Below are positions 1 through 64,000 of a DNA stretch of 64,000 nucleotides, in pieces (within the stretch, counting starts at the first letter, position 1; each line of letters begins with the position of its first letter). Location: positions 1 to 64,000 of the forward strand of contig JAEUWI010000030.1 of the NCBI GenBank assembly GCA_016791475.1, read 5' to 3'. The DNA is from Candidatus Hydrogenedentota bacterium (lineage in GTDB: Bacteria > Hydrogenedentota > Hydrogenedentia > Hydrogenedentales > JAEUWI01). Position numbers and translations under genes: made by a program. A model generated the notes under the pieces. The model ran no database searches. It was not told the origin of the DNA and saw only the letters and a list, made by a program, of their open reading frames with translations.

Positions 1-174
1 TCTTATGGGTCTTATGGGTCTTATGGGTCTTATGGGTCTTATGGGTCTTATGGGTCTTTTGGGTCTTTTGGGTCTTTTGGGTCTTTTGGGTCTTTTGGGT
101 CTTTTGGGTCTTTTGGGTCTTACAGGGCTCTGGCGTCTTGGCTCATATGACCCATACGACTCATAAGACCCATT
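1..174. repeat. (TCTTATGGG)n nonanucleotide array with inverted tail
   Basis: Six copies of TCTTATGGG are followed by seven of TCTTTTGGG, a unit of exactly 9 bp that starts at the window edge and may extend further left. At 143-174 the same unit recurs in inverted orientation (CCCATACGAC, CATAAGACCC), so a transcript could fold back on itself. The array lies just past the stop codon of the cytochrome gene on the minus strand. Related arrays occur at 3797-3932, 32650-32726 and 49369-49470. Confidence 0.9.
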
Positions 175-194
175 CTTCGCAAGTCGCTTTCCAC

Positions 195-3100
195 CTAATC
201 CACAAACATAAACTCGTTCGACATCAACAGCACCTGGGCGTATTTTCCCCAGGGTTCGATAGGCGGCGGGGGTGGTCCCTGGAAGCCCAGGCGAGAACGC
301 CATTCGGTCTCCCGTCCCGCGCTGGTCTTTCCATCGGCGGGAGCGAGCACGTGAATACGGGGGTGCCAGGTGAACGAATCAAAACTCTGATTGGCCCCGC
401 AGTCAACGACCAGGTCAATCGTGTCGCCAGCCTTTACCGACAACCCGTCAAAGGTACTTGCCGTACTGCTGTTGTGTGCGCTGCCGCGCCAAAGCACCTG
501 GCCGCTTGAAGTTACTGCGGAGGCAAAAACGCCATCGCCCTCTGCGGAGCCGTGTTTCAGGTCGCCGTCCATGGCGATCGTTGCATCGTAGGGCGCGGTC
601 CAGCGCCGCACCACCGCGAAACCCGCCGGACCGGGGTGACCGCCGTGGGAATTCAACGAGGCCCAGTCCGTTGCAGGATCGGGTAGCGTGGGGCCGCCCT
701 GCCAGGCGGTGCCCGTGAAGTGGGGCATGGCCGTGAAGGATTCCAGTGCGCCGGTGGCCGGGTTTACCGCGCCATAGCCATACTGCCAGCGAGGATGGGA
801 GAACGCGTCGGGGGAAGCCGTCTCCTGGTGCTCAACGAAGCGTTTGCCCAGCGCGATTTCGTCGGGCGCGGGATCGCGTTGGAAGACGGCTTGATAGAGC
901 GCGGCGATGCGATCTTCGGCGCTCGTCTTTTGCGCGACCGAGTCGCGTGCGGCAAGCTTCTCGGCCTGTTCCACGAGGAAGGGGCTGTTCATCAGGAAGA
1001 GGGCCTGCTGGGGCACGGTCGTGTTCACGCGCATGGGCGTGTGAATGTCCGGGCTCGCAAAGTCGAAGGTGCGGAAGACCGCCGGAAGATTCTGGCGTTC
1101 CACCTGACCATAGATTGTGCGGCGCGTGGAGAAGGGGGGTTCCACGATGGATACCCCTTCGCCGCCCATGGTCGTGTCCAGTCGGCCCGCGGCCAGGAGC
1201 ACCCCATCGCGCATGGACTCGAAGTCGAGGCGCTGCCGATTCTGCCGCCAGAGCAGCCGGTTCTCCGGATCGGCGGCCGCACCGTCGGGCCGGGCGAGGC
1301 TCTGCTGCTGGTACACCGCCGAGCGCATGATCATCCGGTGCAGGTTTTTCACGGACCAGTTGCCGGCCATGAATTCGCTAGCGAGATAGTCGAGGAGTTC
1401 GGGATGGGTGGGCAGATCGCTGCGCGCGCCGAAATCACTCGGCGTACCCACCAGCGGGCGGCCGAAGTGGTGCATCCAGACCCGGTTCACCATCACCCGC
1501 GCGGTGAGCGGGTTTTCGTGGGTTGCAATCGCGTTGGCCAGTTCGAGACGGCCACTGCCGTTGGTGTAGGGCTGCGACGCGGGGGTTGAGAGTACGTCGA
1601 GGAATTTCCTCGGCACATCATCGCCCTTGCTGCCGGGTTGGCCACGGCGAAACACATAGGGGTTGAACAACTCGCCGTCCACCAGCGCCATGGCCCGGTT
1701 CGGCCGGCCGGGGTGAGTATTCTTTACCCGCGTGATGGCATTGTCTTTGTCGCGCATCTGCCCCTGGATAGGCACTTCACTCAAATTCCAGACGTCGCCC
1801 CGGGGAATGTTGGCGGGGCTGTCCTTGCCAAAAAGAACTTGCCGCACCGCTTCCTGGTTCACATCGGGAAGCGCCTGGGGCATATCGCCGGCACGTTCCG
1901 GGTTATTCAGGGCTATTTGTTGACGGGAAGCCAGCAGGTCCGCCCAGTCCTTCGATGCGTCGCGGAGCGCATCCACGTAGCGCTGGGTCACCTCGTCCAT
2001 CGACTTCGGCGCATCGCCTTCAAAGCGTTTGGCGATGCGCGGGTTCACCTCGGTGCCGTTCAGCGACTTGCCCGCTATCTGCGCGGCCAGTTCGGTGCTT
2101 CTTGCCGCAAATTCGGCCTCGGGCAGCGCGCGGTAGGCGAACCAGGGGCCGAGTATGGGATGGGGTTGCGCCGAGAGGGCCTTCAGATGATCACGCCAGC
2201 GCGTCACAAGTTGCCACTTCACTTTGAGGTCGGCGGCCAGCACCCGCAGTGTCGGGTCATCCATGTCCCAGGCCTTGTGTGCCGCCGTGAGGTAGGTGCC
2301 GATTTGATCGCGGCAATGCGTCAGCAGGTCGCCCTGGATCTGATCCACCAGCGCCTCCTTTTCCGCCTGCTTGCGGTTGAACTCGGCGAGAAACTCCTGA
2401 TACTTCGGGTCGTCCGGATTGGGCTCTTCAATGAGTGGCAGCTCTGCGGGCTCCGTGGAACTGCGGAAGATGCCGTAGAGACCGTAATAGTCCGCCGCGG
2501 AAATGGCGTCGTACTTGTGGTCGTGGCACCGCGCGCAGGAAACCGTTAGGCCCTGCATGCCCCGCATGACCACGTCGATGCGGTCATCGGTGATGTCGTG
2601 AATATTGCCGACGAAGCGGCGCCCGAGCGAGAGATAGCCCAGCGCGGCCAGGGGGCGCTTGTCGTCACCCAGGTCCATCAGGTCCGCCGCGAGTTGCTGC
2701 TTGAGGAAGGTGTTGTAGGGCAGGTCTTCATTGAAGGCCCGAACGACATAGTCGCGGTAGGTGTGGGAAAAGCCGAAACTCCGCTCTTCCTGAAATACAT
2801 AGCCCTTCGAGTCGGCGTAGCGCGCCACGTCCAGCCAGTGTCGGCCCCAGCGTTCGCCATAGCGCGGCGACGCAAGCAATTGCTCGATTACCTTGTCGAA
2901 GGCCTCGGGACTTTCATCGGCTTCGAAGGCCCGTACTTCGTCCATGGTGGGGGCCAGGCCCGTCAGGTCCATGTAGGCCCGTCGGATCAGCGTGCGCTTG
3001 TCCGCTCGGGCCGATGGGGTGATCTGCTTCCCCTCGATTTGTGCCAGGATGAACTGGTCAATGGGGGTCTTCGCCCATTCTTTCGTGGTTACTTCCGGCG

Positions 3101-3605
3101 CGGCGGGCAGTGCAACCGGCTGGAAGGACCAGTGGGACGCCTTCGCGGCCGCGACCCGATCCGCCCAGGCGGTCTCCTTGTTTGCCGCCACAATTTCTTC
3201 GCCGCCGGGCCAGGGACTGCCCATGCTGACCCATTCCGTGATGGCGTCGATCTGTTCCTGGGGCAGCTTCGCGTCCGGGGGCATTTTCAACTGGGTATCA
3301 TACTTGATGACCTGAAGGATGCGGCTGTTCGGGGCCTGATCCCCCTCAAGCAGCACCGGACCGCCCTCGCCACCCGCCAGCATGGCCGAGCGCGCGTCGA
3401 GGCGCACCCCCGCCTTTTGTGTCTCGGGGCCGTGGCACTTAAAACAACGGTCCGCCAACACGGGGCGGACCTTGGTCTCAAAGAACTCGATGGCCTCGGG
3501 CGATGGTTCCGCCGCGCGCGTACTCAGGGAGCACGTGAGGGTGGCCACCGCAGCCACGAATCGGGCAAATTGTGTGGAATGGATAGTCGTCGGGCGGTAC
3601 TTCAA
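195..3605 (-). CDS. Planctomycete-type cytochrome c protein (PSCyt1-DUF1549-DUF1553)
   Basis: This 1136-residue exported protein has the PSCyt1/PSCyt2/PSD1 architecture typical of planctomycetes and relatives. An N-terminal signal-like segment ends near residue 31 (STRAAEP). A haem-binding CxxCH follows (RCFKCHGPE, Cys54/Cys57/His58), and a second one (CARCHDHKY) lies near residue 357 inside the DUF1549 region. DUF1553 occupies roughly residues 680-930 and the protein ends in the family-typical LLMSNEFMFVD. An extra beta-rich segment lies near residues 1000-1100 (WTAPYDATIAMDGDL). The start is TTG, chosen because AGGAG stands 7 bases upstream. Such genes usually sit beside a DUF1501 gene; any such partner would be downstream, outside the window. 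Role: periplasmic electron transfer or polysaccharide and sulfated-glycan breakdown has been suggested for the family, but its biochemistry is not settled. Confidence 0.93.
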   Translation of the reverse strand: MKYRPTTIHSTQFARFVAAVATLTCSLSTRAAEPSPEAIEFFETKVRPVLADRCFKCHGPETQKAGVRLDARSAMLAGGEGGPVLLEGDQAPNSRILQVIKYDTQLKMPPDAKLPQEQIDAITEWVSMGSPWPGGEEIVAANKETAWADRVAAAKASHWSFQPVALPAAPEVTTKEWAKTPIDQFILAQIEGKQITPSARADKRTLIRRAYMDLTGLAPTMDEVRAFEADESPEAFDKVIEQLLASPRYGERWGRHWLDVARYADSKGYVFQEERSFGFSHTYRDYVVRAFNEDLPYNTFLKQQLAADLMDLGDDKRPLAALGYLSLGRRFVGNIHDITDDRIDVVMRGMQGLTVSCARCHDHKYDAISAADYYGLYGIFRSSTEPAELPLIEEPNPDDPKYQEFLAEFNRKQAEKEALVDQIQGDLLTHCRDQIGTYLTAAHKAWDMDDPTLRVLAADLKVKWQLVTRWRDHLKALSAQPHPILGPWFAYRALPEAEFAARSTELAAQIAGKSLNGTEVNPRIAKRFEGDAPKSMDEVTQRYVDALRDASKDWADLLASRQQIALNNPERAGDMPQALPDVNQEAVRQVLFGKDSPANIPRGDVWNLSEVPIQGQMRDKDNAITRVKNTHPGRPNRAMALVDGELFNPYVFRRGQPGSKGDDVPRKFLDVLSTPASQPYTNGSGRLELANAIATHENPLTARVMVNRVWMHHFGRPLVGTPSDFGARSDLPTHPELLDYLASEFMAGNWSVKNLHRMIMRSAVYQQQSLARPDGAAADPENRLLWRQNRQRLDFESMRDGVLLAAGRLDTTMGGEGVSIVEPPFSTRRTIYGQVERQNLPAVFRTFDFASPDIHTPMRVNTTVPQQALFLMNSPFLVEQAEKLAARDSVAQKTSAEDRIAALYQAVFQRDPAPDEIALGKRFVEHQETASPDAFSHPRWQYGYGAVNPATGALESFTAMPHFTGTAWQGGPTLPDPATDWASLNSHGGHPGPAGFAVVRRWTAPYDATIAMDGDLKHGSAEGDGVFASAVTSSGQVLWRGSAHNSSTASTFDGLSVKAGDTIDLVVDCGANQSFDSFTWHPRIHVLAPADGKTSAGRETEWRSRLGFQGPPPPPIEPWGKYAQVLLMSNEFMFVD

Positions 3606-4092
3606 GATGCTGCTCCTGCGTTATCCCATATATCATCCCCGATTGTTGGGAAAAGTTTCAATGCTAAACAACGATCTCGGGCGAAAAATTCGCAAAAATA
3701 CCAATAAAAGTGCGCAAGACACCGGTGTCAGGGGGGGTTGCTGCGATTGGGGGGCTTTGGGTGACCGAAGCCCCGGGCAGGAGCTCCGGGTGGGGAATGG
3801 GTCTTATGGGTCTTATGGGTCTTATGAGTCCTTTGGGTCCTTTGGGTCCTTTGGGTCTTATGAGTCCTTTGAGTCCTTTGGGTCCTTTGGGTCCTTTGGG
3901 TCCTTGGGGTCCTTGGGATCCTTCGGGTCCATAATGCAGTCACTCTTCCCATCTCCAGCCTCCATTTGCCTTCCGGCACGGCCATCCGTATAGTGGCAGG
4001 GCCCTTTGGCGGGTGGCGATTACGCACGCCGGGCATTTCTCAAACACGCGGGCGCTCCGATGAGGGATGCGCTGACAGAAGGAGAGTTACCC
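3606..4092. other. Divergent intergenic region
   Basis: This spacer separates the minus-strand cytochrome gene from the plus-strand epimerase, so it should hold both promoters. Its centre is the nine-base repeat array at 3797-3932. The segment 3640-3720 is AT-richer than its surroundings. I see no convincing gene or RNA. Confidence 0.6.
3797..3932. repeat. GGGTCTTAT / GGGTCCTTT nonanucleotide array
   Basis: About fifteen 9-bp units run from GGGTCTTATGGGTCTTATG through GAGTCCTTT and GGGTCCTTT variants to GGGTCCTTGGGGTCC. The units drift gradually rightward, as expected of an old slippage array. It lies between divergent genes. Confidence 0.9.
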
Positions 4093-4935
4093 ATGAAAGT
4101 CGGGATGAATCTGTTGCTCTGGACCGGCGGCGCCGATGAGAGTCATCTGCCCCTGCTTGAACAGATTAAAGGCTGGGGCTTCGATGGCGTGGAGTTTCCC
4201 ATGTTTTCGGCCGATGGATCCCCCTGGGCTAAACTGGCCGCCAAGTGCGACGAACTGGGTCTGGGCCGTACGGCGGTGACCGTTCTACCCGGCGGCACGA
4301 ACCTCATCGGTGAAGACGAGGCCGAGCGCAAAGCGGCCGTCGCCCATCTCAAGTCCTGCATTGACGCCTGCGTGGTGCTCGGTGCGGAAGCCCTCTGCGG
4401 CCCGCTGTATAGCCCGGTGGGCCGGCTGATCGGCCGTGGTCCGGTGCCGGACGAGATGGACAGGGCGATTCAGGGCTTCCGCGAAGTGGGCGCGTATGCC
4501 ACCGAAAAGGGTATCAAGCTGGCCATCGAGCCCTTGAACCGCTTTGAGACCTATTTCCTCAACACCCAGTCGGATTCCGCCAATCTTGTGCGCGCCGTGG
4601 GCATTGAAGCGGTGGGCGAAATGTTCGACACCTTCCACGCGAACATCGAAGAGAAGGATTTTGCCGAGGCGATTCGCGCGGGCGGCAACTGCATCAATCA
4701 CGTGCATATCTCCGCCAATGACCGCGCAACGCCGGGCGACGACCACATTGATTACGACACCTGCTTCGCCGCCCTGAAGGAAATCGGGTACGACGGCTGG
4801 ATGGTGATCGAGGCCTTCGGTTCCTGGATCCCGGATCTTGCCGGCGCCACCTGCATATGGCGTGTCATGGCGCCGAGCGAAGAATACCTGGCCACAAACG
4901 GTCTCAAGATGATCCGCGAGAAGTGGGGGGCGTAA
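4093..4935 (+). CDS. Sugar 3-epimerase / TIM-barrel isomerase (tagatose/psicose 3-epimerase family)
   Basis: This 280-residue protein belongs to the xylose-isomerase-like TIM-barrel superfamily and most resembles D-tagatose/D-psicose 3-epimerases. The expected metal and catalytic residues are visible: Glu in AIEPLNRFETYF, Asp and His in MFDTFHANIEE, His in HVHISANDR and Glu in MVIEAFG. It should epimerise a ketohexose or isomerise a related keto sugar in the cytoplasm; the exact substrate cannot be read from the sequence. The ATG at 4093 was chosen over an upstream one because GGAGAG stands just before it and homologues begin MKVGMN. A strong hairpin follows the gene, so it is probably transcribed alone. 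Confidence 0.9.
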   Translation: MKVGMNLLLWTGGADESHLPLLEQIKGWGFDGVEFPMFSADGSPWAKLAAKCDELGLGRTAVTVLPGGTNLIGEDEAERKAAVAHLKSCIDACVVLGAEALCGPLYSPVGRLIGRGPVPDEMDRAIQGFREVGAYATEKGIKLAIEPLNRFETYFLNTQSDSANLVRAVGIEAVGEMFDTFHANIEEKDFAEAIRAGGNCINHVHISANDRATPGDDHIDYDTCFAALKEIGYDGWMVIEAFGSWIPDLAGATCIWRVMAPSEEYLATNGLKMIREKWGA

Positions 4936-4967
4936 CGGCACGGACTCGCGCCCGTCCCTTGAATAGA

Positions 4968-5010
4968 AATCGCCGCGCTCCAGCCATCTGGAGCGCGGCG
5001 ATTAAGTTTT
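4968..5010 (+). terminator. Rho-independent terminator of the epimerase gene
   Basis: A perfect 15-bp stem (AATCGCCGCGCTCCA with its complement) encloses the 6-base loop gccatc. AAGTTTT follows the right arm, a short T run fitting plus-strand termination. The stem's outer AAT/ATT would also give a weak U-tract on the other strand, so it may act for both convergent genes. Confidence 0.85.
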
Positions 5011-5122
5011 ACAGTGTTTCGCACCCTGGGTCAGCCGCCCGGGGCACGGGGAAACTACCCGACCCGAGTTACGGATTGGTACCGTATTCGGGCCGTCCGA
5101 CGCACCGCTGTGGAATCAGCGG

Positions 5123-5569
5123 TTACTCGTGCCCGTTCGCGCTCGTCGCGAGTTCGAACGCTTCGGCACGAAAGGACTTCAGGGAGACAGCAATCTCAGG
5201 CGCTCTAAAGCGCTCGCCGGGTGTATGGAACCGTTCGCAATGCTGCACGGTAATATCACCCAGATCGAGCATCTCCTGCATATACGCCAATACATCCCGG
5301 GGGTCGGTATTGCCGCAGGTAAAGATATCCAAGGCGAGGAGGCCTTCGTCCGAATACGCATGCGCGGAACAATGGCTCTCGTCCAACAGGACCATGGCGG
5401 TGAAGCCAGGTGCGGAATTGTGCCCAAAATGGTAGCGAACCTGGGAGATGACGGTCGCACCGGCGCGTTCCGCGGCCGTTGCCATCGCCTTCAGTACAGC
5501 TTTGTCGTCGCCACAGACTTCCCGGGGCACATTCACGCAATCGATGAGAAGGTGTCTTCCTTTAGCCAA
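5123..5569 (-). CDS. speH: S-adenosylmethionine decarboxylase proenzyme
   Basis: This 148-residue protein is a prokaryotic class-1B AdoMet decarboxylase. It makes decarboxylated AdoMet, the aminopropyl donor for spermidine synthesis. The self-cleavage motif is clear in LLDESHCSAHAYSDEG: the serine of ESH becomes the pyruvoyl cofactor when the chain cleaves between Glu and Ser. The conserved DIFTCG follows. Length fits the SpeH type, with a somewhat long C-terminal tail. The start is TTG at 5569, supported by AGGAGG nine bases upstream. A small hairpin (TACCGCA...TGCGGTA, 5591-5608) lies in the leader. No spermidine synthase gene is nearby. Confidence 0.93.
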   Translation of the reverse strand: MAKGRHLLIDCVNVPREVCGDDKAVLKAMATAAERAGATVISQVRYHFGHNSAPGFTAMVLLDESHCSAHAYSDEGLLALDIFTCGNTDPRDVLAYMQEMLDLGDITVQHCERFHTPGERFRAPEIAVSLKSFRAEAFELATSANGHE

Positions 5570-5608
5570 CGTATAAATCCTCCTTTCGAATACCGCAACA
5601 CTGCGGTA

Positions 5609-6288
5609 AATCGCAAGAGTTAGCCGGGTTTCTAGTCACGGCAACCTAGGGTAAAAAATGGCAAGAACACACTTACGGCCTTGTCATTTAATAAGCGTGG
5701 TGCAGGACCCAAGCCTGCGGGACGAAATCGACGGCTGGCGCGGCGCCCGGAAGGGACCGGCCTGCCCGGAGCGGTACAGGAGGAAGTTCCGCCTGCAAAA
5801 AGTCCGGGGAACCATCCATTATATTCAATTGGTCACCCCCCTGGCAACCTTGTGGGGGCTGATTTTTCACCAGCGGAATTTCAGGGATCTCATTACACAC
5901 CGGGGGCCGAGAATATTCACCCCGTCCCACCACGACCTTCTCCCACGCCATTGCCCCATATGCGGAAAGGCCGTCAGCGGTGGGAAGGCGGGCTTCCCGA
6001 AACGACGGCCCGTTCGGACCCCGGTATCCGGCACGGTGTGCCGGCGCGGCCCCAGCGGGGCAACCGGGAGTGATATCGAGGCTATAAGAAGCTAGGCGTT
6101 CCATTCAGGGTTCCGTAGACGTTGCTTTTTCGGCTGAAGCGCACCGCGCAGGCACAGCGCTATAGAGAGCGTGCGGCGCTGGTGGGGAGAGGGCAAGCAG
6201 CCAGACGTATGACGGTCCAGCAGGCTTAGCAGCACTTCCCGCGTCAGCCGGGACGTGCGATTGGTAATTCGTCGTCCTTCAGCGTTCA
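5609..6288. other. Intergenic region without a recognised gene
   Basis: Several open frames cross this stretch, including one with a CPICGKAV cysteine pair on the plus strand near 5950. None has a good ribosome site or coherent family features, and frames on both strands are equally open, as expected at high GC. I compared the segment with conserved RNase P and tmRNA landmarks and found no match. A structured RNA cannot be excluded. Confidence 0.4.
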
Positions 6289-6289
6289 T
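6092..6289 (-). CDS. Small hypothetical basic protein (doubtful)
   Basis: A 65-residue frame starts at ATG 6289 with GGAG eight bases upstream. It is rich in Arg and Ser (MNAEGRRITNRTSRLTREV) and has no recognised domain. It stands between speH and the mgtC-like gene on the speH strand. The ribosome site is the only support. It could equally be a chance frame. Confidence 0.3.
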   Translation of the reverse strand: MNAEGRRITNRTSRLTREVLLSLLDRHTSGCLPSPHQRRTLSIALCLRGALQPKKQRLRNPEWNA

Positions 6290-6507
6290 CTTCGGTCTCC
6301 TGAATGATCGGTTGTGATCGCGCATACATTACATGGAGAGGAAAAGCAATAACAAGTTTCAAGATATGTTTTTTTTGGGGACTCCCCCGGCCCTCCCCAC
6401 CCCTCGAAATCGGGCGGAACGGCGTGAATCGCACCGCTGTGGGGGCTGGCCGCACCACGCGATCGAAAACCTGTTATAGTTAGGACAAATGGCGAAAAAT
6501 TCCACGG

Positions 6508-7101
6508 TTGACCGTACCTGTCGCGCCGGGTTGGAAGGTGAAACGCGTCTTGGAAGCTCTCTATCTCAAACTGTACGCCTGGGGCGAAAGTCCTTGGATT
6601 TCCGTCGCGCCCCTTTCGTGGATCGCGCTGTTCGCCTGCCTCATTTCGGGGGCCATCATCGGGCTGGAGCGACAGTGGCAGGGAAAGCCTATCGGCATTC
6701 GTACGAGCGTGCTCATTGTTCTGGGCACCTATGTTTTCGTCGATATCGGCTTTGTCACCAATAACCCCAACACCGATCCCACCCGTATCATCGGGCAGGT
6801 GATCACCGGGATCGGCTTTCTCGGCGCCGGGGTCATGCTTACCCGCGATGGTATGGTGGTGGGGGCCACTTCCGCCGCGAGTATCTGGGTGCTCGCCGCT
6901 ATCGGCGTGGTCATTGCCGCGGGCTCCCCCTTCCTCGGGGTGAAACTCGCCATGATCGCCGTGGCCATCCTGGTGGGGATTAACGCCCTGGAAGTGCGCT
7001 GCGAATGGCTGCAACGGGGTATGCACCGACGAACCGCTTCCCCGCCAGCCGAAGGCGGGACGGAGTCCAGGCCGGATCCCGAGCGCAGAACTGGGAATTA
7101 A
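6508..7101 (+). CDS. MgtC/SapB family membrane protein
   Basis: This protein of up to 197 residues has the MgtC family core of four to five membrane segments. It includes the family signature GAIIGLERQWQGKPIGIRT and the glycine-rich RIIGQVITGIGFLGAGV segment, followed by GATSAASIWVLAAIG. MgtC proteins act at the inner membrane in magnesium-limitation and acid responses, in part by restraining F1Fo ATP synthase; the role here is inferred from family only. The C-terminal 40 residues are polar and end soon after the last helix, so the ACT-like tail of longer homologues is absent. The start is uncertain: TTG 6508, GTG 6538 and TTG 6550 are all possible, the last having GGAAGG upstream. Confidence 0.85.
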   Translation: MTVPVAPGWKVKRVLEALYLKLYAWGESPWISVAPLSWIALFACLISGAIIGLERQWQGKPIGIRTSVLIVLGTYVFVDIGFVTNNPNTDPTRIIGQVITGIGFLGAGVMLTRDGMVVGATSAASIWVLAAIGVVIAAGSPFLGVKLAMIAVAILVGINALEVRCEWLQRGMHRRTASPPAEGGTESRPDPERRTGN

Positions 7102-7179
7102 CCGGGATAACAGGCGGTAATCATTACCGTTGCGCGAACAAATTGGTTCCTCCGTGTGATGAAAATCCATCGTATCCTG

Positions 7180-7185
7180 TATAAT
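7180..7185 (+). promoter_or_regulatory. Possible -10 element of the lipoprotein gene
   Basis: A perfect TATAAT lies about 70 bases upstream of the lipoprotein start. No good TTGACA stands at the right distance, so this is a weak call. Confidence 0.3.
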
Positions 7186-7256
7186 CCTGTAGACTGACGA
7201 TAAAACACTACCGCAAGTGGCGTCTATACTGGCTGGGCTCAGCAGGGAAACTCGTA

Positions 7257-10200
7257 ATGCACGTGCACACTTATTTTCGACGGTTTTCATTTTTTCTTAC
7301 TTTGGCCGTGGTGGCATCCATCGCCCTCACCAGTTGCCCGCCCCCGACCCCCGAGGAGGAAAGTCTCAAGGTTCTCCTCGCCACAGGAATGCCCGTTGCC
7401 GGAAAATCACTTCCCAAGGGCCTTGTCCCTGTGGATGACGCGGCCATCCTGAGTCTCGAAGCCCGGATTCAGGCCATTCGCATCCTTTCGCTGGATGGTA
7501 CGGAAACCGAGTCCACCAGCGTGCTCTCCAGCGCGAAGACGGTGGATCTCCTCGACTTGACCGACGTGGCGGCGTTGCTCTCCGATACGACCGTGCCCGC
7601 CGGGTCCTATAGCGGTGTGGAACTCGTGATTTCGGAAGCGAGCATGGTGCTGGTGAACAATCCGCTGGAGACCATCGCGCTGGCGCTTGCCGATGGCGGA
7701 ACCTACACCCTGGATTTTGATTTTGAGATTGCGCCGGAGAGTGCGGGCCTGCTCTTCCTCGAGCTGGGCGGCCTGAATGTGCTTGAGGGCGAGGGGGGCA
7801 ACTTTACACTTTCACCGGCATTGTCCGCCGGCCTGGCAACGGCTGTGTTAAACGCACAAATCGCCGGTTCAATTGAAAGTATCGACAACGCGGCGGAGAC
7901 TTTTGTGCTCGCGGCGGGCGCGGCCCGATATACGGTCGATTATACAGAGGCCGATATCTTCGTGCCGGGTGACTATGGAACGCCGAGTGGAACCCCCGCC
8001 GTATTGTCGGCGGGCACCGACGTGGCGGTCGTGGGAACAGCGGGAGCAAATAGTTCCATCGCCCCTCACACGATTGTGGTGGTTGATCTACCCGGGACGC
8101 CGGAAGACGATGAAGGTGATCTGATTACGGTATGCCTCTTAGCCGACGACCCAACGCCCACCGCCCAGACCATCCAAGTCAGCCGCAACCGGCTGGACCA
8201 GATTATCGCACTCGGTGGCTTTGAAGGCCCTTGCGACGGGGGCGATCCCTTTACCCTGACTTATGCGGCGGGTCCCGGCGGTACGGTTGAAGGGCTCAGT
8301 CCCCAGAGTGTGGCGCCCGGCGCCGATGGTTCCGCCGTGACGGCCGTGCCGCTGGATGGTTTCGCCTTCGTCAACTGGAGCGATGGCAGTACCCTCAATC
8401 CCCGCCGCGACCGGGCTGTGGGCGCGGATATTACGGTGACCGCCAACTTTGCCGAGCTCTTCGCGCTGAGCTATACGGCGGGCGCGGGCGGCACGATTGC
8501 GGGCAACGCCAGCCAGCTCGTGCCCGAAGGGGGCAGCGGCTCGCCGGTGACGGCGGTTCGCGACGACAGCTTTGTGTTTGACGGTTGGAGCGACGGGCGC
8601 ACGGACAATCCGCGCACCGATATCAACATAGCGGCGGACCTGGCGGTTACGGCCAACTTCCTGGAAGTTTTCCAGCTCACCTACACCGCCGGTACCGGTG
8701 GAACCGTGGAAGGCGTGACCCAGCAGTCGGTTATTGACGGTAATGATGGAACGGCGGTTACGGCGATCCCCGGCGAGGGCTTCATCTTCATCGGCTGGAG
8801 CGACGGCGTCGAGGAGAATACCCGCACCGACCTCAATGTGGATGGCGATGTGACGGTAACGGCAAATTTCCTGGCCCAGTACACCCTGACCTACGTGGCC
8901 GGAGCCAACGGAACGATCACGGGCGCGACCTCCCAGATTGTGAACGACGGTGAGGACGGCACGGCGGTGACGGCGGTGCCGAACGCAACCTTCGGCTTCG
9001 CGGGCTGGAGCGACGGTCGGGCGGACAATCCCAGGACGGATGTCGATGTGGACGGGGACGTCACCGTGACCGCGAACTTCGCCACGGCGATCACGCTGAG
9101 TTATGCGGCGGATACCCACGGCACCTTGACGGGCGCCACGGAGCAAGTCATCGGCAGCGGCGGTACGGGTACGGCGGTTACCGCAGTGCCCAATGAAGGC
9201 TATGGTTTCGACCAGTGGAGCGACGGCCGAACGGACAATCCCCGCGTGGATACCGGCGCGACGAGCGATCTGAGTGTGACGGCGGAGTTTGTGCCCGCCT
9301 TCACCCTGACGTATCTGGCAAGCGAGGGCGGCACCCTTACCGGCGCGACGACCCAGATAGTGAATACGGGCGGGTCGGGTACGGCCGTGACGGCGGCGCC
9401 GAACGCCAGTTTTGTTTTTGATAAGTGGAGCGACAATACGAAGCAGAATCCCCGGACCGACGTCAATGTGGTCAGTGATGTGACGGTGACCGCCCAGTTT
9501 GTGGAGTTGTTCACGTTGACCTATACGGCGGGCAGCAACGGGAGCCTGACCGGCCCCGCGAGCCAGACCATCCGCGACGGTGCGGACGGGCGCACGGTTA
9601 CGGCGGTGCCCGCCAACGGCTTCGGATTTGACGGCTGGAGCGACGGCGTCCTGGACAATCCCCGGACCGATCTGGATGTCAGTGGCGACATTTCCGTGAC
9701 GGCCAACTTCTCCGCGACCTTGACGGTGACCTATGAAGCGGGCGAGAACGGGGATATTTCCGGTGTGTCCATTCAAGATGTCGAGGTGGGCGCGAGCACC
9801 ACGGCGGTTACGGCGGTGCCGAATGAGGGCTACCTGTTCTCGCAATGGAGCGACGGCAGCACCGACAATCCGCGCACCGACACCGACGTTATCGCCACGA
9901 AGTCCTTCACCGCGTCCTTCTTCGAGGATGTGGTCATGCTCCCCGTGCCCGCGGGCACCTTCACGATGGGTCCCCGGGAAGACGGGGATGACGCGCTCTT
10001 CGATCTGCAGGACGAACTGCCGCGCCGGGAGGTGACGCTCGACGCGTATGAGATAGGCAAGTTTGAGGTGAACAATGCCCAGTTCGCCGAGTTCATGAAC
10101 TTTATGCACCATCCCTCGCGCGATCTGCTCAAGCGGCCCAACGGCTCATCGTGGCAAGGTTTTCCGGAGAACGTGTGGTTTTTCGACAGCGCCCTGCCCC

Positions 10201-10964
10201 GGGTGGTTTTTGCCTTCGCCCTTACCGAAGATGGCATCGACTACGACCAGAACACCAATTCCTTCGTGACCAAAGTGCTGGAGGGTGTCCCGGCCGGTAC
10301 CTTCTACGACAAGGCGACCCATCCGGTGACGGAACCGACCTGGTACGGGGCGGTACTGTTTGCCAACTGGCTTTCCGAGCGTTCCGGCCTCGAACCGGTC
10401 TACGACACGGACACGTGGACCGGCGACTTCACGAAAAACGGCTACCGCCTCCCGTCGGAGGCGGAGTGGGAGCGCGCGGCCGCGTGGGACGGGGAGAAGC
10501 ACTGGATCTACCCGATTACGAGCGACGAACTGACCACGCGCGATCGGGTGAATTTCCATGTGGACAGCTTCCGGCCGAATCCCGACTACGGCAGCACAAG
10601 CTTCATCAATCCGCTGGGCATTATCCAGGACGCGAAAGAGTCCTATACTTCGCCGGTGGGCTGGTTCAACGGCATCAATATCAGCCCCAACGGCAACATC
10701 CAGACGGTGGACAGCCCCAGCCCCGTCGGGGCCTACGATATGGCCGGCAATGTGGTTGAGTGGTGCGACGACTGGTATTCCGCGACCTACTACAGTGAAA
10801 ACGTCACGGACAATCCCCGGGGCCCGGAAGTGGGCACCGACAAAGTAGCCCGCGGCGGCGCCTGGGCCCGACTGGTGAAAAAAGAGAACCAGCGCTCGGC
10901 GCGTCGCTTCCGATACGACCCGAATCACTCCGACGGCATCAACGGCTTCCGCCTGGCGCGCTAA
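7257..10964 (+). CDS. Lipoprotein: DUF4382 + eight InlB-like repeats + FGE-sulfatase domain
   Basis: This 1235-residue surface lipoprotein begins with a signal peptide and lipobox (ALTSC, Cys about residue 28). Residues about 60-205 resemble DUF4382, a beta domain of bacterial lipoproteins. From residue 332 to about 891 run eight 70-residue repeats of the Listeria-Bacteroides/divergent InlB-B type, each with TYTAG..GG near the start, AVTAVP in the middle, GWSDG..DNPRTD and VTVTANF at the end. The C-terminal ~340 residues form an FGE-sulfatase (SUMF1/EgtB-like) fold: LPVPAGTFTMG, YRLPSEAEWERAA, YDMAGNVVEWCDDWY, ARGGAW and the terminal NGFRLAR. The catalytic cysteine pair of true FGE enzymes is not evident, so a binding or structural role is likelier than sulfatase activation. 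AGGGA precedes the ATG. Confidence 0.88.
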   Translation: MHVHTYFRRFSFFLTLAVVASIALTSCPPPTPEEESLKVLLATGMPVAGKSLPKGLVPVDDAAILSLEARIQAIRILSLDGTETESTSVLSSAKTVDLLDLTDVAALLSDTTVPAGSYSGVELVISEASMVLVNNPLETIALALADGGTYTLDFDFEIAPESAGLLFLELGGLNVLEGEGGNFTLSPALSAGLATAVLNAQIAGSIESIDNAAETFVLAAGAARYTVDYTEADIFVPGDYGTPSGTPAVLSAGTDVAVVGTAGANSSIAPHTIVVVDLPGTPEDDEGDLITVCLLADDPTPTAQTIQVSRNRLDQIIALGGFEGPCDGGDPFTLTYAAGPGGTVEGLSPQSVAPGADGSAVTAVPLDGFAFVNWSDGSTLNPRRDRAVGADITVTANFAELFALSYTAGAGGTIAGNASQLVPEGGSGSPVTAVRDDSFVFDGWSDGRTDNPRTDINIAADLAVTANFLEVFQLTYTAGTGGTVEGVTQQSVIDGNDGTAVTAIPGEGFIFIGWSDGVEENTRTDLNVDGDVTVTANFLAQYTLTYVAGANGTITGATSQIVNDGEDGTAVTAVPNATFGFAGWSDGRADNPRTDVDVDGDVTVTANFATAITLSYAADTHGTLTGATEQVIGSGGTGTAVTAVPNEGYGFDQWSDGRTDNPRVDTGATSDLSVTAEFVPAFTLTYLASEGGTLTGATTQIVNTGGSGTAVTAAPNASFVFDKWSDNTKQNPRTDVNVVSDVTVTAQFVELFTLTYTAGSNGSLTGPASQTIRDGADGRTVTAVPANGFGFDGWSDGVLDNPRTDLDVSGDISVTANFSATLTVTYEAGENGDISGVSIQDVEVGASTTAVTAVPNEGYLFSQWSDGSTDNPRTDTDVIATKSFTASFFEDVVMLPVPAGTFTMGPREDGDDALFDLQDELPRREVTLDAYEIGKFEVNNAQFAEFMNFMHHPSRDLLKRPNGSSWQGFPENVWFFDSALPRVVFAFALTEDGIDYDQNTNSFVTKVLEGVPAGTFYDKATHPVTEPTWYGAVLFANWLSERSGLEPVYDTDTWTGDFTKNGYRLPSEAEWERAAAWDGEKHWIYPITSDELTTRDRVNFHVDSFRPNPDYGSTSFINPLGIIQDAKESYTSPVGWFNGINISPNGNIQTVDSPSPVGAYDMAGNVVEWCDDWYSATYYSENVTDNPRGPEVGTDKVARGGAWARLVKKENQRSARRFRYDPNHSDGINGFRLAR
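8250..9929 (+). repeat. Eight 210-bp coding repeats
   Basis: Eight in-frame units of 70 codons encode the InlB-like repeats of the lipoprotein. Most share the codon-level core tggagcgacgg and a caatccccg or caatccgcg segment at the same position, so recent duplication or gene conversion between units is likely. The opposite strand stays open through much of this stretch (8139-10112) only because of composition. Confidence 0.85.
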
Positions 10965-10995
10965 CGCCCGTGCGGCTTTCCCGAATCTTCGCAAC

Positions 10996-11024
10996 GCCCC
11001 GCCCGGCAGTCGCCGCGGCGGGGC
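10996..11024 (+). terminator. GC-rich hairpin after the lipoprotein gene
   Basis: GCCCCGCC pairs with GGCGGGGC across a 13-base loop, about 30 bases past the stop codon. There is no T run after it, so intrinsic termination is only possible. Confidence 0.4.
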
Positions 11025-11451
11025 CCTTAACAGCCGTGGCGCGGGGCGGTTTCGTACTCGGGTTGACTCACGCGGCGATCCGCGCCGCTGGTGTTTTGAA
11101 ATCGTATACCGAAACCTTTACAATCCCGCCCACTGTGCAGATGCGGTGATACCTGTCGGAATCTGGAGTTTTCGGGATCCTCTTGCGGTCCACGCCCAGT
11201 CGGGGTTTGAGTCTGATTGCGTGCCGGAATTCCGGGGAACAGCGTTGGTTATGGGAGACCTTTCCCCGAGGCGGCCGTTATCCGCGTCCATGGTATTACA
11301 CAGGGTCCCCCGGGGCCGTTGAATTCGATAGCGTCCATTACGCGACCCTTGTAGTCGGGTCAACCTTTATGGGAGATCCGGTACAGCCCCCGACGGATCT
11401 GAATATGCGAACAACTACGAGCCACACGGAAAAAGCGGAAAACCTGGGACC
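11025..11451. other. Intergenic region upstream of the MBOAT gene
   Basis: I see no supported gene. Short open frames on both strands lack ribosome sites and conserved motifs. The promoter of the acyltransferase pair is expected here but no clear -35/-10 pair stands out. Confidence 0.4.
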
Positions 11452-12888
11452 ATGCTGTTTAACTCGATAGATTTTCTGCTGTTTCTTCCGCTCGTCGTCG
11501 GAGCGTATTATCTCATTCCCCACCGTTTCCGGTGGATTCTTCTCCTCGTTGCCAGCTATTACTTCTACATGTGCTGGAAGGCGGAGTTTATTATTCTCAT
11601 TGTGCTTTCCACGCTGGTGGATTATGTTGCGGCCCTGGGCATGGAGAAAACCGCCAGCAGTCGGCTGCGCAAGATGTGGCTGGGATTCAGCCTCACCTCC
11701 AATCTGGGTATGCTCTTTACCTTCAAGTACCTGAATTTCTTCAGCGCGAGCTTTCAGGAGGTATTCAATACCTTCAACATCGCCTATCATTTCCCCACCT
11801 ACAATCTGCTCTTGCCGGCGGGTATATCCTTCTATACCTTTCAAACCCTGAGCTACACCATCGACGTCTACAGAGGGCACAAGAAAGCGGAGCACCACTT
11901 CGGAATCTTTGCGCTGTATGTCTGCTTCTTTCCCCAGTTGGTGGCCGGCCCCATTGAGCGCGCGGTCAGCTTTCTACCCCAGTTTCACGAGAAGCACGCG
12001 CTCGACATCCAGCGGATCGTGGACGGATTGCGCATGGTCCTTTGGGGGCTTTTCAAGAAGATCGTCATTGCGGACCGCCTGTCCATCTATGTGAATACGG
12101 TCTACAACAATCCCCACCATTTCGATTCCGCGCCCACGTTTATCATGGCGACCTATTTCTTCGCCTTCCAGATTTACTGCGACTTCTCGGCCTATTCTGA
12201 CATCGCCATTGGTTCCGCGCGCATGCTCGGTTTTGACCTGATGGAAAACTTCCGAAAGCCCTACGAGTCCAAGTCCATCTCCGAATTCTGGTCGCGCTGG
12301 CACATATCCCTTTCCACCTGGTTTCGCGACTACCTGTACATTCCCCTCGGCGGGAACCGGGTCGGAAAAATCTACTACTACCGGAATCTGTTCGTTATCT
12401 TCCTGGTGAGCGGACTCTGGCACGGGGCCAACTGGACCTTTGTGATCTGGGGCGCGCTTCACGGTTTCTTCCTCGTCTTCGCACTGATGAGCAAGTCCTT
12501 GCGCGAGTCTATTGCCGAGAAGACGGGACTGAAAAAGCACAAGGGCCTGCACGGCGCGCTCCAGGTATTCATTTGCTTCCACCTCGTCTGCCTGGGCTGG
12601 ATCTTCTTTCGCGCGAACAATGTCTCCGACGCCTTCCATGTGGTCGGCGCCATTCTGAGCCCCAATTGGTTCTCCCTGGATATTTCCAACGCCAGCCATT
12701 TCTTCTATGGCATCTGGGGCATTGCTTCGCTTCTGGCCGTGGAACGGCTCCAGGGCAATCGGACCCTGGTCGAAAGTTTCAACCGGTGGCCCACCTGGTT
12801 CCGCTGGAGTATTTACTCGTACTGCATCCTACTCATTTTGACGATCGGCGTGATTGATGGCGGACAATTCATCTACTTCCAATTCTAG
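11452..12888 (+). CDS. MBOAT family O-acyltransferase (AlgI-like)
   Basis: This 478-residue polytopic membrane protein matches the AlgI/PatA/DltB branch of membrane-bound O-acyltransferases. The N-terminus MLFNSIDFLLFLPLVV, the segment LPAGISFYTFQTLSY and FPQLVAGPIER are family hallmarks. The invariant active-site histidine lies near residue 324 in SGLWHGANWTFVIWG, and a second conserved histidine follows in ALHGF. Such proteins move acyl groups across the membrane for O-acetylation of exopolysaccharide or other cell-surface polymers. The next gene overlaps its end by 35 bases and encodes an SGNH-like protein, the usual partner, so the two probably work as one acylation unit. Substrate unknown. 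Confidence 0.93.
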   Translation: MLFNSIDFLLFLPLVVGAYYLIPHRFRWILLLVASYYFYMCWKAEFIILIVLSTLVDYVAALGMEKTASSRLRKMWLGFSLTSNLGMLFTFKYLNFFSASFQEVFNTFNIAYHFPTYNLLLPAGISFYTFQTLSYTIDVYRGHKKAEHHFGIFALYVCFFPQLVAGPIERAVSFLPQFHEKHALDIQRIVDGLRMVLWGLFKKIVIADRLSIYVNTVYNNPHHFDSAPTFIMATYFFAFQIYCDFSAYSDIAIGSARMLGFDLMENFRKPYESKSISEFWSRWHISLSTWFRDYLYIPLGGNRVGKIYYYRNLFVIFLVSGLWHGANWTFVIWGALHGFFLVFALMSKSLRESIAEKTGLKKHKGLHGALQVFICFHLVCLGWIFFRANNVSDAFHVVGAILSPNWFSLDISNASHFFYGIWGIASLLAVERLQGNRTLVESFNRWPTWFRWSIYSYCILLILTIGVIDGGQFIYFQF

Positions 12889-13855
12889 CGTCAAGCGCTT
12901 CGCCCTGCGCGCGCTGCTTGCCGTCCTCCTGGTCGCCCTCATCGATCAGGGGCTCGGCCTTGTCCTGGGAACGCTCTACGACAGAACCCGGGAAGGCGAT
13001 TTTGGCGGGTGCATCAATCTGACGCTGGAGCAGCGCAATGATGTGGTCGTCTTTGGCTCTTCCCGCGCCAAGCACCACTACATTCCCGACGTGCTGGAAA
13101 AATCCACCGGCCGGAGCTTTTTCAACGCCGGCATCGACGCGCAGAATCTCCTGTGCCACTACGGAATCGCCCAGCTTGTGTTGAGTGAATACACGCCGAA
13201 GGCCTTCATCCTGGATTTGAACCCGGAGGACCTGCGGGAAGCCGGCGGAACGGCCAGTCTGGACAAGCTCTCGGTGCTGCTGCCTTACTACAAGCGCGGA
13301 AATCCCGCGCTCAACGCGCTGTTGCTGGAGCGCAGCAAGTTCGAGCGCGTGCGGCTCCTCTCCGCAGCCTACCCTTATAATTCCATGCTGATGCCGCTCC
13401 TCAAGTACACCCTCAAGCCTGATTCCGCCGGCACCATCAAGAGCCGGGGCTTCCTGCCCTACTTCGGATCCGATGTGCTGGAGATTGTGCGGATCGAAGA
13501 GGAGAACGCACCGGCGGCCGCCGCGACCACGGCGCCGGCCATCGATCCCTTCCAGGTGCAGACGCTGCGCAAGTTCGCCGAGTCGGCCCGCGAGAAAGGC
13601 GTCAAATTTATCGTGTGCCTGGGTCCGCTGTGGGAGAAAAAGGGGCAGGACTTGGCCGACCACACCGCCCTGCTGGAGGCCTACCTGGCGCTGCTGGAGG
13701 AGTTGGAGGTGCCCGTGGTTCGCGTGGACAGCGGCACGAACGACATCTTCCTGAAGCCGGAACTGTACAAGGACCGGATCCATATCAACAAGGAGGGTGC
13801 GAGCGCCTTTTCCGAGATTCTCGGCGAACAGTTGCGGCCTCACCTCGCCGATTGA
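12854..13855 (+). CDS. Membrane-anchored SGNH-like protein, partner of the MBOAT protein
   Basis: This 333-residue protein has one N-terminal membrane helix (about residues 16-38) and an extracytoplasmic domain. FGSSRAKHHY near residues 66-75 resembles the serine block of SGNH hydrolases, and DRIHINKEGASAFSE near 307 resembles the C-terminal block carrying Asp and His. It is distantly like DltD/AlgJ-type partners that act with MBOAT proteins. A low-complexity Ala/Thr stretch (AAAATTAPA) divides the domain. Translation is probably coupled to the upstream gene because the frames overlap. I infer a transferase or esterase role in surface-polymer acylation; direct evidence is limited to the two motifs and the context. 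Confidence 0.75.
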   Translation: MMADNSSTSNSSVKRFALRALLAVLLVALIDQGLGLVLGTLYDRTREGDFGGCINLTLEQRNDVVVFGSSRAKHHYIPDVLEKSTGRSFFNAGIDAQNLLCHYGIAQLVLSEYTPKAFILDLNPEDLREAGGTASLDKLSVLLPYYKRGNPALNALLLERSKFERVRLLSAAYPYNSMLMPLLKYTLKPDSAGTIKSRGFLPYFGSDVLEIVRIEEENAPAAAATTAPAIDPFQVQTLRKFAESAREKGVKFIVCLGPLWEKKGQDLADHTALLEAYLALLEELEVPVVRVDSGTNDIFLKPELYKDRIHINKEGASAFSEILGEQLRPHLAD

Positions 13856-13908
13856 TTCGGGGCGAAGGGGCCCCCGCTCCTTTAGCAAAGAGCGTATTGA
13901 ATGACGTT

Positions 13909-13946
13909 GAAGCCCCGCCCCCGGCACATGCCCGGGGCGGGGCTTC
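13909..13946 (+). terminator. Terminator after the MBOAT-SGNH pair
   Basis: GAAGCCCCGCCCCGG pairs with its near-perfect complement CCCGGGGCGGGGCTTC around an 8-base loop, about 50 bases past the stop. GGTTGTT follows, so the T run is poor, but the stem is very strong. Confidence 0.7.
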
Positions 13947-14046
13947 GGTTGTTCCACAGGAAGGAGAAATCGTTTCCCTGTCAGGCGTGGCCTCGTTGGA
14001 CCACGCTATCTATATGAATCAGGAGCCAGTCTCCTGAGTGAAGACC

Positions 14047-14499
14047 TCAACTTACTTTCACCTCGATCTGGCGGGGCTTGGTTTCTTCGGGTTTCGGCAG
14101 TTTCACGGTCAGTACGCCGTTCTCGAACGTAGCCTCTACTCTGGCACCGTCCACGCCGCCATTGATTCGGAAGCTCCGCTCGAAAGTGCCCTCGGCGCGC
14201 TCGTAGCGGCGATAGCCTTTCTCCTCGTGGCGCTCTTCACGCTTACGGCTGCCCTTCAGCGTAATCCGGTCGTCGACGATACTGACCGTGATGTCTTCTT
14301 TCTTCATGCCCGGCAGGTCGGCGACCAGCGTGTAGGCATCGTCGGATTCGTGGATATCCACAGGCGGCAGCCACGTCGTGCCCGGCTGCTGCTCCGACGT
14401 CGAGCCGGTATTGAACATGCGCTCCAACTGCTGCTCCAGTTCGCCAAATCCGGCCCAGGGGAAGACGTTCGTCCGTTTGATGGGTACTAGCAGGCTCAT
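14047..14499 (-). CDS. Small heat shock protein, Hsp20/alpha-crystallin family
   Basis: This 150-residue protein is an ATP-independent holdase chaperone of the cytoplasm. Residues about 45-140 form the alpha-crystallin domain: VDIHESDDAYTLVADLPGM, ITLKGSRKREE and FENGVLTVKLPKP. The oligomerisation I-x-I/V motif appears in the C-terminal tail as IEVKV. The ATG has AGGAG eight bases upstream. It is transcribed away from its neighbours, and the leader of about 60 bases follows a sequence resembling a sigma-54 promoter. Confidence 0.95.
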   Translation of the reverse strand: MSLLVPIKRTNVFPWAGFGELEQQLERMFNTGSTSEQQPGTTWLPPVDIHESDDAYTLVADLPGMKKEDITVSIVDDRITLKGSRKREERHEEKGYRRYERAEGTFERSFRINGGVDGARVEATFENGVLTVKLPKPEETKPRQIEVKVS

Positions 14500-14562
14500 G
14501 GTGATTCTCCTTATGTTGTTACCACGCTGCGGTGGCGTTACTTGTTGACTGACACCTTGGTG

Positions 14563-14581
14563 AAGGCCAAACCCGTGCCAA
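14563..14581 (-). promoter_or_regulatory. Sigma-54-like -24/-12 promoter upstream of hsp20
   Basis: Reading the minus strand, TTGGCACGGGTTTGGCC matches the -24/-12 consensus TGGCACG-N4-TTGC with one mismatch, and the GG and GC pairs are exactly 10 bases apart. It ends about 64 bases before the hsp20 start codon. It rests on sequence match alone. Confidence 0.45.
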
Positions 14582-14785
14582 TCCGGCCTGTTGATGTTGT
14601 TAGTGTCTCTAAGGTGTTTTTTATGAGCTATTTATGAGTATCGGGCGGGGCGGATCAGACCCATGTACCAATCGCTTGAACCGTCCCAGAGTCGAGCGGG
14701 GTGCTTTGTTTTGCATCACTTGGGTTCGCAGGGACAGGTCCGTGGGGCGCCCGGCGGGAGGGCTTTTTACGTCGGCAGTAGTTAA

Positions 14786-14814
14786 TTGACAAGTACTGGC
14801 GGCTGTGCTACACT
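14786..14814 (+). promoter_or_regulatory. Sigma-70 promoter of the TIGR04073 gene
   Basis: A perfect -35 (TTGACA, 14786-14791) and a -10 of TACACT (14809-14814) are separated by exactly 17 bases. Transcription would start near 14821, which rules out start codons upstream of that point for the following gene. Confidence 0.75.
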
Positions 14815-14887
14815 CCAAGAACCATATTGTTTTACGGGAACGTGTTTGTTTACAGGCACTAACAACAATGGATGTGGAGGGAGCGTT

Positions 14888-15271
14888 TTGGCTACCAAAC
14901 ACCTGATTATGCGAAGTGGGATTGCCGTGCTGCTGGTAGGGGTGATGCTGTTCCAGGTGTCGCCCGTTTCGGCGCAGTTGTACAATCCGGAACTCGACCT
15001 TCCCAAGCCGACCGGGGTTGAAAAATCCCTGACCAAGCTGGGGCGCGGCGTCTCCAACGTCCTCTTCGGCTGGGCCGAAATCCCGGTTACCTTCGACAAG
15101 AAGTATAAGGAAGGCAAGCCGCTGGCCTACCTCCTTGGCGTCGTTCCGGTGCTGGGCGGTGCCCGCGCGGTCATGCGCACGAGCACGGGCGTGTTCGAGA
15201 TGGTGAGCTTTCCCTTCACCGACAAAGCCGTGAACTACGACGCGGTCCTCGAGCCCGAATACATTTTCTAA
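14888..15271 (+). CDS. Exosortase system-associated protein, TIGR04073 family
   Basis: This 127-residue secreted protein matches the TIGR04073 family, small proteins found in genomes with exosortase/PEP-CTERM sorting. A signal peptide (residues about 8-28, SGIAVLLVGVMLFQVSPVSA) is followed by the family core KLGRGVSNVLFGWAEIP and by PLAYLLGVVPVLGG, a hydrophobic stretch typical of the family. Molecular function is unknown. TTG 14888 is preferred: GGAGGGAG stands 6 bases upstream, and the mapped promoter makes earlier starts impossible. ATG 14909 is the alternative. No exosortase gene is in the window. Confidence 0.8.
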   Translation: MATKHLIMRSGIAVLLVGVMLFQVSPVSAQLYNPELDLPKPTGVEKSLTKLGRGVSNVLFGWAEIPVTFDKKYKEGKPLAYLLGVVPVLGGARAVMRTSTGVFEMVSFPFTDKAVNYDAVLEPEYIF

Positions 15272-15382
15272 TCCCGCGAACAGGTTCTGTCGCCAGTGCT
15301 TGAGGGCAATCTGGCGGACGTGCCAGGCTTCGAAACGTCGCGGCATGCCCGAGGTGTGCCCGTTGGAAAGTGAATCCGCATC

Positions 15383-15652
15383 GTGATTACGTGGAAAAAG
15401 CAGGGCGAGGCGCTCGTGGGCAGTCTTGCGCTGAAGCAAGGTGGCAAGGGCAGCATCATCGTGGTCGGTCCCGCCAGTAATCCCAACGGTGCGACGCTGG
15501 TCACGCCGGGCGAGGATCCCAAGAAGCCTCACACCTCCCTGCTGCCTGCAGGCTGCGAATTTCTCACGCCAGGCCAGTATCTTGAAATCCTCTGCATGCA
15601 GGAACGGGGATTTGGCACGCGTTCCTTTCCCGCGCTGACAGGGCTTGATTGA
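15383..15652 (+). CDS. Hypothetical protein coupled to the HDOD gene
   Basis: An 89-residue frame with a GTG start and GGAAAG about 12 bases upstream. Its stop overlaps the start of the HDOD gene as TGATG, a typical sign of translational coupling and the main reason to accept it. Visible features are a Gly/Ala-rich centre (GSIIVVGPASNPNG) and a Pro-rich turn region (TPGEDPKKPHTS). No family is recognised and there is no signal peptide or membrane segment. It may be a small cytosolic partner of the HDOD protein. Confidence 0.5.
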   Translation: MITWKKQGEALVGSLALKQGGKGSIIVVGPASNPNGATLVTPGEDPKKPHTSLLPAGCEFLTPGQYLEILCMQERGFGTRSFPALTGLD

Positions 15653-16509
15653 TGGCACCCGACAACGCCTACGATATTGAAACCCTTCTGGATGAGGTCG
15701 TCACCCTCCCGAGTCTTCCCGATTCGGTGGCCAAGCTGACCGAGATGCTCAACGATCCCACCTGCGACATGAAGTCCGTCGCCCATGTGATCTCCTCGGA
15801 TCCGGCTATCGCCCTGAAGACGCTCCGCCTGGTGAATTCCGCCTACTACGGGCTGGGCCAGGAAGTGACGAGTGTGGAGCACGCCACGGTGCTGCTTGGG
15901 GCCAAGGTGCTCAAAAATCTCGCCATGACCGCCACGGCGTTCGACTGCATGAAGTCGAGTGCGACGCACTTCCTCCAACATTCCGTGGCCTGCGGCATTG
16001 CCATGAAGTCCATCGTGCTTTCTGGCTGTGTCAAAGGCTTTGTCGGTTCGGAAGACGAGGCCTTCACCTATGGCCTTATTCACGATATCGGCAAAGTCAT
16101 CCTCGAAGAATACCTGCCCGATGAGTGCGCCGAGATTGAGACGATTGTGCGCGAAGAGCGCATCGCCTGGTATGAAGCGGAACGGCGTGTCATCGGTGTG
16201 GACCATGCCGAACTGGGGGCCATGCTTGCCCAGAAATGGAAATTAACGCCGGCGGTGATCAACGCCATCCGCGGCCACCATGACTTGAACGCCTGCGATC
16301 CGCAGCACAAAGTGCTGGCAGCCTGCCTTTCCATTGCCAACCAGATGTGCAACCTCAGCGGCTATTACTCTCATCCGGACAATCGCACCGAGGTCGTGCC
16401 GGAAACCTATGAAGTGGCCGAGATCGATTGCGCGAAACTGGCCAAGGTTTCCGAGCAGTATTTCAACATGCGGGCTTCCATCGACGAGCTGTTAAACCTC
16501 GCGAAATGA
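15652..16509 (+). CDS. HDOD domain signalling protein
   Basis: This 285-residue protein is almost entirely an HDOD domain, a non-catalytic relative of HD phosphohydrolases found in bacterial signalling. LPSLPDSVAKLTEML is the typical N-terminal helix. VISSDPAIALKTLRLVNSAYYG and VEHATVLLGAKVLKNLAM are core signatures. YGLIHDIGKVIL keeps the HD pair, while other HD-metal residues are variable. Such proteins influence chemotaxis, cyclic-di-GMP responses or cell-cycle control. It overlaps the upstream small gene by one base and recF follows after 80 bases. Confidence 0.93.
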   Translation: MAPDNAYDIETLLDEVVTLPSLPDSVAKLTEMLNDPTCDMKSVAHVISSDPAIALKTLRLVNSAYYGLGQEVTSVEHATVLLGAKVLKNLAMTATAFDCMKSSATHFLQHSVACGIAMKSIVLSGCVKGFVGSEDEAFTYGLIHDIGKVILEEYLPDECAEIETIVREERIAWYEAERRVIGVDHAELGAMLAQKWKLTPAVINAIRGHHDLNACDPQHKVLAACLSIANQMCNLSGYYSHPDNRTEVVPETYEVAEIDCAKLAKVSEQYFNMRASIDELLNLAK

Positions 16510-16589
16510 CGCGCCCCTGCGGGCATGTCCCTTTCTGCCGCAGACCAGTTTGCCGGGCCCGCCCCGGCCATATCCGGTGATCAAGGCCC

Positions 16590-17663
16590 ATGTGGTTGAC
16601 CCAGCTAACCTGCCGCCGCTTCCGCTGCCTGGACGAACTATCCTTCGCACCCGAGCCCGGCCTGAACATCATTCACGGCGACAACGCTCAGGGAAAGACC
16701 TCCCTGCTGGAGGCCCTGCTCTACGTTTGTACCGCGCGAAGCCACCGCACGCTCAACGAGCGCGAACTCGCGCGCCACGGCGAAGAGGGCTTCTCCATCA
16801 CCGCAATAGCCCGGCGCAGCGATCGCGAGGTGCACCTCGAAGCGCATTACTGGCAGAAAGCCAAGCGCTTCAAGATCAACGGCGTGCCCCAGACCCGCGT
16901 CAGCGATATCCTCGGCCGCATCAACACGGTCTTCTTTTCACCGGAAGATGTGGCCCTCGTCAAGGGCAGCGGGTCCATGCGCCGCCGGTTTCTGGACATG
17001 GAAATTTCCCAGATTAATCCCCGCTACCTGGGCGCCCTTCAGCGCTATCGCCAGGCCCTCAAACAGCGCAACAGCCTCCTCAAGCAGCACCGACCCGATC
17101 CGGCCCTCCTCGAAATCTGGGACGCCCAGCTCGCGCCCGCGGGGCAGATCCTCATGGACGAGCGCGCGGCCTTCATCGCCGATCTCTCCGTGCAGGCCGC
17201 CGGGGCCTACCAGCGCATCGCCACCGCCGAGACCCTCACCCTTACCTACACGCCCGACCTGGAGCGTGCCGAAGATTTCGAGGCCATTCTCCGCGATACC
17301 CGAGAACACGACATCCGCCGCAAGCAGACCCTTCGCGGGCCCCACCGCGACGATATCGAAATCCTCATCGAAGGGCGACCTGCCCGTGTTTATGGATCCC
17401 AGGGCCAGCAGAAGTCCGCCGCACTTGCCCTCAAGCTCGCCGAGATCGAACTCGTCAACGCGAAAACAGGTGAGTACCCCGTTCTCATGCTCGACGAAGT
17501 CCTCGCGGAACTCGATGCCCACCGGGCTCAGGCTCTGTTCGAATCGTTGCAGGATAAGGTACAATGTCTCGTGACTACTACCGAGCGCGAACTGACCGAC
17601 AAGATCGGCGGGCGGCCTTACCGCCGCTACCAGATGGTCGAGGGACGGCTCGAGGCAGAGTAG
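16590..17663 (+). CDS. recF: DNA replication/repair protein RecF
   Basis: RecF of 357 residues, an SMC/ABC-type ATPase that helps load RecA at single-strand gaps with RecO and RecR. The Walker A is GDNAQGKTSLLEAL (about residues 30-43). FSPEDVALVKGSGSMRRRFLD is the RecF signature, the ABC signature region reads YGSQGQQKSAALALKLAE, and Walker B is VLMLDEVLAELD with the following D-loop. In many genomes recF lies in the dnaA-dnaN cluster; here those genes are not adjacent, but a dciA-type gene lies downstream, separated by one acetyltransferase gene. Confidence 0.97.
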   Translation: MWLTQLTCRRFRCLDELSFAPEPGLNIIHGDNAQGKTSLLEALLYVCTARSHRTLNERELARHGEEGFSITAIARRSDREVHLEAHYWQKAKRFKINGVPQTRVSDILGRINTVFFSPEDVALVKGSGSMRRRFLDMEISQINPRYLGALQRYRQALKQRNSLLKQHRPDPALLEIWDAQLAPAGQILMDERAAFIADLSVQAAGAYQRIATAETLTLTYTPDLERAEDFEAILRDTREHDIRRKQTLRGPHRDDIEILIEGRPARVYGSQGQQKSAALALKLAEIELVNAKTGEYPVLMLDEVLAELDAHRAQALFESLQDKVQCLVTTTERELTDKIGGRPYRRYQMVEGRLEAE

Positions 17664-17704
17664 CGCAGCGAGCGGACGGCAACGGGCAAAGAGGGACAAA
17701 AACC

Positions 17705-18172
17705 ATGGCCATATCCTGCAGGCGACTTCAACCAGGGGACATCGCGCCACTTCGCGCACTCTTGAACGTGTTTCGTGTGGCCTTCGGCGAACCGGATTCC
17801 GAGCGCCAGTATGAGCCCGACGATGCCTACATCAACACCCTCCTGGGCGACGCCACCTGTGTGGTGCTGGTCGCCTGCAATGATCACGACGAAGTGGTCG
17901 GGGGACTCGTGGCTTATGAGCTCAGGAAGTTCGAGCGACCGCGCAGCGAGTTCTATCTCTACGATCTCGCCGTAGACGAACGCTACCGACGCCAGGGCAT
18001 CGCCACGGAACTCATTGAGCGCCTGGGGTGGATCGGCGCGGCGGCGGGGGGCTACGTAATCTTCGTCCAGGCCGATACCGTCGATGCACCCGCCGTGGCC
18101 CTCTACACGAAACTCTGCGCCAGCGTCGAAGCCGACGTGGTACATTTCGATATTGCCATCCGCAACCGGTGA
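17705..18172 (+). CDS. GNAT N-acetyltransferase similar to AAC(3)-I aminoglycoside acetyltransferases
   Basis: This 155-residue protein matches AAC(3)-I enzymes over nearly its full length from my recall of that family. Shared blocks are FERPRSEFYLYDLAV, the acetyl-CoA-binding motif A RRQGIATELIERL, GYVIFVQAD and DAPAVALYTKL, ending near VVHFDI. AAC(3)-I enzymes acetylate the 3-amino group of gentamicin-type aminoglycosides. Chromosomal relatives exist and whether this one confers resistance is unknown. It starts at ATG 17705 with GAGGGAC eight bases upstream, 41 bases after recF. The position between recF and dciA suggests insertion into a replication/repair operon. Confidence 0.82.
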   Translation: MAISCRRLQPGDIAPLRALLNVFRVAFGEPDSERQYEPDDAYINTLLGDATCVVLVACNDHDEVVGGLVAYELRKFERPRSEFYLYDLAVDERYRRQGIATELIERLGWIGAAAGGYVIFVQADTVDAPAVALYTKLCASVEADVVHFDIAIRNR

Positions 18173-18273
18173 GGGCGATAGGCCCGGGCCAGAGCCCCTG
18201 TCCACGCTCCAGAGAAATAGCGTACAATGGACGGCTGTCACCAGCGGAGTGGAACAGGAATCCCGGCGGCCAG

Positions 18274-18624
18274 ATGATGACCGCCACACGACACGAGGCC
18301 GAATTGAAGCGCACCAAACCCGAAGGCGTGGGTGATATCCTCGCCAAACTTAAGAAGACTACCGATCTGGGCAAGCACCTGGAGCACGCCGAGATATGGG
18401 AACACTGGCCCGAGATTGTCGGCGAGACCGTGGCCAAACACACGCGCCCGCAGGGCATCAAAGAGCTCCAGCTCAGGATAGAAGCCGACAGCGCCGTGTG
18501 GATGCACAAGCTCAACTACCGCAAATGGCAGATCATGAAAAAGATCAACCGCATCGCCGGAAAAGAGCTCGTGTCGGATATGTACATCGTGCTCGTGCCC
18601 GACGGGGAAGAGATGGGGGAGTAG
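18274..18624 (+). CDS. DUF721/DciA-like protein
   Basis: This 116-residue protein belongs to DUF721, which includes DciA, the loader of the replicative helicase DnaB in bacteria lacking DnaC. Core features are the helix around IWEHWPEIVGETVAKHTRP and the following LQLRIEADSAVWMHKLNYRKWQIMKKIN segment, typical of the KH-like DciA fold. ATG 18274 was chosen because it starts the conserved part; ribosome-site support is weak (GGCGGCCAG). Association with recF is common for this family. The helicase-loading role is known for DciA and inferred here. Confidence 0.82.
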   Translation: MMTATRHEAELKRTKPEGVGDILAKLKKTTDLGKHLEHAEIWEHWPEIVGETVAKHTRPQGIKELQLRIEADSAVWMHKLNYRKWQIMKKINRIAGKELVSDMYIVLVPDGEEMGE

Positions 18625-18694
18625 GGGGCGGTCCCGAGTATTCAGAAGATATTTTTCAAATTGTGAGTGTATATTGCAGAGCAGGAGAATACCA

Positions 18695-19795
18695 GTGCCC
18701 CTCTACGAAATGACCGCTGACACCTTTCGTCCGATAGCTCAGGCTTCGTTTGCCGATCTCAGGATACGAGAGCGGGGAGATCTCCAACGTTTGCTTCGCA
18801 CTCAGATCGAGGTGCTTGGGGATGACCTCTATGTGCTCACGGAAGAATTTGGCGACTGGGAGGATAGTCGACGTAGAATTGACCTGCTCGCCATAGATCG
18901 TCAGGCCAATCTGGTCGTGCTCGAGTTGAAGCGAACCAATGACGGCGGACATATGGACCTGCAGGCTATCCGCTACGCGAGCATGGTGTCCGCCATGACT
19001 TTTGAACGGGCGGCTCAGATCCATGGAGAGTTCCTGACTCGTATTGGAGAAGTCGCAGTCGAAGCGCGCGAGCGTATGTTGGCCTTTTTGGGATGGGATG
19101 ATCCGGACGAGGAGAATTTTGCACCCGATGTTCGGATATTGCTGGTGTCAGAGGACTTTGGGAAGGAACTGACAACAGCGGTACTCTGGCTCCGGGAACG
19201 CGATATTGACATCCGTTGCGTGCGCCTTAGGCCCTATCTGGATGGGGAATCAAGATTAATCGATGTCCAGCAAATCATACCCCTTCCCGAGGCGCAAGAG
19301 TATCAAGTGCAACTCCGCGAGAAGGAGCAAGCCGGGCGCAAGGTGCGGGTAGAGAAGAGCAACGAGTTCAGCCGATTCTGGGCGGGCCTACTGGTGCTCG
19401 CGCGGGAGCGCCAGACGCGCCACGCGCATCTGAAGCCGGGGACGCAACACTGGATTGGTACCACGTCGGGTATTCGTGGTCTAGTGTTCAACTATATCAT
19501 TGTGCGTGGCTACGGGGCCGTCGAGCTATACATTGATCGGGGTGATGGCGACGAGAACAAATTGATATTCGACCGGCTTCACATGCTGAAGCCGGAGATC
19601 GAGGGGCGTTTCGGAACGCAGCTTTCGTGGGAAAGGTTGGACGCGCGGCGGGGTTGCCGGATTAAGTACAGCCTTGATTTGGGAGGCTATCGGATTCCCG
19701 AGGTGGAGTGGACTGCATTGCAGTCAGCCATGATCGAGGCGATGGCGCGGCTGGAGGCGGCATTGAAGCCTGCCTTGGATTCACTCGACCTGTAG
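18695..19795 (+). CDS. PD-(D/E)XK nuclease-like protein with DUF91 and DUF4268 domains
   Basis: This 366-residue protein has an N-terminal domain like DUF91/NucS-type nucleases. SRRRIDLLAIDRQANLVVLELKR carries the acidic and E-x-K residues expected of a PD-(D/E)XK active site, and the following helix contains DLQAIRYASMVSAM. The C-terminal ~140 residues (FWAGLLVLARERQTRHAHLKP and on) resemble DUF4268. The combination is widespread, often in mobile or defence regions, and its activity is not well established. GTG 18695 is preferred over TTG 18674 because AGGAGA stands 8 bases before it. It marks the left edge of the variable island. Confidence 0.78.
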   Translation: MPLYEMTADTFRPIAQASFADLRIRERGDLQRLLRTQIEVLGDDLYVLTEEFGDWEDSRRRIDLLAIDRQANLVVLELKRTNDGGHMDLQAIRYASMVSAMTFERAAQIHGEFLTRIGEVAVEARERMLAFLGWDDPDEENFAPDVRILLVSEDFGKELTTAVLWLRERDIDIRCVRLRPYLDGESRLIDVQQIIPLPEAQEYQVQLREKEQAGRKVRVEKSNEFSRFWAGLLVLARERQTRHAHLKPGTQHWIGTTSGIRGLVFNYIIVRGYGAVELYIDRGDGDENKLIFDRLHMLKPEIEGRFGTQLSWERLDARRGCRIKYSLDLGGYRIPEVEWTALQSAMIEAMARLEAALKPALDSLDL

Positions 19796-19810
19796 TGTGA
19801 TAGCGATTTA

Positions 19811-19976
19811 CTCGTTCCCAAGCTCCGCTTGGGAATGCCGTCCCCGGAGCTCTGCTCCGCTGCGATTGTGGCGTTGAATTGTGCGTTGAACAATGCACGT
19901 GATCGTCGGATACGTCACCGCCACTGGCGAAGCGGAGCTTCGAGACCTGCATTCCCAAGCGGAGCTTGGGAACGAG
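19811..19976. repeat. 166-bp element with perfect 27-bp inverted ends
   Basis: The left end CTCGTTCCCAAGCTCCGCTT and seven further bases (19811-19837) is the exact reverse complement of 19950-19976. Each arm is itself a palindrome (TTCCCAAGC...GCTTGGGAA). The interior has further GGAGC/GCTCC pairs. Size and ends suggest a MITE or REP-derived element without coding capacity. Confidence 0.85.
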
Positions 19977-20260
19977 AGAAGGCGAGAATTACTTCGGTGC
20001 CGTATGGTGCAGCGATCTCGTCTTGCTCCGCGTCGCGATTCCAGCATCCACTGGGACATGCCGCCGCGTTGAGATGCTCTTTGCTTCTCGGGGTGATGGG
20101 TGGGGACTGGGATTCCCTGGCCGTTTGGGGTTCGCATGCGGCGGTACGTCCCCCTCAGGTTGATTCATCCCGACGGGCTCCCGGATACTACGGCGCAAGG
20201 TGGGGCGGGTGTATGCCGCGCCATGAGACGTCAAGGCTATGAAGAGGGGTATCGGGATCG
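19977..20260. other. Intergenic region
   Basis: No supported gene. It probably holds the promoter of the interrupted gene that starts at 20261; AGAGGGG stands about 12 bases before that start. Confidence 0.4.
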
Positions 20261-20440
20261 ATGAGTAGTGATTATAAACCCACGTCGCGCAGGCCGATTG
20301 CAGGGTTTTTCCGTAGCATGGCGGGCGGTTCGGTTCGTTGGTGCGTCCGTTGGGATGTGCACCCGAACACGATTTCCTATCTAGTTTCTGTGTCGAATAG
20401 CCGTTTCTGGCGCATCCTTCGGAGTTTTTCTCATTCCTAG
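20261..20440 (+). pseudogene. 5' fragment of a CDP-alcohol phosphatidyltransferase gene cut by an IS
   Basis: From ATG 20261 the frame reads MSSDYKPTSRRPIAGFF and continues to DVHPNTISYL, which resembles the N-terminus of CDP-alcohol phosphatidyltransferases (RRPIA block, then a V/I-x-PNTISxLS helix start). At 20381-20384 the insertion sequence begins and the frame runs only 19 more codons into the IS before TAG at 20438-20440. The catalytic CDP-alcohol motif, which lies further on in this family, is lost. Known members make phospholipid head groups. The assignment rests on about 40 residues, so family is likely but subtype unknown. Confidence 0.6.
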
Positions 20441-22038
20441 TTCAGTGTAGCTCTTCTGGATGGCGTCCATAATGCTGCATTTCGTCATCGAACGTCGATT
20501 TCCGACGCCTCGGGACGCATCCCTCCGTCGCCCCGCGTTAACCATTCAAAATCGAAGCCGATTTTCTATGTCTCTGCGAGCAGAACGAGGTTGTGGCAGA
20601 ACACCGCACAGCCCACGCTCGACGCAAAATTCTTATAACCCTTAAAAAGGCATCGATTCAGCTTGAAGGCGCGTTTTAACACGGATATCGTCCCTTCGAC
20701 ACCGGCGCGGAAGGCTTGGCCTGCCTTGAACTCTTCACCGTGCTCTCGCTCTTCCTCTTTCTTGGTCCGCCGGCCCTTCTTGCAGATGGATACGGTCGTG
20801 ATCTTCTTCTCAAGCCCTTTCAGTTGTTCGACACTCGCATAGAATCCTTTGTCGGCAGCAAGCGTGTCGGGTAGCTTGCCGAACAAGGAGCGATGGGCCT
20901 CGAGCGTCGCCTCCAAGAGGTCTTTGTCCTCCTCGCGCTCCGGCATCACTTTGTAGTGGGTGATGAACTTCTCGCCCGTCTGAGCGATCAACACCTTATG
21001 ACCAAACTCGACCGGCTTCCCGGCCTTGCCCCGCTTCAAGAGTTCGGTGTGCTCCTCAAAGAGGCTGTAGACCTTCTCGTTCGAAGGAACAATCTCGCCA
21101 TCGAATATGCGGCGCTGGGCCTGGTCGACGATTCGCTCGGCGACGGGGGTGTACAGGACAAGTTCCGACACCTCAAGGATTGCGTGCGCGAATAGCTTTT
21201 GAACTTCGTTGCTGATCCCGGCAATCCACGCCACCCGCTCTATGAGGAGTCGATAAGTGCGTTTCACCTGTCGCTGCGTTGCCTTGCTGCGGCTCTTGGC
21301 GTTGCGGGCGATGTAGAAGGCGAGTTTCTTGACCTTTTTGTCGTGGTAGCGGTGCGTAAGGCCCAATTTCGGGCACGCCTTTTGAAGGCGGCGCAGCGTA
21401 CGGCACAGAACCCGGAAACTGTCCCACAAGAGCGAAGAATCGGTGGGGTAGTGAATATTGGACTCATACGCCGTCGAGTCCGTGCGCAACTTCTCGCCAC
21501 TGATCCACGCCTTCTTCTTCGCGTGCCGCGCCAACGACTGGTTCACCGCATGCCAGGTTTCCCCTGACAACGCGGCAAAAGCCTTGCCCACAAAGGAAAA
21601 ATCCATCATCGGCTTCGCGAAACCCAGCCCCACGAAGCTGCGTAGGAAATCACTATTCTCGATCCGAACCACCACGTCCCGGTAACTGTCCTGCTCCACA
21701 AACATCACCACCAGGCATCGTAGAATCTCTTCAGAAGTATAACCGCTGCAACGGCCCTTTTCAGAAGTCGAGAGCCATCGGCAGAAATCCGAATGCACCA
21801 AATCAAGCACCGCCGGGTTCGCCAGCAACAGCGCATTGATGGACCCGTACTTCTTGCGGTACGACGCCACCACTTTCGTCGGGCTTGACGGAAGCTCAAA
21901 ATCCAGGTAAATTTGACGCACAGTCTTCATTCGCATGGCCTGCTCCTTTCTGTGATTGCCGTCACAGATGTTTTGTCCAAAGGGAGTAGGCCATTCGTTT
22001 ATCATTTTGTCAATTCAGCTTTCCGCCACAGAAACTAG
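20381..22038 (-). mobile_element. Insertion sequence with CTAG at both ends
   Basis: Terminal inverted repeats run 20385-20403 (TTTCTGTGTCGAATAGCCG) and 22016-22034 (its complement with 4 mismatches in 19). CTAG stands immediately outside each end (20381-20384, 22035-22038), the expected short target duplication for IS5-like elements. The element is 1650 bp between the CTAG copies and has one intact transposase gene on the minus strand. The genes on either side do not belong together: a CDP-alcohol phosphatidyltransferase start lies on the left and an hsdS end on the right. Confidence 0.88.
20566..21936 (-). CDS. DDE transposase (IS5/ISNCY-like)
   Basis: This 456-residue transposase is complete. 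Catalytic residues fit a DDE pattern: Asp in LRTDSTAYESNIHYPTDSS, Asp in TLAADKGFY and Glu in AGVEGTISVLKR. N-terminal residues 30-110 include an alpha-helical DUF772-like region (YTSEEILRCLVVMFVEQDSY). EFGHKVLIAQTGEKFI and a C-terminal helical tail GCAVFCHNLVLLAE follow. ATG 21936 was chosen for AAGGAG 10 bases upstream; the open frame extends further upstream without support. I cannot fix the IS family more closely than IS5/ISNCY-type from memory. Confidence 0.88.
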   Translation of the reverse strand: MRMKTVRQIYLDFELPSSPTKVVASYRKKYGSINALLLANPAVLDLVHSDFCRWLSTSEKGRCSGYTSEEILRCLVVMFVEQDSYRDVVVRIENSDFLRSFVGLGFAKPMMDFSFVGKAFAALSGETWHAVNQSLARHAKKKAWISGEKLRTDSTAYESNIHYPTDSSLLWDSFRVLCRTLRRLQKACPKLGLTHRYHDKKVKKLAFYIARNAKSRSKATQRQVKRTYRLLIERVAWIAGISNEVQKLFAHAILEVSELVLYTPVAERIVDQAQRRIFDGEIVPSNEKVYSLFEEHTELLKRGKAGKPVEFGHKVLIAQTGEKFITHYKVMPEREEDKDLLEATLEAHRSLFGKLPDTLAADKGFYASVEQLKGLEKKITTVSICKKGRRTKKEEEREHGEEFKAGQAFRAGVEGTISVLKRAFKLNRCLFKGYKNFASSVGCAVFCHNLVLLAET

Positions 22039-22187
22039 TTAACGCCGTTGATCGCGAGACCGGGCACTACGACCGCTTCCGGGCCAAAATCGAGGGGTCA
22101 CTTGATACGGTGAACGAATACCGGAACGTGTTGATATCGGGGGTGGTGACAGGGAAGATTGATGTACGTGAGGCGAAGCACTACTAG
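22039..22187 (+). pseudogene. hsdS: 3' remnant of a type I restriction specificity gene (hsdS)
   Basis: Directly after the IS the plus strand reads VDRETGHYDRFRAKIEG and then TVNEYRNVLISGVVTGKIDV before TAG at 22185-22187. This is the C-terminal coiled coil and tail of HsdS (typical form: DRET..ID.LI.KIE..I..LKEYR.ALIS.AVTGKIDVRE). Only about 48 codons remain; both target-recognition domains are gone. No hsdM or full hsdR remains nearby. The following gene begins 13 bases later and was presumably cotranscribed with hsdS. Confidence 0.85.
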
Positions 22188-22199
22188 GGGATTGATGAA

Positions 22200-23450
22200 A
22201 TGGATACGAAAGCACAAGGCGCTTGGATAATTCATCACGCTGGCAAGCTCGAAGAGTACGGCACCAGTGCAGGAATGGATAACTTGCGGAAAGCCGGAAA
22301 TTGCGGAGTGCTGCTCTCGGCCCTCTCAGCAAGCGACGAACAAAATCAGCTGAGTAACGAAAAGGTGCGGACGCTCGCAGAGGTTGCTGGCCTTGACCTT
22401 ACGTATCAACTCCCCGCCTTATTAGAAACACTCAAAGACCATGCGTTGATCGATTTGGGACAAAACTCCATCGAGGTGCTTGGGCTGACAACTCGGACTG
22501 TTCTAGAGCACACCGGTAACATTTTCAACCATTTGGATCCTAAACCCATTGAAATCGCCTCCCTTGATGCCGCGGAACTCTGTTCACAAGCCCCACGAAC
22601 CGATGTCGAGTTGGGCAAGTATCTGAGCAATCAGTACCACCTTGCGAGAAAGGATGTTAATCAGTTAATAGAGACGGTCGAAACATACAAGCTTTGCGAC
22701 ATGGAGCCTCTGGATAGTTTAAATAAGCTCTACTTCAACGGCGCATTGTTTCGCGGTGATCACGTAAAGAAGGCGAAAGCCGTTTTGGATTCATTGACGG
22801 CAGTCGATCGAACAAACGTTCAGAGTGTCGATCAACTATTGACTGCCGAAGGGTGTATCGAGAAGAAGATTGCTGTGCAGACGCTCGGAGTTAAGCTTTT
22901 CAAGAAGTTGCAGTCAATCGGCATGTATGACGTAAATACCGTCAGCAACAACAGAGAGACTGTCGAATACATTACGCGGCCATCGGCCTTCAATAAGTTT
23001 GGACGTAGCGACATCTCTGATGCGTTCGATCTGGCCAAGGCATTCGTAGCTTCGCTCGAATACGGGATGAGTCGTAGTGCGTCCGGTCGCGGGCGGATCG
23101 TCTTTTTGAAGCAGCTTATGGAAAAGCTCATTGCGGGTAGTGCAATAGGACCATGCACGGCGATCGGTCAAGATTATAGAGTGTTGGAGCTTCGTGGTGT
23201 GGTCCAAGTTATCCCGACACGGGGCCAAATGTTTTCAATGCGGCTCCTAAAACGAGATATTGGAAAGTTAGCTCTTCAGGTCCTTCAATCAGGAGATGCC
23301 AGCGATCAGTCCCTCACGGTGCTCCCTGGATCGCCGTTGAATGCGTATAGTGGCCCCGAATACAATCGCGTCCAAGCTCGCAAACAGGCTCATGCTGAAA
23401 AAATAGATGTCCGTCAAGCGCTTGAAACCCTCCGAACCACGAGCCTTTAA
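22200..23450 (+). CDS. Unknown protein with probable winged-helix segment, first gene of a two-gene module
   Basis: I do not recognise the family of this 416-residue protein. It begins MDTKAQGAWIIHHAGKLE. Residues about 60-105 (LSNEKVRTLAEVAGLDLTYQ, then LPALLETLKDHALIDLG and a strand-like SIEVLGLT) look like a winged helix-turn-helix. A second similar helical unit may lie near 195-240. The rest is predicted mixed alpha/beta without membrane segments. The start has AGGGG nine bases upstream. The next gene begins within 14 bases of its stop, so the two are coupled. It lies 13 bases after the hsdS remnant, suggesting it was once an accessory gene of a type I restriction locus. DNA binding is inference from helix pattern alone. 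Confidence 0.7.
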   Translation: MDTKAQGAWIIHHAGKLEEYGTSAGMDNLRKAGNCGVLLSALSASDEQNQLSNEKVRTLAEVAGLDLTYQLPALLETLKDHALIDLGQNSIEVLGLTTRTVLEHTGNIFNHLDPKPIEIASLDAAELCSQAPRTDVELGKYLSNQYHLARKDVNQLIETVETYKLCDMEPLDSLNKLYFNGALFRGDHVKKAKAVLDSLTAVDRTNVQSVDQLLTAEGCIEKKIAVQTLGVKLFKKLQSIGMYDVNTVSNNRETVEYITRPSAFNKFGRSDISDAFDLAKAFVASLEYGMSRSASGRGRIVFLKQLMEKLIAGSAIGPCTAIGQDYRVLELRGVVQVIPTRGQMFSMRLLKRDIGKLALQVLQSGDASDQSLTVLPGSPLNAYSGPEYNRVQARKQAHAEKIDVRQALETLRTTSL

Positions 23451-23463
23451 GGAGTAAATGGCG

Positions 23464-24495
23464 ATGGGAGATAAAGGAAATCTCAAAGGTGCGAGGGCCG
23501 AAGAGGCGATCCGCAATGTTTTTTTGCATGCGGGTTACTATGTTGTGCGAGCACTGCCCTACAAATTTAAAGATCGTGATGTAACGGATATCGACCTTTG
23601 GCTCTATGGCAAGAGTGGGTTGTTCCGAGAGCGTGTCAATGTCGATATTAAGAACAAGAAGACTCCGCAGGCTATAGAGCGATTCTTCTGGGCATTGGGG
23701 GTGATGCACGTGCTCCGATTGGATAGATGTATCGTCGTAACGACGGAGAGCAATCCAGCTGTTGTTGAGTTTGGCAGACGCAGCAATGTAGCTGTTATCG
23801 ATGGTCAGTACCTGCACGATGCCCAAGCCATGCCAGATGCGAGTCGCCTGTCGGAGGAGCAGTTGTTCTCAGCTTTGCAACCGATTGGTGCTGAGGAGCT
23901 GGGCAAGGAACTCCTTGGGAGGTATCACTCGGCCAAGGCTCGTCTTCTGACACATATGACGTTTGATGGGTGCAATCTACATATTGTTGATATCAGGAAA
24001 TGCTTTGAGGAACTAATCGCCTATCCGGGAGTTCAAGATGCGATTCGTCGAGTGCTCTATGCCACCTTAAGCTATTTGGCGGTAACAGTGGACTTCCTTG
24101 CCGTGAAGATGGAATTCACGGACTTCGAGCGACGGCAGCACACCATTGAGACAGGGTTTCGTTATGGGACTGCCGGACGCAATCGTCTCGATGAGTTTGG
24201 CAAAGTGCTAGACTTGTGTAAAAGGCCGGATAGGCCAGAAGATTCCAATGTGATATCTCAGATCGTCAAGAGTTTAAAAGTTGAGGCGGGCAATCTGCGC
24301 GCCGATATTATTGCGGAGTTTATGACGAAGCAGCTTGCTGGATACGGATTGTTCAAATTAGCAGTACAACTGGAATCGCAAGCATTTGCTATAAGCTGTT
24401 CGCCTATTGTAGAGCTCCCGACCGAGTTGAAATCGTTTGTTCTGGTACTTGCCGACTTCTTTGGAATTGAACGCACAAAGGTGTTAGCGTGTTAG
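23464..24495 (+). CDS. PD-(D/E)XK-like nuclease domain protein, second gene of the module
   Basis: This 343-residue protein has an N-terminal domain (about residues 1-125) with the order of a restriction-endonuclease-like fold. A helix with Glu (KGARAEEAIRNVFLHAGYYV) leads to Asp residues in DRDVTDIDLWLYG, then a strand with an acidic residue, x and Lys in NVDIKNKKTPQAIERFFWA, and a following helix. RCIVVTTESNPAVVEFGRR fits the last strand. Residues 150-343 are helical and unrecognised. Two starts exist: ATG 23458 and ATG 23464; AAGGAG overlapping the upstream stop is better spaced for 23464. I infer a DNA-cleaving or DNA-binding role together with the preceding gene. Confidence 0.68.
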   Translation: MGDKGNLKGARAEEAIRNVFLHAGYYVVRALPYKFKDRDVTDIDLWLYGKSGLFRERVNVDIKNKKTPQAIERFFWALGVMHVLRLDRCIVVTTESNPAVVEFGRRSNVAVIDGQYLHDAQAMPDASRLSEEQLFSALQPIGAEELGKELLGRYHSAKARLLTHMTFDGCNLHIVDIRKCFEELIAYPGVQDAIRRVLYATLSYLAVTVDFLAVKMEFTDFERRQHTIETGFRYGTAGRNRLDEFGKVLDLCKRPDRPEDSNVISQIVKSLKVEAGNLRADIIAEFMTKQLAGYGLFKLAVQLESQAFAISCSPIVELPTELKSFVLVLADFFGIERTKVLAC

Positions 24496-24529
24496 GTGAT
24501 ATCACAGACGTGAGTGAAGGAGCGCAATA

Positions 24530-24601
24530 ATGCCGAACCCGCACACCGAAAATACTCTCGAATCCGCTTTTACATCTAGCTTAAAGCCCGCAGGCAAGTG
24601 A
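24530..24601 (+). pseudogene. 23-codon remnant with strong ribosome site (possible gene start fragment)
   Basis: AAGGAG eight bases upstream drives a frame MPNPHTENTLESAFTSSLKP that ends after 23 codons. It overlaps the next start (GTGA). The opening, TENTLE with a helical continuation, is reminiscent of the beginning of type I restriction R subunits, but this is too short to be sure. It may be a leader peptide for the next frame instead. Confidence 0.35.
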
Positions 24602-25311
24602 CCACCCGAGTTGCCATAGAGCCCGCGCTCTTTCGCTGGGCGATAGCGCGTTCGCGGAAACCCGACACGGCATTGTCCGAGAAGTTTCCGAAGCTCGACA
24701 CGTGGCTGTCGGGAGAGTCAGCACCTACTTTGAAGCAGTTGGAGGATTTTTCCCAGGCGACCCACGCGCCGTTGGGCTATTTATTTCTGCCCGAACCGCC
24801 GGAGGAGCGGTTGCCTATCCCTGATTTCCGGACGCTTTCCGGGACGGCGGTGCGCAGCCCGAGTGCCGACCTGCTGGATACGCTGTACACCATGCAACAG
24901 CGGCAGTAGTGGCTTCGGGAGACCTTGGTGGAGGCGGACGGAGAGCCGTTGGGTATTGTAGGGTCGGAGCGGTTTTCGGACCTTCCCTAGGCGGTGGAGG
25001 CGGCGATGCGGGAGGCCTTGGGCCTCAAGCGCGGCTGGGCGCGCGAGGTGACCACGTGGAAGGACGCGATCAGCGCGTTGCACCATGCCATTCAGGACTT
25101 GGGCGTGATGGCGGTGATCAATGGCGTGGTGGGCAACAACACGCACCGGAAACTGGACGTGGCGGAGTTCCGGGGCTTTGCGTTGTGCGATGCCTATGCG
25201 CCACTGATCTTCGTCAACGGCGCGGACACGAAGTCGGCCCAGAACGTCACGCTGGCCCACGATTTGGTCCATGTGTAGATCGGGCGCGGCGGCGACAGTG
25301 GCCTAGATCCA
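24598..25311 (+). pseudogene. XRE/ImmA-IrrE (DUF955) protein gene broken by amber codons
   Basis: One frame encodes a recognisable HTH-plus-ImmA/IrrE metallopeptidase protein. It starts TRVAIEPALFRWAIARS, passes LKQLEDFSQATHAPLGYLFL and PIPDFRTLSG, and reaches INGVVGNNTHRKLD, PLIFVNGAD and LAHDLVHV. The zinc motif HExxH appears as HDLVH, so the Glu is replaced by Asp. TAG interrupts at 24907-24909, 24988-24990, 25276-25278 and about 25309-25311, always in the same frame. At two sites the expected residue differs from TAG by one base (Gln before WLRE, Trp in the HLWIG position). The C-terminal ~150 residues of the family are missing. Most simply this is a decayed gene. Confidence 0.8.
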
Positions 25312-25510
25312 AGCTAGTCCACCGGCTCAGCCGGTGTGCATTCATCAGGTTCCGCAGTCCCTTCGGGACTAAATCCTTAAAAATAAACTCTTTCTGTGCT
25401 CGAGTGAATCGGCTCCTTTTAGGGGCCTTCCTCATACCACCGGTTCTATCAGTGGTTACTGATTTCACCACAAGTTTTTTTACTCGGCGACTTCCCGAGA
25501 GAGCATTATA
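25312..25510. repeat. Hairpin-rich spacer, possible REP or IS200-type end
   Basis: Three small hairpins lie close together: CACCGGCTCAGCCGGTG (25320-25336), AGTCCCTTCGGGACT (25356-25370) and ATCAGTGGTTACTGAT (25448-25463). No gene is present. Such spacing is seen at ends of IS200/IS605-like or REP elements, but no transposase of that type is near. Confidence 0.5.
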
Positions 25511-26335
25511 TTAATAGATGGCTGCCTCGATGATTTTCTTTTCTTCGGTAGTGATGGGCCTGAATTTCATGCTATCCACGTACTGCCACAAGTCATCGCG
25601 GGCCGGAAGCTTATGGAGTTCACGTAGTTGACTAAGGTGCCACGTTAACTCTAACTGGCTTGCTTCATTTGACGCAACTTTCTGGTCCACTTTGCTCGCT
25701 ATATCGAATGCAGCATCCAAGTATTTAACTAACTGGTCCCACGACAAGGAAATATATTCTCCTAGCTCAATTCCGATATCTGGAATGTCCCGAAGTACTT
25801 TGGGGGTAACAACTCCTCCATTGTGAGCCGCTGCGCAACGTAGCTTGAAAGCATCGGTCCATTCGGTTCTTTGCTGGTCAAGCGAAATTCCGAGGAGAAT
25901 CTCTACATACTTCAGCATATCCGGAATCGTCGAGCTTCGCAGAACTGGACTACCCAATGCTTTTCCTACAGCGTTTAATTCATATGGTCCGTTGCAATGA
26001 CCGAGGTTTCCAATATGTATCGTCACCGCTTCTTCGAGATAGGACTCAAGCGACGCGGCTGCCATGACAAGCATGTTGAGACGAAACGCGTTTTCTCTAC
26101 CTTCAAGTTGATCCCACATTTCGGAGACGGTTTCAGCAAACCTTTTTAGAGCAAATGGTGGCGGCACGTGGCTGGAAACGAGAGCGTCGGGAGCGGCTTG
26201 ATCTAGTGACAGTCGTAGGTTGTGAGTTGCGAGCTGATGAAACCAGTAGTTTCCACTCAGAGCCGCATGTTTAGCGCGGTACCGTCGGAACGACAGTGTG
26301 GGCCACCATTTGTTGTTAGATGCGGCAATATTCAT
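25511..26335 (-). CDS. HEPN-like domain protein
   Basis: This 274-residue protein has a helical domain resembling RiboL-PSP/MAE-type HEPN domains. The helix LNMLVMAAASLESYLEEAV is followed about 90 residues later by FKLRCAAAHNGGVVTPKVL, which carries the Arg-x4-His motif of HEPN ribonucleases in the usual VHN-x-G-x-V context. HEPN proteins often act as RNases in abortive-infection or toxin systems. No nucleotidyltransferase partner is adjacent, so a solitary role is likely. ATG 26335 is favoured over 26341 by the spacing from GGAG. GC content is lower than in the core genes, in line with acquisition. Confidence 0.65.
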   Translation of the reverse strand: MNIAASNNKWWPTLSFRRYRAKHAALSGNYWFHQLATHNLRLSLDQAAPDALVSSHVPPPFALKRFAETVSEMWDQLEGRENAFRLNMLVMAAASLESYLEEAVTIHIGNLGHCNGPYELNAVGKALGSPVLRSSTIPDMLKYVEILLGISLDQQRTEWTDAFKLRCAAAHNGGVVTPKVLRDIPDIGIELGEYISLSWDQLVKYLDAAFDIASKVDQKVASNEASQLELTWHLSQLRELHKLPARDDLWQYVDSMKFRPITTEEKKIIEAAIY

Positions 26336-26474
26336 CAGCATGTCTCCACTAGAAGTGGACCCTATAGATTGGACACTGGATCGGGTTTCCTAAGTGTATC
26401 CTGTTTGGGATTAAGCTGAAGCCCATATTTGGGAGTTCAAGCCGTGGTATTAGAAATTATGTGGAGATATCTTT

Positions 26475-26765
26475 TCAAGGGATTGGTGTTTCCTCCTCTG
26501 GTTGTGGAACTCCATCCACGCGCGAATCCGTTGGCGCATGGGGCAAGTTCTCGTAGGCGTTCAGGTAAAACTCCTCATGCTTGAAGCTGCGCCACAGGCG
26601 TTCGATGAACACATTGTCAACCCAACGTCCTTTACCATCCATGCTGATTTGTATGTCAGCGTCTTTGAGCACTTGAGTGAATGAATCACTAGTAAACTGA
26701 CATCCCGGGTCGTTATTGAAAATCTCCGGGTTGCCGAAGTGGTGGAGGGCTTTCCGCCGATTTAA
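26475..26765 (-). pseudogene. IS3-family transposase (OrfB) remnant
   Basis: The minus strand encodes the integrase-core end of an IS3 transposase: FGNPEIFNNDPGCQFTSDSF, KDADIQISMDGKGRWVDN and VFIERLWRSFKHEEFYLNAY. The second catalytic Asp sits in FNNDPGCQF and Glu in FIERLWRS. Near 26525 the frame shifts: the continuation AWMEFHNQRRKHQSLEK appears in another frame. The N-terminal part is missing. The segment 26355-26385 (with ATTGGACACT) resembles an IS3 end. The element is dead. Confidence 0.85.
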
Positions 26766-26773
26766 CAAGGCGT

Positions 26774-27517
26774 GACGGTCCCGCGTATTGTGGGGACGGT
26801 CGCCCGTTGGTGTTGATTCGGCGTGTGTGGGATAGTCGGCCCTCGTGCGGCTGGCCTTGTGCGCAGGACGGTCCCGTCGAGAGCTACCCCCGATACAAGC
26901 TCCGCCCAATCCCCATGGCCTCGCGGCAGGATTCTACCGTGTCGAGGGCGACGGGGATTACTTTCTTCGCGTTCTCGCGGAGGAAGTCCTGGATGAAGTC
27001 GTCGTTGTTGGCGGGGTCGTTGAATTTGCTGACGTGTTCGGCGACGGCTTTCTTGAGGTTGCGGTAGAACTTGCCGCCGTCGCGGTATTGCTGGAGGAAG
27101 TCGAGGTAGACTTCTTCGGGCACCACGAGGTTGAGGAGGCGGTAGAGGACGCTGAGGCCGCCGGGGAGCTTGGGGATGACGAGCTCGCCAAGTAAATGAC
27201 ACCAGAGCAGTTGTCCGAAGCACAATCACAAACTTCGCCGAATGGTCCCCCTAAAGGCGTGACGTCTGAGTAGAATGCGTCGACACCCCGGCCTGACCCG
27301 AGGGGACTGTCCGGTGCCGGAAGTACGCCTGACGACCCCACCGCGACGGAAGCCGTAGCGCCAACCCAGCCTGGCGACGCGACTGTAGGACTGTCCCCCG
27401 ATTTTGAAATCGCGGGACGGTCCCGAACGCCAGGTTGGCGTCCTTTCGTCGGAGGGTGCCTGCCAGGTGGGAGCCGCGCGGCGTTCTCGCAGGGCCTCTG
27501 CGTTCGGGACGGTCCCG
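26774..27517. repeat. Scattered GGGACGGTCCC palindromes
   Basis: Near-identical palindromes occur at 26774-26782 (GACGGTCCC), 26792-26804 (degenerate), 26865-26877, 27412-27425 (GCGGGACGGTCCCG) and 27505-27517 (CGGGACGGTCCCG). They flank the trpS fragment on both sides. I do not see them elsewhere in the window. Confidence 0.6.
26884..27190 (-). pseudogene. trpS: Partial duplicate of the 3' end of trpS
   Basis: The minus strand encodes PKLPGGLSVLYRLLNLVVPE through AMGIGRSLYRG, about 95 % identical by eye to the C-terminus of the intact trpS at 30953-32014. Relative to the intact gene, eight codons between two KFN repeats are deleted, as expected from slippage. Similarity begins at the VIP-x-LPGGL block and ends a few bases past the stop. 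Catalytic parts are absent, so it is not a functional synthetase. Confidence 0.88.
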
Positions 27518-27638
27518 TCGGAGTCCTCATCGCTCAATCAGGCCAACGCACGCTTGATTGTCCCATCCCGAGAGAAGATACTCTTATCCAGGGCGTTGCC
27601 ACCATCGACCCTGGCCGCCCGGTGGGAGGATGCCCGTC
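27191..27638. other. Intergenic region, repeat-rich, right edge of the variable island
   Basis: No supported gene. Frames here are open because of GC-rich composition and lack ribosome sites. It contains two of the GGGACGGTCCC palindromes and leads into the glycosidase gene. Confidence 0.45.
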
Positions 27639-30614
27639 ATGCGCGTTCTGAATTTTGCTTCACTGATGCTGATGGCCGTACTGTTGTCGGCGCCCGTTCT
27701 GGCGGAGGACGTGGTTGCCGCCGGGGAGGGGCTGGACATCGCTTCTTTCCAGGATCCGCCGCTGCGTGCCCGGCCCCGGGCCTACTGGGACTGGATCAAT
27801 GGCGCGGTCACGCTGGATCAGCTCACGCGCGATCTGGAGGAAATGAAGGACAAGGGCATGGGCGGCGGCCAGATGTGGGACACGGGCGCTCACCGCAATC
27901 CGAATGGTTTTGTGCCGCCGGGCCCGCCTTTCCTCGGGCCGGAGTCCGTGGCCGCGATGCACCATTCGCTGAAAGAGGCGAAGCGCCTGGGGCTGGAGTT
28001 TGGCCTGCTGACGTCGAGCGGCTGGAACGCCGGGGGCCCCTGGGCCACGCCGGAGTTTGCGGGCAAGAATGCCTATGTCACCACCGTGATGGTGGAAGGC
28101 CCCGGCGCGGTTCAAGTGACCCTGCCCATGCCGCCCCTGCCGGAGCATTGCCCGGTGAATGATCAGGGGAAGCCAATTTACTCGCGCGAAATCGCGGTGC
28201 TGGCGGTGCCGGATAACGAAGCGAAGGCGATTCCTGATCGGGATTCCGTTATCGTGCTGTCCGACCGGGTGAAGGATGGTGTGCTGGCGTGGGATGCGCC
28301 CGCGGGCCGCTGGCAGGTGCTGCGCTTCGTCTGCCTGAACAACGGGCAGCAACTCATCGTGCCCAGTCCGAATTCGAAGGGTCCGCTGATCGACTTCCTC
28401 GATCCCGCCGCCACGCGGATGCATTTCCAATATATTCTCGATAAGCTCGGCATCACACCGGAGGATTCCAATGCGTTCGGCCTCGCCTTTCTCGCGGTGG
28501 AGAGCATGGAGCTGGCCGAGGGCATCCAGTGGACCGACGGTTTCGCGGCGGATTTCGAGCATTGGGCGGGTTACGACGTTACGCCCTGGCTGCCCATTCT
28601 GGCGGGCTGGACCATCGGTGACAAAGATCAAAGCGATCGCTTTCTCTACGACTACCACAAGGCCGTCAGCGAGCAACTGATCTTCAGCCACTACATCACC
28701 GGCAATGAACTTCTGGAGCCCTACGGCATCGCGCTGAGCGGCGAAGCGGGCGGCCCCGGACCGCCCATCTGGAATTCCTGTCCGGTGGATGCCCTGAAGG
28801 CCCTGGGTAATGTGGACATACCCCAGGGCGAATTCTGGATCCGCCACCGCAACATGTTCCTCATCAAGGAAATTGCCAGCGCGGCCCACATCTACGGGAA
28901 GCCCTACGTGGACGCGGAGAGCTTCACCACCTGGCGGCGCTGGAAGGACGGCCCAGGTGTTTTGAAATATGCCCTTGATCGCGCCTTCTGCGAAGGACTG
29001 AACCGCATCACCTACCATGGTTTTTCCCACACGCCGCCGGAGGCGGGTTTCCCCGGTCGGGCCTACCACGCGGGCGTGGACATCAACCCCAACGTGACGT
29101 GGTGGCCCATGGCCCGCCCCTTCATGGACTACATGGCCCGCTGCAGCTACATGCTCCAGCAGGGGCGCTTTGTGGCGGATGTCTGCTACTACTATGGCGA
29201 CCAGGCGCCCAACTTCTGGCCCGCCTACCACGACGTGCCCGAGAAGCCGCTCCTGCCGGGGCTGAGCAAGGGCTATGACTACGACGTGGTGAATTCCGAC
29301 GTCATCCTGAACCGCATGTCCGTCCGCGATGGCCGTATTGTGCTGCCGGACGGCATGAGCTATCGCGTGCTCGTGCTGCCGGAGCAGGCCCACATGCCGC
29401 TGGAGGTGCTCAAGAAGATCGCGGCCCTGATCAAAGACGGGGGCACGGTGATCGGTCCACGGCCCACCACCGTGCCGGGCCTCAAGGATTTCGAGGCGCG
29501 GACGAAGGACCTGGAAACCCTCGCCGCGGAGGTGTGGGGCCCCTGCGATGGTCGCACGGTGAAGGAGCACGCCTTTGGCGCGGGGCGCCTCTACTGGGGC
29601 TCGACGCCGACCGAAGTACTCCAAGAGCTTGGCGTGGTCGAAGACTTTGCCTATACCGCCGGGGGCGACGATCCCGGTCTCGATTTCATCCACCGCGTCG
29701 CGGGCGACAAAGATCTCTACTTCGTGCGCAACCCCACGCATAAGTGGGCGAAGGCCGAGGGGCATTTTCGCGTCGTGGGGAAGACGCCCTACGCGTGGGA
29801 CCCTGCCGATGGCCGAGTCTGGCCGCTACATGAAGGCATCGCGGAAAAGGACCGCAGCACCCTGCCCTTGCGCCTGCCGCCGGGTGGCTCCATCTTCATC
29901 GTGTTCGAGCCCGCCGCCGCGCCCTGGACCCCGGCCCGACTCGAGGAGTCGCCACAGACGAATCCCGCCGCCACCATCCTGGCGGCTGAGACGGGCAGTG
30001 CCGAAGTTCTCGCCTGGGCCAATGGAGACTATGCCCTGCACTACGGCGGCTCCGATCAGAAGACCATGCGCACAACCGTAGCGACGCTGCCCGAGCCACG
30101 TACCGTGGATGGCCCTTGGACGATTCGCTTCCCGGAAAACTGGGGCGCGCCGGCCCAGGCCGAATTTGAATCACTCCATTCCTGGACGGATGACGGGAAC
30201 GAAGGGATCAAGTACTTCTCCGGCATTGCCACGTACCACAAGGTGATCGAAGTGCGCGAAGACCAACTCGCGCCCCGCCGCCGCCTCTACCTCGACCTCG
30301 GCGAAGTGCGCGACGTCGCCCGCGTGCGGCTCAACGGTAAAGACCTGGGCATCCTCTGGAAAGCGCCCTTCCAGGTCGAGATTACGTCGGCCGCCGTCAC
30401 TGGACAGAATACGCTGGAGATCGACGTAGCCAACATGTGGATTAACCGCCTCACCGGGGATCTCACCCTCCCGCCGGAACAGCGCTTCACCCGCACCAAC
30501 GAAACACCCCGCGAGAAAGACATCGGCGGCGACGAACCCTGGCACGTCGAACCCGCCGGCCTCCTCGGCCCGGTACGGATCGTGGCGGCGGATGAAGTAA
30601 CGCTGCGGGGGTAG
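27639..30614 (+). CDS. Secreted glycoside hydrolase, GH106-like alpha-L-rhamnosidase
   Basis: This 991-residue protein has a signal peptide (VLNFASLMLMAVLLSAPVLA) and resembles GH106 enzymes, which release alpha-L-rhamnose from plant or algal glycans. The N-terminal barrel signature is visible: FQDPPLRARPRAYWDWINGA, then LEEMKDKGMGGGQMWD. LTSSGWNAGGPWATPE and AESFTTWRRWKDGPGVLKY are further conserved-looking blocks. The C-terminal ~150 residues (YHKVIEVREDQLAPRRRLYL, VARVRLNGKDLGILWKAPF) form a galactose-binding-like beta-sandwich. ATG 27639 is favoured by GGGAGG eight bases upstream; 27630 is an alternative. It stands alone after the variable island. Substrate specificity is inferred from family. 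Confidence 0.82.
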   Translation: MRVLNFASLMLMAVLLSAPVLAEDVVAAGEGLDIASFQDPPLRARPRAYWDWINGAVTLDQLTRDLEEMKDKGMGGGQMWDTGAHRNPNGFVPPGPPFLGPESVAAMHHSLKEAKRLGLEFGLLTSSGWNAGGPWATPEFAGKNAYVTTVMVEGPGAVQVTLPMPPLPEHCPVNDQGKPIYSREIAVLAVPDNEAKAIPDRDSVIVLSDRVKDGVLAWDAPAGRWQVLRFVCLNNGQQLIVPSPNSKGPLIDFLDPAATRMHFQYILDKLGITPEDSNAFGLAFLAVESMELAEGIQWTDGFAADFEHWAGYDVTPWLPILAGWTIGDKDQSDRFLYDYHKAVSEQLIFSHYITGNELLEPYGIALSGEAGGPGPPIWNSCPVDALKALGNVDIPQGEFWIRHRNMFLIKEIASAAHIYGKPYVDAESFTTWRRWKDGPGVLKYALDRAFCEGLNRITYHGFSHTPPEAGFPGRAYHAGVDINPNVTWWPMARPFMDYMARCSYMLQQGRFVADVCYYYGDQAPNFWPAYHDVPEKPLLPGLSKGYDYDVVNSDVILNRMSVRDGRIVLPDGMSYRVLVLPEQAHMPLEVLKKIAALIKDGGTVIGPRPTTVPGLKDFEARTKDLETLAAEVWGPCDGRTVKEHAFGAGRLYWGSTPTEVLQELGVVEDFAYTAGGDDPGLDFIHRVAGDKDLYFVRNPTHKWAKAEGHFRVVGKTPYAWDPADGRVWPLHEGIAEKDRSTLPLRLPPGGSIFIVFEPAAAPWTPARLEESPQTNPAATILAAETGSAEVLAWANGDYALHYGGSDQKTMRTTVATLPEPRTVDGPWTIRFPENWGAPAQAEFESLHSWTDDGNEGIKYFSGIATYHKVIEVREDQLAPRRRLYLDLGEVRDVARVRLNGKDLGILWKAPFQVEITSAAVTGQNTLEIDVANMWINRLTGDLTLPPEQRFTRTNETPREKDIGGDEPWHVEPAGLLGPVRIVAADEVTLRG

Positions 30615-30952
30615 GGTGAGGTTGCGCGATTGAAGCGTGACTGAGTAATTGCATCACAACTCGCCACCGCGAAAGGGTCGCGCAAGGCTGGGAGCGCAGG
30701 CGTCCCCGCCTGCAACGTACCGAGGGTGCGATCAATTGATTTCGGAGAGCGCCAGATTGACTTGAGGCACTTTGGGTCATGGGCTTTTATGCGCCTCTGG
30801 CGCATGGTGCAGGCGGGGACGCCTGCGCTCCCAGCCTTGCGCATGCTGCTTGCGGTACCGAGTCGTGGCGTGAATTCAGGAATTGCGAAAAGGGGAGCTG
30901 TAAAGCTCCCCCTCCATACTTGCGATGGCTTTTCACTACCAAAATCGCTGAG
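30615..30952. other. Convergent intergenic region holding an inverted-repeat element
   Basis: Between the glycosidase and trpS, whose ends face each other. Apart from the 163-bp element at 30680-30842 the segment has no gene. TTGCGATGGCTTTTCACTAC near the trpS end gives no clear terminator. Confidence 0.5.
30680..30842. repeat. 163-bp element with perfect 35-bp inverted ends
   Basis: GCGCAAGGCTGGGAGCGCAG plus 15 more bases (30680-30714) is the exact reverse complement of 30808-30842. The arms contain an inner palindrome (GCAGGCGTCCCCGCCTGC). The centre has ATGCGCCTCTGGCGCAT. Its length and design match the 166-bp element at 19811-19976, but the sequence differs, so the two are separate families of MITE-like repeats. 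Confidence 0.88.
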
Positions 30953-32014
30953 TTACCCCCGATACAGACTCCGCCCAATTCCCATGGCTTCGCGGCAGGC
31001 TTCCACCGTGTCCAGCGCCACCGGGGTGACCTTCTTCGCGTTCTCGCGGAGGAAGTCCATGATGAAATCGTCGTTGTTGGCGGGGTCGTTGAATTTTTCG
31101 ATGATGGGCGCGTTGAATTTGCTGACGTGTTCGGCGACGGCCTTCTTGAGGTTCCCGTAGAACTTGCCGCCGTCGCGGTATTGCTGGAGGAAATCGAGGT
31201 AGACTTCTTCGGGGGCGACGAGGTTGAGCAGGCGGTAGAGGACGCTGAGGCCGCCGGGAAGCTGGGGGATGACGCGCTCGGGGTCGTTGCTGTCGGTGTC
31301 GAGGGGTAGGGGATCGGTGGAGGTGACGACGCCTTTGATCTTGGTGAGGACGGTCTTGGGATCGTCGAGCAGGTCGAGGGTGTTGTTGTCGCTCTTGCCC
31401 ATTTTGGCGGAGCCGTCGAGTCCGGGGAGGCGGAGGGCTTCGCGGCCCACGGCGCGGGGGCGGTGGAGGGCTTCGCAGTCGAAGCGGTGGTTGAATTTTT
31501 CCGCGATGTCGCAGGCCATCTCCACGTGCTGGCGCTGGTCATCGCCCACGGGGACGACATCGGCCTTCACGATGAGGATGTCCGCCGCCATGAGTACGGG
31601 GTAGCCCAGGAGACCGTAGGAGAGGGGGTTGCCGTCTACTTTGGGGTCGTCCTGTATCTTCGCCATCTTGTCTTTATAGGTCGTGCCGCGCTCGAGGTGG
31701 CCGATGTTGGTGATCATGCCCAGCAGCAGCGAGAGCTCGGCGGTGCAGGGGAGGTCGCTCTGTCGGTAGACGATGGACTTGGCCGGATCGAGGCCGCAAG
31801 CCACATAGGTGCGGAGCATGTTCAGGGTGTGGCGGTAGACCTCGGTCTTCTCGGTGATCGTCGTCAGCGCGTGGTAGTCGGCGATGAAGTAGAAGCAGGT
31901 GGCGTCTGTCTGCTGGAGGCGCAGAAAGTGGTGGATGGCGCCGAAGTAATTGCCGTAGTGCAGGCGGCCCGTGGGGCGGATGCCGGAGAGGATGACTTCT
32001 TTGCGAGCGGACAT
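30953..32014 (-). CDS. trpS: Tryptophanyl-tRNA synthetase
   Basis: This 353-residue class I aminoacyl-tRNA synthetase charges tRNA-Trp with tryptophan. The HIGH-equivalent is TGRLHYGNYFGA and the KMSKS-equivalent is KMGKSDNN; both are in place. YPVLMAADILIVKADVVPVG and GDDQRQHVEMACDIAEKFN are tryptophan and adenylate pocket segments. ATG 32014 starts MSARKEVILSGIRPTG as in homologues. Upstream is a set of short direct repeats. A partial copy of its 3' end lies at 26884-27190. Confidence 0.96.
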   Translation of the reverse strand: MSARKEVILSGIRPTGRLHYGNYFGAIHHFLRLQQTDATCFYFIADYHALTTITEKTEVYRHTLNMLRTYVACGLDPAKSIVYRQSDLPCTAELSLLLGMITNIGHLERGTTYKDKMAKIQDDPKVDGNPLSYGLLGYPVLMAADILIVKADVVPVGDDQRQHVEMACDIAEKFNHRFDCEALHRPRAVGREALRLPGLDGSAKMGKSDNNTLDLLDDPKTVLTKIKGVVTSTDPLPLDTDSNDPERVIPQLPGGLSVLYRLLNLVAPEEVYLDFLQQYRDGGKFYGNLKKAVAEHVSKFNAPIIEKFNDPANNDDFIMDFLRENAKKVTPVALDTVEACREAMGIGRSLYRG

Positions 32015-32078
32015 GGATGGGGCCTTGCGATGTTTGGGATAGTTTTGGGTATCAGAGGGCACAAGGATAGCGTATGGA

Positions 32079-32200
32079 ATGGACAATTGACAATGGACAA
32101 TGGACAATTGACAACGAGGATTGGAATGGGTCAGTGGGCCCGTTTGATGTATGAAGCAAATAGTTCTGATCGGTCCGATCCGTCTGATCGGTCCGATTGG
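32079..32200. repeat. Short direct repeats and GATCGGTCCGAT palindromes
   Basis: 32079-32115 repeats TGGACAATTGACAA. 32166-32200 repeats CTGATCGGTCCGAT, a palindrome-rich sequence that reappears inverted at 46636-46686. The region lies between yhbY and trpS on the same strand. Confidence 0.7.
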
Positions 32201-32206
32201 TTCATT

Positions 32207-32512
32207 TCATTCGTCACCGAAGAAGATCTTGCGCTTGTCTTCGTCGGGGTGTTCCTTGTAGAGGAGGGCGACGTGGCCGATCATACCGGCGATGTGGCTG
32301 CCGGTGCGGCGTTCGATTTCTTCGGCCAAAGTTCGCTTCTCGTCTTTGAACTCGTTGAAGCGGATCTTGACGAGTTCGTGCGACTCCAGGGCCTGGGTTA
32401 CGGCGCGGACGAGCATGTCGGTGACGCCCTGTTTGCCGATGATGACGACGGGGTCGAGGTGGTGGCCGACTTTACGGAGGTATTTGCGCTGCGCGCTGGT
32501 GAGTTCGCTCAT
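32207..32512 (-). CDS. yhbY: YhbY-type ribosome assembly RNA-binding protein (CRS1/YhbY domain)
   Basis: A 101-residue single-domain CRM protein. LTSAQRKYLRKVGHHLDPVV and IGKQGVTDMLVRAVTQALES match the KH-like fold including the GKQGVT loop that contacts RNA. HELVKIRF and IGHVALLYKEHPD complete it. Homologues associate with precursor 50S subunits. The start is ATG 32512. The gene stands divergently from tgt across a repeat-rich region. Confidence 0.95.
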   Translation of the reverse strand: MSELTSAQRKYLRKVGHHLDPVVIIGKQGVTDMLVRAVTQALESHELVKIRFNEFKDEKRTLAEEIERRTGSHIAGMIGHVALLYKEHPDEDKRKIFFGDE

Positions 32513-32517
32513 GGTAA

Positions 32518-33987
<1,470 letters not shown>

Positions 33988-34002
33988 AAGCGTTCTAGTA
34001 TC

Positions 34003-34392
34003 ATGAATTTCGTTAGCAGTATCGAAGCCCTGAACTTCCTGATTGCCCAGGCGGGCACGGCCGTTCCGGCGGCGGCTCCGGCGGGCGCCGAGGGTGCGGC
34101 GGCCTCCCCCACGGGCGGGCTCTTCCAGATGATGCCCCTTATGGTGGGCGTTATCCTGATCATGTATTTCCTGACGATTCGGCCCCAGCAGAAGCGGGAC
34201 AAGGAACGTCAGAATATGCTTAATGCCCTGAAAAAGGGCGATGAAGTTGTCACCACCGGGGGGATTTGCGGTAAGGTGGTGGGCATTTCCGAGGCGGACG
34301 TGGTCCTGAAGGTCGACGACAACGTGACCATCAAGTTCGTCCGCAATTCCATCGCTTACGTCGCCAAGGTCGACGGGGACGGCGACAAGTAG
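34003..34392 (+). CDS. yajC: Preprotein translocase subunit YajC
   Basis: This 129-residue membrane protein of the SecDF-YajC accessory complex has one membrane helix (MMPLMVGVILIMYFLTIRP) followed by the family hallmark RPQQKRDKERQNML, then LKKGDEVVTTGGICGKV, a small beta domain. The N-terminal extension is longer and Ala/Pro-rich compared with the E. coli protein. It lies 15 bases after tgt and 69 before secDF, so the three are probably cotranscribed. Confidence 0.96.
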   Translation: MNFVSSIEALNFLIAQAGTAVPAAAPAGAEGAAASPTGGLFQMMPLMVGVILIMYFLTIRPQQKRDKERQNMLNALKKGDEVVTTGGICGKVVGISEADVVLKVDDNVTIKFVRNSIAYVAKVDGDGDK

Positions 34393-34461
34393 CGCTTCCC
34401 CTTGAGGCGCCATACCCTGAGTCAATCTCTCTGTTTCAAAGAGTGGTAGTGGAGTTATCCC

Positions 34462-37146
34462 ATGAAAAAACATACGATTCGCACCATTGTGATCTGGGCG
34501 TCAATCGTCCTGTCCCTGGTCGCCATCTATCCGACCGTCGGGTGGATGCTGACGTCGCCCGAAAGGCGCGAAGAGAAGCTGGCGCAGTGGAAACAGGAAG
34601 ACGAAGCGCGCGCGATTGAGAAGCACGGCTACTTCGCCAATGTCGGCTTCAAGGTGAAGCGTTGGGCGGAGTGTGATCGCAACCGGGTGATCAATCTGGG
34701 CCTGGACCTCCAGGGCGGCATCCAGATGGTGCTGAGCTTCGATTACAAAGAGCTTTCCGAAGAGAAGCTGTCGGCGCTGCGCGAAGATCTGGGCACGAAT
34801 TCGGATGAAGAGATCGAGACGATGGCGCAGGAGGTCGTGTACCAGCAGCTCGTCAACCGCATCGAGAAATTTGAAGCCAAAGAGCCGATCATCCAGAAGA
34901 TGGGCACCAACCAGATTCAGGTGCAGCTTCCCGGCGAGAAAGACACGGACCGCGCCATCAAGCTGATGACCCAGGCGGCTGTGCTGAATTTCCACATCGT
35001 GGCCGGCCAGGATGAATCGGTCCAGGTATTCACGGCGATTAAGCAGCGGTACCCCGACAAATTTGCGAGCTTCTTCCAGCGTCCCGCACCGGGTGAGCCC
35101 ATCTGGGTGAAGCCGGAGAATCTTCCGAATGTAAAGGCCTGGGTTGATCAGCTCAACGCCGACACCTCCATCGTTCCGGAAGACAAAATGCTGTCCTTTG
35201 GCCGCACGCCGAAGCTTGGCGATCCCCAGCGCGTCGACCTCTACCTGCTGGACAAGAAGCCCATCGCCACGGGCGACGGCCTGAAGTCGGCGACTTCCAT
35301 GCCCGATCCGCAGAATCCGTCCCAATGGGCGATTTCCTTTACCTTTGACAACGCCGGTGCGGCGGTCTTCGGCAAGGCGACGGAGGAGAACATTGGTCGC
35401 CCGATGGCCATCGTGCTGGACGATCTGGTGGTTTCGGCACCCACGATTAACGGCCGCATCGATTTCAACGGCCAGATTACCGGCCGCTTCGACGCGGATG
35501 AAGCCCGCGACCTGGCCATTGCCCTGAACTCCGGTTCGATGGTGGTCAAGGTGCGCGTGGACTCCACCGACGTGGTGACGGCGAGCCTGGGTTCCGATTC
35601 CGTCAAGATGGGCGTGACCTCGGCACTCTGGGGCCTGTTCATGACGGCGATTTTCGTCGTGGCCTACTACATGTTCCCCGGCTTTATCGCGCTTATCGCG
35701 CTGATTCTGAACGGCCTGTTTATCCTGGCGGCCATGGCCTACTTTGGCATGACGCTGACCCTGCCCGGTATCGCGGGTCTGATATTGAGTATCGGTATGG
35801 CGGTGGACTCGAACGTGCTCGTGTTTGAGCGCATGCGCGAAGAACTCCGGCTGGGCCACTCGGTCCTGTCGGCCATCGACACCGGTTTCAAGAAGGCCGC
35901 AGTGGCCATCCTGGACTCGAACCTGACGACATTTATCGCGGCCATTGTGCTCTTCCAGTTCGGCACCGGTCCCATCGAAGGTTTCGCAATCACCTTGAGT
36001 ATCGGTGTTATCGGCACGCTGTTGACCGGCCTGGTCGCGGGTCGTGCGTTGTTTGACTTCTTCTACGAACGCCGCATTGTGAAGTCGGCGCGCATGATGA
36101 ACGCCATCCCGCCGGACACGAAGATCCCCTTCATGAAATTCCGGAATGCCTGCGTTATCGGCAGCGGTCTTCTGGTGGTGGCGAGTCTGGTCCTCTTCGG
36201 CGTCAAGCTGAATCAGGGCACGATGCTGGGCGTGGATTTCATGCAGGGCACGAACGTCCGAATCAATATGCATGAGGACGCGTCCGTTGACGTGGCCAAG
36301 GTGCGTGAGGCGCTGAGTAACGGCGGCTTCAACAGCCCCACCGTGCAGCAGCTCATGGAAGACGGCGAGCTGGTCAACAAGTTCCAGATTCGTGTCGGCA
36401 ACATCGACCCGAAGGATATCCCCGAAGGCACCGTGACGGTTGCGCAGCAGCTTCGCACCGCTCTGGATCCGCTGGTTGGCGGAGACGATGCCAAACTGGA
36501 GTTTGAATCGGTGAAGACGGTTGGTCCGGCGGTGGGCGCACAGCTCCGCAGCGACGCCGTCTGGGCGATTATCTGGTCGCTGGTCTTCATCAGCATGTAT
36601 ATCGGCTACCGCTTCCAGCTCAAGTACGCCCTGGGTGCCTTCGTGGCGCTGGTCCACGACGTGGCCCTCACACTCGGCGTCTTTGCCATCGCCGATGTGC
36701 CGATCAGCCTGGCGGTCGTCGCGGCTATCCTGACGGTAATCGGTTATTCGCTGAACGATACCATCGTGGTGTTCGACCGAATCCGGGAAGACGTGGAGAA
36801 ATTCAAGGGCCGGGGCATGAAGCTTCCGGACATTATCGACATCGCCATCAACGTGACCCTGAGCCGCACGCTACTCACGTCGGTTACGACGCTCTTCGTG
36901 GTCATCATGCTCTTTGTCTTTGGCGGCGACGACATTAAAGACTTCGCGCTGGCCATGTTGATTGGTATCGTCGTCGGCACGTATTCGTCCATCTTCATCG
37001 CGAGCCCGGTGGTCATTTACTGGGAGCAGATCTTCGGTCGCGGTCCGGCGGCGGACACGGCGAAGGTGGAAGACAGCGGTCGCCGCTACATCTCCAAGAA
37101 GAAGCGCGCGAAGAAGGCCGACCCGGAAGGTGAAGCCACGGCGTAA
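34462..37146 (+). CDS. secDF: Protein translocase SecD-SecF fusion
   Basis: An 894-residue single-chain SecDF. It uses the proton motive force to help proteins finish crossing the inner membrane after SecYEG. The SecD half (to about residue 550) has GLDLQGGIQMVLS after the first helix, a large periplasmic domain, and the six-helix RND-like block with LSIGMAVDSNVLVFERMREE. The SecF half begins near residue 555 with GVDFMQGTNVRINM and carries GYSLNDTIVVFDRIRED. The C-terminus is short and basic (KKKRAKKADPEG). A terminator-like hairpin follows. Confidence 0.97.
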   Translation: MKKHTIRTIVIWASIVLSLVAIYPTVGWMLTSPERREEKLAQWKQEDEARAIEKHGYFANVGFKVKRWAECDRNRVINLGLDLQGGIQMVLSFDYKELSEEKLSALREDLGTNSDEEIETMAQEVVYQQLVNRIEKFEAKEPIIQKMGTNQIQVQLPGEKDTDRAIKLMTQAAVLNFHIVAGQDESVQVFTAIKQRYPDKFASFFQRPAPGEPIWVKPENLPNVKAWVDQLNADTSIVPEDKMLSFGRTPKLGDPQRVDLYLLDKKPIATGDGLKSATSMPDPQNPSQWAISFTFDNAGAAVFGKATEENIGRPMAIVLDDLVVSAPTINGRIDFNGQITGRFDADEARDLAIALNSGSMVVKVRVDSTDVVTASLGSDSVKMGVTSALWGLFMTAIFVVAYYMFPGFIALIALILNGLFILAAMAYFGMTLTLPGIAGLILSIGMAVDSNVLVFERMREELRLGHSVLSAIDTGFKKAAVAILDSNLTTFIAAIVLFQFGTGPIEGFAITLSIGVIGTLLTGLVAGRALFDFFYERRIVKSARMMNAIPPDTKIPFMKFRNACVIGSGLLVVASLVLFGVKLNQGTMLGVDFMQGTNVRINMHEDASVDVAKVREALSNGGFNSPTVQQLMEDGELVNKFQIRVGNIDPKDIPEGTVTVAQQLRTALDPLVGGDDAKLEFESVKTVGPAVGAQLRSDAVWAIIWSLVFISMYIGYRFQLKYALGAFVALVHDVALTLGVFAIADVPISLAVVAAILTVIGYSLNDTIVVFDRIREDVEKFKGRGMKLPDIIDIAINVTLSRTLLTSVTTLFVVIMLFVFGGDDIKDFALAMLIGIVVGTYSSIFIASPVVIYWEQIFGRGPAADTAKVEDSGRRYISKKKRAKKADPEGEATA

Positions 37147-37174
37147 GGCGCTGGACGTTTAGAAACTAATTATC

Positions 37175-37203
37175 CGCCCGGATTGGCATGGCCAGTCCGG
37201 GCG
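37175..37203 (+). terminator. Terminator of the tgt-yajC-secDF operon
   Basis: CGCCCGGATTGGC pairs with GCCAGTCCGGGCG (one mismatch) around a 3-base loop, followed by TTGCTTT, about 30 bases past the secDF stop. Confidence 0.75.
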
Positions 37204-37377
37204 TTGCTTTGGGGACTGCTTGGGACAAGGTAAAGAGTCGGGTGTTTGCGGTCCAGGCGGAGGCTGTACCCATTCGGAAACGTGGGAAGATGCCGTGGGA
37301 AAGTGTGGTTGGGTCTTGCGGGGGACAGCCACGAATGGCATTTACTTAAGGCCTGTCTGCGTCAAAAAGGGGACCAT

Positions 37378-37899
37378 GGGTGCCACCCTCAGGCAGAGGA
37401 GCGCAGCGGGGGAGCCTGTGGGTGAAAAGACGCCACCTTAGGGACTGACGCACCCGCGTTATCGGTGATGATCTTCGTGATCCACAACGTATTAGTTGTT
37501 CCAACTGCGAGTCCGTGACGTCGCGGGGTGTGGCTGTCCCGTCGCTCGCGGAGGTAAACCCGGTTTACCGCGTCACATCGACCAGACGACATGTTGCCAG
37601 TTGAGTTGTCTATGGTGGCGACGAACCCACTCCCCGCACGACGGGACAGCCACACCCAGAAAATGCACGACGCCTTGTCGTCGTGGGCTTTGGGTCGCAG
37701 TGCAAGACGATCCGGGCGCGACACGGTGGGTGCGTCAGTCCCTGCGGACCGCTGGTTTCTTCCTCGAACCCCCGCCACCGGCGGTCGCGACTTGTGGGCG
37801 AAAAGACTAGGATTTTTCAAGGAGAATTGCGCCACATGGTCAAGTCCCAACACCCACAAACTCCATCGCTAAGCGATTACGTTTGAGGGTGGCACCCCA
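37378..37899. repeat. 520-bp nested inverted-repeat structure
   Basis: Three pairs of inverted repeats are nested: 37378-37391 with 37886-37899 (GGGTGCCACCCTC type), 37441-37455 with 37728-37742 (GGGACTGACGCACCC, perfect), and 37526-37544 with 37639-37657 (GGGTGTGGCTGTCCCGTCG, perfect). GGTAAACCCGGTTTACC forms a further small hairpin near the centre. No protein is encoded. Confidence 0.8.
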
Positions 37900-37982
37900 G
37901 GTTACCTATTGGAGCATCGAGTTAATGCCCCTGAGTCAGTGCCATTCGGGTCAGTCCTGCCTGTTGGCACGTCGGCAGTCCC

Positions 37983-38909
37983 CTACTGATTCCCGCGCAG
38001 CACCCAGCCAGCAAAGAAGGCCAGCGCGCCGTACACAATGAGGAAGGCGGCCCAGGCGATGCCGATACCGTGTCTCCGGAAGAAATTGCTGATGCGCATG
38101 TAGATCATGCGGAGCGGAGCGGGGCTGATATTGACGACGACGACGGTAATATTGTCCTTGCCGCCATACTCGTTGGCCTTGGAGACCAGGCGGTGGGCGA
38201 TTTCGGCCGCCGAGCCGTTGCGCTGGAACTCCCGCTTGATTTCGTCGTCCTTGACCATGTTGACGAGGCCGTCGGTACACATGAGGAGCATGTCGCCGGG
38301 CACGATGTGCCAGCGGTAGGTGTCCACAGTGACTTCTTCGTGGGTGCCCACACAACGGGTTACGATGTTCTTGCGGCGGTCGGTTTCGGCCTCGGATTTC
38401 GACATGAGACCCATTTTTACTTGTTCGTCCACCCAGGAGTGGTCTTCGGTCTGGGCGAGGATCTCGCCGTCGCGAATGTGATAGCAACGAGAGTCGCCCA
38501 CATTGCCAATGTAGATCTTTTTGGGCGTGATGATGGCGGTCAGGAGTGTGGTACCCATGGGGCGGCGGGTGCGCACGAGATCTTTGTTGGTCTGGAAGAT
38601 ACTCTCGTTCGCTTTTTCGATGGCCGCGCGTACTTTGGGCAGAGGACCTTCGTTCTGCTCATTGCCGTCATCGCCGTTCTGGGAAGCGCGGGGGGGCTTT
38701 TCCTTGATCAGCTCGCCGACGATCTTGACCGCCAGTTTACTTGCGATCTCGCCTCCGGTGTGCCCGCCGAGTCCATCGGCAACGCAAACCAACGCGCCTT
38801 CCTTGAAGAGGTTCAGATTCTTGGCGCCTTCACGAACGATCACATAGGAATCTTCGTTGTTCTTTTTTCGGCGCCCTACATCGCTAAGTGCCGCTATATC
38901 TAAACGCAT
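37983..38909 (-). CDS. PP2C-family Ser/Thr protein phosphatase with C-terminal membrane anchor
   Basis: This 308-residue PP2C phosphatase reverses Hanks-type kinase phosphorylation. Metal-binding Asp residues are in SDVGRRKKNNEDS, VCVADGLGGHTGGEIAS, MLLMCTDGLVNMV and GGKDNITVVVV. RPMGTTLLTAII and IGNVGDSRCYHIRDG are further signatures. The last ~35 residues include a membrane helix (GIAWAAFLIVYGALAFFAGWV), so the enzyme is tethered to the inner membrane. ATG 38909 has GGAGG 5 bases upstream. It follows the ABC transporter genes on the same strand. A Ser/Thr kinase is encoded at 59485. Confidence 0.94.
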   Translation of the reverse strand: MRLDIAALSDVGRRKKNNEDSYVIVREGAKNLNLFKEGALVCVADGLGGHTGGEIASKLAVKIVGELIKEKPPRASQNGDDGNEQNEGPLPKVRAAIEKANESIFQTNKDLVRTRRPMGTTLLTAIITPKKIYIGNVGDSRCYHIRDGEILAQTEDHSWVDEQVKMGLMSKSEAETDRRKNIVTRCVGTHEEVTVDTYRWHIVPGDMLLMCTDGLVNMVKDDEIKREFQRNGSAAEIAHRLVSKANEYGGKDNITVVVVNISPAPLRMIYMRISNFFRRHGIGIAWAAFLIVYGALAFFAGWVLRGNQ

Positions 38910-39007
38910 GTAATCCTCCAACCTCGCGCTTTAGAATAACAGATTTTCCGGAAGGACGGCAAGCGCCTGTCTTAATTTCGGCACCTCCGGGCTGGTCCGT
39001 GGAAAGC

Positions 39008-40003
39008 TCATTTTTCTTCGATTGGTCCGGCGTCCGGTGCATTGACGTGGCAGGCGGCGCGATGGCCCGGTGCGAGCGCCACCAGCCGCTGGTTCATGGT
39101 CCGGCAGGCGGGTTGGGCCTCGGGGCAGCGGGGATGAAAGTGGCACCCGGAGGGCGGATTGATCGGATTGGGTACATCCCCCTGGAGGATGATGCGTTGG
39201 GACTTACGATCGGTTGCGATCTCGGGCACGGCGGAAAGCAGCGCCTTGGTATAGGGATGGACCGGGCGTCGGAACAATTCGTCCGCCGGGGCTATCTCCA
39301 CGATGCGTCCCAGATACATGACCGCGACGGCATCGCTGATATGGCGGATGACGCTCAGGTCATGGCCGATGAAGAGGTACGTCAGGCCGAGTTTCTGCTG
39401 GAGGTCCTTGAGGAGGTTCAGGATTTGCGCCTGTACGGAGACGTCGAGGGCGGATACGGGTTCGTCGGCCACGATGAGCTCCGGCTCCACGGCCAGGGCC
39501 CGGGCGATGCCGATGCGCTGGCGCTGTCCGCCGCTGAACTCATGGGGGTAGCGATCGGCAGCCTGGGGCGGCAGGCCGACCAGCGAGAGCAGCTCGTAGC
39601 ACCGGTCGCGCCGGGTGCCGCTGTCGCCGATGTTGTGGGCCTTCATGGCCTCGGCCAGCATGGAGTAGATGGTCATCCGGGGGTTCAGCGAGCCATAGGG
39701 GTCCTGAAACACGATCTGGATTCGCTTGCGCAAATCCCGGAGCTCTTTCGGGCCGAGCGTGGCGAGGTCGATGCCGTCGAAGAGGATCTTTCCGCCCGTG
39801 GGTTCAATCAGGCGGAGGATGGAGCGGCCCGCCGTCGTTTTCCCGCTCCCGCTCTCCCCCACGAGGCTCAGGGTGGTGCCCCGGGGGATGGAGAAGCTGA
39901 TGCCGTCCACGGCCCGCACGGCGCCCGCAGTTCGGGCGAAGACGCCCTTCTTCACCGGGAAGTGCTTCACCAGATTTTCGATGGTCAGGAGGGATTCACT
40001 CAT
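39008..40003 (-). CDS. Oligopeptide/dipeptide ABC transporter ATP-binding protein (OppF-type)
   Basis: This 331-residue ATPase powers peptide import. Walker [14 protein letters not shown], signature [15 protein letters not shown], Walker [13 protein letters not shown] and the switch His in [11 protein letters not shown] are all intact. The OppF-type C-terminal segment with paired cysteines ([15 protein letters not shown]) may bind an iron-sulfur cluster as in related proteins. Its start overlaps the end of the upstream ATPase gene by 4 bases. It is the last transporter gene before the phosphatase. Confidence 0.95.
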
Positions 40004-41022
40004 GCCTGCACCTCCGCCGCTTCGGGCAGTTTTCCACCCTCGGTCCGATCCAGATTCCAGCAGGCGGCGAAATGGGTTTCACCGGCGGTCTCGAGCACGG
40101 GCTCCGCCTCGCGGCAGCGCGCCGAGGCGAGGGGACAGCGGTTGTTAAAGCGACAGCCGGGTGGGAAGGCCGTGGCCGCGGGCACATTGCCCTGGATCAC
40201 GTGGAGCCGTTCGCGAACTCGGTCGTGCTTGGGCAGAGCGGCGAAGAGCCCCAGGGTGTAGGGGTGGCGCGGGTTGCGGAAGAGTTCCCGCACGGGAGCC
40301 TGTTCCACCACCTTGCCGGCATACATGACGACGACGTCGTGGGCGTTTTCCGCGACCACGCCGAGGTCGTGGGTGATGAGAAGAATGGACATGCCCCGCT
40401 CGTCCTGGAGCTTGCGCATGAGGTCGAGGATCTGGGCCTGGATAGTCACGTCGAGGGCCGTGGTGGGTTCGTCGGCGATGAGGACCTTGGGGTCGCAGGC
40501 GAGGGCCATGGCGATCATGCAGCGCTGGAGCATACCGCCCGACATCTGGTGGGGGTAGTCGTGCACCCGCTTTTCTGGCGCGGGAATACCCACCTGGGTG
40601 AGGAGGCGCACCGTTTCGTCGAGAGCGTCCTTCTTGTTCATGCCCCGATGCAACTGGAGGACGGCACCGATCTGGTGCCCCACGCGGAACACGGGGTTCA
40701 TGGAGGTCATGGGCTCCTGAAAGATCATGGAGATGTCGTCCCCGCGAATCTTCCGGAGATCGTCCTTGGGCAGGGCGAGGAGGTTATGCCCGTCAAAGAG
40801 GATTTCGCCACCGGCGTTGTGACCGGCCGGTTCGGGCACCAGTCCCATGATGGAGAGGGCCGTGACGCTCTTTCCACAGCCGCTCTCACCCACGACGGCG
40901 AGGGTTTTGCCCCGGTGCAGGTCGAAGGAGACGTCATCCACCGAACGGGCCAGGCCCTGATCGGTCTTGAAGTAGGTCTTCAGGTTTTTGAGCTGAAGTA
41001 TGGGCTGGGCGGTGTTGGTCAT
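40000..41022 (-). CDS. Oligopeptide/dipeptide ABC transporter ATP-binding protein (OppD-type)
   Basis: This 340-residue ATPase forms a heterodimer with the OppF-type protein. Walker [14 protein letters not shown], signature [15 protein letters not shown], Walker [12 protein letters not shown] and [11 protein letters not shown] are present. The cysteine motif [14 protein letters not shown] near the C-terminus matches the OppD family. ATG 41022 was chosen over an upstream TTG. It is separated from the permease genes by about 430 bases that contain an antitoxin-like gene and repeats. Confidence 0.95.
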
Positions 41023-41076
41023 GGGCAAGATCGATCATGACAGCGAAGCGGTGATCGTTCCGGGAGTTCAGGGGGT

Positions 41077-41165
41077 GTTGCAGGGACGGCAGAGACGACA
41101 GGGACTGCAGAAATGTGAATCATGGTATCGACCTCATACGTCCCTGCTGTCTCTGTAGTCCCTGA
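41077..41165. repeat. Imperfect inverted repeat inside the opp operon
   Basis: CAGGGACGGCAGAGACGACA on the left pairs with the complement of CGTCCCTGCTGTCTCTGTAG on the right with a few mismatches and a loop of about 35 bases. The arms themselves repeat a CAGGGAC/AGAGAC pattern. It could weaken or stop transcription between oppC and oppD. Confidence 0.6.
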
Positions 41166-41194
41166 TAATGTCGCTCGAACAATCGGTAAGATGA

Positions 41195-41416
41195 TCAACG
41201 AACACGTTTCCAAAGTTCGCGTTTGGCGTCGTCCCAATCGAGAACACACTCCTCACCCGCAGCCAACCTTGATTCCGTTTCTTCCAGTGCGGGTCGATGC
41301 CAATCGGGCGATTCCACCTCGCTGCCAGCTCGCGAAAGATCCACCCATAGCGCTTCCATTAATTGGAGCTTTTCTGCACGAGACATCTGAGCAATTTGGT
41401 CTTCTGTGACGTTCAT
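41195..41416 (-). CDS. Addiction-module antitoxin-like protein (TIGR02574)
   Basis: A 73-residue acidic protein matching the TIGR02574 putative addiction-module component: an N-terminal helix with SRAEKLQLMEALWVDLS, then a Pro/Trp segment (SPDWHRPALEETESRLAAG) and a C-terminal DWDDAKRELWKRV helix. Such proteins usually pair with a RelE/ParE toxin immediately downstream. Here the next 170 bases encode no toxin on either strand, so it is an orphan. It sits between oppC and oppD on the same strand. Confidence 0.82.
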   Translation of the reverse strand: MNVTEDQIAQMSRAEKLQLMEALWVDLSRAGSEVESPDWHRPALEETESRLAAGEECVLDWDDAKRELWKRVR

Positions 41417-41453
41417 AACTTTAACTCCTCTACCGCCAGCATACCATAAGGGC

Positions 41454-42518
41454 CTATTGCCGCAACCTCGGGTCCATGGCGTCGCGGAGGGCTTCGCCGA
41501 CGAGATTGAATGCGGTAACCGTTACGAAGATCGCGAGACCGGGAAAGATGACCAGCCAGTAGGCGAAGTCCACGTAGTCTTTTGATTGTTTGAGGATTTC
41601 GCCCCAGCTTGCGGTGGGCGGGGGCACGCCGAAGCCGAGGAAGCTGAGGGCGGATTCGGTTAGGATGGCTCCGGCGACGCCGAAGGTTGCCGTGACGAGC
41701 ACGGGGGCGAGGGCATTGGGCAGGAGGTGGCGGAACATGATGCGTGTGTCGCGCAGGCCGGTGGCGCGGGCGGCCGTGGTGAAGTCGGCGTTGCGGAGTT
41801 TCAGGAACTCGCCGCGGACGAGCCGGGCCACGTCGGGCCAGCCGGTCAGGCCCAGCGCGATCATGATGTTGTAGATGCTCGGGTTCAGGAAGGCGATGAG
41901 GGACAGGATAAGGATAAGGGTGGGGAAGCAGAGCACGATCTCAATGATCCGCAGCACGACCGCGTCCACTTTGCCCCCGTAGTAGCCCGCCAGGGCGCCC
42001 GCGATGATACCGATCACGGTGGCGATGCCCATGGCGACAAAGCCCACGGTCATGGAGATGCGCGTGCCCCAGATGAGCCGACTGAGCACATCGCGCCCGC
42101 GGTCGTCGGTTCCGAGCCAGTGCTTTCCGGAAGGGGCTTCCAGGCGGTTGTACAGATGGGAACGCTCCGGCGCGAAAGGGATCAGGGGGCGAATGGCCCG
42201 GTCATCGGGGCCGGGCTCCCAGCCGTCGAAATTGAAGGACACGAGATCGCCGTACTCGATGACGTTCGGAAAGAAGTAGGTTTTGCCCTGGGTTGAAAGG
42301 TAAATGGGAACCTCGCCGGCGAGGAAGGGGGCGATGATGCCGATGAAGGCCAGCAGGGCCAGCACGGCCAGGGAGACGAGGCCGAGGGGGCGTTTCTTGA
42401 ACTGGATCCAGACCAGGCGCCAGTAGCCCTGACTCTGATGCTCGTAGGCGGCCAGGGGGGCGGCCTCCGGCTCGCCGCCCGACGATTTGATTGGCTCTCC
42501 GATGTGGTTCGTTCCCAT
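41454..42518 (-). CDS. Peptide ABC transporter permease (OppC/DppC-type)
   Basis: This 354-residue permease has a first membrane helix near residues 45-68, then an unusually long periplasmic insert of about 75 residues (YLSTQGKTYFFPNVIEYGDL). The BPD_transp_1 domain contains GTDDRGRDVLSRLIWGTRIS and the ATPase-contacting EAA-type loop AARATGLRDTRIMFRHLLPN. It forms the channel with the OppB-type permease, whose stop lies 6 bases upstream. Confidence 0.95.
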   Translation of the reverse strand: MGTNHIGEPIKSSGGEPEAAPLAAYEHQSQGYWRLVWIQFKKRPLGLVSLAVLALLAFIGIIAPFLAGEVPIYLSTQGKTYFFPNVIEYGDLVSFNFDGWEPGPDDRAIRPLIPFAPERSHLYNRLEAPSGKHWLGTDDRGRDVLSRLIWGTRISMTVGFVAMGIATVIGIIAGALAGYYGGKVDAVVLRIIEIVLCFPTLILILSLIAFLNPSIYNIMIALGLTGWPDVARLVRGEFLKLRNADFTTAARATGLRDTRIMFRHLLPNALAPVLVTATFGVAGAILTESALSFLGFGVPPPTASWGEILKQSKDYVDFAYWLVIFPGLAIFVTVTAFNLVGEALRDAMDPRLRQ

Positions 42519-42524
42519 GATGGC

Positions 42525-43517
42525 CTAGCTGAACTTTATCTTCGGATCGACCAGCGCGTAGAGGATGTCGGAGACTATGAGCCCCAACAGCGTGAGTAGC
42601 GCGGTGATCGACAGGATGCCCATGATCAGGGGATAGTCCCGGGAGAGGATGGCCTCGAAGGCGAGCCGGCCCATGCCCGGAATGGAAAAGATACTTTCGA
42701 TGATGACGCTGCCCCCGATAAGGCTGGGGATGAGGCCGCCGAGCAGGGTCACGATGGGGATGAGCGAATTGCGCAGCGCATAGCGATAGATGACGGTGCG
42801 TTCGCTGAAGCCATAGGCCCGGGCGGTGCGGACGTAGTCCTGGCGAATGGTCTCGATGAGTCCGGCGCGGGCATAGCGGGAGAGTCCGGCGAGTCCGTTG
42901 TAGGAGAGACACAAGACGGGGAGTATCAGGTGCCAGGCGCGGTCGCGCAGCCAGGCGAATGCGCCGAGAGAATTGGCATCATAGGAACTTACGCCTGCGG
43001 CGGGGAACCAGTTGAAGTGGGCGCCGCCGCAGAAGTAATACATGAGCAGCATGGCCACCCAGAAACTGGGCAGGCTATAGAGAATGAAGAGGCCCAGGGT
43101 GAGGGCGGTGTCGCCCCGGGTATGCTGGTGGGTGGCGGAATAAACCCCGATGGGTATGGCGATGAGATAGATAGCCAGAATGGAGATCAGATTGAGCTGG
43201 AGCGTTACCGGTATAGTTTCCGCGATCTTGGTGAGCACGGGCCGGTTGTCTTTGTAGGAGGTTCCGAAATCGAAGGTGGCCAGTTTGCCCAGCCACATGA
43301 CATAGCGCACGGGCAGGGGCTTGTCCAGGCCGTAGAGCTTTTTGGTCTGCTCGATGGCTTCCTGCGTGATGGCGCTGCCGCCCGACCCGCCCGCCTGATG
43401 CAGCCGCATATAGATGGGACTGCCGGGGGCCATTTGGACGATCATGAAGGTGATCAGGCTGATCCCGAGAAAGGTGGGGATGATGAGCAGAAATCTTCGT
43501 ATCAGGTAGTTGCGCAC
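42525..43517 (-). CDS. Peptide ABC transporter permease (OppB/DppB-type)
   Basis: This 330-residue permease begins MRNYLIRRFLLIIPTFLGIS, the standard OppB-type N-terminus, from a GTG start. The EAA loop is visible in YVRTARAYGFSERTVIYRYAL. LPSFWVAMLLMYYF and GGLIPSLIGGSVIIESIFSI are membrane segments of the BPD_transp_1 domain. It follows the binding-protein gene by 30 bases. Confidence 0.95.
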   Translation of the reverse strand: MRNYLIRRFLLIIPTFLGISLITFMIVQMAPGSPIYMRLHQAGGSGGSAITQEAIEQTKKLYGLDKPLPVRYVMWLGKLATFDFGTSYKDNRPVLTKIAETIPVTLQLNLISILAIYLIAIPIGVYSATHQHTRGDTALTLGLFILYSLPSFWVAMLLMYYFCGGAHFNWFPAAGVSSYDANSLGAFAWLRDRAWHLILPVLCLSYNGLAGLSRYARAGLIETIRQDYVRTARAYGFSERTVIYRYALRNSLIPIVTLLGGLIPSLIGGSVIIESIFSIPGMGRLAFEAILSRDYPLIMGILSITALLTLLGLIVSDILYALVDPKIKFS

Positions 43518-43547
43518 GAGAGGCAGTCCAGCCAGCCGTATCCGGCG

Positions 43548-45272
43548 TTATTTGTACCGCTGCTGGTCGAGGGGCACCCACCAGTCGCGCATGTCGAAGC
43601 CGAGGGCATAGGGCGTCACGCCCTGGAAGCGATTGGAGATGGCCACTTTGCGCTGGGAATTGAACAGGAAGGTGTAGGGCTGCTCCTCATGGAGTATGGC
43701 GTGGAAACGCCGGTACATGGCGTCGCGCTTTTCGTCGTCGAACTCGAGCCGGGCTTCCTCAATGATCTTGTCGGCTTCGGGATTGGCGAAGTTGACGTAG
43801 TTGGATCCGTTGGTAATCTGGGAGGAATGCCAGATTTGATAGGGGTCGCCTTTCATGGGGCTGACCCAGGCCATGCTGCAGGCGTCGAAAGAGCGCTTGT
43901 TCACGCTTTCCAGGAAGGAGGCCCACTCGAGGGGGCGGAGGGTGACATCGATACCCGCCTTGGTGAGTTCTTCCTTGTACACCGTGGCCAACTGCTCATA
44001 CTCCGGTGAGCCCGAGGGGTAGATCCACTCGTATTTGAAGGGAACGCCGTCCTTGTCGCGGATACCGTCCTTGTCGGAATCCACCCAGCCGGCTTGATCC
44101 AGCAGCGCTTTTGCTGCGGCGGGATCAAAGGGCCAGGGGGCGATGGTCTTGTCGTAGCTCGGCGAGTCGGGGAAGGCCTGCCCCGTGACGACCCGCACGA
44201 GGCCATGGTAGATGGTCTTGCCGATGGTGTCGCGGTCAAGCAGCATGGTCATGGCCTGGCGCGCGCGCTTGTCGCTGAAGAAGGGCTTGGTGGCGTTCCA
44301 TCCGATCCAGCCGAAAGACGAGCCATAGCCGTCCACGGGGGAATAAAGGGTGTATTTCTGGTACTGGCTGGTGATGTCGGGCTGGCTGGCCTGACGCACC
44401 CACTGTTCCGGCGTCAGGCGCATCTCGTCCACTTCGCCTCGGCGCAGGAGCTGAAAGGCGGCGTTGTTGTCGGTGATGAACTTGTAGTGAATCTGGTTGA
44501 CCAGGGGCTTCTTTGGTCCCCAGTAGTCGCTGCGCTTCGCGATGACGAGCTGCTGGCCGGTATCCCACTTTTCGAAGCGGTAAGGTCCGCTGCCGACGGG
44601 GGCGCGGTTGGCGGGGTGCTCGTTGAAATTCCCCTCTCCGTAGATGTGCTTTGGCAGGATCTGTAAAGAGCCCAGCACGTCGAGATGGAGGAAGTAGGGC
44701 TGTTTGGCCTTGAACTGGACAGTGTACTCATCCAGTGCGATGGCCGACTCAAAATCGACCAGGTAGGAGCGCTTGTCCGCCGTGAGGTTGGCGGTGTTCA
44801 TGATGGACTCGTAGGTAAAGAGGACGTCCTGGGCCGTAAGGGGCTTGCCGTCGGAAAAGGTCACGTCCTTGCGGAGATAAAAGGTGTAGGTGAGTTTGTC
44901 TTCCGAGATTTCCCAGCGCTCGGCGATCCAGGGCTCTTCGGCCTGGGTTTCCCGGTTGGACACGAGCATGGTCTCGAAGATATTGCCGCCATAACCATCG
45001 GTAATCCGCTGAGTGTAGGAATCGCTGATTTCCAGACTGGGGTTCAAGGTGGCCGGTTCAGCCTCCAGGAGAATGACGATCCAGTCCCCTTCGACCGGGG
45101 CGCCTTCGGCCTTGGGTGGGGCGCCCTGGACGGTGCCGAAGGGGGTGTTGAGCACCTCGGGCGCGTTGGAAGCCCCGGACGAGTCGCCGCCTCCACCGCC
45201 GCATCCCGTGAGGAGGGCTGAAAGCGCGGTGAGTGCGGTCAAACACGTTCCTAAGGGCTTCAATGTCGGCAT
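43548..45272 (-). CDS. Peptide ABC transporter substrate-binding lipoprotein (SBP_bac_5)
   Basis: This 574-residue periplasmic lipoprotein delivers peptides to the OppB/C permease. The signal peptide ends in a lipobox (SALLTGCGGGGG) with Cys about residue 25, followed by a Gly/Ser linker. Family 5 features include ATLNPSLEISDSYTQRITDG, ANRAPVGSGPYRFEKWDTGQ and RARQAMTMLLDRDTIGKTI. The C-terminal part has HAILHEEQPYTFLFNSQ. ATG 45272 with ACGGAGTG upstream was chosen; the frame stays open further upstream only because it lies opposite the next gene. First gene of the transporter operon. Confidence 0.95.
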   Translation of the reverse strand: MPTLKPLGTCLTALTALSALLTGCGGGGGDSSGASNAPEVLNTPFGTVQGAPPKAEGAPVEGDWIVILLEAEPATLNPSLEISDSYTQRITDGYGGNIFETMLVSNRETQAEEPWIAERWEISEDKLTYTFYLRKDVTFSDGKPLTAQDVLFTYESIMNTANLTADKRSYLVDFESAIALDEYTVQFKAKQPYFLHLDVLGSLQILPKHIYGEGNFNEHPANRAPVGSGPYRFEKWDTGQQLVIAKRSDYWGPKKPLVNQIHYKFITDNNAAFQLLRRGEVDEMRLTPEQWVRQASQPDITSQYQKYTLYSPVDGYGSSFGWIGWNATKPFFSDKRARQAMTMLLDRDTIGKTIYHGLVRVVTGQAFPDSPSYDKTIAPWPFDPAAAKALLDQAGWVDSDKDGIRDKDGVPFKYEWIYPSGSPEYEQLATVYKEELTKAGIDVTLRPLEWASFLESVNKRSFDACSMAWVSPMKGDPYQIWHSSQITNGSNYVNFANPEADKIIEEARLEFDDEKRDAMYRRFHAILHEEQPYTFLFNSQRKVAISNRFQGVTPYALGFDMRDWWVPLDQQRYK

Positions 45273-45450
45273 GAAATCACTCCGTAAGGAAAAGACTCGT
45301 CTGTACCAAGATTCAGCGTCGCCGCCAATTTGTGTCATGGTATCACAACGACGCGATGGTGGAAAAACCCGGACGGATGCATCGGCGGTGAGTGATCGTG
45401 TATGGTTGCGGGGCGCGGTGCCGCGCGAAGGTTGGTTGGCCGCAGGGGAA

Positions 45451-46629
45451 ATGCTCGTGACCGTAAGGCTTGGCATCATCGGTGTACCGGAGGACCCCGG
45501 GGGGATCCTTGCGCGGTGCGCCCTGTTGGGCGCGGCGCCGGTTTTTCTGGTGGAGGGCGATGAGGTTTCGAATCTTCCTCCAGGCTGCGAGGTGGTTTCT
45601 CTGGGGGAGCGGGGTATCGAGGCACTCCGGGATGAGGCCGGGTCCAGCGCGCTATCCGGGCTCTGGACGGCATGTTCCGAAGGAACCTCGCGGCTTTCGG
45701 AAGTGGCGAGGGCCCTCGAACTGCCCCAGCTTCCGTGCATGGATGATGCGCGCCAAAGCGCAATTCCAATAGACGGGGCCATGGTCTATCCCATCGCTTC
45801 GCTGGCGCATCTGTGCGAAGAGGATCTTCAGGCCCTGCCGATTCCGGCCTGGGTGCGGGCGGCCTGCACTCGGGGAGACAGCTCCTGCATGCGCCTGGAC
45901 CATCCCAACGATCTTTCCCTGGCCTCCGCCAAGTTGCGGCGGCGCAATCTGGAAGGACCCATTCGAATCCAACCGGCGATCGACGGCGCGGTCTATCGTG
46001 TGCTCGCCTTCAAGACCTTGGAAAGGCTTGCGGTTGCCTGTGTCGTTTCGGAGGAGACCACCAGCTCGGTCTATCGCGTGCCGCTAAGCGTGGTCGTGCC
46101 CGCCGAGGGCCGCGCGACATTGGCGGAGGACGTGGAGGCTTTGGCGGTCGCGGTGAACGGACACCTCCCGGAAGGCTGGGGCTATGTCGAATTGGAGGTC
46201 GTGGATACGAATCGGGGGCTGCGTCTGATCGACGTGCAATGCCCGGCCCGTCTCGATACGCACCGCTGTGAACTGGTGCGGCTGTCTCTGGGCATCGACC
46301 TGTGTCTGGCTTCCATGGCCTGCGCGTTGGGGCGGATTCCCGCACTGTCACCGACGCGCCATGCCGTGGCCGCCATGACCTGGCTGTTGACCCGGAGTGG
46401 CGTGGTGACTGGATTTCAAGGGGTGGAAGAGGCGCGGCTAATGGACGGGGTTGTTGAGGTGCGTATCACGGCGGTGGAGGGGGACATCCTCAGTCACGTG
46501 GTGGACATCCCTTCACGGGAGCGGGGAGGCTTCATCATGGCCGTCGGGAATTCGGGTGCCCAGGCCCGGGAGCGCCTTGAGGCGGCCCGCGCGCGGGTCT
46601 GGATTAATACGTCGCCCGCGCTGCTTTGA
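45451..46629 (+). CDS. ATP-grasp-like protein of unknown function
   Basis: This 392-residue protein begins LVTVRLGIIGVPEDPGG, a Rossmann-like first strand. The region PIRIQPAIDGAVYRVLAFKT and WGYVELEVVDTNRGLRLIDV (then QCPARLDTH) resembles the substrate-binding end of ATP-grasp enzymes such as biotin carboxylase or PurK, where a Glu and Asn bind Mg-ATP; here N is replaced by Q/C residues. GGFIMAVGNSGAQARERLEA matches the closing domain of carboxylase-type ATP-grasp proteins. Activity may be lost or altered. The start may be ATG 45451 or GTG 45457; AGGGGAA suits the latter. It is divergent from the peptide-binding protein gene. Confidence 0.6.
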   Translation: MLVTVRLGIIGVPEDPGGILARCALLGAAPVFLVEGDEVSNLPPGCEVVSLGERGIEALRDEAGSSALSGLWTACSEGTSRLSEVARALELPQLPCMDDARQSAIPIDGAMVYPIASLAHLCEEDLQALPIPAWVRAACTRGDSSCMRLDHPNDLSLASAKLRRRNLEGPIRIQPAIDGAVYRVLAFKTLERLAVACVVSEETTSSVYRVPLSVVVPAEGRATLAEDVEALAVAVNGHLPEGWGYVELEVVDTNRGLRLIDVQCPARLDTHRCELVRLSLGIDLCLASMACALGRIPALSPTRHAVAAMTWLLTRSGVVTGFQGVEEARLMDGVVEVRITAVEGDILSHVVDIPSRERGGFIMAVGNSGAQARERLEAARARVWINTSPALL

Positions 46630-46635
46630 AGAAAA

Positions 46636-46686
46636 GGATCGGACCAATCAGACGGATCGGACCGATCTGATTGATCGGTCCGATCC
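46636..46686. terminator. Bidirectional hairpin between convergent genes
   Basis: GGATCGGACCAATCAG pairs with CTGATTGATCGGTCCGATCC (4 unpaired bases) and a second GGATCGGACCGATC palindrome sits in the loop. It lies 7 bases past the ATP-grasp stop and 20 before the end of the PIG-L gene. The same unit occurs inverted at 32166-32200. Confidence 0.6.
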
Positions 46687-46705
46687 GCCGGGTCGGCCCG
46701 AATAA

Positions 46706-47557
46706 TTAGCCCTGAATCTTCCGCACCCGCTCGGTGACGTCGCTCAGGAAATTGCTGAGGTAGCCTTGCACGAGCGCGAGGGGGTCGAGGTCGCGGTCTT
46801 CGATGAGGGGGGTGAGGTCCATGGCGAAGGTGATACCTGTCGATTGGTCCACGCCGTGGGACTGGTGGTAGGTGGCGTGGGCGCGACGTCGGCCCATGCT
46901 GGCCAGGTCATAGCGCTTGCCACCCGCAATCTGGGAGTCGAAGACGCCGACCAGGGCCATTTGGAGGTTTTCGCGCGTGGAGACGTCCATGGCAATTTTA
47001 TCGGTGTCCACCATCCAGTCGAGATCACGCCAGACCTCGCATCCATAGACTTTCTTCGGCAGGGCTTCCTGGGAAACGCGGCGCAGGGCGGCGATGGTCT
47101 TCAGGGTGACCCCGATGTGGGTGTCGTGCTTGTCCGCCAGGTTGTGGGTATAGATGATGTCCGGCTTCGTGGCTTCGATGATGGCGGCGAGGTCGTTGAT
47201 GGGGCCCTGGTCCGCCGCGTCTTTTACGCGGCCGCTGGGGAAATCGAGGAGGAACTGGGCGGCGAATTCACCCACAAAGGCGGCTTTTTTCTGTTCCTTG
47301 TTGCGCACCTGAATCATATCTTCGTCGCTGTAATTGCCGTAAATGCCGCTGCGGGGCGTGCCGCCGCCATTGGTGACGACCACGCCGGTGTACCACTGGT
47401 CGGGCTGCTGGTAGCAGGTTACGATGCCTTCGCTGGCCATGATTTCCAGGTCGTCCTGATGGGCGCCGATGGCAAGGTGGGTGGTGCGGGCCAGGGCTTC
47501 GGATTCTTCGACGCCATCGGGGATATAGAGTTCGGCGGTGTCCAGGGTGAGCTTCAT
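46706..47557 (-). CDS. PIG-L (LmbE-like) deacetylase family protein
   Basis: This 283-residue zinc-dependent deacetylase removes acetyl groups from N-acetylglucosamine-type or related substrates. The metal and catalytic motif is LAIGAHQDDLEIMA (usual form AHPDDE; here Gln replaces Pro and Leu follows the second Asp before Glu). YTHNLADKHDTHIGVT carries the other zinc His residues. YGCEVWRDLDWM and a C-terminal helical tail complete it. Substrate unknown; a neighbouring ROK-type sugar kinase suggests amino-sugar metabolism, but this is inference. Confidence 0.88.
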   Translation of the reverse strand: MKLTLDTAELYIPDGVEESEALARTTHLAIGAHQDDLEIMASEGIVTCYQQPDQWYTGVVVTNGGGTPRSGIYGNYSDEDMIQVRNKEQKKAAFVGEFAAQFLLDFPSGRVKDAADQGPINDLAAIIEATKPDIIYTHNLADKHDTHIGVTLKTIAALRRVSQEALPKKVYGCEVWRDLDWMVDTDKIAMDVSTRENLQMALVGVFDSQIAGGKRYDLASMGRRRAHATYHQSHGVDQSTGITFAMDLTPLIEDRDLDPLALVQGYLSNFLSDVTERVRKIQG

Positions 47558-47876
47558 GGGAGGAAAATTAACCTTTCAGTTCGATTAATGGTGTAAATGC
47601 ACCGGAATTTTAACCACGAATGCACACGAATTTTCACGAATAAGAAACCGTGGCCCTCGTGATAATGCATAGAGCACTTTGCGTGTTCCACAACCGGAAA
47701 AAAGAAGTTCCGGGCTACGGAAATACACGGAACGTTACGGAAAGCAGAAGGGCTGGAGTCAGTAGTCAGACAGAGCCAAACGGTCGATTGATTACATTCA
47801 ACAGCGTAATAGCGGAGCACTTATTGGTGTGTATTCGTGTCCATTCGTGGTTCAATTTCTTAATAAATGGCTCTTG
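47558..47876. other. Intergenic region with diverged short repeats
   Basis: Lower GC than the flanking genes, with CACGAAT-type repeats (CCACGAATGCACACGAATT at 47612-47630 and TTCACGAATAAG) and related words near 47825-47845 (GTATTCGTGTCCATTCGTGG) in inverted orientation. No gene supported. Confidence 0.5.
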
Positions 47877-49268
47877 TTATAGTGCCGGCAGACTGGCGGC
47901 GGCGATGGACTGGCCCACGCGGCGGCTCTTTTCATCGGGCAACTGGATATTGATGTGGGCCAGCTCGGGGAACTCGGCGGCCAGGACGGCTTTTGCGCCG
48001 TCGAGGAGCAAGTCGCCGCCTTTGCCGGAAGTGCAGCGCCCGAGGATGAGCACATGCTTCAGGTCGTAGAAACGGGCGTAGTGGGCGATGCCGTAGCCGA
48101 GATAGATGCCCATGGACTCCCAGATTTTCGTAGCGCCCTCATGACCGGCTTCAAGCTTTTCCTGTACGAATTTCAGCTTCTCAGCGTCGGTCACGCCTTC
48201 GGGCAACTCGATGCCCGCGGCCGGGGCGAGGCGGAATACGCACTGCTGTGAGAAATAGCGGGCGCCCACGCCAATGTCGCCCGACCACTCGTCATCGGAT
48301 GCGCCGGGATTATAGTCGACCGGGGCAAAGGCCAACTCGTTGAGCCAGCTCGTGATGTTGCCGTCCATGGTGACATAGCCCCCGGCCTCGCTGGAGCCCA
48401 GAGCGATGCCCAGGACGCCATTGTCTTCCAGGGACATGGAACCGGCGAGGGCGGTGACTTCACCGTCGTTTACGATTTCCAGGGGCACGCCGAGTTCTTC
48501 GCCGATGCGGACGAACATGTTGCGCACTTCGTCAAAACGGTCTTCCGGAATGCCTCGGAATAGGGAAGCGATCATCGCGCGATTGTTTATGAATACGCCG
48601 GCCGAGCTGCCGCCGATGGCGTCCACGCGGGGCATCTTGCTGGCGGCGGTTTTCAGCGCGGCCATGACCTCATTGTAGTGGTAGGTCGGGTCGGTCTGCT
48701 TGCGCGGTTCCCAGACCACTTCCTCGGAGAAGATGGCTTCGCCGTCCACGACGGCCGAGACTTTGCGGTCCGATGCGCCGAGATCGAAGCCGATGCGGCA
48801 ACCGTCGAGGTGACGGCCCAGGGGCTGGGTGGATTCGTTTTCCGCGGGCACTTCCTCGGGCTTGCAGCCCCGAATCTGGAAGGTCTGTTCATAGACGCTC
48901 TTGCCCATGAAGCCGAAGTCGAATGCGCGGGTGCCGCCGGGGCGATATACGCCTGCGAGATAGGCCGCCACATAGCCGGGGCCGCCCACATGGACGCGGA
49001 ACGCGCCCTTCTGCCACAGAAGGAATTTCAGGATTCGTTCAATGTAGAAGCAACTCGCGTCGGCCAGATCGTGACCATCGGGAAACACTCTTGTTTCGAA
49101 GCGCGCGATGGCGCCGCCATTTCGTTCGAGTCCCAGAATGAGGGGCACGCCCCGTCCGGAGTCCGCCACGGCCTTGTCAAAGGTCTGGTTCGCCAGGACG
49201 GCGGGGCGAAAGTCGGGTTCAAGTGGGGGAACAAAGGTTGGGGGCGTGAGCATCCACGAGTAGTTCAT
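47877..49268 (-). CDS. ROK-family sugar kinase-like protein
   Basis: A 463-residue protein with an actin-like ATPase fold. The phosphate-1 motif is CRIGFDLGASDRKVSAVVDG near residue 158. IVNDGEVTALAGSM carries the expected catalytic-loop Asp, and LGIALGSSEAGGYVTMDGN is the phosphate-2 glycine motif. HVLILGRCTSGKGG near the C-terminus fits the adenosine motif. The first ~155 residues are an unusual extension not seen in short ROK kinases. The substrate is probably a hexose or amino sugar. The zinc-binding C-x-C motif of classical ROK proteins is not evident. Confidence 0.78.
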   Translation of the reverse strand: MNYSWMLTPPTFVPPLEPDFRPAVLANQTFDKAVADSGRGVPLILGLERNGGAIARFETRVFPDGHDLADASCFYIERILKFLLWQKGAFRVHVGGPGYVAAYLAGVYRPGGTRAFDFGFMGKSVYEQTFQIRGCKPEEVPAENESTQPLGRHLDGCRIGFDLGASDRKVSAVVDGEAIFSEEVVWEPRKQTDPTYHYNEVMAALKTAASKMPRVDAIGGSSAGVFINNRAMIASLFRGIPEDRFDEVRNMFVRIGEELGVPLEIVNDGEVTALAGSMSLEDNGVLGIALGSSEAGGYVTMDGNITSWLNELAFAPVDYNPGASDDEWSGDIGVGARYFSQQCVFRLAPAAGIELPEGVTDAEKLKFVQEKLEAGHEGATKIWESMGIYLGYGIAHYARFYDLKHVLILGRCTSGKGGDLLLDGAKAVLAAEFPELAHINIQLPDEKSRRVGQSIAAASLPAL

Positions 49269-49368
49269 TGGGTCAGACTTTCTTCTTCCGGGTGTTGAGT
49301 TATCGCGGCGCGCCGCAGGGGGTACTATAGCATAGGGAAGAGCGGGGATTTAAGAGGAAGTCTGAAGA

Positions 49369-49470
49369 ATGGGTCTTATGGGTCTTATGGGTCTTATGGG
49401 TCCTATGGGTCATATGGGTCTTATGAGTCAGTATGACTCCATTTCCAGAGACCCATACGACCCATACGAC
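49369..49470. repeat. (GGGTCTTAT)n array with inverted tail
   Basis: About seven units of GGGTCTTATG and close variants (GGGTCCTATG, GGGTCATATG) are followed at 49451-49470 by two inverted units (ACCCATACG). It sits between the divergent ROK and AAA+ genes. The layout copies that at the left edge of the window. Confidence 0.9.
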
Positions 49471-49565
49471 GCACAAGAGCGATTTCATCCATCATCCTTC
49501 AGCCTTCAGGCCATCTGTGATAGAATGCGCAACATGAAGTACTACTTAACACGAGAGACCTCTAT

Positions 49566-51275
49566 ATGAAGGGACGCAGTTTCGACACCTTCGAGTTGAC
49601 CCCGGGGAACCGGGAGGCTTTTGATGTCTGCCGGCGGGTGGCCATGCTGGAGGAAATGGGGCCATCCCTGGTGCTCTTACTGGGGCCGGAGGGCAGCGGC
49701 AAGAGCCATCTGCTCTGGGCGGTGGCCAAGCAGGTGCGTTTGAGCGCGATACCGGTGGGCCTGGCGTTGGTGACACCGGGGGACTTCCCGGATAAGGTGA
49801 AGGCGCTGGTGGAGGACCCGCGACCGCTGCAGGGGCGCCGCGCCATGCTGCTGGTGGACAATCTGGAGGGTTTCGATGCCGAAGCCCGGCGACTCGAAGC
49901 CGTGATCGAAGCCTTCTTGAACCACCAGCATCCGGTACTGGTGGCGAGCAATGTTCAACCGAACCGGCTGCAGAAGCTCAGCGGTCCGCTTCGCGCGCGG
50001 TTGGCGCGGTCGCGTTCGGTTATCCTGGAAGCGCGCACGGCGGGTGCGGCGCCGTGGCAGGCTGCCGAGCAGGCGATAGCGCTGGAAGAGGCGAATCAGG
50101 CGCTGCAGTGGGAAAAGAACTCGCTCCAGACCCGTTTCGACACCCTGCAACAGGAGCGGGACGGCCTGCTTCAGCGCATAGGATTCCTGCTGCAGGAAAA
50201 GGAGATGCTCCAGCAGTACAACGAATCGCTCCAGCGTGAGCGCGCGGCGTTTCAGGAGCAGTGCCAGGCCCTGTTGCCGGAGCGGGACTGGCTGAAGCAG
50301 AAGACGGAGTCGCTGGAGCGTGAGCGGTCGGCCTATCAGGAGGCGATTACGGCGGCCAACAAGGCGGCGGCGGAGAAGGCGCTGGAGTTTAAGGCGCTGC
50401 AATCCCGGCTGGAGGCGTCCATTGGCGACGCGGACTATGCGCTGGCGAATCAGGTGCGGATCCAGGCGGCCCTGAGTGTTGCCAAGGCGGATCTTGAAGG
50501 TCAGGAGGCGCTGCGCGTCACATTACAGGAGCGGGAGAAGGCCCTTGCCAAGGCGGAGATGTCCGTGGGGCAGGCCCTGACCCGGATCGAGCAGATGCGC
50601 CAGGCCTATGCGCAGTGGCGCGAAGAAATCATGTCGGACATCGCGGCAATGGCGGGTGAGCTGGCTGCGGAGCGAAAGGCGCCTCCGGCCCATGAGCCTC
50701 CGTTGTTGCGTGCGCTGGCGGAGGCCGGCGCCGATCACGAGCAGGTGCGCGCCGCGCTTACGGCGACCCGGGAACGGCTCAAGGCCATCGAGTTCGAGTG
50801 GGAGAAGACCCGGCGTGTGCTGGCGATTCAGACCGCCGAGATGGATGCCCTGCGCTATGCGGCGGCGAGTCAGGTGGCGTCGGCCAATATCCAGGCGGGC
50901 GAAATGGAGCACCGGATTGACACGCTGGAAACGGCCATTTCCCAGGTGGACGCGGCGGCGGTGGTGGCCTCCGATGCCTTGCCGGAAACGGGCGCGGGCA
51001 TTGCCACCCTGCGGGCGGCCCTGGGCCATCTTCAGGAAGAGTTGCGCGCCCTACGCGAAGCGCGTGCGGCGCACGATGGTGAGCGCCAGCGCGCCCACGA
51101 TGAGATGTCCCTCTTCGACTCGGAGTACTTTGAAGCCCTGCCCTCGGATTTTCAGGGGCACCGCAGCCCCATGCTTCCCGGCCTGGATGCCGAATTGATG
51201 ACCGCTTTTGAAGGGGCGAGAACGCCCAGGTCCGCCGCATCCGCGCACGATGCGGTTCCGGAAGATGTCGCATGA
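49566..51275 (+). CDS. DnaA-like AAA+ domain fused to a long coiled coil
   Basis: This 569-residue protein starts like DnaA/Hda AAA+ domains: FDTFELTPGNREAFDVCRRV, then Walker A LLGPEGSGKSHLLWAVA (about residues 39-55), Walker B AMLLVDNLEGFD (near 95-106) and sensor-1 VLVASNVQPNRLQKL. LRARLARSRSVILEA fits the arginine-finger region. From about residue 170 to 510 the chain is coiled coil (NQALQWEKNSLQTRFDTLQQ and on). The DnaA DNA-binding domain IV is missing. Its stop overlaps the next gene's start by 4 bases (ATGA). I infer a regulator or scaffold related to replication initiation, without direct proof. Confidence 0.8.
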   Translation: MKGRSFDTFELTPGNREAFDVCRRVAMLEEMGPSLVLLLGPEGSGKSHLLWAVAKQVRLSAIPVGLALVTPGDFPDKVKALVEDPRPLQGRRAMLLVDNLEGFDAEARRLEAVIEAFLNHQHPVLVASNVQPNRLQKLSGPLRARLARSRSVILEARTAGAAPWQAAEQAIALEEANQALQWEKNSLQTRFDTLQQERDGLLQRIGFLLQEKEMLQQYNESLQRERAAFQEQCQALLPERDWLKQKTESLERERSAYQEAITAANKAAAEKALEFKALQSRLEASIGDADYALANQVRIQAALSVAKADLEGQEALRVTLQEREKALAKAEMSVGQALTRIEQMRQAYAQWREEIMSDIAAMAGELAAERKAPPAHEPPLLRALAEAGADHEQVRAALTATRERLKAIEFEWEKTRRVLAIQTAEMDALRYAAASQVASANIQAGEMEHRIDTLETAISQVDAAAVVASDALPETGAGIATLRAALGHLQEELRALREARAAHDGERQRAHDEMSLFDSEYFEALPSDFQGHRSPMLPGLDAELMTAFEGARTPRSAASAHDAVPEDVA

Positions 51276-51856
51276 GTGGTTCCAAAAGCGGCGAATTCAC
51301 CATGCGTATACTCGATTTGTTCCAGATAATTCATCCGCTGGATCGCATTCCCCGCGCGGGCTATGTGCTTCGCGGCGTACCGGAGCCGGAGTCCGTGGCG
51401 GCCCACAGTCACTTCGTCGCCCTGCTCGCCCTGCTCTTCGTGGAGCAGTTTCCGGGAGTCTACAACCGGGACCGTCTGCTGGCCATGGCGCTGGTTCACG
51501 ATCTGGCGGAGTCACGGCTCATGGATATCCCCATGCCCTATGCGGACGCCTATTTAAAAGAGGCCAAGCAGAAGGCGGAGCAGGCCATCACGGACGATCT
51601 TCTCGGTGGCCTGCCCGGCGATCTTGCGGCGCTTCATGCGGAATTCGACGCCGCCATCACGCCCGAAGCGCGGCTGCTGCGCGGCCTGGACAAGGCCCAG
51701 ATGATGATCAAGGTCGGGTGCTACGAGCGCGAGCACCGGGGCTGCCTGGACGAGTTCTGGGCAAACCCGAAGAACTTTGCGGACTTCGGGATCGCGGCGG
51801 TATCGGAATTGTTCGACGCGATATGCGCGCGCGCGGGGAAAGTGCGGCCGAGGTAG
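51272..51856 (+). CDS. HD-domain hydrolase (YfbR-like)
   Basis: This 194-residue protein is an HD-domain phosphohydrolase of the YfbR/HD_3 type, enzymes that often remove phosphate from deoxynucleoside monophosphates. Metal ligands are in ESVAAHSHFVALLALLF, in LVHDLAESRLMDIPMPY (HD pair plus the ES motif) and in the Asp of RGLDKAQMMIKV. The first codons overlap the AAA+/coiled-coil gene by four bases, so the two are translationally coupled. A link of nucleotide pools to replication control is a plausible but unproven reading. Confidence 0.88.
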   Translation: MSGSKSGEFTMRILDLFQIIHPLDRIPRAGYVLRGVPEPESVAAHSHFVALLALLFVEQFPGVYNRDRLLAMALVHDLAESRLMDIPMPYADAYLKEAKQKAEQAITDDLLGGLPGDLAALHAEFDAAITPEARLLRGLDKAQMMIKVGCYEREHRGCLDEFWANPKNFADFGIAAVSELFDAICARAGKVRPR

Positions 51857-52296
51857 TGACGATCTTCCACGTCGGCGGGCTGAGCCTTTGACTCAATGGA
51901 GCCGATTGAGGGCGGCAAGAAAGAGAGTCTAACCACGAATGGATCTGGAGCAGCCGTTGGGCTCAACCAAATTCTTCACCACGAAGGCCACGAAGGCCAC
52001 GAAGAGAAGAGAGGGAAGGAAGCGTTCTGCAACTGTGATTCCCCCTGCAATGAAGGCAAGACCATAGTGAACTCGGATCTCAGCTATCTTTGCGCCTTCG
52101 CGCCTTTGCGTGCAATAGATCAGGAAGAATGCGTGCCAAGGTTGACTGAACGACCGCCGAAGTCCTGCAAAGCCCCAATCTCCTTTCTCTTCGTGCTCCT
52201 CTTATCCGTGAGTATCCGTGCAATCCGTGGTAAGAAACAAAAGGTTTTTGACCACGGATTGCACGGAGGTGTACGGATGATAAAGACGTGGGTGTG
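51857..52296. other. Convergent intergenic region with repeats and hairpin
   Basis: CCACGAAGG is repeated three times at 51978-52004. TGCAATCCGTGG (52219-52230) pairs perfectly with CCACGGATTGCA (52252-52263), a hairpin that could end transcription of both facing genes. No gene supported. Confidence 0.6.
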
Positions 52297-54657
52297 TTAT
52301 TGCGCCGCCGGGTCCAGCGAGTAGCCCCGTTGCGCGCGAGCGCTTTTGACCACGAGTTGGTCTCCCCGCTGCCGCACCTGAATTCCACCGTGGTAGTCCG
52401 TGCGGTAGAGGGCGATGTGCCTTTCCGTATAGCGGGGAACGACCTCCCGGCCCATGGCTTCTCGGCGGGCGCTGGCCCGGGTTGAGACCACGGCGATGGT
52501 GGGCGATACGGCATCGAGAAAGGTCGCGCTGCTGGAGGTGTGGGAGCCGTGGTGGGGCACTTTCAAGACGTCCACGGGCTGCAAGCGGGGAAGGAGTTCG
52601 CGTTCCGCTTCCACCTCGATATCGCCCGACAGAAGGGCGCTTAGACCGGGCCATTCAATCTGGAGTACCACGGACTGGTTGTTCACGCCTCGGAGGTTGG
52701 AGTCGAGGGTTGGGTGAATCACGGACACCGTTGCGCCCGCAGCCGCGATTGACTCCGAGGTCCGTACGCGGCGGACGGGCACATCCTGTTCTGCGCAGGC
52801 TTCCAGCAAGGCGAGCTCCAGGACGTTCGTGGATGATTTGGGCCAGAGGATAACCTCGCCGATGTCGATCTGCCGCATGACACTGATCGCGCCTCCGATG
52901 TGATCGCGATCCGCGTGGGTGATGACCATGTAGTCAATCTGGTCGATTCCATGGGCCAGGAGCCAGGTCGTGACCACGCGCTTGCCCATGTCCAGGTAAT
53001 CACTCTTGTCGCCCGCATCCACCAGAAGCGTGGTGCCGCCGGGCGTCCGGATAAAGGCTGAATCGCCATGGCCCACATCGAGGAAGTCCAGGGTGGCCGG
53101 GGGAAAGAGGGGGCGCCAAAGAAGCCAGGCGAGGAGGGCCGCCGTCAGGGAGAACCGGGTCCAGTGCCGCGCGCGTTCGGGCTCGAAGAGAAGTCTGGCC
53201 AGCCCCACCGCTGCGGCCACGTAGAGCAGTCCGGCGATGAGGGTCGGGCTGGTCACGGTGATGAAGGCGAGAGGCAGTTGGGCGAAGTAAACGGCGATCC
53301 ACTCGATCAGATAGATCAGCGGGGCGGCGGCGTGACCGAAGAGGCTCGCCACGGCGGTAGAGAAGGGGGCGAGCAAAAGGACCAGCATGCAGAGCCAAAG
53401 CACACCGGTCAGCAGCGGTATGACCATGAGATTGCACACCGAGCCCAAGACGGGAACGAGGTGAAAGAAGTGGGCCGCCAGGGGAAGGGGCAGTATGGAT
53501 ACGCCCAGGGTCGTGGCCACATTCTGCCGAAAGATGAGGGGAACCTGGGTGAGGCGATGGGCGATGGCTTCGCTGAAGACGAGGATTGAGGCCAGGCTGC
53601 CAAAGGAGAGGATGAAGGCGGTATCCCAGAGCAGTCCGGGGTTTGCGCCGAGGAAGAGGAGGGCCGCGATGCTCAGGGCGGTCGGTGCGTCGGGCTCGCG
53701 TTCCAGAAATTCCGCCCAGAGATAGAGGCCGATCATGATGGCGGCGCGAAGAATCGGCGGCCGCGCGCCGGTCATCAGCGCGAACAGGACGACAGCCAGC
53801 AGGACCATGGCGTTGCGCTGCTTACGGTTTCTGATTATGCCCCGGAGCGCCCAGTGGAGGGAGAGATACACGATGCCCACGTGGACACCGGAGACCGAAA
53901 GAATATGGGCGGTGCCTGTTTCGAGATAAGGGCGATAGGCTTCCTCGCTGTAGGTGGCCCGATCCCCGAGCCACACGGCGCGAAGGAATACCTGGATGTC
54001 CGCGGGGGCGGTGCGGGCGAATACGTCGGCCTGCCAGTGGCGCAGGCGCGAGGCCCAGTATCCGATGCTCCACACGGGCCGCGAGAGCCACTGGATGGTA
54101 TCACCACGGGTGCGCAGGGCACTGTGGTAACCCAGGGTACGATAATAGTCTTCCGCGCCGCCGATCCCCAGGTTGACCTCGCCGAGTACGGGGTCCAGTT
54201 TCCCCTGGACACGAATTCGTTCCCCGGTGTGGAGGGGCCGGCGCGGGTCCGACCATCGGACGATAACACCGCCCCGGGCCTCCAGTTGCATGCCACCCAC
54301 TTCCACCCTGTCCGCGTGAAGACGGACCGGCGCATAGTCCAGATCGGCGGTGTAGATCGGGGCATCCATCACGGTGCCTTCAATGCGGTAGATGGAGTCC
54401 GGATGTTGGCGATTGTGGCGGCTCAGGGAATCGCCGTGGCGCATGGGGCGCTGATTGATTTCCAGGGCGACCCCCGCCAGGAGAAATACGAGGGCGATGG
54501 GAACACCGTCGCGATAGGGAAGCGGCCTGGGGAGGAACCAGATCGCCACCAGGGTGACCAGCATTCCACCGATCCACCACGCCGCGTGGTGGTCGGCGCC
54601 ACTGGCCCAGATGCCCGCCGTGAACGCCGACGCGGCCCACACAAGCGGGCGGTTCAC
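52297..54657 (-). CDS. comEC: ComEC/Rec2 family DNA uptake channel
   Basis: This 786-residue polytopic protein carries transforming single-stranded DNA across the inner membrane in competent bacteria. The N-terminal DUF4131 region precedes the Competence domain, seen in HILSVSGVHVGIVYL and GARPPILRAAIMIGLYLWAE. The C-terminal beta-lactamase-like domain has LDVGHGDSAFIRTPGG, VITHADRDHIGGAISVM and LKVPHHGSHTSSSATFL. All three conserved metal or nuclease-domain blocks are intact. The start is GTG 54657 with AAGGG upstream. Other competence genes are not in the window. Confidence 0.95.
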   Translation of the reverse strand: MNRPLVWAASAFTAGIWASGADHHAAWWIGGMLVTLVAIWFLPRPLPYRDGVPIALVFLLAGVALEINQRPMRHGDSLSRHNRQHPDSIYRIEGTVMDAPIYTADLDYAPVRLHADRVEVGGMQLEARGGVIVRWSDPRRPLHTGERIRVQGKLDPVLGEVNLGIGGAEDYYRTLGYHSALRTRGDTIQWLSRPVWSIGYWASRLRHWQADVFARTAPADIQVFLRAVWLGDRATYSEEAYRPYLETGTAHILSVSGVHVGIVYLSLHWALRGIIRNRKQRNAMVLLAVVLFALMTGARPPILRAAIMIGLYLWAEFLEREPDAPTALSIAALLFLGANPGLLWDTAFILSFGSLASILVFSEAIAHRLTQVPLIFRQNVATTLGVSILPLPLAAHFFHLVPVLGSVCNLMVIPLLTGVLWLCMLVLLLAPFSTAVASLFGHAAAPLIYLIEWIAVYFAQLPLAFITVTSPTLIAGLLYVAAAVGLARLLFEPERARHWTRFSLTAALLAWLLWRPLFPPATLDFLDVGHGDSAFIRTPGGTTLLVDAGDKSDYLDMGKRVVTTWLLAHGIDQIDYMVITHADRDHIGGAISVMRQIDIGEVILWPKSSTNVLELALLEACAEQDVPVRRVRTSESIAAAGATVSVIHPTLDSNLRGVNNQSVVLQIEWPGLSALLSGDIEVEAERELLPRLQPVDVLKVPHHGSHTSSSATFLDAVSPTIAVVSTRASARREAMGREVVPRYTERHIALYRTDYHGGIQVRQRGDQLVVKSARAQRGYSLDPAAQ

Positions 54658-54710
54658 CCGTGCTGCCCTTGCACAAAACCCTCCTGAATCCGCAGCGCCC
54701 CACTAATCGG

Positions 54711-54863
54711 CTACGCGCCGATACCGAGGAATCCCAGCAGGTTAATCAGCACGGTGAAGAAATTGTATACCTCGGCTTCCGAATTGTCCTGCGGCACCTG
54801 ACCAGCGAGGATGAAGGAGCGAAAGAAGTCAAAAACGGTTAGGAGTGCATCGACGATAGGCAT
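54711..54863 (-). CDS. Small hydrophobic protein, 50 residues
   Basis: A short frame upstream of comEC on the same strand reads MPIVDALLTVFDFFRSFILA, then a polar turn (GQVPQDNSEAEVY) and a second hydrophobic segment (FFTVLINLLGFLGIGA). Two membrane helices are likely. The ribosome site is only fair (AAAGAAAGAT). Amino-acid make-up argues for a real gene more than its length does. No family recognised. Confidence 0.5.
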   Translation of the reverse strand: MPIVDALLTVFDFFRSFILAGQVPQDNSEAEVYNFFTVLINLLGFLGIGA

Positions 54864-55067
54864 GATTGGATCTTTCTTTGGAAGGGCCGGAGTGAGGCAT
54901 TGCCCTGCACCATGTTAAATGGCGCGGGATTATCAGTCAAGCTCGCGGGGAGCGGCCACAGCACGAGACCTGAAAAATTTCATGTAAAGCGATGCCTTTT
55001 GATTGCAAATAATTGCAAATACTGCGTTCTGGTGTTTTTTTATGATTTTTGATGAATATTTCCGTGG

Positions 55068-55073
55068 TATAAT
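55068..55073 (+). promoter_or_regulatory. Possible -10 element of the HTH-EIIA gene
   Basis: TATAAT preceded by an AT-rich stretch (TTTTTTTATGATTTTTGATG), the most AT-rich segment of this neighbourhood. The -35 is unclear. Confidence 0.45.
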
Positions 55074-55148
55074 CGTCCAATCGAGACAATGACACTGGAT
55101 ACCGCACATCAGAGGCATGAAACCGGATGCTACATGAGGCATGAGACC

Positions 55149-55802
55149 ATGGCGGAGCATGAAATACTGACTTTGGAAGAAGTAGCCGATTACCTGCGGG
55201 TTTCGGAACGTACCGTTTATGAGTGGGCGAACAAGGGAGAAATCCCCTGCGGAAAACTTGGCACCACGTGGCGCTTCAAACGGTCTGAGGTGGAAAAGTG
55301 GGTCGACAGCAAGCTGACCCGCCCCGCAAAGGCACTTCGCACGGATTCTGTTGCCCTGCGGGACGTGCTGAGTCCGGATCGGGTTCGGTTGTTGAACTGC
55401 ACGCGCAAGGACGAGGCCCTGAACATCCTGGCGGACGCGCTGGTGACCGCACCGCAGGTCAAAGATGCCAACGAGTTGCGCCGGGAGGTTTTTGAGCGGG
55501 AAGCGCTCATGAGCACCGGCATAGGGTTTGGGATTGGCGTGCCGCATGTGCGTCTGCCCTCGGTCAGCGACTTGGTTATCGCGGTCGGCGTGAACCGCAA
55601 GGAGCTGGCGGACTATGTTTCGCTGGACGAGCGACCGGTGCAGATAATTTTTATGGTGGCGGCGCGGGACAACCAGCACGCCCATTATCTGAAGACGCTG
55701 GCGGCGATCAGCTCGCTGATGAAATTGCCGGGAGTGCGCGAGTCGCTGCTTGCGGCCCCGGATGCCGCCACTGTGTACGAACTGCTTACCAACCGCACTT
55801 GA
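55149..55802 (+). CDS. Excisionase-type HTH fused to PTS EIIA (type 2, PtsN-like)
   Basis: This 217-residue protein joins a MerR/excisionase-like HTH (LTLEEVADYLRVSERTVYEW, residues 5-55) to a fructose/nitrogen-type EIIA domain (about 75-215). The phosphorylatable His is in GIGFGIGVPHVRLPS. Such fusions occur in several phyla and probably link phosphorylation state to transcription or carbon/nitrogen signalling. The start may be ATG 55149 or an upstream ATG at 55089; homologues begin close to LTLEEVA. A DUF2007 gene follows by 16 bases. Confidence 0.88.
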   Translation: MAEHEILTLEEVADYLRVSERTVYEWANKGEIPCGKLGTTWRFKRSEVEKWVDSKLTRPAKALRTDSVALRDVLSPDRVRLLNCTRKDEALNILADALVTAPQVKDANELRREVFEREALMSTGIGFGIGVPHVRLPSVSDLVIAVGVNRKELADYVSLDERPVQIIFMVAARDNQHAHYLKTLAAISSLMKLPGVRESLLAAPDAATVYELLTNRT

Positions 55803-55818
55803 GCATTTGAGAGTCCGA

Positions 55819-56220
55819 ATGTCAAAGCATACCGAACTTCAGCGCTATCCGAACAGCGCCACGGCCTATCTCGTGAAGGGGCGGCTCGCCCAGGATGGCA
55901 TCGAGTCCTGGGTGCGCCGGGGGAGTCGCTACCAGGCGATGGGTGGCTCCGGGTATGTGGTCAGTGTGCTCCCGGAACAACTGGCGCGGGCGCGGAAGAT
56001 TATCGACAGCACCAACGCGAAGGTCGATCTGGACGAGTATGTGGATCCGAACAACAAGGCCTTTCGGCGTTGTCCCCAGTGCCGCTCCGTGATGGTGCAG
56101 CGCCAGCCGCTGGAGGGCGCCCGGCGTGCGCTGGTCTATGGGACGCTGGGGCTTGGGTTGCTTCTGGTGATCAAATCATATCGGTGTGATAAGTGCGGGC
56201 ACCGCTGGGAAGCGCGGTAG
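55819..56220 (+). CDS. DUF2007-like protein with zinc ribbon
   Basis: This 133-residue protein has an N-terminal DUF2007-type alpha/beta domain (TAYLVKGRLAQDGIESWVRR, VVSVLPEQLARARKII) and two cysteine pairs (RRCPQCRS and YRCDKCGHRW) flanking a membrane-like segment (ALVYGTLGLGLLLVI). The pairs could form one zinc ribbon. Family role is not firmly known; it is named a putative signal-transducing protein. ATG 55819, directly after the HTH-EIIA gene, suggests a joint transcript. Confidence 0.75.
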   Translation: MSKHTELQRYPNSATAYLVKGRLAQDGIESWVRRGSRYQAMGGSGYVVSVLPEQLARARKIIDSTNAKVDLDEYVDPNNKAFRRCPQCRSVMVQRQPLEGARRALVYGTLGLGLLLVIKSYRCDKCGHRWEAR

Positions 56221-56225
56221 CGAGA

Positions 56226-57086
56226 TTAGCTCTCGTGAATGGTGGCAATCAATTCCCCATACCCTTCTCGAAAGGTGGGGTATTTGAAAGAATAGCCACT
56301 TGCGCGCAGGAGGGCGTTGCGGTAGCGGCGGTTCCCCCCACGTTCCGAAGGGCGCGCCTCCTCCGGGCTTTCTTTCATCATGGGCGGTTCGGGCATGTCC
56401 AGTTGCTTCGCAATCCATCGGAGCAAGTCATTGCGGGTTCGTGGTTCATCGTCCGTGGCCAGATAGAGGGGGGCCGGGTTTGGCAGGACCATCAAGTGGG
56501 CCAGGCAACCGGCGCAATCGTCGCGGTGGATGTGGTTCAGGTAGCGGTCCGGTCCGGGCTCGAGGCGTGCGCTTCCATTGGCTACGCTGTCGATCAGCCG
56601 TGTTCGCTCCGGCCCGTAGATGCCGCTGAAGCGCACGACCGTCCCGGGGATACGGGCATCGCGCACTTCCCGTTCACCTTCGAGGAGGATACGGGCTGAA
56701 AAGCGATCCGAAGGCGTGGGGCTGGATTCATCAAGCCACGTGCCGTCGTCCTGGCTGTATACGCCCGTGCTGGAGGTGTAGAAGATACGCTTCAGGTCGG
56801 ACTGTCGGTAGAGCGCGGCCAGGAGATTTCGCAGACCCGAGACGTAGGCGGCGCTGTAGGCCGATTCGGAGTAACCGCTGGCGCTTGACGTGTAGAAGAC
56901 GTAATCGAGGGATTTGGGGATTACGGCCAGGGAGCCGGGGATGGCGAGATCCGCCGTGACCGGTTCGATGCCCGACGGCAACTGGGCCGTGTTGCGACGC
57001 AGTCCGAAGACGGTGTGCCCCTGCTCGGCGAGCTGACGGGCCAGCTCGGCGCCGACGTAGCCGCAACCGGCGATAAGGATTCGCAT
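56226..57086 (-). CDS. NAD(P)-dependent SDR epimerase/dehydratase family protein
   Basis: An extended short-chain dehydrogenase of 286 residues. The nucleotide motif is MRILIAGCGYVGAELARQLA (G-x-G-x2-G pattern). The catalytic serine/tyrosine region is less standard: FYTSSTGVYSQDDG contains the Ser and a Tyr, as in YeeZ-like members that lack a standard YxxxK. HRDDCAGCLAHLM matches the later conserved Asp-containing block. GGGAG before the ATG supports the start. Substrate unknown. It converges with the DUF2007 gene. Confidence 0.85.
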   Translation of the reverse strand: MRILIAGCGYVGAELARQLAEQGHTVFGLRRNTAQLPSGIEPVTADLAIPGSLAVIPKSLDYVFYTSSASGYSESAYSAAYVSGLRNLLAALYRQSDLKRIFYTSSTGVYSQDDGTWLDESSPTPSDRFSARILLEGEREVRDARIPGTVVRFSGIYGPERTRLIDSVANGSARLEPGPDRYLNHIHRDDCAGCLAHLMVLPNPAPLYLATDDEPRTRNDLLRWIAKQLDMPEPPMMKESPEEARPSERGGNRRYRNALLRASGYSFKYPTFREGYGELIATIHES

Positions 57087-57135
57087 TGGGGGCTCCCTTC
57101 GGTTTTCGGTGGGTCTTTTGGGGCTGCAAATGATT

Positions 57136-57162
57136 CGGGCGGCCCGCTAATTGGGCCGCCCG
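57136..57162 (-). terminator. Terminator after serC
   Basis: CGGGCGGCCC pairs perfectly with GGGCCGCCCG around the loop GCTAATT, about 20 bases past the serC stop. AATCATTT follows on the minus strand. Confidence 0.7.
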
Positions 57163-57180
57163 TGAGAGATCGTCTTGAAA

Positions 57181-58269
57181 TCAGCCGTTCCTGGCCTGGA
57201 ATTCCTTCATGAAGGCCACAAGGGCGTCCACGCTTTCCTGGGTGAGGGCGTTGTAAATGGAGGCCCTGAAGCCGCCCACGGAGCGGTGGCCGGGCAGGCC
57301 GTCGAGGCCCTGGGCCTCGGCTTCCTTCGTGAAGGCGCCGTCGAGGTTCTTGTCCTTCAGCACGAAGGTCACGTTCATGAGCGAGCGGCTCGATTCCTGG
57401 GCGTGGCCAATGTAGAAGCCGCCGCTGCCGTCGATGGCGTCGTACAGGGTTTTCGCCTTCTTGCGGTTGATGGCCTCCATCTTCTCCAGCCCGCCGATGT
57501 CGTTGCGGAGGTATTCCGTGACCTTGGCCACCATGTAGATGCCGAAGGCGGGCGGCGTGTTGTACAACGAATCGTTCTCCGCCATGACTTTGTAGTCGAG
57601 CAGCGAAGGCAGGTTGGCCGGCACGCGATCCAGGAGATCTTCGCGCAGAATGACGGCGACCACGCCCGAGGGCCCGATGTTCTTCTGGGCGCCGGCATAG
57701 ATCATGCCGTACTTGGTGACATCTATCGGGCGCGACAGGAAGCTGGAGGAGAAGTCACAGAAGAGGGGGACGTCTCCCGTTTCGGGATCCTTGAAGAATT
57801 CGATGCCCTGGATAGTCTCGTTGGCCGTGGAGTGGACATAGGCCGCGCCGGGATCGAGCTTGAGTTCGCTCTGGTCGGGCATGCGCACATAGTTCTCGCC
57901 CTTGCCGTCCCAGGCGATCTGGACGGTGCCGTGCTTCTTTGCCTCGCCGATGGCCTTTTCCGCCCAGGTGCCCAATTTGAGGTAGTCGGCCTTACCGCCA
58001 TTGAGGAAGTTCATGGCGATCATGGAGAACTGAAGGGAGGCGCCACCCTGGAGGAAGAGGACCCGGTAGTTGTCCGGCAGGTTGAGGAGGGACTTGATGT
58101 TGTCTTTGGCCGCTTCGTGAACGGCGGCGAACTGCTTGGAGCGGTGGCTGATTTCCATGACGGACGCGCCCGCACCGGGGAGAACGAGGAGTTCCTCTTT
58201 CACGCGCTCCAGGACGGGAAGGGGCATGGCGGCCGGACCGGCCGAGAAATTGTGAATACGTTTTTCCAC
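57181..58269 (-). CDS. serC: Phosphoserine aminotransferase
   Basis: This 362-residue PLP enzyme converts 3-phosphohydroxypyruvate to phosphoserine in serine synthesis. The N-terminus HNFSAGPAAMPLPVLERVK is characteristic. MEISHRSKQF and LFLQGGASLQFSMIAMNFL follow, and the PLP lysine lies in GMIYAGAQKNIGPSGVVAVI. PPAFGIYMVAKV and the closing GFRASIYNALTQESVDAL complete the family pattern. GTG 58269 was chosen because AAGGAG stands upstream and the protein then begins at the conserved residues. No serA or serB is adjacent. Confidence 0.96.
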   Translation of the reverse strand: MEKRIHNFSAGPAAMPLPVLERVKEELLVLPGAGASVMEISHRSKQFAAVHEAAKDNIKSLLNLPDNYRVLFLQGGASLQFSMIAMNFLNGGKADYLKLGTWAEKAIGEAKKHGTVQIAWDGKGENYVRMPDQSELKLDPGAAYVHSTANETIQGIEFFKDPETGDVPLFCDFSSSFLSRPIDVTKYGMIYAGAQKNIGPSGVVAVILREDLLDRVPANLPSLLDYKVMAENDSLYNTPPAFGIYMVAKVTEYLRNDIGGLEKMEAINRKKAKTLYDAIDGSGGFYIGHAQESSRSLMNVTFVLKDKNLDGAFTKEAEAQGLDGLPGHRSVGGFRASIYNALTQESVDALVAFMKEFQARNG

Positions 58270-58451
58270 GTGGGCTCTCCTTATAATGGGGATGGACAAA
58301 CAGACCGGCCTGTACTTCGGCAGGGCGCTATGCGCATTGCCGGGATGCAGGCGGAGGGGCCGTTGCCGGGGGATGGTTGCAAGGGAGCGCAAATGATAGC
58401 AGGTTACAGGGGGGGCGCGCCACGTCGTGCGGGCGAAACGCCGTGGGGCGG

Positions 58452-58643
58452 CTACAGGGCCTGGTGGAGGGGTGGTGAAAGGAACTCGTCGGCGACGACG
58501 ATGTCTTCCGGGGGAATTTCCACGATCTGCCCGTCGCGTTCGACCACAATGGAACGGCCCATACGCTTGTGTTCGGCCAGCGCGCGCTGGACGCCAATCC
58601 GCATGCCTTCTGCGAACGCTGTTTGAATTTCGTTGTCGGTCAT
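58452..58643 (-). CDS. Small protein coupled to the zeta-like kinase
   Basis: A 63-residue acidic protein (MTDNEIQTAFAEGMRIGVQR, then RDGQIVEIPPEDIVVADEFL). Its ATG overlaps the stop of the kinase gene by one base (TGATG), so it is translationally coupled. It resembles small antitoxin-like or regulatory proteins often placed beside zeta-type kinases, but no family is certain. In classical epsilon-zeta modules the antitoxin gene comes first; the order here is reversed. Confidence 0.65.
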   Translation of the reverse strand: MTDNEIQTAFAEGMRIGVQRALAEHKRMGRSIVVERDGQIVEIPPEDIVVADEFLSPPLHQAL

Positions 58644-59212
58644 CACGTTGTCTCGCGAATTTTCTGCCAAGTGTCGGATTCGAGTACGGCTATTGTACCA
58701 TTCTTGTCCTTCTTGGCAACCATAACGGGCTCTCCGAAAGAATTGTCCATGCAATCCCAGGTTCGTGCCAAGGGTATATAGAGATTTAGAAAATTCTGTA
58801 TCCCCCGAACGTACCGTCGTCGGACCACATCCTCCGGGATGTGGTGGCCGCCCGCCGCGACGCGGTGCGCGACGCGTTCGATTGCCAGGTCGGGCGACTT
58901 CAGCCAGACGAAGAGCAGGTGAACCTTGTATTCCCTCGCAATGCAGTCCCGAAGGAAGGGGGCAAAGGAACGGGAGGCCATGGTGGTTTCGAAGGCAAAA
59001 TCCTGCTCGGCCGCCACCAGTTCGCGCAGTCGCGCAAGCATGACGCGTCCGGCCTGCAGGGCCACGGACTCCGGGCGGAAGGGCGAGATACCCGCCGCGA
59101 TGGCGTCGGCGTTGACGTATTCCGGGCATTGAAGCCGATCGGGGAGAAGGGCCATGGACGCGGTGGTCTTGTCCGCGCCGTTGGGCCCGCCGATCACGTA
59201 TATTCTGGGCAT
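58643..59212 (-). CDS. Zeta-toxin-like P-loop kinase
   Basis: This 189-residue protein resembles the AAA_33/zeta-toxin-like kinases common in bacterial genomes. The Walker A reads GGPNGADKTTAS where the usual form is GPNGAGKTT; Asp replaces the second-last Gly, which may harm ATP binding. YVNADAIAAGISPFRPE and FAFETTMASRSF fit the substrate and Walker-B-like parts. The Arg pair VVRRRYVRGIQNF is the lid. Zeta toxins phosphorylate UDP-N-acetylglucosamine; other members act on other small molecules. Whether this one is active is open. Confidence 0.8.
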   Translation of the reverse strand: MPRIYVIGGPNGADKTTASMALLPDRLQCPEYVNADAIAAGISPFRPESVALQAGRVMLARLRELVAAEQDFAFETTMASRSFAPFLRDCIAREYKVHLLFVWLKSPDLAIERVAHRVAAGGHHIPEDVVRRRYVRGIQNFLNLYIPLARTWDCMDNSFGEPVMVAKKDKNGTIAVLESDTWQKIRETT

Positions 59213-59484
59213 GGGTCTCCGCTCTCCTCACAAGCCGCAACAGGATTCGCCCACTGTTGGACGTAGTCTGGCACAGTGGCCGGGACAATTTCCTCTCTGG
59301 CGGGCCTGCAAGGCGGCGGGCGGGAGAAGGCCGCGCTTGTATGCGCCTTTCGCTAGCGTTTCCGCACACACCTGCGCTATGATGTGGGTGTAGTGGGCGC
59401 GCTATGTGCCTGAATCGGGTGGAACGCGTTATCGTGACCGGGCAGACGGTCAGGGCTGAGTGGGAACGGGGCATTGGTGAGCCA

Positions 59485-61806
59485 ATGACATATTCAGACG
59501 TTCGGCAGAGCATGTTGGACGACGTGGTCCCCCTGCGTCTGGAGCGCGCCGAACCTCTTGTTGATCCGCTCCTCGGGACCCGGCTTGGCCACTATCAGAT
59601 CGAGTTTGTGCTTGGCAAAGGGGCCTACGGCGCGGTGTATAAGGCGCGCGATGTAACCCTGGGCCGCTATGTGGCCATCAAGTTTCTTCACCAGTTTCTG
59701 GACAAATCCCACGAGGCCATGTTTCTGGAAGAGGCGAAGGCGGTGGCGGCGCTGGGCAAGCACCCTTCGATTGTGACCATCTTCGAGTTCAGCGAGTATC
59801 AGGGTCGCAAATACTTTGTGCTGGAGTTTGTGGGGTCCCACGCGGGGATGCTGCTCCGGGTCCACCCCAAGGGCTTGCCAATCGAGATGGCCCTGCGTAT
59901 CGGCAAGGAAAGCGCGGAGGGGCTGGCCTACGCCCACAAGCGCTACATTATTCATCGCGATATCAAACCGGCGAATATCCTGCTGGAGATCGAGGGGGGC
60001 AGCGCCAAGCTTGCGGACTTTGGCGTGGCCCGGCTGTTTGACCCCACCTCCAACGAACAAGGGGGCGCACCCGGCGGCACCCCGGCCTATATGGCGCCCG
60101 AAGTAATCGGCGGATATGCGGGCGACACGCGGACCGATGTTTTTTCCCACGGGGTGACGCTGTATGAGCTGTTGTGCGGATCGCTGCCCTTTCGGGGTGA
60201 CACGGCCGAGGCCATCATGTCCGAAATCTCGGCCAACCGCCACGTGCCGCTGCGCGAGCGCCGGGAACTGCCGGCCGCCGTGACCGCCATCGTGGAAAAA
60301 GCGATGGCACACCATCCGGAAGATCGCTATTCCGGGGCGGCGGAACTTGCCGAGGCGCTCGCGAAGTGTCTGATTCCGGCGGCGGGGACCGTGGTCGCCA
60401 GCCCGGCGGCACCCGATCTGGTATCGCTGGACGATATGAAGCTGGTAAAACTGAGGGCCTACCAACTCGCGCAGGATGCGAAGCGGAACGGAGGCGACAA
60501 ACTGGCCCACGGTCCACTGAACGAGGGGGTGGAAGCCTTTCGGAACGGTGAGGCCTACGAGCAACTCAAGCAGTACGGCGCCGCCCGTGACGCCTTCAAC
60601 AACGCGTCGGCGAAATTTAAGGAGGCCGTGGAGCGCTCCAAGGCCTTGATGGACAAGATGCTGGCGCTGAAGGCGACGCGGGAGAAAATGGAATCGATTC
60701 GGGCGAAGGCCGAGGCGGCCCACGCCCACCGCCTGGCCCCGGAGGCTTTTGCGACGGCGTCGATGGAGGAGAAGCGCGCCCGGGAGACGGCGGCCCTGGG
60801 GAAGGCGACCCAGTCCTACCACCATGCGGCGACGTTGTACGTAGAGGCGTTGAAGCAGGCGCTGCAGCATGGCGAGGCGGCGCTGGTCGCGCCTCGGGAA
60901 CGGGTGGCGGAACTGCGCAAGTTGATCGATGTGCAGGGTGTTGCGCCCTTTGCCCGGGACGAGATCGCGCAGGCGAACTTGTGTATTGATCGGGCGCGCC
61001 GTTCCCTTCCGGACTTTACCGCCGCGAAGCAGCATTATCTTGCCGCGGCGGCCATGCTGGAGAAGGCGATTCCGGCGGGGATGGAGCGCAAGCGCCAGGA
61101 CGAGGAGAAGCAGGCCAGGGAGCCGATCACCGTTGCGGGCATCGAGCTGGTCTGGATTCCACCGGGCACCTTTTACATGGGCAGCGATGACGGTTCAGTG
61201 GAGGAGGAGCCGCGCCACCCGGTGACGATATCGCGGGGACTCTGGGTGGGGAAGTATCCGGTTACCCAGAGCCAATGGGAGGCGATCATGGGTGGAAATC
61301 CGTCCGTGTTCAAAGGCGATCCCAACCTGCCCGTGGAGAATGTAAGCTGGCATGACTGCCAGGAGTTCGTTCGGAAGCTCACCGCCCAGGGCGCGGGCCG
61401 TTTTCGGCTGTTGAGCGAGGCGGAGTGGGAATATGCCTGCCGCGCCGGAGAGCCCGGGGACTGGTGCTTCGGGAGCGATCCCGGGCTGCTCAACGAGTAC
61501 GCCTGGAACCATGAGATCGCAAACGGGCGCACGCATCCGGTGGGCGAGAAGAAGCCGAACGGCTGGGGGCTCCACGACATGCACGGCAACGTGTGCGAGT
61601 GGTGCGAGGACCACCACCATCAGGACTATAACGGTGCGCCGGTCGGGGGGGCTGCATGGATTGACGACGGGATCGAGGAGCGGATTACCCGCGGGGGGAG
61701 CTGGTGCATCATCACGCCGGAATGCCGAAGCGCCTATCGAGGCTGGTACGCCCGACCGGACACGACCTCGGACTTTATGGGGCTCAGGGTCTGTAAATCG
61801 GACTGA
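59485..61806 (+). CDS. Hanks-type Ser/Thr protein kinase with C-terminal FGE-sulfatase domain
   Basis: This 773-residue protein has a kinase domain (about residues 30-295): glycine loop LGKGAYGAVYKA, catalytic Lys in YVAIKFLHQF, HRDIKPANILL, DFGVARLF and YMAPEVIGG. A ~220-residue helical, coiled-coil-rich linker follows. The last ~230 residues are an FGE-sulfatase fold (VWIPPGTFYMGSDDGSVEEE, FRLLSEAEWEYACRAGE, GLHDMHGNVCEWCEDH, ITRGGSWC, MGLRVCKSD). No membrane helix is seen. Kinase-FGE fusions occur in planctomycetes, cyanobacteria and others with unknown targets. An earlier in-frame ATG at 59404 exists; 59485 leaves a shorter N-terminus. The enzyme could be opposed by the PP2C phosphatase at 37983. 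Confidence 0.9.
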   Translation: MTYSDVRQSMLDDVVPLRLERAEPLVDPLLGTRLGHYQIEFVLGKGAYGAVYKARDVTLGRYVAIKFLHQFLDKSHEAMFLEEAKAVAALGKHPSIVTIFEFSEYQGRKYFVLEFVGSHAGMLLRVHPKGLPIEMALRIGKESAEGLAYAHKRYIIHRDIKPANILLEIEGGSAKLADFGVARLFDPTSNEQGGAPGGTPAYMAPEVIGGYAGDTRTDVFSHGVTLYELLCGSLPFRGDTAEAIMSEISANRHVPLRERRELPAAVTAIVEKAMAHHPEDRYSGAAELAEALAKCLIPAAGTVVASPAAPDLVSLDDMKLVKLRAYQLAQDAKRNGGDKLAHGPLNEGVEAFRNGEAYEQLKQYGAARDAFNNASAKFKEAVERSKALMDKMLALKATREKMESIRAKAEAAHAHRLAPEAFATASMEEKRARETAALGKATQSYHHAATLYVEALKQALQHGEAALVAPRERVAELRKLIDVQGVAPFARDEIAQANLCIDRARRSLPDFTAAKQHYLAAAAMLEKAIPAGMERKRQDEEKQAREPITVAGIELVWIPPGTFYMGSDDGSVEEEPRHPVTISRGLWVGKYPVTQSQWEAIMGGNPSVFKGDPNLPVENVSWHDCQEFVRKLTAQGAGRFRLLSEAEWEYACRAGEPGDWCFGSDPGLLNEYAWNHEIANGRTHPVGEKKPNGWGLHDMHGNVCEWCEDHHHQDYNGAPVGGAAWIDDGIEERITRGGSWCIITPECRSAYRGWYARPDTTSDFMGLRVCKSD

Positions 61807-61812
61807 CGGGGA

Positions 61813-63816
61813 CTATTCCGCCGTGTGGAACCGGGTTCCGGCGCCACTGCGCAGATAGGTGCGGATGGCGTCGTCCTCGGGGGTGATAATCAGCGCGTCG
61901 GGTGCCGCACTCGCGATGTTCTCGATATAATCGTCCATGTAGATTCGCGCGCCGGCTTCGAATCGCCCCGTGACGCGGGCGGCGTTTCCTTCATCTTCGG
62001 GGTTTTCCAGGATCCGTATCTGGTAGTCCTTGCCAAGCTGATCCGAGACCGCGCGGAAATTATTGAGGTTTTCCGCGGCCTTCACCTCAAACTCGTTCGC
62101 GCGGCGCACGGCGCGATCAACATTACGCAGGGCCAGCACGGCGAAGTTCGAGCGTAGTCGCTTTCCCAGCTGGCTGTCGGGTGCCTGGCCCTGCAGGGCG
62201 GGAATAATGCGGAAGAGCACATCCAGCTTCGTGGCTTCTTTGCCTCCGCCGGCGAGGATTTGCTCATATTTTTCCATGTTCTGCATGGCGCGCTCCTCCT
62301 GAACCACCTGATCGGCCATCTGGCTCTGAAGGATCTTCATGGCCGCCAGTTTGTTGTGGGCCGTTTCCATGAGCAGGGAGCGCTGCCGCCGGTCGAGGGC
62401 CCTCGATCGCAGGGAGTTCTCCAGCGTTGCGGCTTCGGCCTCGGCCGCCTTCAAGTCGTCATCGTCCAACGCATCCAGTGCGACGGTGGCCGCGGGCAAG
62501 TTCTCCTCCCCGCCTGCGACCGGTTGGAACAAATCTTCCCGCGCATCGTTGAGCATGTTCTGGAGGTTGAGCACGACATTGGAGATGAAGGCGTGGCGCC
62601 GCTGGCTGCGCAGGAGGCTTTCGAGCCGCTTCTGGACCTCGCCGCCGCCAAACAGGAACATGAGCACCGACTGCGCCGAGTGGTCGGCTTCGCGCTTTGC
62701 GGCCACCGCGAGGTGGGAGAAGTTTCTTGCGTGGCGGCGCAGGCCATAGGCGCGTGAGAGGAGCTGGTTGAGCTCCGCGCCGGTGACTTCGCCGAAGTCG
62801 GCGCAGGAAAGCTCCCGGCGAAGGACGATGGAAACGCTGCTCATGCCGAGGTGCCGGAAGTGCTGGGCGCTGGCTTCGCCGGATATTTCCAGGCGGCTTC
62901 CCCGGACTTCCCGTCCGACGTGGAGTTGGCGGGTGATCAGTCTGCCCATGAGTGCGGTATCTTCCACCACGATGGATTGCCCGGCGAAAACAAGCCTGGG
63001 GCCTTGAGCGTTCACACAGACCACACTCCCCATCTTGGATATGGCCACGGCGTTGTTGATCACGCCGCGGGCGCGAATGTGGCCGGTCAGGACGATGGCC
63101 ACGCCGGAAATGTTGTGCCGGATTTCGCACTGGCGTCTGGACAGAACCCGCCCCATGACGTAGCCGTCGACGCAGCAGATTCCATCGTTTTCCACCACGA
63201 CCGTGCACCCGTCGGGCACGTCTCCCAGGATGCGCAGGTTGGTCGAGGCTTTGAAAACGGGACCCCGGCAGGGCAACTCGATTCCGGCCAGGAGGCGAAT
63301 GAAGGCGGTTTCCGCCGCGAGCAGTTCGCGTTCCGTCACGTACTGGATCCGGCGTTCGAGGGTGGCGAGGCCGGGCGTGGGCTCCTTGGCGGCCCTGCGC
63401 GCTTCAAGGGCGGCGGCGTGGGGCTCCAGCAGTGCGGTAACGCGCGCGGTCACGGCGTGGGTGCCAACCGTTCGGGCCAGGTTGAGGGTCGCGGTGAGAA
63501 AGGCGACCTCTTCGGCCATGAGTACTTCGACGCGGTGCGCCCGGACCAGTTCTATCAGGTCGCGCAGGAGGAACTGGTGACGGCGACCGGAAGTATTCAG
63601 GTCCGGGGTGTCGGGTGCGGCGGTCCAGCGCTGGACGGCGCCGGTCAGGGCTTGCGCGGTGGCGTCCGACTCCGCCCTCTTGGACTGGGTTTCCACCCAG
63701 AGCGCGCAGAGCGCCATATCCTGCAGGGTGAGTCTGGGGGCGTTTCCCGGCGGGGGCGATGCAACGAAATCGATCAACCTCTTAAGCAAGCAATAGCTCT
63801 CCGCCAGCGTTGTCAC
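61813..63816 (-). CDS. Large FapA-like/polymer-forming beta-helix protein
   Basis: This 667-residue protein has a central repeat region (about residues 185-330) of short beta turns: LRILGDVPDGCTVVVENDG, GYVMGRVLSRRQCEI, VLTGHIRARGVINNAVAISK, VVVEDTALMGRLITRQLHVG. This resembles the right-handed beta-helix of FapA (DUF342) or bactofilins. The flanks are helical; residues 430-560 contain coiled coil (LEALDRRQRSLLMETAHNKL type). FapA-like proteins have been linked to cell-surface or sporulation processes, and bactofilins to scaffolds; which applies here is unknown. The start is GTG 63816. It faces the kinase-FGE gene, ending 7 bases from it. Confidence 0.65.
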   Translation of the reverse strand: MTTLAESYCLLKRLIDFVASPPPGNAPRLTLQDMALCALWVETQSKRAESDATAQALTGAVQRWTAAPDTPDLNTSGRRHQFLLRDLIELVRAHRVEVLMAEEVAFLTATLNLARTVGTHAVTARVTALLEPHAAALEARRAAKEPTPGLATLERRIQYVTERELLAAETAFIRLLAGIELPCRGPVFKASTNLRILGDVPDGCTVVVENDGICCVDGYVMGRVLSRRQCEIRHNISGVAIVLTGHIRARGVINNAVAISKMGSVVCVNAQGPRLVFAGQSIVVEDTALMGRLITRQLHVGREVRGSRLEISGEASAQHFRHLGMSSVSIVLRRELSCADFGEVTGAELNQLLSRAYGLRRHARNFSHLAVAAKREADHSAQSVLMFLFGGGEVQKRLESLLRSQRRHAFISNVVLNLQNMLNDAREDLFQPVAGGEENLPAATVALDALDDDDLKAAEAEAATLENSLRSRALDRRQRSLLMETAHNKLAAMKILQSQMADQVVQEERAMQNMEKYEQILAGGGKEATKLDVLFRIIPALQGQAPDSQLGKRLRSNFAVLALRNVDRAVRRANEFEVKAAENLNNFRAVSDQLGKDYQIRILENPEDEGNAARVTGRFEAGARIYMDDYIENIASAAPDALIITPEDDAIRTYLRSGAGTRFHTAE

Positions 63817-64000
63817 CCCGGAAAGGCGATATGCACAGGATTACGCGACCCGCGCTCCGTGGCGCTGGTCGTGCCGGACACACCCACTTTCCCAGCCATC
63901 GTAGCAGAGGCTTCCGCAGGGGTACAAGTGCGGAAACTGGGCAATCAAATAAAGGCGCAACGTTGAAATGCGGTAGTCCCCGGCGGTCCCGGAGCTTGAC
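63817..64000. other. Right window edge
   Basis: Upstream region of the FapA-like gene. No gene recognised in these 184 bases. Confidence 0.5.

Follow-up and report, generated by a model that had tools for sequence, protein, structure and literature searches.

The window (the whole stretch of DNA that was analysed, 64,000 nt in length) contains the remains of a type I restriction operon, in which two intact ORFs, here called genes A and B, lie between a 3′ remnant of hsdS and the first codons of hsdR, all on the forward strand. The remnant comprises the last ~48 codons of hsdS (22041-22187). It begins NAVDRETGHYDRF, ends SGVVTGKIDVREAKHY before its stop codon, and matches the HsdS C-termini of relatives, with 45-50% identity to the C-terminus of intact HsdS (E 5e-7 to 4e-6; three genomes of the same taxonomic order). 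Gene A (22200-23450, 416 aa) starts 12 nt past the hsdS stop. Gene B (23458-24495) encodes 345 aa, or 343 aa from the ATG at 23464, with a predicted PD-(D/E)XK nuclease domain and a helical C-terminal domain. The sequence AAGGAG (23449-23454) overlaps the stop codon of gene A and sits nine bases ahead of the ATG at 23464; because this spacing is the better one, the second ATG is probably the start of gene B. The first 23 codons of hsdR follow (24530-24601, MPNPHTENTLESAFTSSLKPAGK and a stop) with the ribosome site GAAGGAG, while the body of the gene is missing. This short ORF aligns with the HsdR start of relatives (MPGQHTEQAFETAIEEYL in G008 and G009; MARRHTEQAFEHAIEEHL in G014), and its score against that of G008 is 25, compared with a maximum of 9 among shuffled sequences (0/2,000 higher). 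From the alignment and the shuffle test, it is a genuine HsdR start.

An XRE-ImmA pseudogene with in-frame stops (24598 to about 25279, forward strand) comes next, of a type found intact in the hsd operons of relatives. What we take to be XRE-ImmA and PIN-type genes, here and below, were named from sequence and from knowledge of such operons, and capP/RmrA profile support for the ImmA-type assignment was weak. An insertion sequence upstream (20378-22041, reverse strand) is bounded by CTAG at each end and has inverted repeats of 24 nt (20378-20401 and 22018-22041); its right end abuts the hsdS remnant, exactly at the first base of the remnant. Its DDE transposase ORF (20566-22005; Pfam DDE_Tnp_1, E=2.3e-7) is intact. 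An earlier reading, made from sequence alone, had described an hsdS remnant, two intact unknown genes and a 23-codon hsdR-like ORF, and all of these are present; its view that everything around the two genes had decayed is slightly too strong, because the upstream element keeps an intact transposase ORF.

Other features of the window lie outside the operon. A 373-aa ORF (18674-19795), near recF-like and DUF721-like genes, has a C-terminal DUF4268 domain (Pfam E 1e-26) and a D...ELK pattern (RRIDLLAIDRQANLVVLELKR), and is possibly a second nuclease, unrelated to gene B. At 19811-19976 there is a 50-nt inverted repeat, 86% complementary, with arms 66 nt apart and TTCCCAAGCTCCGCTTGGGAA-type palindromes; its translation in several frames gives FPSGAWE-like peptides, and it may belong to a family of repeats dispersed through this genome. 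A 276-aa ORF (25511-26341, reverse strand), immediately downstream of the decayed restriction locus, has no Pfam match.

The interval between hsdS and hsdR is variable among the type I operons of relatives. In G014 (L101), hsdR directly follows hsdS and the slot is empty. In G008 (L098), three genes separate them (one of 404 aa, an XRE-ImmA gene and one of PIN type), and in G047 (L104) the interval holds four: XRE-ImmA, one of PIN type and two further genes. As the slot of relatives is either empty or differently filled, the A-B pair of the window is best seen as cargo. Two unknown cargo genes of these related operons, the 404-aa gene (L098:1706-2920, after hsdS) and a 341-aa gene located between hsdM and hsdS (L099:2357-3382), are without Pfam matches. 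The same hsdS-A-B position as in the window was found in Sulfurimonas (L018), where the order is hsdM-hsdS-A-B-Lamassu-like genes-Fic-hsdR. The packing of Lamassu-like genes and Fic (L018:10391-14939) with A-B in one hsdMS...R operon makes this a very dense defence stack. Genes similar to hsdR occur no more than 8 kb from the pair in L020, L069 and L080, while no hsd gene was found in the available flanks at most non-redundant A-B loci. Most copies are therefore away from hsd genes, and the hsd operon is only one of several homes.

Neither A nor B has a family match in Pfam, NCBIfam, PADLOC, PHROG or PDB sequences; even up to E 10, no family of PADLOC 2.0.0 (2023) was matched by either protein, and neither was matched by the HsdM, HsdS and HsdR profiles of PADLOC and Pfam. 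Placement in known housekeeping families, which would have counted against the sequence-only reading, was not supported: profile searches gave no significant library match, nor did profiles built from 8 and about 50 members.

Profile scans detected at least 62 genome loci and at least 10 viral-contig loci, these being lower bounds since the scan relied on one short pattern. At every locus with enough downstream DNA, B comes directly after A on the same strand (the available sequence of L043 and L048 stops inside or just past gene A). The two genes overlap by 4 nt in 25/61 non-redundant loci and by 1 nt in a further 18, and both are intact in nearly all full-length copies. A scan of viral contigs with B alone gave no contig beyond those already found with A. 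The trees of A and B are strongly correlated (patristic r = 0.91 for 54 loci; 0.82 for the main clade of 39 loci), a level that was reached by 0/1,000 permutations. A-B is thus a real, conserved module of two genes that are obligately paired.

The module is patchily distributed over more than 12 phyla. Copies were found in Pseudomonadota, Bacteroidota, Bacillota, Actinomycetota, Planctomycetota, Cyanobacteriota, Campylobacterota, Nitrospirota, Gemmatimonadota, Acidobacteriota, Myxococcota, Thermodesulfobacteriota, Chloroflexota and Chlamydiota, and in a Lokiarchaeota bin. These assignments were taken from record titles, partly via organism names, and bins may contain foreign contigs. Translated searches located A and B together on Vibrio and Mesorhizobium plasmids, and A followed by a B-family gene on plasmids of Rubrobacter and on three other actinobacterial plasmids. 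Only one of the 68 genomes of the phylum to which the window belongs carries A-B, so vertical inheritance was rejected; none of the three other genomes of the genus has it. The patchy distribution, and the plasmid, element and prophage homes of the pair, support a rare module that is exchanged among bacteria of many phyla.

The AlphaFold2 model of gene B is confident (pLDDT 92.8, pTM 0.91). Model and conservation together delimit a nuclease domain at residues 6-124 (23473-23829), in which the model shows the core order alpha-beta-beta-beta-alpha-beta (H6-24, E28-37, E40-53, E56-64, H71-85, E90-94). It is followed by an all-helical C-terminal domain at residues 133-344 (23854-24489). The predicted active site, from conservation, model and alignment, consists of E15 (23500), D44 (23587), D46 (23593), D63 (23644), K65 (23650) and R75 (23680). 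Across 60 non-redundant homologues, some as low as 13-17% in identity to the window protein, E15, D44, D46, K65 and R75 are invariant, as are G11, G26, G81 and G237, while position 63 is D in 51/60 and E in the remaining 9. All of the invariant residues are kept in the window copy. This is strong evidence for an active site under selection, from which cleavage itself is inferred.

Foldseek searches of the PDB with the gene B model returned MspJI (E 0.012, probability 1.00), EcoT38I, Card1, a Pyrococcus repair endonuclease, AspBHI, VC1899, EndoMS and BamHI, with probabilities of 0.98-1.00 for MspJI, EcoT38I, Card1, AspBHI and EndoMS. The E-values are weak (0.012 at best), the matches cover the nuclease domain alone, and whole-length TM-scores are low. 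At the level of the modelled fold, and by its conserved acidic/acidic-x-Lys site, gene B belongs to the PD-(D/E)XK superfamily; metal-dependent cleavage is inferred. It resembles MspJI, AspBHI, EcoT38I and Mrr-like nucleases in its core fold and E...D...(D/E)xK site, but it is not a member of these groups at the sequence level, it is always partnered by A, and its second domain is all-helical, without a known DNA-reading domain. The Pfam family Mrr_cat gave weak matches in 2/8 members of the B family, the best (E 0.022) not meeting the gathering cut-off, and none to the window protein. No SRA profile matched A or B, and the fold search for B matched its nuclease part.

Gene A is modelled with lower confidence (pLDDT 81, pTM 0.70) as four winged-helix units in series (residues about 49-95, 113-181, 199-260 and 270-350) and a C-terminal tail. 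The fourth unit (residues 270-350; 23007-23249) holds most of the invariant residues (K280, G289, G298, G317, P318, I322, D325, Y326 and L349), and the conserved tail contains the invariant P386, E387 and R412. Most of the top Foldseek matches have multiple winged helices (Wadjet JetA, RPC62, TFIIIC, SelB and Stn1), while single domains match ArsR, PadR and NolR types with probabilities of 0.85-0.95 and E-values above 0.1. All matches have E-values of at least 0.002, cover single winged helices and have low whole-length TM-scores, and none of them is a family assignment. For Wadjet JetA, RPC62 and TFIIIC, the best of them (E 0.002-0.03), the likeness is one of repeated winged helices alone (TM-scores 0.15-0.17), and no SMC ATPase or other Wadjet partner recurs beside A-B. 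Gene A is therefore predicted, by the model, to consist of four tandem winged helices; binding and recognition of DNA are inferred. In the Dnd and Ssp systems, as in FokI, restriction nucleases are known to be served by proteins that have two to four winged helices (PMC10853773). Like DndG, SspB and the DNA-binding part of FokI (PMC10853773), A-B places several winged helices alongside a restriction-type nuclease and is found in defence islands, but no sequence match between these proteins and gene A was found, and a relationship is not shown. Unlike Dnd- and Ssp-type systems, A-B has no constant HerA/FtsK, ATPase or modification-gene partner.

The sequence-only reading had proposed a PD-(D/E)XK nuclease in B, which finds support in the confident model, canonical core and fold matches to restriction enzymes, and a probable winged helix in A, which has support at the fold level and is extended to four. 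A lack of conservation of the acidic and Lys residues had been set beforehand as refuting the nuclease, and it is not refuted.

The genomic homes of the pair are diverse. A divergent chromosomal copy is carried by 22 of 5,426 E. coli genomes, and no E. coli copy close to the prophage type of L075 was found. The A-B pair of E. coli W2-5 has the accessions WP_023142848 and WP_023142847. Of the three E. coli copies examined, two belong to integrase-bearing elements located at tRNA-Pro or ssrA, and each of the three has ABC-three-component or His-Xaa-Ser cargo nearby. One such element, with A-B and an ABC-three-component system, also encodes a 682-aa unknown protein without a Pfam match (L107:14400-16448). 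In the P2-like prophages L074-L078, A-B lies between the S and R tail-completion genes and a gene that we take, from its sequence, to be a V-type baseplate gene. In P2 this slot is that of orf30, and horizontally acquired genes are on record there, an Old-type exonuclease and a DNA methylase among them (PMC3091744). No match to A was found among 50,697 phage genome records, and the links to phages rest on IMG/VR contigs. In Photobacterium, A-B adjoins TniQ and a Cas8f/5f-type (CRISPR I-F type) protein, and one carrier is a repABC plasmid.

A-B adjoins Gabija genes at three loci and, at two, ATPases of the ABC-three-component type. Neighbours matched PADLOC models for Gabija, Hachiman, Lamassu, IetAS and type I, II, IIG and III restriction; in all, 233 PADLOC families were matched for 137 neighbours and 110 for 128, compared with 67 for 110 control proteins from relatives. 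The control set was not matched to the neighbours, and its 67 families are mostly one helicase, so the enrichment in defence genes is shown only roughly. Clustering of 1,024 flanking ORFs found no companion gene recurring in more than five loci, several of those being near-duplicate prophages, and for several copies on chromosomes, the nearest flanking genes include none that is recognisable as a defence or mobile gene. Mobile and defence-rich contexts, together with a recurring position after hsdS, are shown.

We consider A-B to be a mobile two-gene module that most likely serves, through its nuclease, in defence against invading DNA, phages or plasmids (probability about 0.66); the defence activity and its mechanism are inferred from context. 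In this view, gene A would bind DNA and recognise its structure, sequence or modification on incoming or replicating foreign molecules. It would then either recruit and license B or keep B inactive until invader DNA arrives, after which B, with its nuclease and helical C-terminal domains, would cut the DNA. The overlapping gene order and the two conserved partners fit both A as activator and A as restrainer, and we do not favour one over the other. That DNA is the target, that A and B form a complex, that A is the recogniser, and that defence is the purpose are all inferences. In the window genome, the pair would have arrived as cargo between the hsdS and hsdR genes of a type I operon and would have outlived the operon, which was wrecked by the insertion sequence and deletions. 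The initial suggestion of a self-sufficient pair is supported, as the pair recurs everywhere, mostly without hsd genes. That it once travelled with hsd genes holds in part, the exact hsdS-A-B order being present in Sulfurimonas and most copies elsewhere, and a defence role has the support of genomic context alone, any activity being inferred.

Several alternatives remain, and the probabilities given to them and to the main reading overlap and do not sum to one. A-B could be a toxin-antitoxin or abortive infection system, in which B would be a toxic nuclease silenced by A and freed upon infection or loss of the element, serving element stability in the first place. This is possible, with toxicity and neutralisation inferred, and it overlaps the defence reading if it acts by abortive infection. 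In its favour are the tight overlap of the two genes, the first of which encodes a DNA-binding-type protein, the plasmid and integrative-element homes, and the persistence of the pair in a dead locus, as addiction would produce. Against it, A is much larger than usual antitoxins and is most conserved in its fourth winged helix and tail rather than in a short neutralising segment, and nearly all full-length copies have both genes intact. A special case of the main reading, also possible, is a type IV-like, modification-dependent restriction system, where A or the helical domain of B would read modified phage DNA and B would cut it. MspJI and AspBHI are among the best fold matches of the B nuclease domain, and multi-winged-helix proteins accompany restriction nucleases in Dnd, Ssp and FokI (PMC10853773), but the profile search found no SRA, EVE or other modified-base reader in A or B, and a match to the nuclease core is common to many unrelated families.

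A role as accessory subunits of type I restriction, modulating HsdR or HsdM, is suggested by the hsdS-A-B order of the window and L018 and by the hsdR-like genes near the pairs of L020, L069 and L080. It is very unlikely: hsd neighbours are too few in the available flanks of the non-redundant loci, and the plasmid and prophage copies stand alone. A-B shares its position with the cargo of hsdS-hsdR junctions (window and L018), but neither A nor B is an hsd subunit, and most copies lie elsewhere. An involvement in DNA processing or regulation for the carrier elements (transfer, excision or gene control) would agree with the frequent location of A-B in plasmids, integrative elements and prophages and with the resemblance of A to a multi-domain DNA-binding protein. 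This too is improbable, as the carriers are unrelated (a P2-like prophage, a Tn7-like element with TniQ, E. coli elements, a repABC plasmid and chromosomal hsd operons), the pair is in a cargo position, and the nuclease residues are kept in all carriers.

Turning back to defence as the preferred reading, a bolder version of it, for which we would not quite give even odds, is that A-B is an undescribed and self-sufficient two-gene immune system of more than 12 phyla, in which a four-winged-helix sensor of foreign DNA would directly gate a PD-(D/E)XK nuclease without an ATPase, a methylase or a nucleotide signal. The parts of A-B are of known kinds, while the pair and its families are absent from the libraries and literature searched and are probably undescribed. 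Accessions of the E. coli and Vibrio A and B proteins were absent from the open-access literature searched, and no description of a winged-helix-nuclease pair was found there; supplementary tables (e.g., those of DefensePredictor) were outside the scope of the search, and an earlier mention by accession is possible.

The window illustrates the hsdS-hsdR junction as a cargo slot, of which there are empty, differently filled and decayed examples. Genes for bacterial defence are still found mostly via known partners. Neither gene of A-B has a family in the five libraries, yet the predicted nuclease site is invariant and the partnership of the two genes is strictly conserved. The pair also occurs in E. 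coli and, at 2.3 kb, is small enough to clone. If the pair is protective, it would show that a multi-winged-helix protein alone can direct a nuclease to foreign DNA.

Follow-up and report, generated by a model that had tools for sequence, protein, structure and literature searches.

A DnaA-type AAA+ core on a coiled coil and its HD phosphohydrolase gene neighbour in the Hydrogenedentota

Two groups of described proteins come closest to the gene pair considered here, the initiator DnaA and Hda on one side and HD-domain phosphohydrolases such as Escherichia coli YfbR on the other. Hda depends on an arginine finger as well as on a clamp-binding motif (PMC5295017, accessible part), YfbR owes its specificity for deoxy substrates to W19 according to the accessible portion of a study that also sets out the roles of its other residues (PMC8177086), and the E. 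coli gene cluster of YfdR, when oversupplied, inhibits initiation (PMC4776307, accessible part). A DnaA-type AAA+ protein with a long coiled coil, encoded together with an HD enzyme, was not found described in the titles and abstract openings of the open-access literature, which agrees with an earlier note, made from the sequence alone, that had held the arrangement to be new. The pair is located on contig C30 of a Candidatus Hydrogenedentota genome (7.7 Mb, 529 contigs). The window, i.e., the whole stretch of DNA analysed, has a length of 64,000 nucleotides, and the coordinates of the features are collected in Table 1.

Table 1. Coordinates of the gene pair, of the parts of the AAA+-coiled-coil protein and of a second DnaA of the phylum; positions refer to the window unless a locus is given
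Feature	Position	Strand	Size or residues	Basis
AAA+-coiled-coil ORF	49566-51275	+	569 aa	
DnaA-type AAA+ core	49566..50030	+	residues ~1-155	PF00308, AF2 fold, fold match
Coiled coil	50100..51116	+	residues ~179-517	AF2 helices, 3.5-residue periodicity
C-terminal tail	51117..51275	+	residues 518-569	pLDDT mostly 43-55
HD_3-type phosphohydrolase	51272..51856	+	194 aa	HD_3 92.3 bits
Second DnaA (MshEN fusion)	L208:1219-3726, G000 contig C13	-		

The 569-aa protein, which together with its relatives makes up the AAA+-coil family, opens directly with the AAA+ core and carries nothing N-terminal to it. The Pfam domain Bac_DnaA (PF00308) matched residues 5–147 of the window protein with 35.7 bits (cut-off 23) and was present in 35/35 family members, and a sequence-profile search of the PDB with the core gave DnaA as the best hit (58–71 bits). 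In the AlphaFold2 model (mean pLDDT 75.9, whole-chain pTM only 0.35, 16 sequences), an AAA+ alpha/beta core of residues 1–155 is followed by a low-confidence linker (~157–178), and the solved folds nearest to this core were DnaA domain III (Z 17.5–18.3; for DnaA 8btg: VIA, Z 18.3 and 2.8 Å over 152 residues), Hda (16.2–16.6), and DnaC (14.7). The Pfam, NCBIfam, PDB profile, and fold matches all bear out the earlier assignment of the core to the DnaA clade, with which it shares the N-terminal motif, Walker A, Walker B, and fold of domain III. The ‘DnaA-related protein’ 2KJQ (149 aa) is likewise a short DnaA-related P-loop protein and was matched weakly (24.7 bits), but it is too short for a coiled coil and the match spans profile positions 27–120 only.

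For a residue census, 55 AAA+-coil proteins (a set of 41 plus 14 more, the divergent L201 being retained) were aligned to 30 sequences of DnaA together with DnaA, Hda, and DnaC of E. coli. The family proteins entered this alignment with residues 1–170 only, which makes sensor II a gap by construction, hence this column was not used; second or divergent copies (L227, L228, L229, L233, and L238), the contig-cut L236 and L245, and G065 were left out. The N-terminal F..F....N motif and the Walker A GKTH/S are present in the family as in DnaA, and both the Walker A Lys (GPEGSGKSH in the window protein) and the Walker B Asp (LLVDN) were found in 55/55 proteins. The second Walker B acid is retained in 22/55 (D in 8, E in 14; Q, N, G or H in the rest), the sensor I Asp is absent from the seven commonest letters at its position, which cover 53/55, an Arg occupies the arginine-finger position (box VII, E. 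coli R285) in 4/55, window included, and the segment ahead of Walker B is shorter than that of DnaA. What had been noted before, that the Walker A, Walker B, and sensor regions of DnaA/Hda proteins are kept, stands for the Lys and the Asp, while the sensor I Asp and the second acid are mostly lost and sensor II is missing. As the Lys and the Asp are invariant and the second Walker B acid is mostly gone, an ATP-binding switch appears likelier than a motor, and we infer from the losses that nucleotide is probably bound without the usual inter-subunit hydrolysis; the head may be less inert in the genus of the window, since it has an Arg at the finger position.

The lid was searched for in whole chains with a profile made from 31 DnaA sequences, which recovers 30/30 DnaA (its own training rows) and also matches E. 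coli Hda, a protein outside the training set (E 5e-6). None of the 55 family proteins, two of which are cut by contig ends (L244 and L232), had a lid match at the expected place (near residues 155–240), and the best one scored 9.1 bits and lies within the L045 coil, away from this place. The core of the window protein has no detectable lid/sensor II, no domain IV match was obtained with Pfam anywhere in its chain, and AlphaFold2 models the rest of the chain as helix. Model and periodicity thus uphold the claim that ~340 residues of coiled coil stand in place of domain IV, and the lid profile widens it: with no lid in 55/55, both lid and domain IV are replaced by the coil. Compared with DnaA, the family is without domains I, II, and IV and the lid/sensor II, mostly without the arginine finger and the second Walker B acid, and has a coiled coil added.

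The modelled helices of the window protein cover residues 179–364, 380–470, and 476–517 (~340 residues), with a proline-rich break at ~373–379. The hydrophobic periodicity (heptad, 3.5) of residues 179–517 was higher than in all 300 shuffles, and across the family it was reached by 0/300 shuffles in 47/53 proteins and by 1–3/300 in the other 6. The chain past residue 165 measures between 130 and 1411 residues (53 family proteins) and the C-terminal tails vary from lineage to lineage, the one in the window being probably flexible, judging by its model confidence. An SMC/Rad50 identity was considered and rejected (TIGR02168, 30.2 vs. 567 bits), as the best stretch falls in the coil only (312–514) and the head is DnaA-type; the names SMC, JetC, BrxF, and Mads obtained from domain and defence profile matches were likewise put down to coil or P-loop similarity.

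The neighbouring gene had been called a YfbR-like HD hydrolase overlapping the AAA+ gene by 4 bases. Its HD nature and the overlap of the AAA+ stop with the HD start (ATGA at 51272–51275) are as claimed, and YfbR is not its nearest relative. In Pfam, the 194-aa protein scored 92.3 bits with HD_3 (PF13023) and 43.2 bits with the YfbR-like family (PF12917). Residues H45, H76, D77, E80, D85, and D140 are invariant in 29/29 HD relatives and align with YfbR H33, H68, D69, E72, D77, and D137, so that the metal ligands (H33, H68, D69, D137), D77, and E72, which we take to be the catalytic residue, are identical in both, as is R18; the overall identity to E. coli YfbR is 20–26% (Z 8.2–8.4), and W19 is not conserved, its column being non-Trp in the 6 relatives aligned. 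The best matches were the HD_3 proteins HDDC2 (4DMB), YGL101W/YGK1 (5YOX), and Pyrococcus 1XX7/2CQZ (54–124 bits, Z 9.8–10.5). Among the solved HD relatives, 2CQZ, 1XX7, and HDDC2 were the nearest and YfbR the last of 11, with a fold Z of 10.5 for 1XX7 vs. 8.4 for YfbR (model pLDDT 79.5, 7 sequences), and alignment A2, compared as a profile with YfbR alone, gave a weak match (probability 41.8). By sequence comparison, the HD protein is nearer to HDDC2, YGK1, and the archaeal HD_3 proteins than to YfbR, its active site is intact, and it is likely a (deoxy)nucleoside monophosphatase. It differs from these HD_3 proteins in being encoded with a DnaA-type AAA+ protein.

In 40/51 judgeable genomes, the AAA+ gene immediately precedes the HD gene on the same strand, so the pair seen in the window is conserved across genomes, and in 29 of these 40 the distance between the AAA+ stop and the start of the HD domain is ≤ 50 nt. 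G007 was counted as adjacent through a divergent second copy with a score of 61 bits, and contig ends made eight genomes unjudgeable (G046, G009, G066, G023, G062, G040, G057, and G065), of which G040 is probably adjacent too because its HD contig opens with coiled-coil-like sequence. The 11 non-adjacent genomes, ten from family f5 and one from f4, either have the HD gene elsewhere (G042, G033, G010, G029, and G052) or lack it (G019, G064, G036, G032, G067, and G048). The other neighbours are reshuffled, none recurring in more than 6/39 loci (the top one being a PP2C phosphatase), after shadow ORFs contained in the neighbour clusters had been set aside by eye. By our own count the HD gene is present in 58/68 genomes (59 before the 44-bit match of G036 was dropped; contig-end fragments in G006, G012, and G057), and both genes co-occur in 50 genomes, with the AAA+ gene alone in 9, the HD gene alone in 8, and neither in 1 (Fisher p = 1, a count blurred by incomplete MAGs). 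G019, rated 99% complete, encodes the AAA+ protein but lacks the HD gene, and the four f7 genomes have the HD gene (in one case a contig-end fragment) and no AAA+ gene. The presence of the family in 59/68 genomes and the same gene order in 40 speak against chance, and the pair is real, old, and conserved but non-obligate, either gene occurring alone. Upstream of the pair (window 46706–49268, minus strand) are a PIG-L gene and a gene with weak ROK similarity, which also occur close to it at 4 and 5 of the 39 loci, respectively. The relocated HD gene of G052 comes after a gene for a MshEN-HDOD protein (L194:4671-6110, minus strand), and L196 has a similar-looking neighbour.

Within the Hydrogenedentota, profile A1 of the core recovered the family in 59/68 genomes, all of one order, a split that we read from the A1 match list; complete domains scored 114–250 bits and canonical DnaA ≤ 82, the outliers being one fragment (86 bits) and the divergent G007 copy (65 bits). 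With A1, it was not found in G011, G012, G015, G020, G025, G028, G030, G041, and G061, which include all four f7 genomes. A 56-row tree placed 23 family rows on one side of a branch with 100/99 support and left DnaA1, DnaA2, other DnaA, Hda, and DnaC outside, the last two on long branches. The labels of GTDB families change 10 times along the AAA+ tree (54 rows) vs. 29.4 when shuffled and 8 times along the HD tree (29 rows) vs. 17.5, from which mainly vertical descent was concluded. Extra AAA+-coil copies away from the HD gene accompany the paired one in some genomes (L067 on G007:C513, L227, L228, and L229), one of them 1576 aa long.

A scan of named genomes gave no confirmed match with the window AAA+ domain alone. 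With alignment A1, for which one peptide pattern was used, at least 80 loci were kept and 16 of them belong to the AAA+-coil family, 15 being titled Hydrogenedent-/Hydrogenedens and one Rhodothermaeota among the matches listed; the other 64 are 21–30% matches, DnaA-type in all ten read out. The named relatives listed (Candidatus Hydrogenedentota, Hydrogenedentes, and Hydrogenedens) have cores 39–69% identical to that of the window. The title of the Rhodothermaeota record (L090, 36% core identity) is probably outdated, because its match is identical in place and score to that of G032, a member of the Hydrogenedentota. A search at E ≤ 1e-24, run without positive control, of 246 genomes from the phylum to which G069 belongs (its locus bears the title Neorhodopirellula pilleata) returned 0 matches, and among the matches listed from phage and plasmid collections there were only generic DnaA/DnaC/RFC-type ones with < 31% identity. 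In these limited searches, i.e., among the matches listed and in the sampled collections, the family was not seen beyond the Hydrogenedentota.

The explanation that we tentatively favour is a coiled-coil scaffold gated by nucleotide and produced alongside a (deoxy)nucleotidase of the HD type, with a stripped DnaA AAA+ core mounted on a rod and passed on vertically in the Hydrogenedentota. The head would act as an ATP-binding switch that hydrolyses slowly or not at all and would not form DnaA-like filaments, the coil would assemble as a dimer or larger rod, and the rod with its lineage-specific tail could act as a scaffold holding or placing the HD enzyme, likely a 5′-(deoxy)nucleotidase, in a nucleotide-dependent manner. 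A scaffold for the HD nucleotidase, or a protein simply co-made with it, is the most likely description of the AAA+ protein. The ATPase core of DnaA has here been reused outside the initiator, trimmed to a presumed nucleotide-binding head on a long rod and retained beside a nucleotidase gene through most of a phylum. If the pair has no part in replication, the protein would represent a new family of scaffolds whose head is of known descent. It is somewhat doubtful that the two are operon mates only, with the HD protein as a housekeeping (deoxy)nucleoside-monophosphate phosphatase, the AAA+-coil protein serving separately in cell structure or organisation, and a transcript shared by history or for co-expression. 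Each gene is found without the other, their presence does not co-vary, and the HD protein is far better conserved than the AAA+ core (58–85% vs. 35–70% identity to those of the window), with the part after residue 165 varying widely; on the other hand, adjacency was kept in 40/51 judgeable genomes while other neighbours were shuffled, and the ends of the two genes often touch or overlap.

Replication control by the pair is possible and, if real, would constitute a new link between nucleotide metabolism and initiation. One form of it would act on DnaA without following Hda: the intact ATP pocket would take up the arginine finger of DnaA, and the protein, itself devoid of lid and finger, would cap the filament, with the HD enzyme adding a dNMP/dNTP signal; we regard this as unlikely. 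DnaA domain III is the nearest fold, and a pocket retained with the finger lost could fit a cap, but the stretch preceding Walker B has fewer residues than that of DnaA, and the genes were seen near a dnaA in only two genomes. In G058, a canonical dnaA precedes the pair by 2.9 kb on the same strand (L068:3668-5332 and 8211-12458), and in G047 the pair is ~11 kb from a DnaA-type gene, a linkage (2/59) that we estimate to be near chance. YfdR, a structural homologue of YfbR, does bind DnaA and in this offers one precedent, in favour of the reading, for an HD protein at DnaA; its binding is to domains I–II and not III–IV (PMC4776307, accessible part), and it therefore sets no precedent for a contact between an HD enzyme and the AAA+ core. 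Equally unlikely is a phylum-wide sensor, in which the DnaA-derived ATP switch on its rod would bring the dNMP hydrolase to the machinery of initiation or replication and couple initiation to the local turnover of deoxynucleotides in a manner different from that of Hda. The Hda-like function suggested earlier, a stimulation of DnaA-ATP hydrolysis at the sliding clamp, is very improbable. The family resembles Hda as a DnaA AAA+ without DNA-binding domain (Z 16.2–16.6), the highest-ranking match in NCBIfam is to TIGR03420 (Hda), no separate Hda was seen in the window genome, where only three PF00308 matches exceed the cut-off, and the window protein has the finger Arg. Nevertheless, this match reaches 46.8 bits against a cut-off of 194.8, the finger Arg is missing in 51/55 proteins, the lid is missing in all, and E. 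coli Hda falls outside the well-supported family clade on a long branch. A beta-clamp-binding motif was rejected for the family, as the window protein matches 0/3 clamp-type patterns and the 3, 8, and 2 matching proteins among 55 relatives are within the range of shuffles (means 4.5, 4.8, and 0.6; maxima 10, 11, and 4). With TIGR03420 below its cut-off, no clamp pattern, and these finger and lid results, the protein was not filed as Hda. The lowest probability is given to a defence pair, in which phage attack would lead the ATPase to activate an HD enzyme that destroys nucleotides. Its architecture of an ATPase with an HD enzyme is similar to that of nucleotide-depletion defences, but PADLOC matched the AAA+ protein weakly (best mad8, 27.1 bits) and the HD protein not at all, inheritance across the phylum is mainly vertical, and the phage and plasmid matches listed are of generic types.

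A better candidate for a regulator of the initiator than the AAA+-coil protein could be the second DnaA of the phylum, which consists of an MshEN domain, a long linker, and a DnaA AAA+ core and ends ~200 aa past Walker A, hence without domain IV. The nine second DnaA sequences sampled form one clade, and MshEN was found in eight of them, the ninth (L221) beginning at the edge of its locus. As MshEN is presumably a c-di-GMP-binding family, a link of c-di-GMP to replication is possible. In the open-access literature, as far as titles and abstract openings go, MshEN and DnaA appear together only in work on another subject. Besides the fusion of Table 1, further ones are found at L209, L212, L216, L217, L220, L223, and L225. 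In the window itself, short repeats lie in the gap immediately 5′ of the AAA+ gene (49369–49569), and positions 55089–55802 encode a fusion of an HTH_17 DNA-binding domain with PTS EIIA_2.
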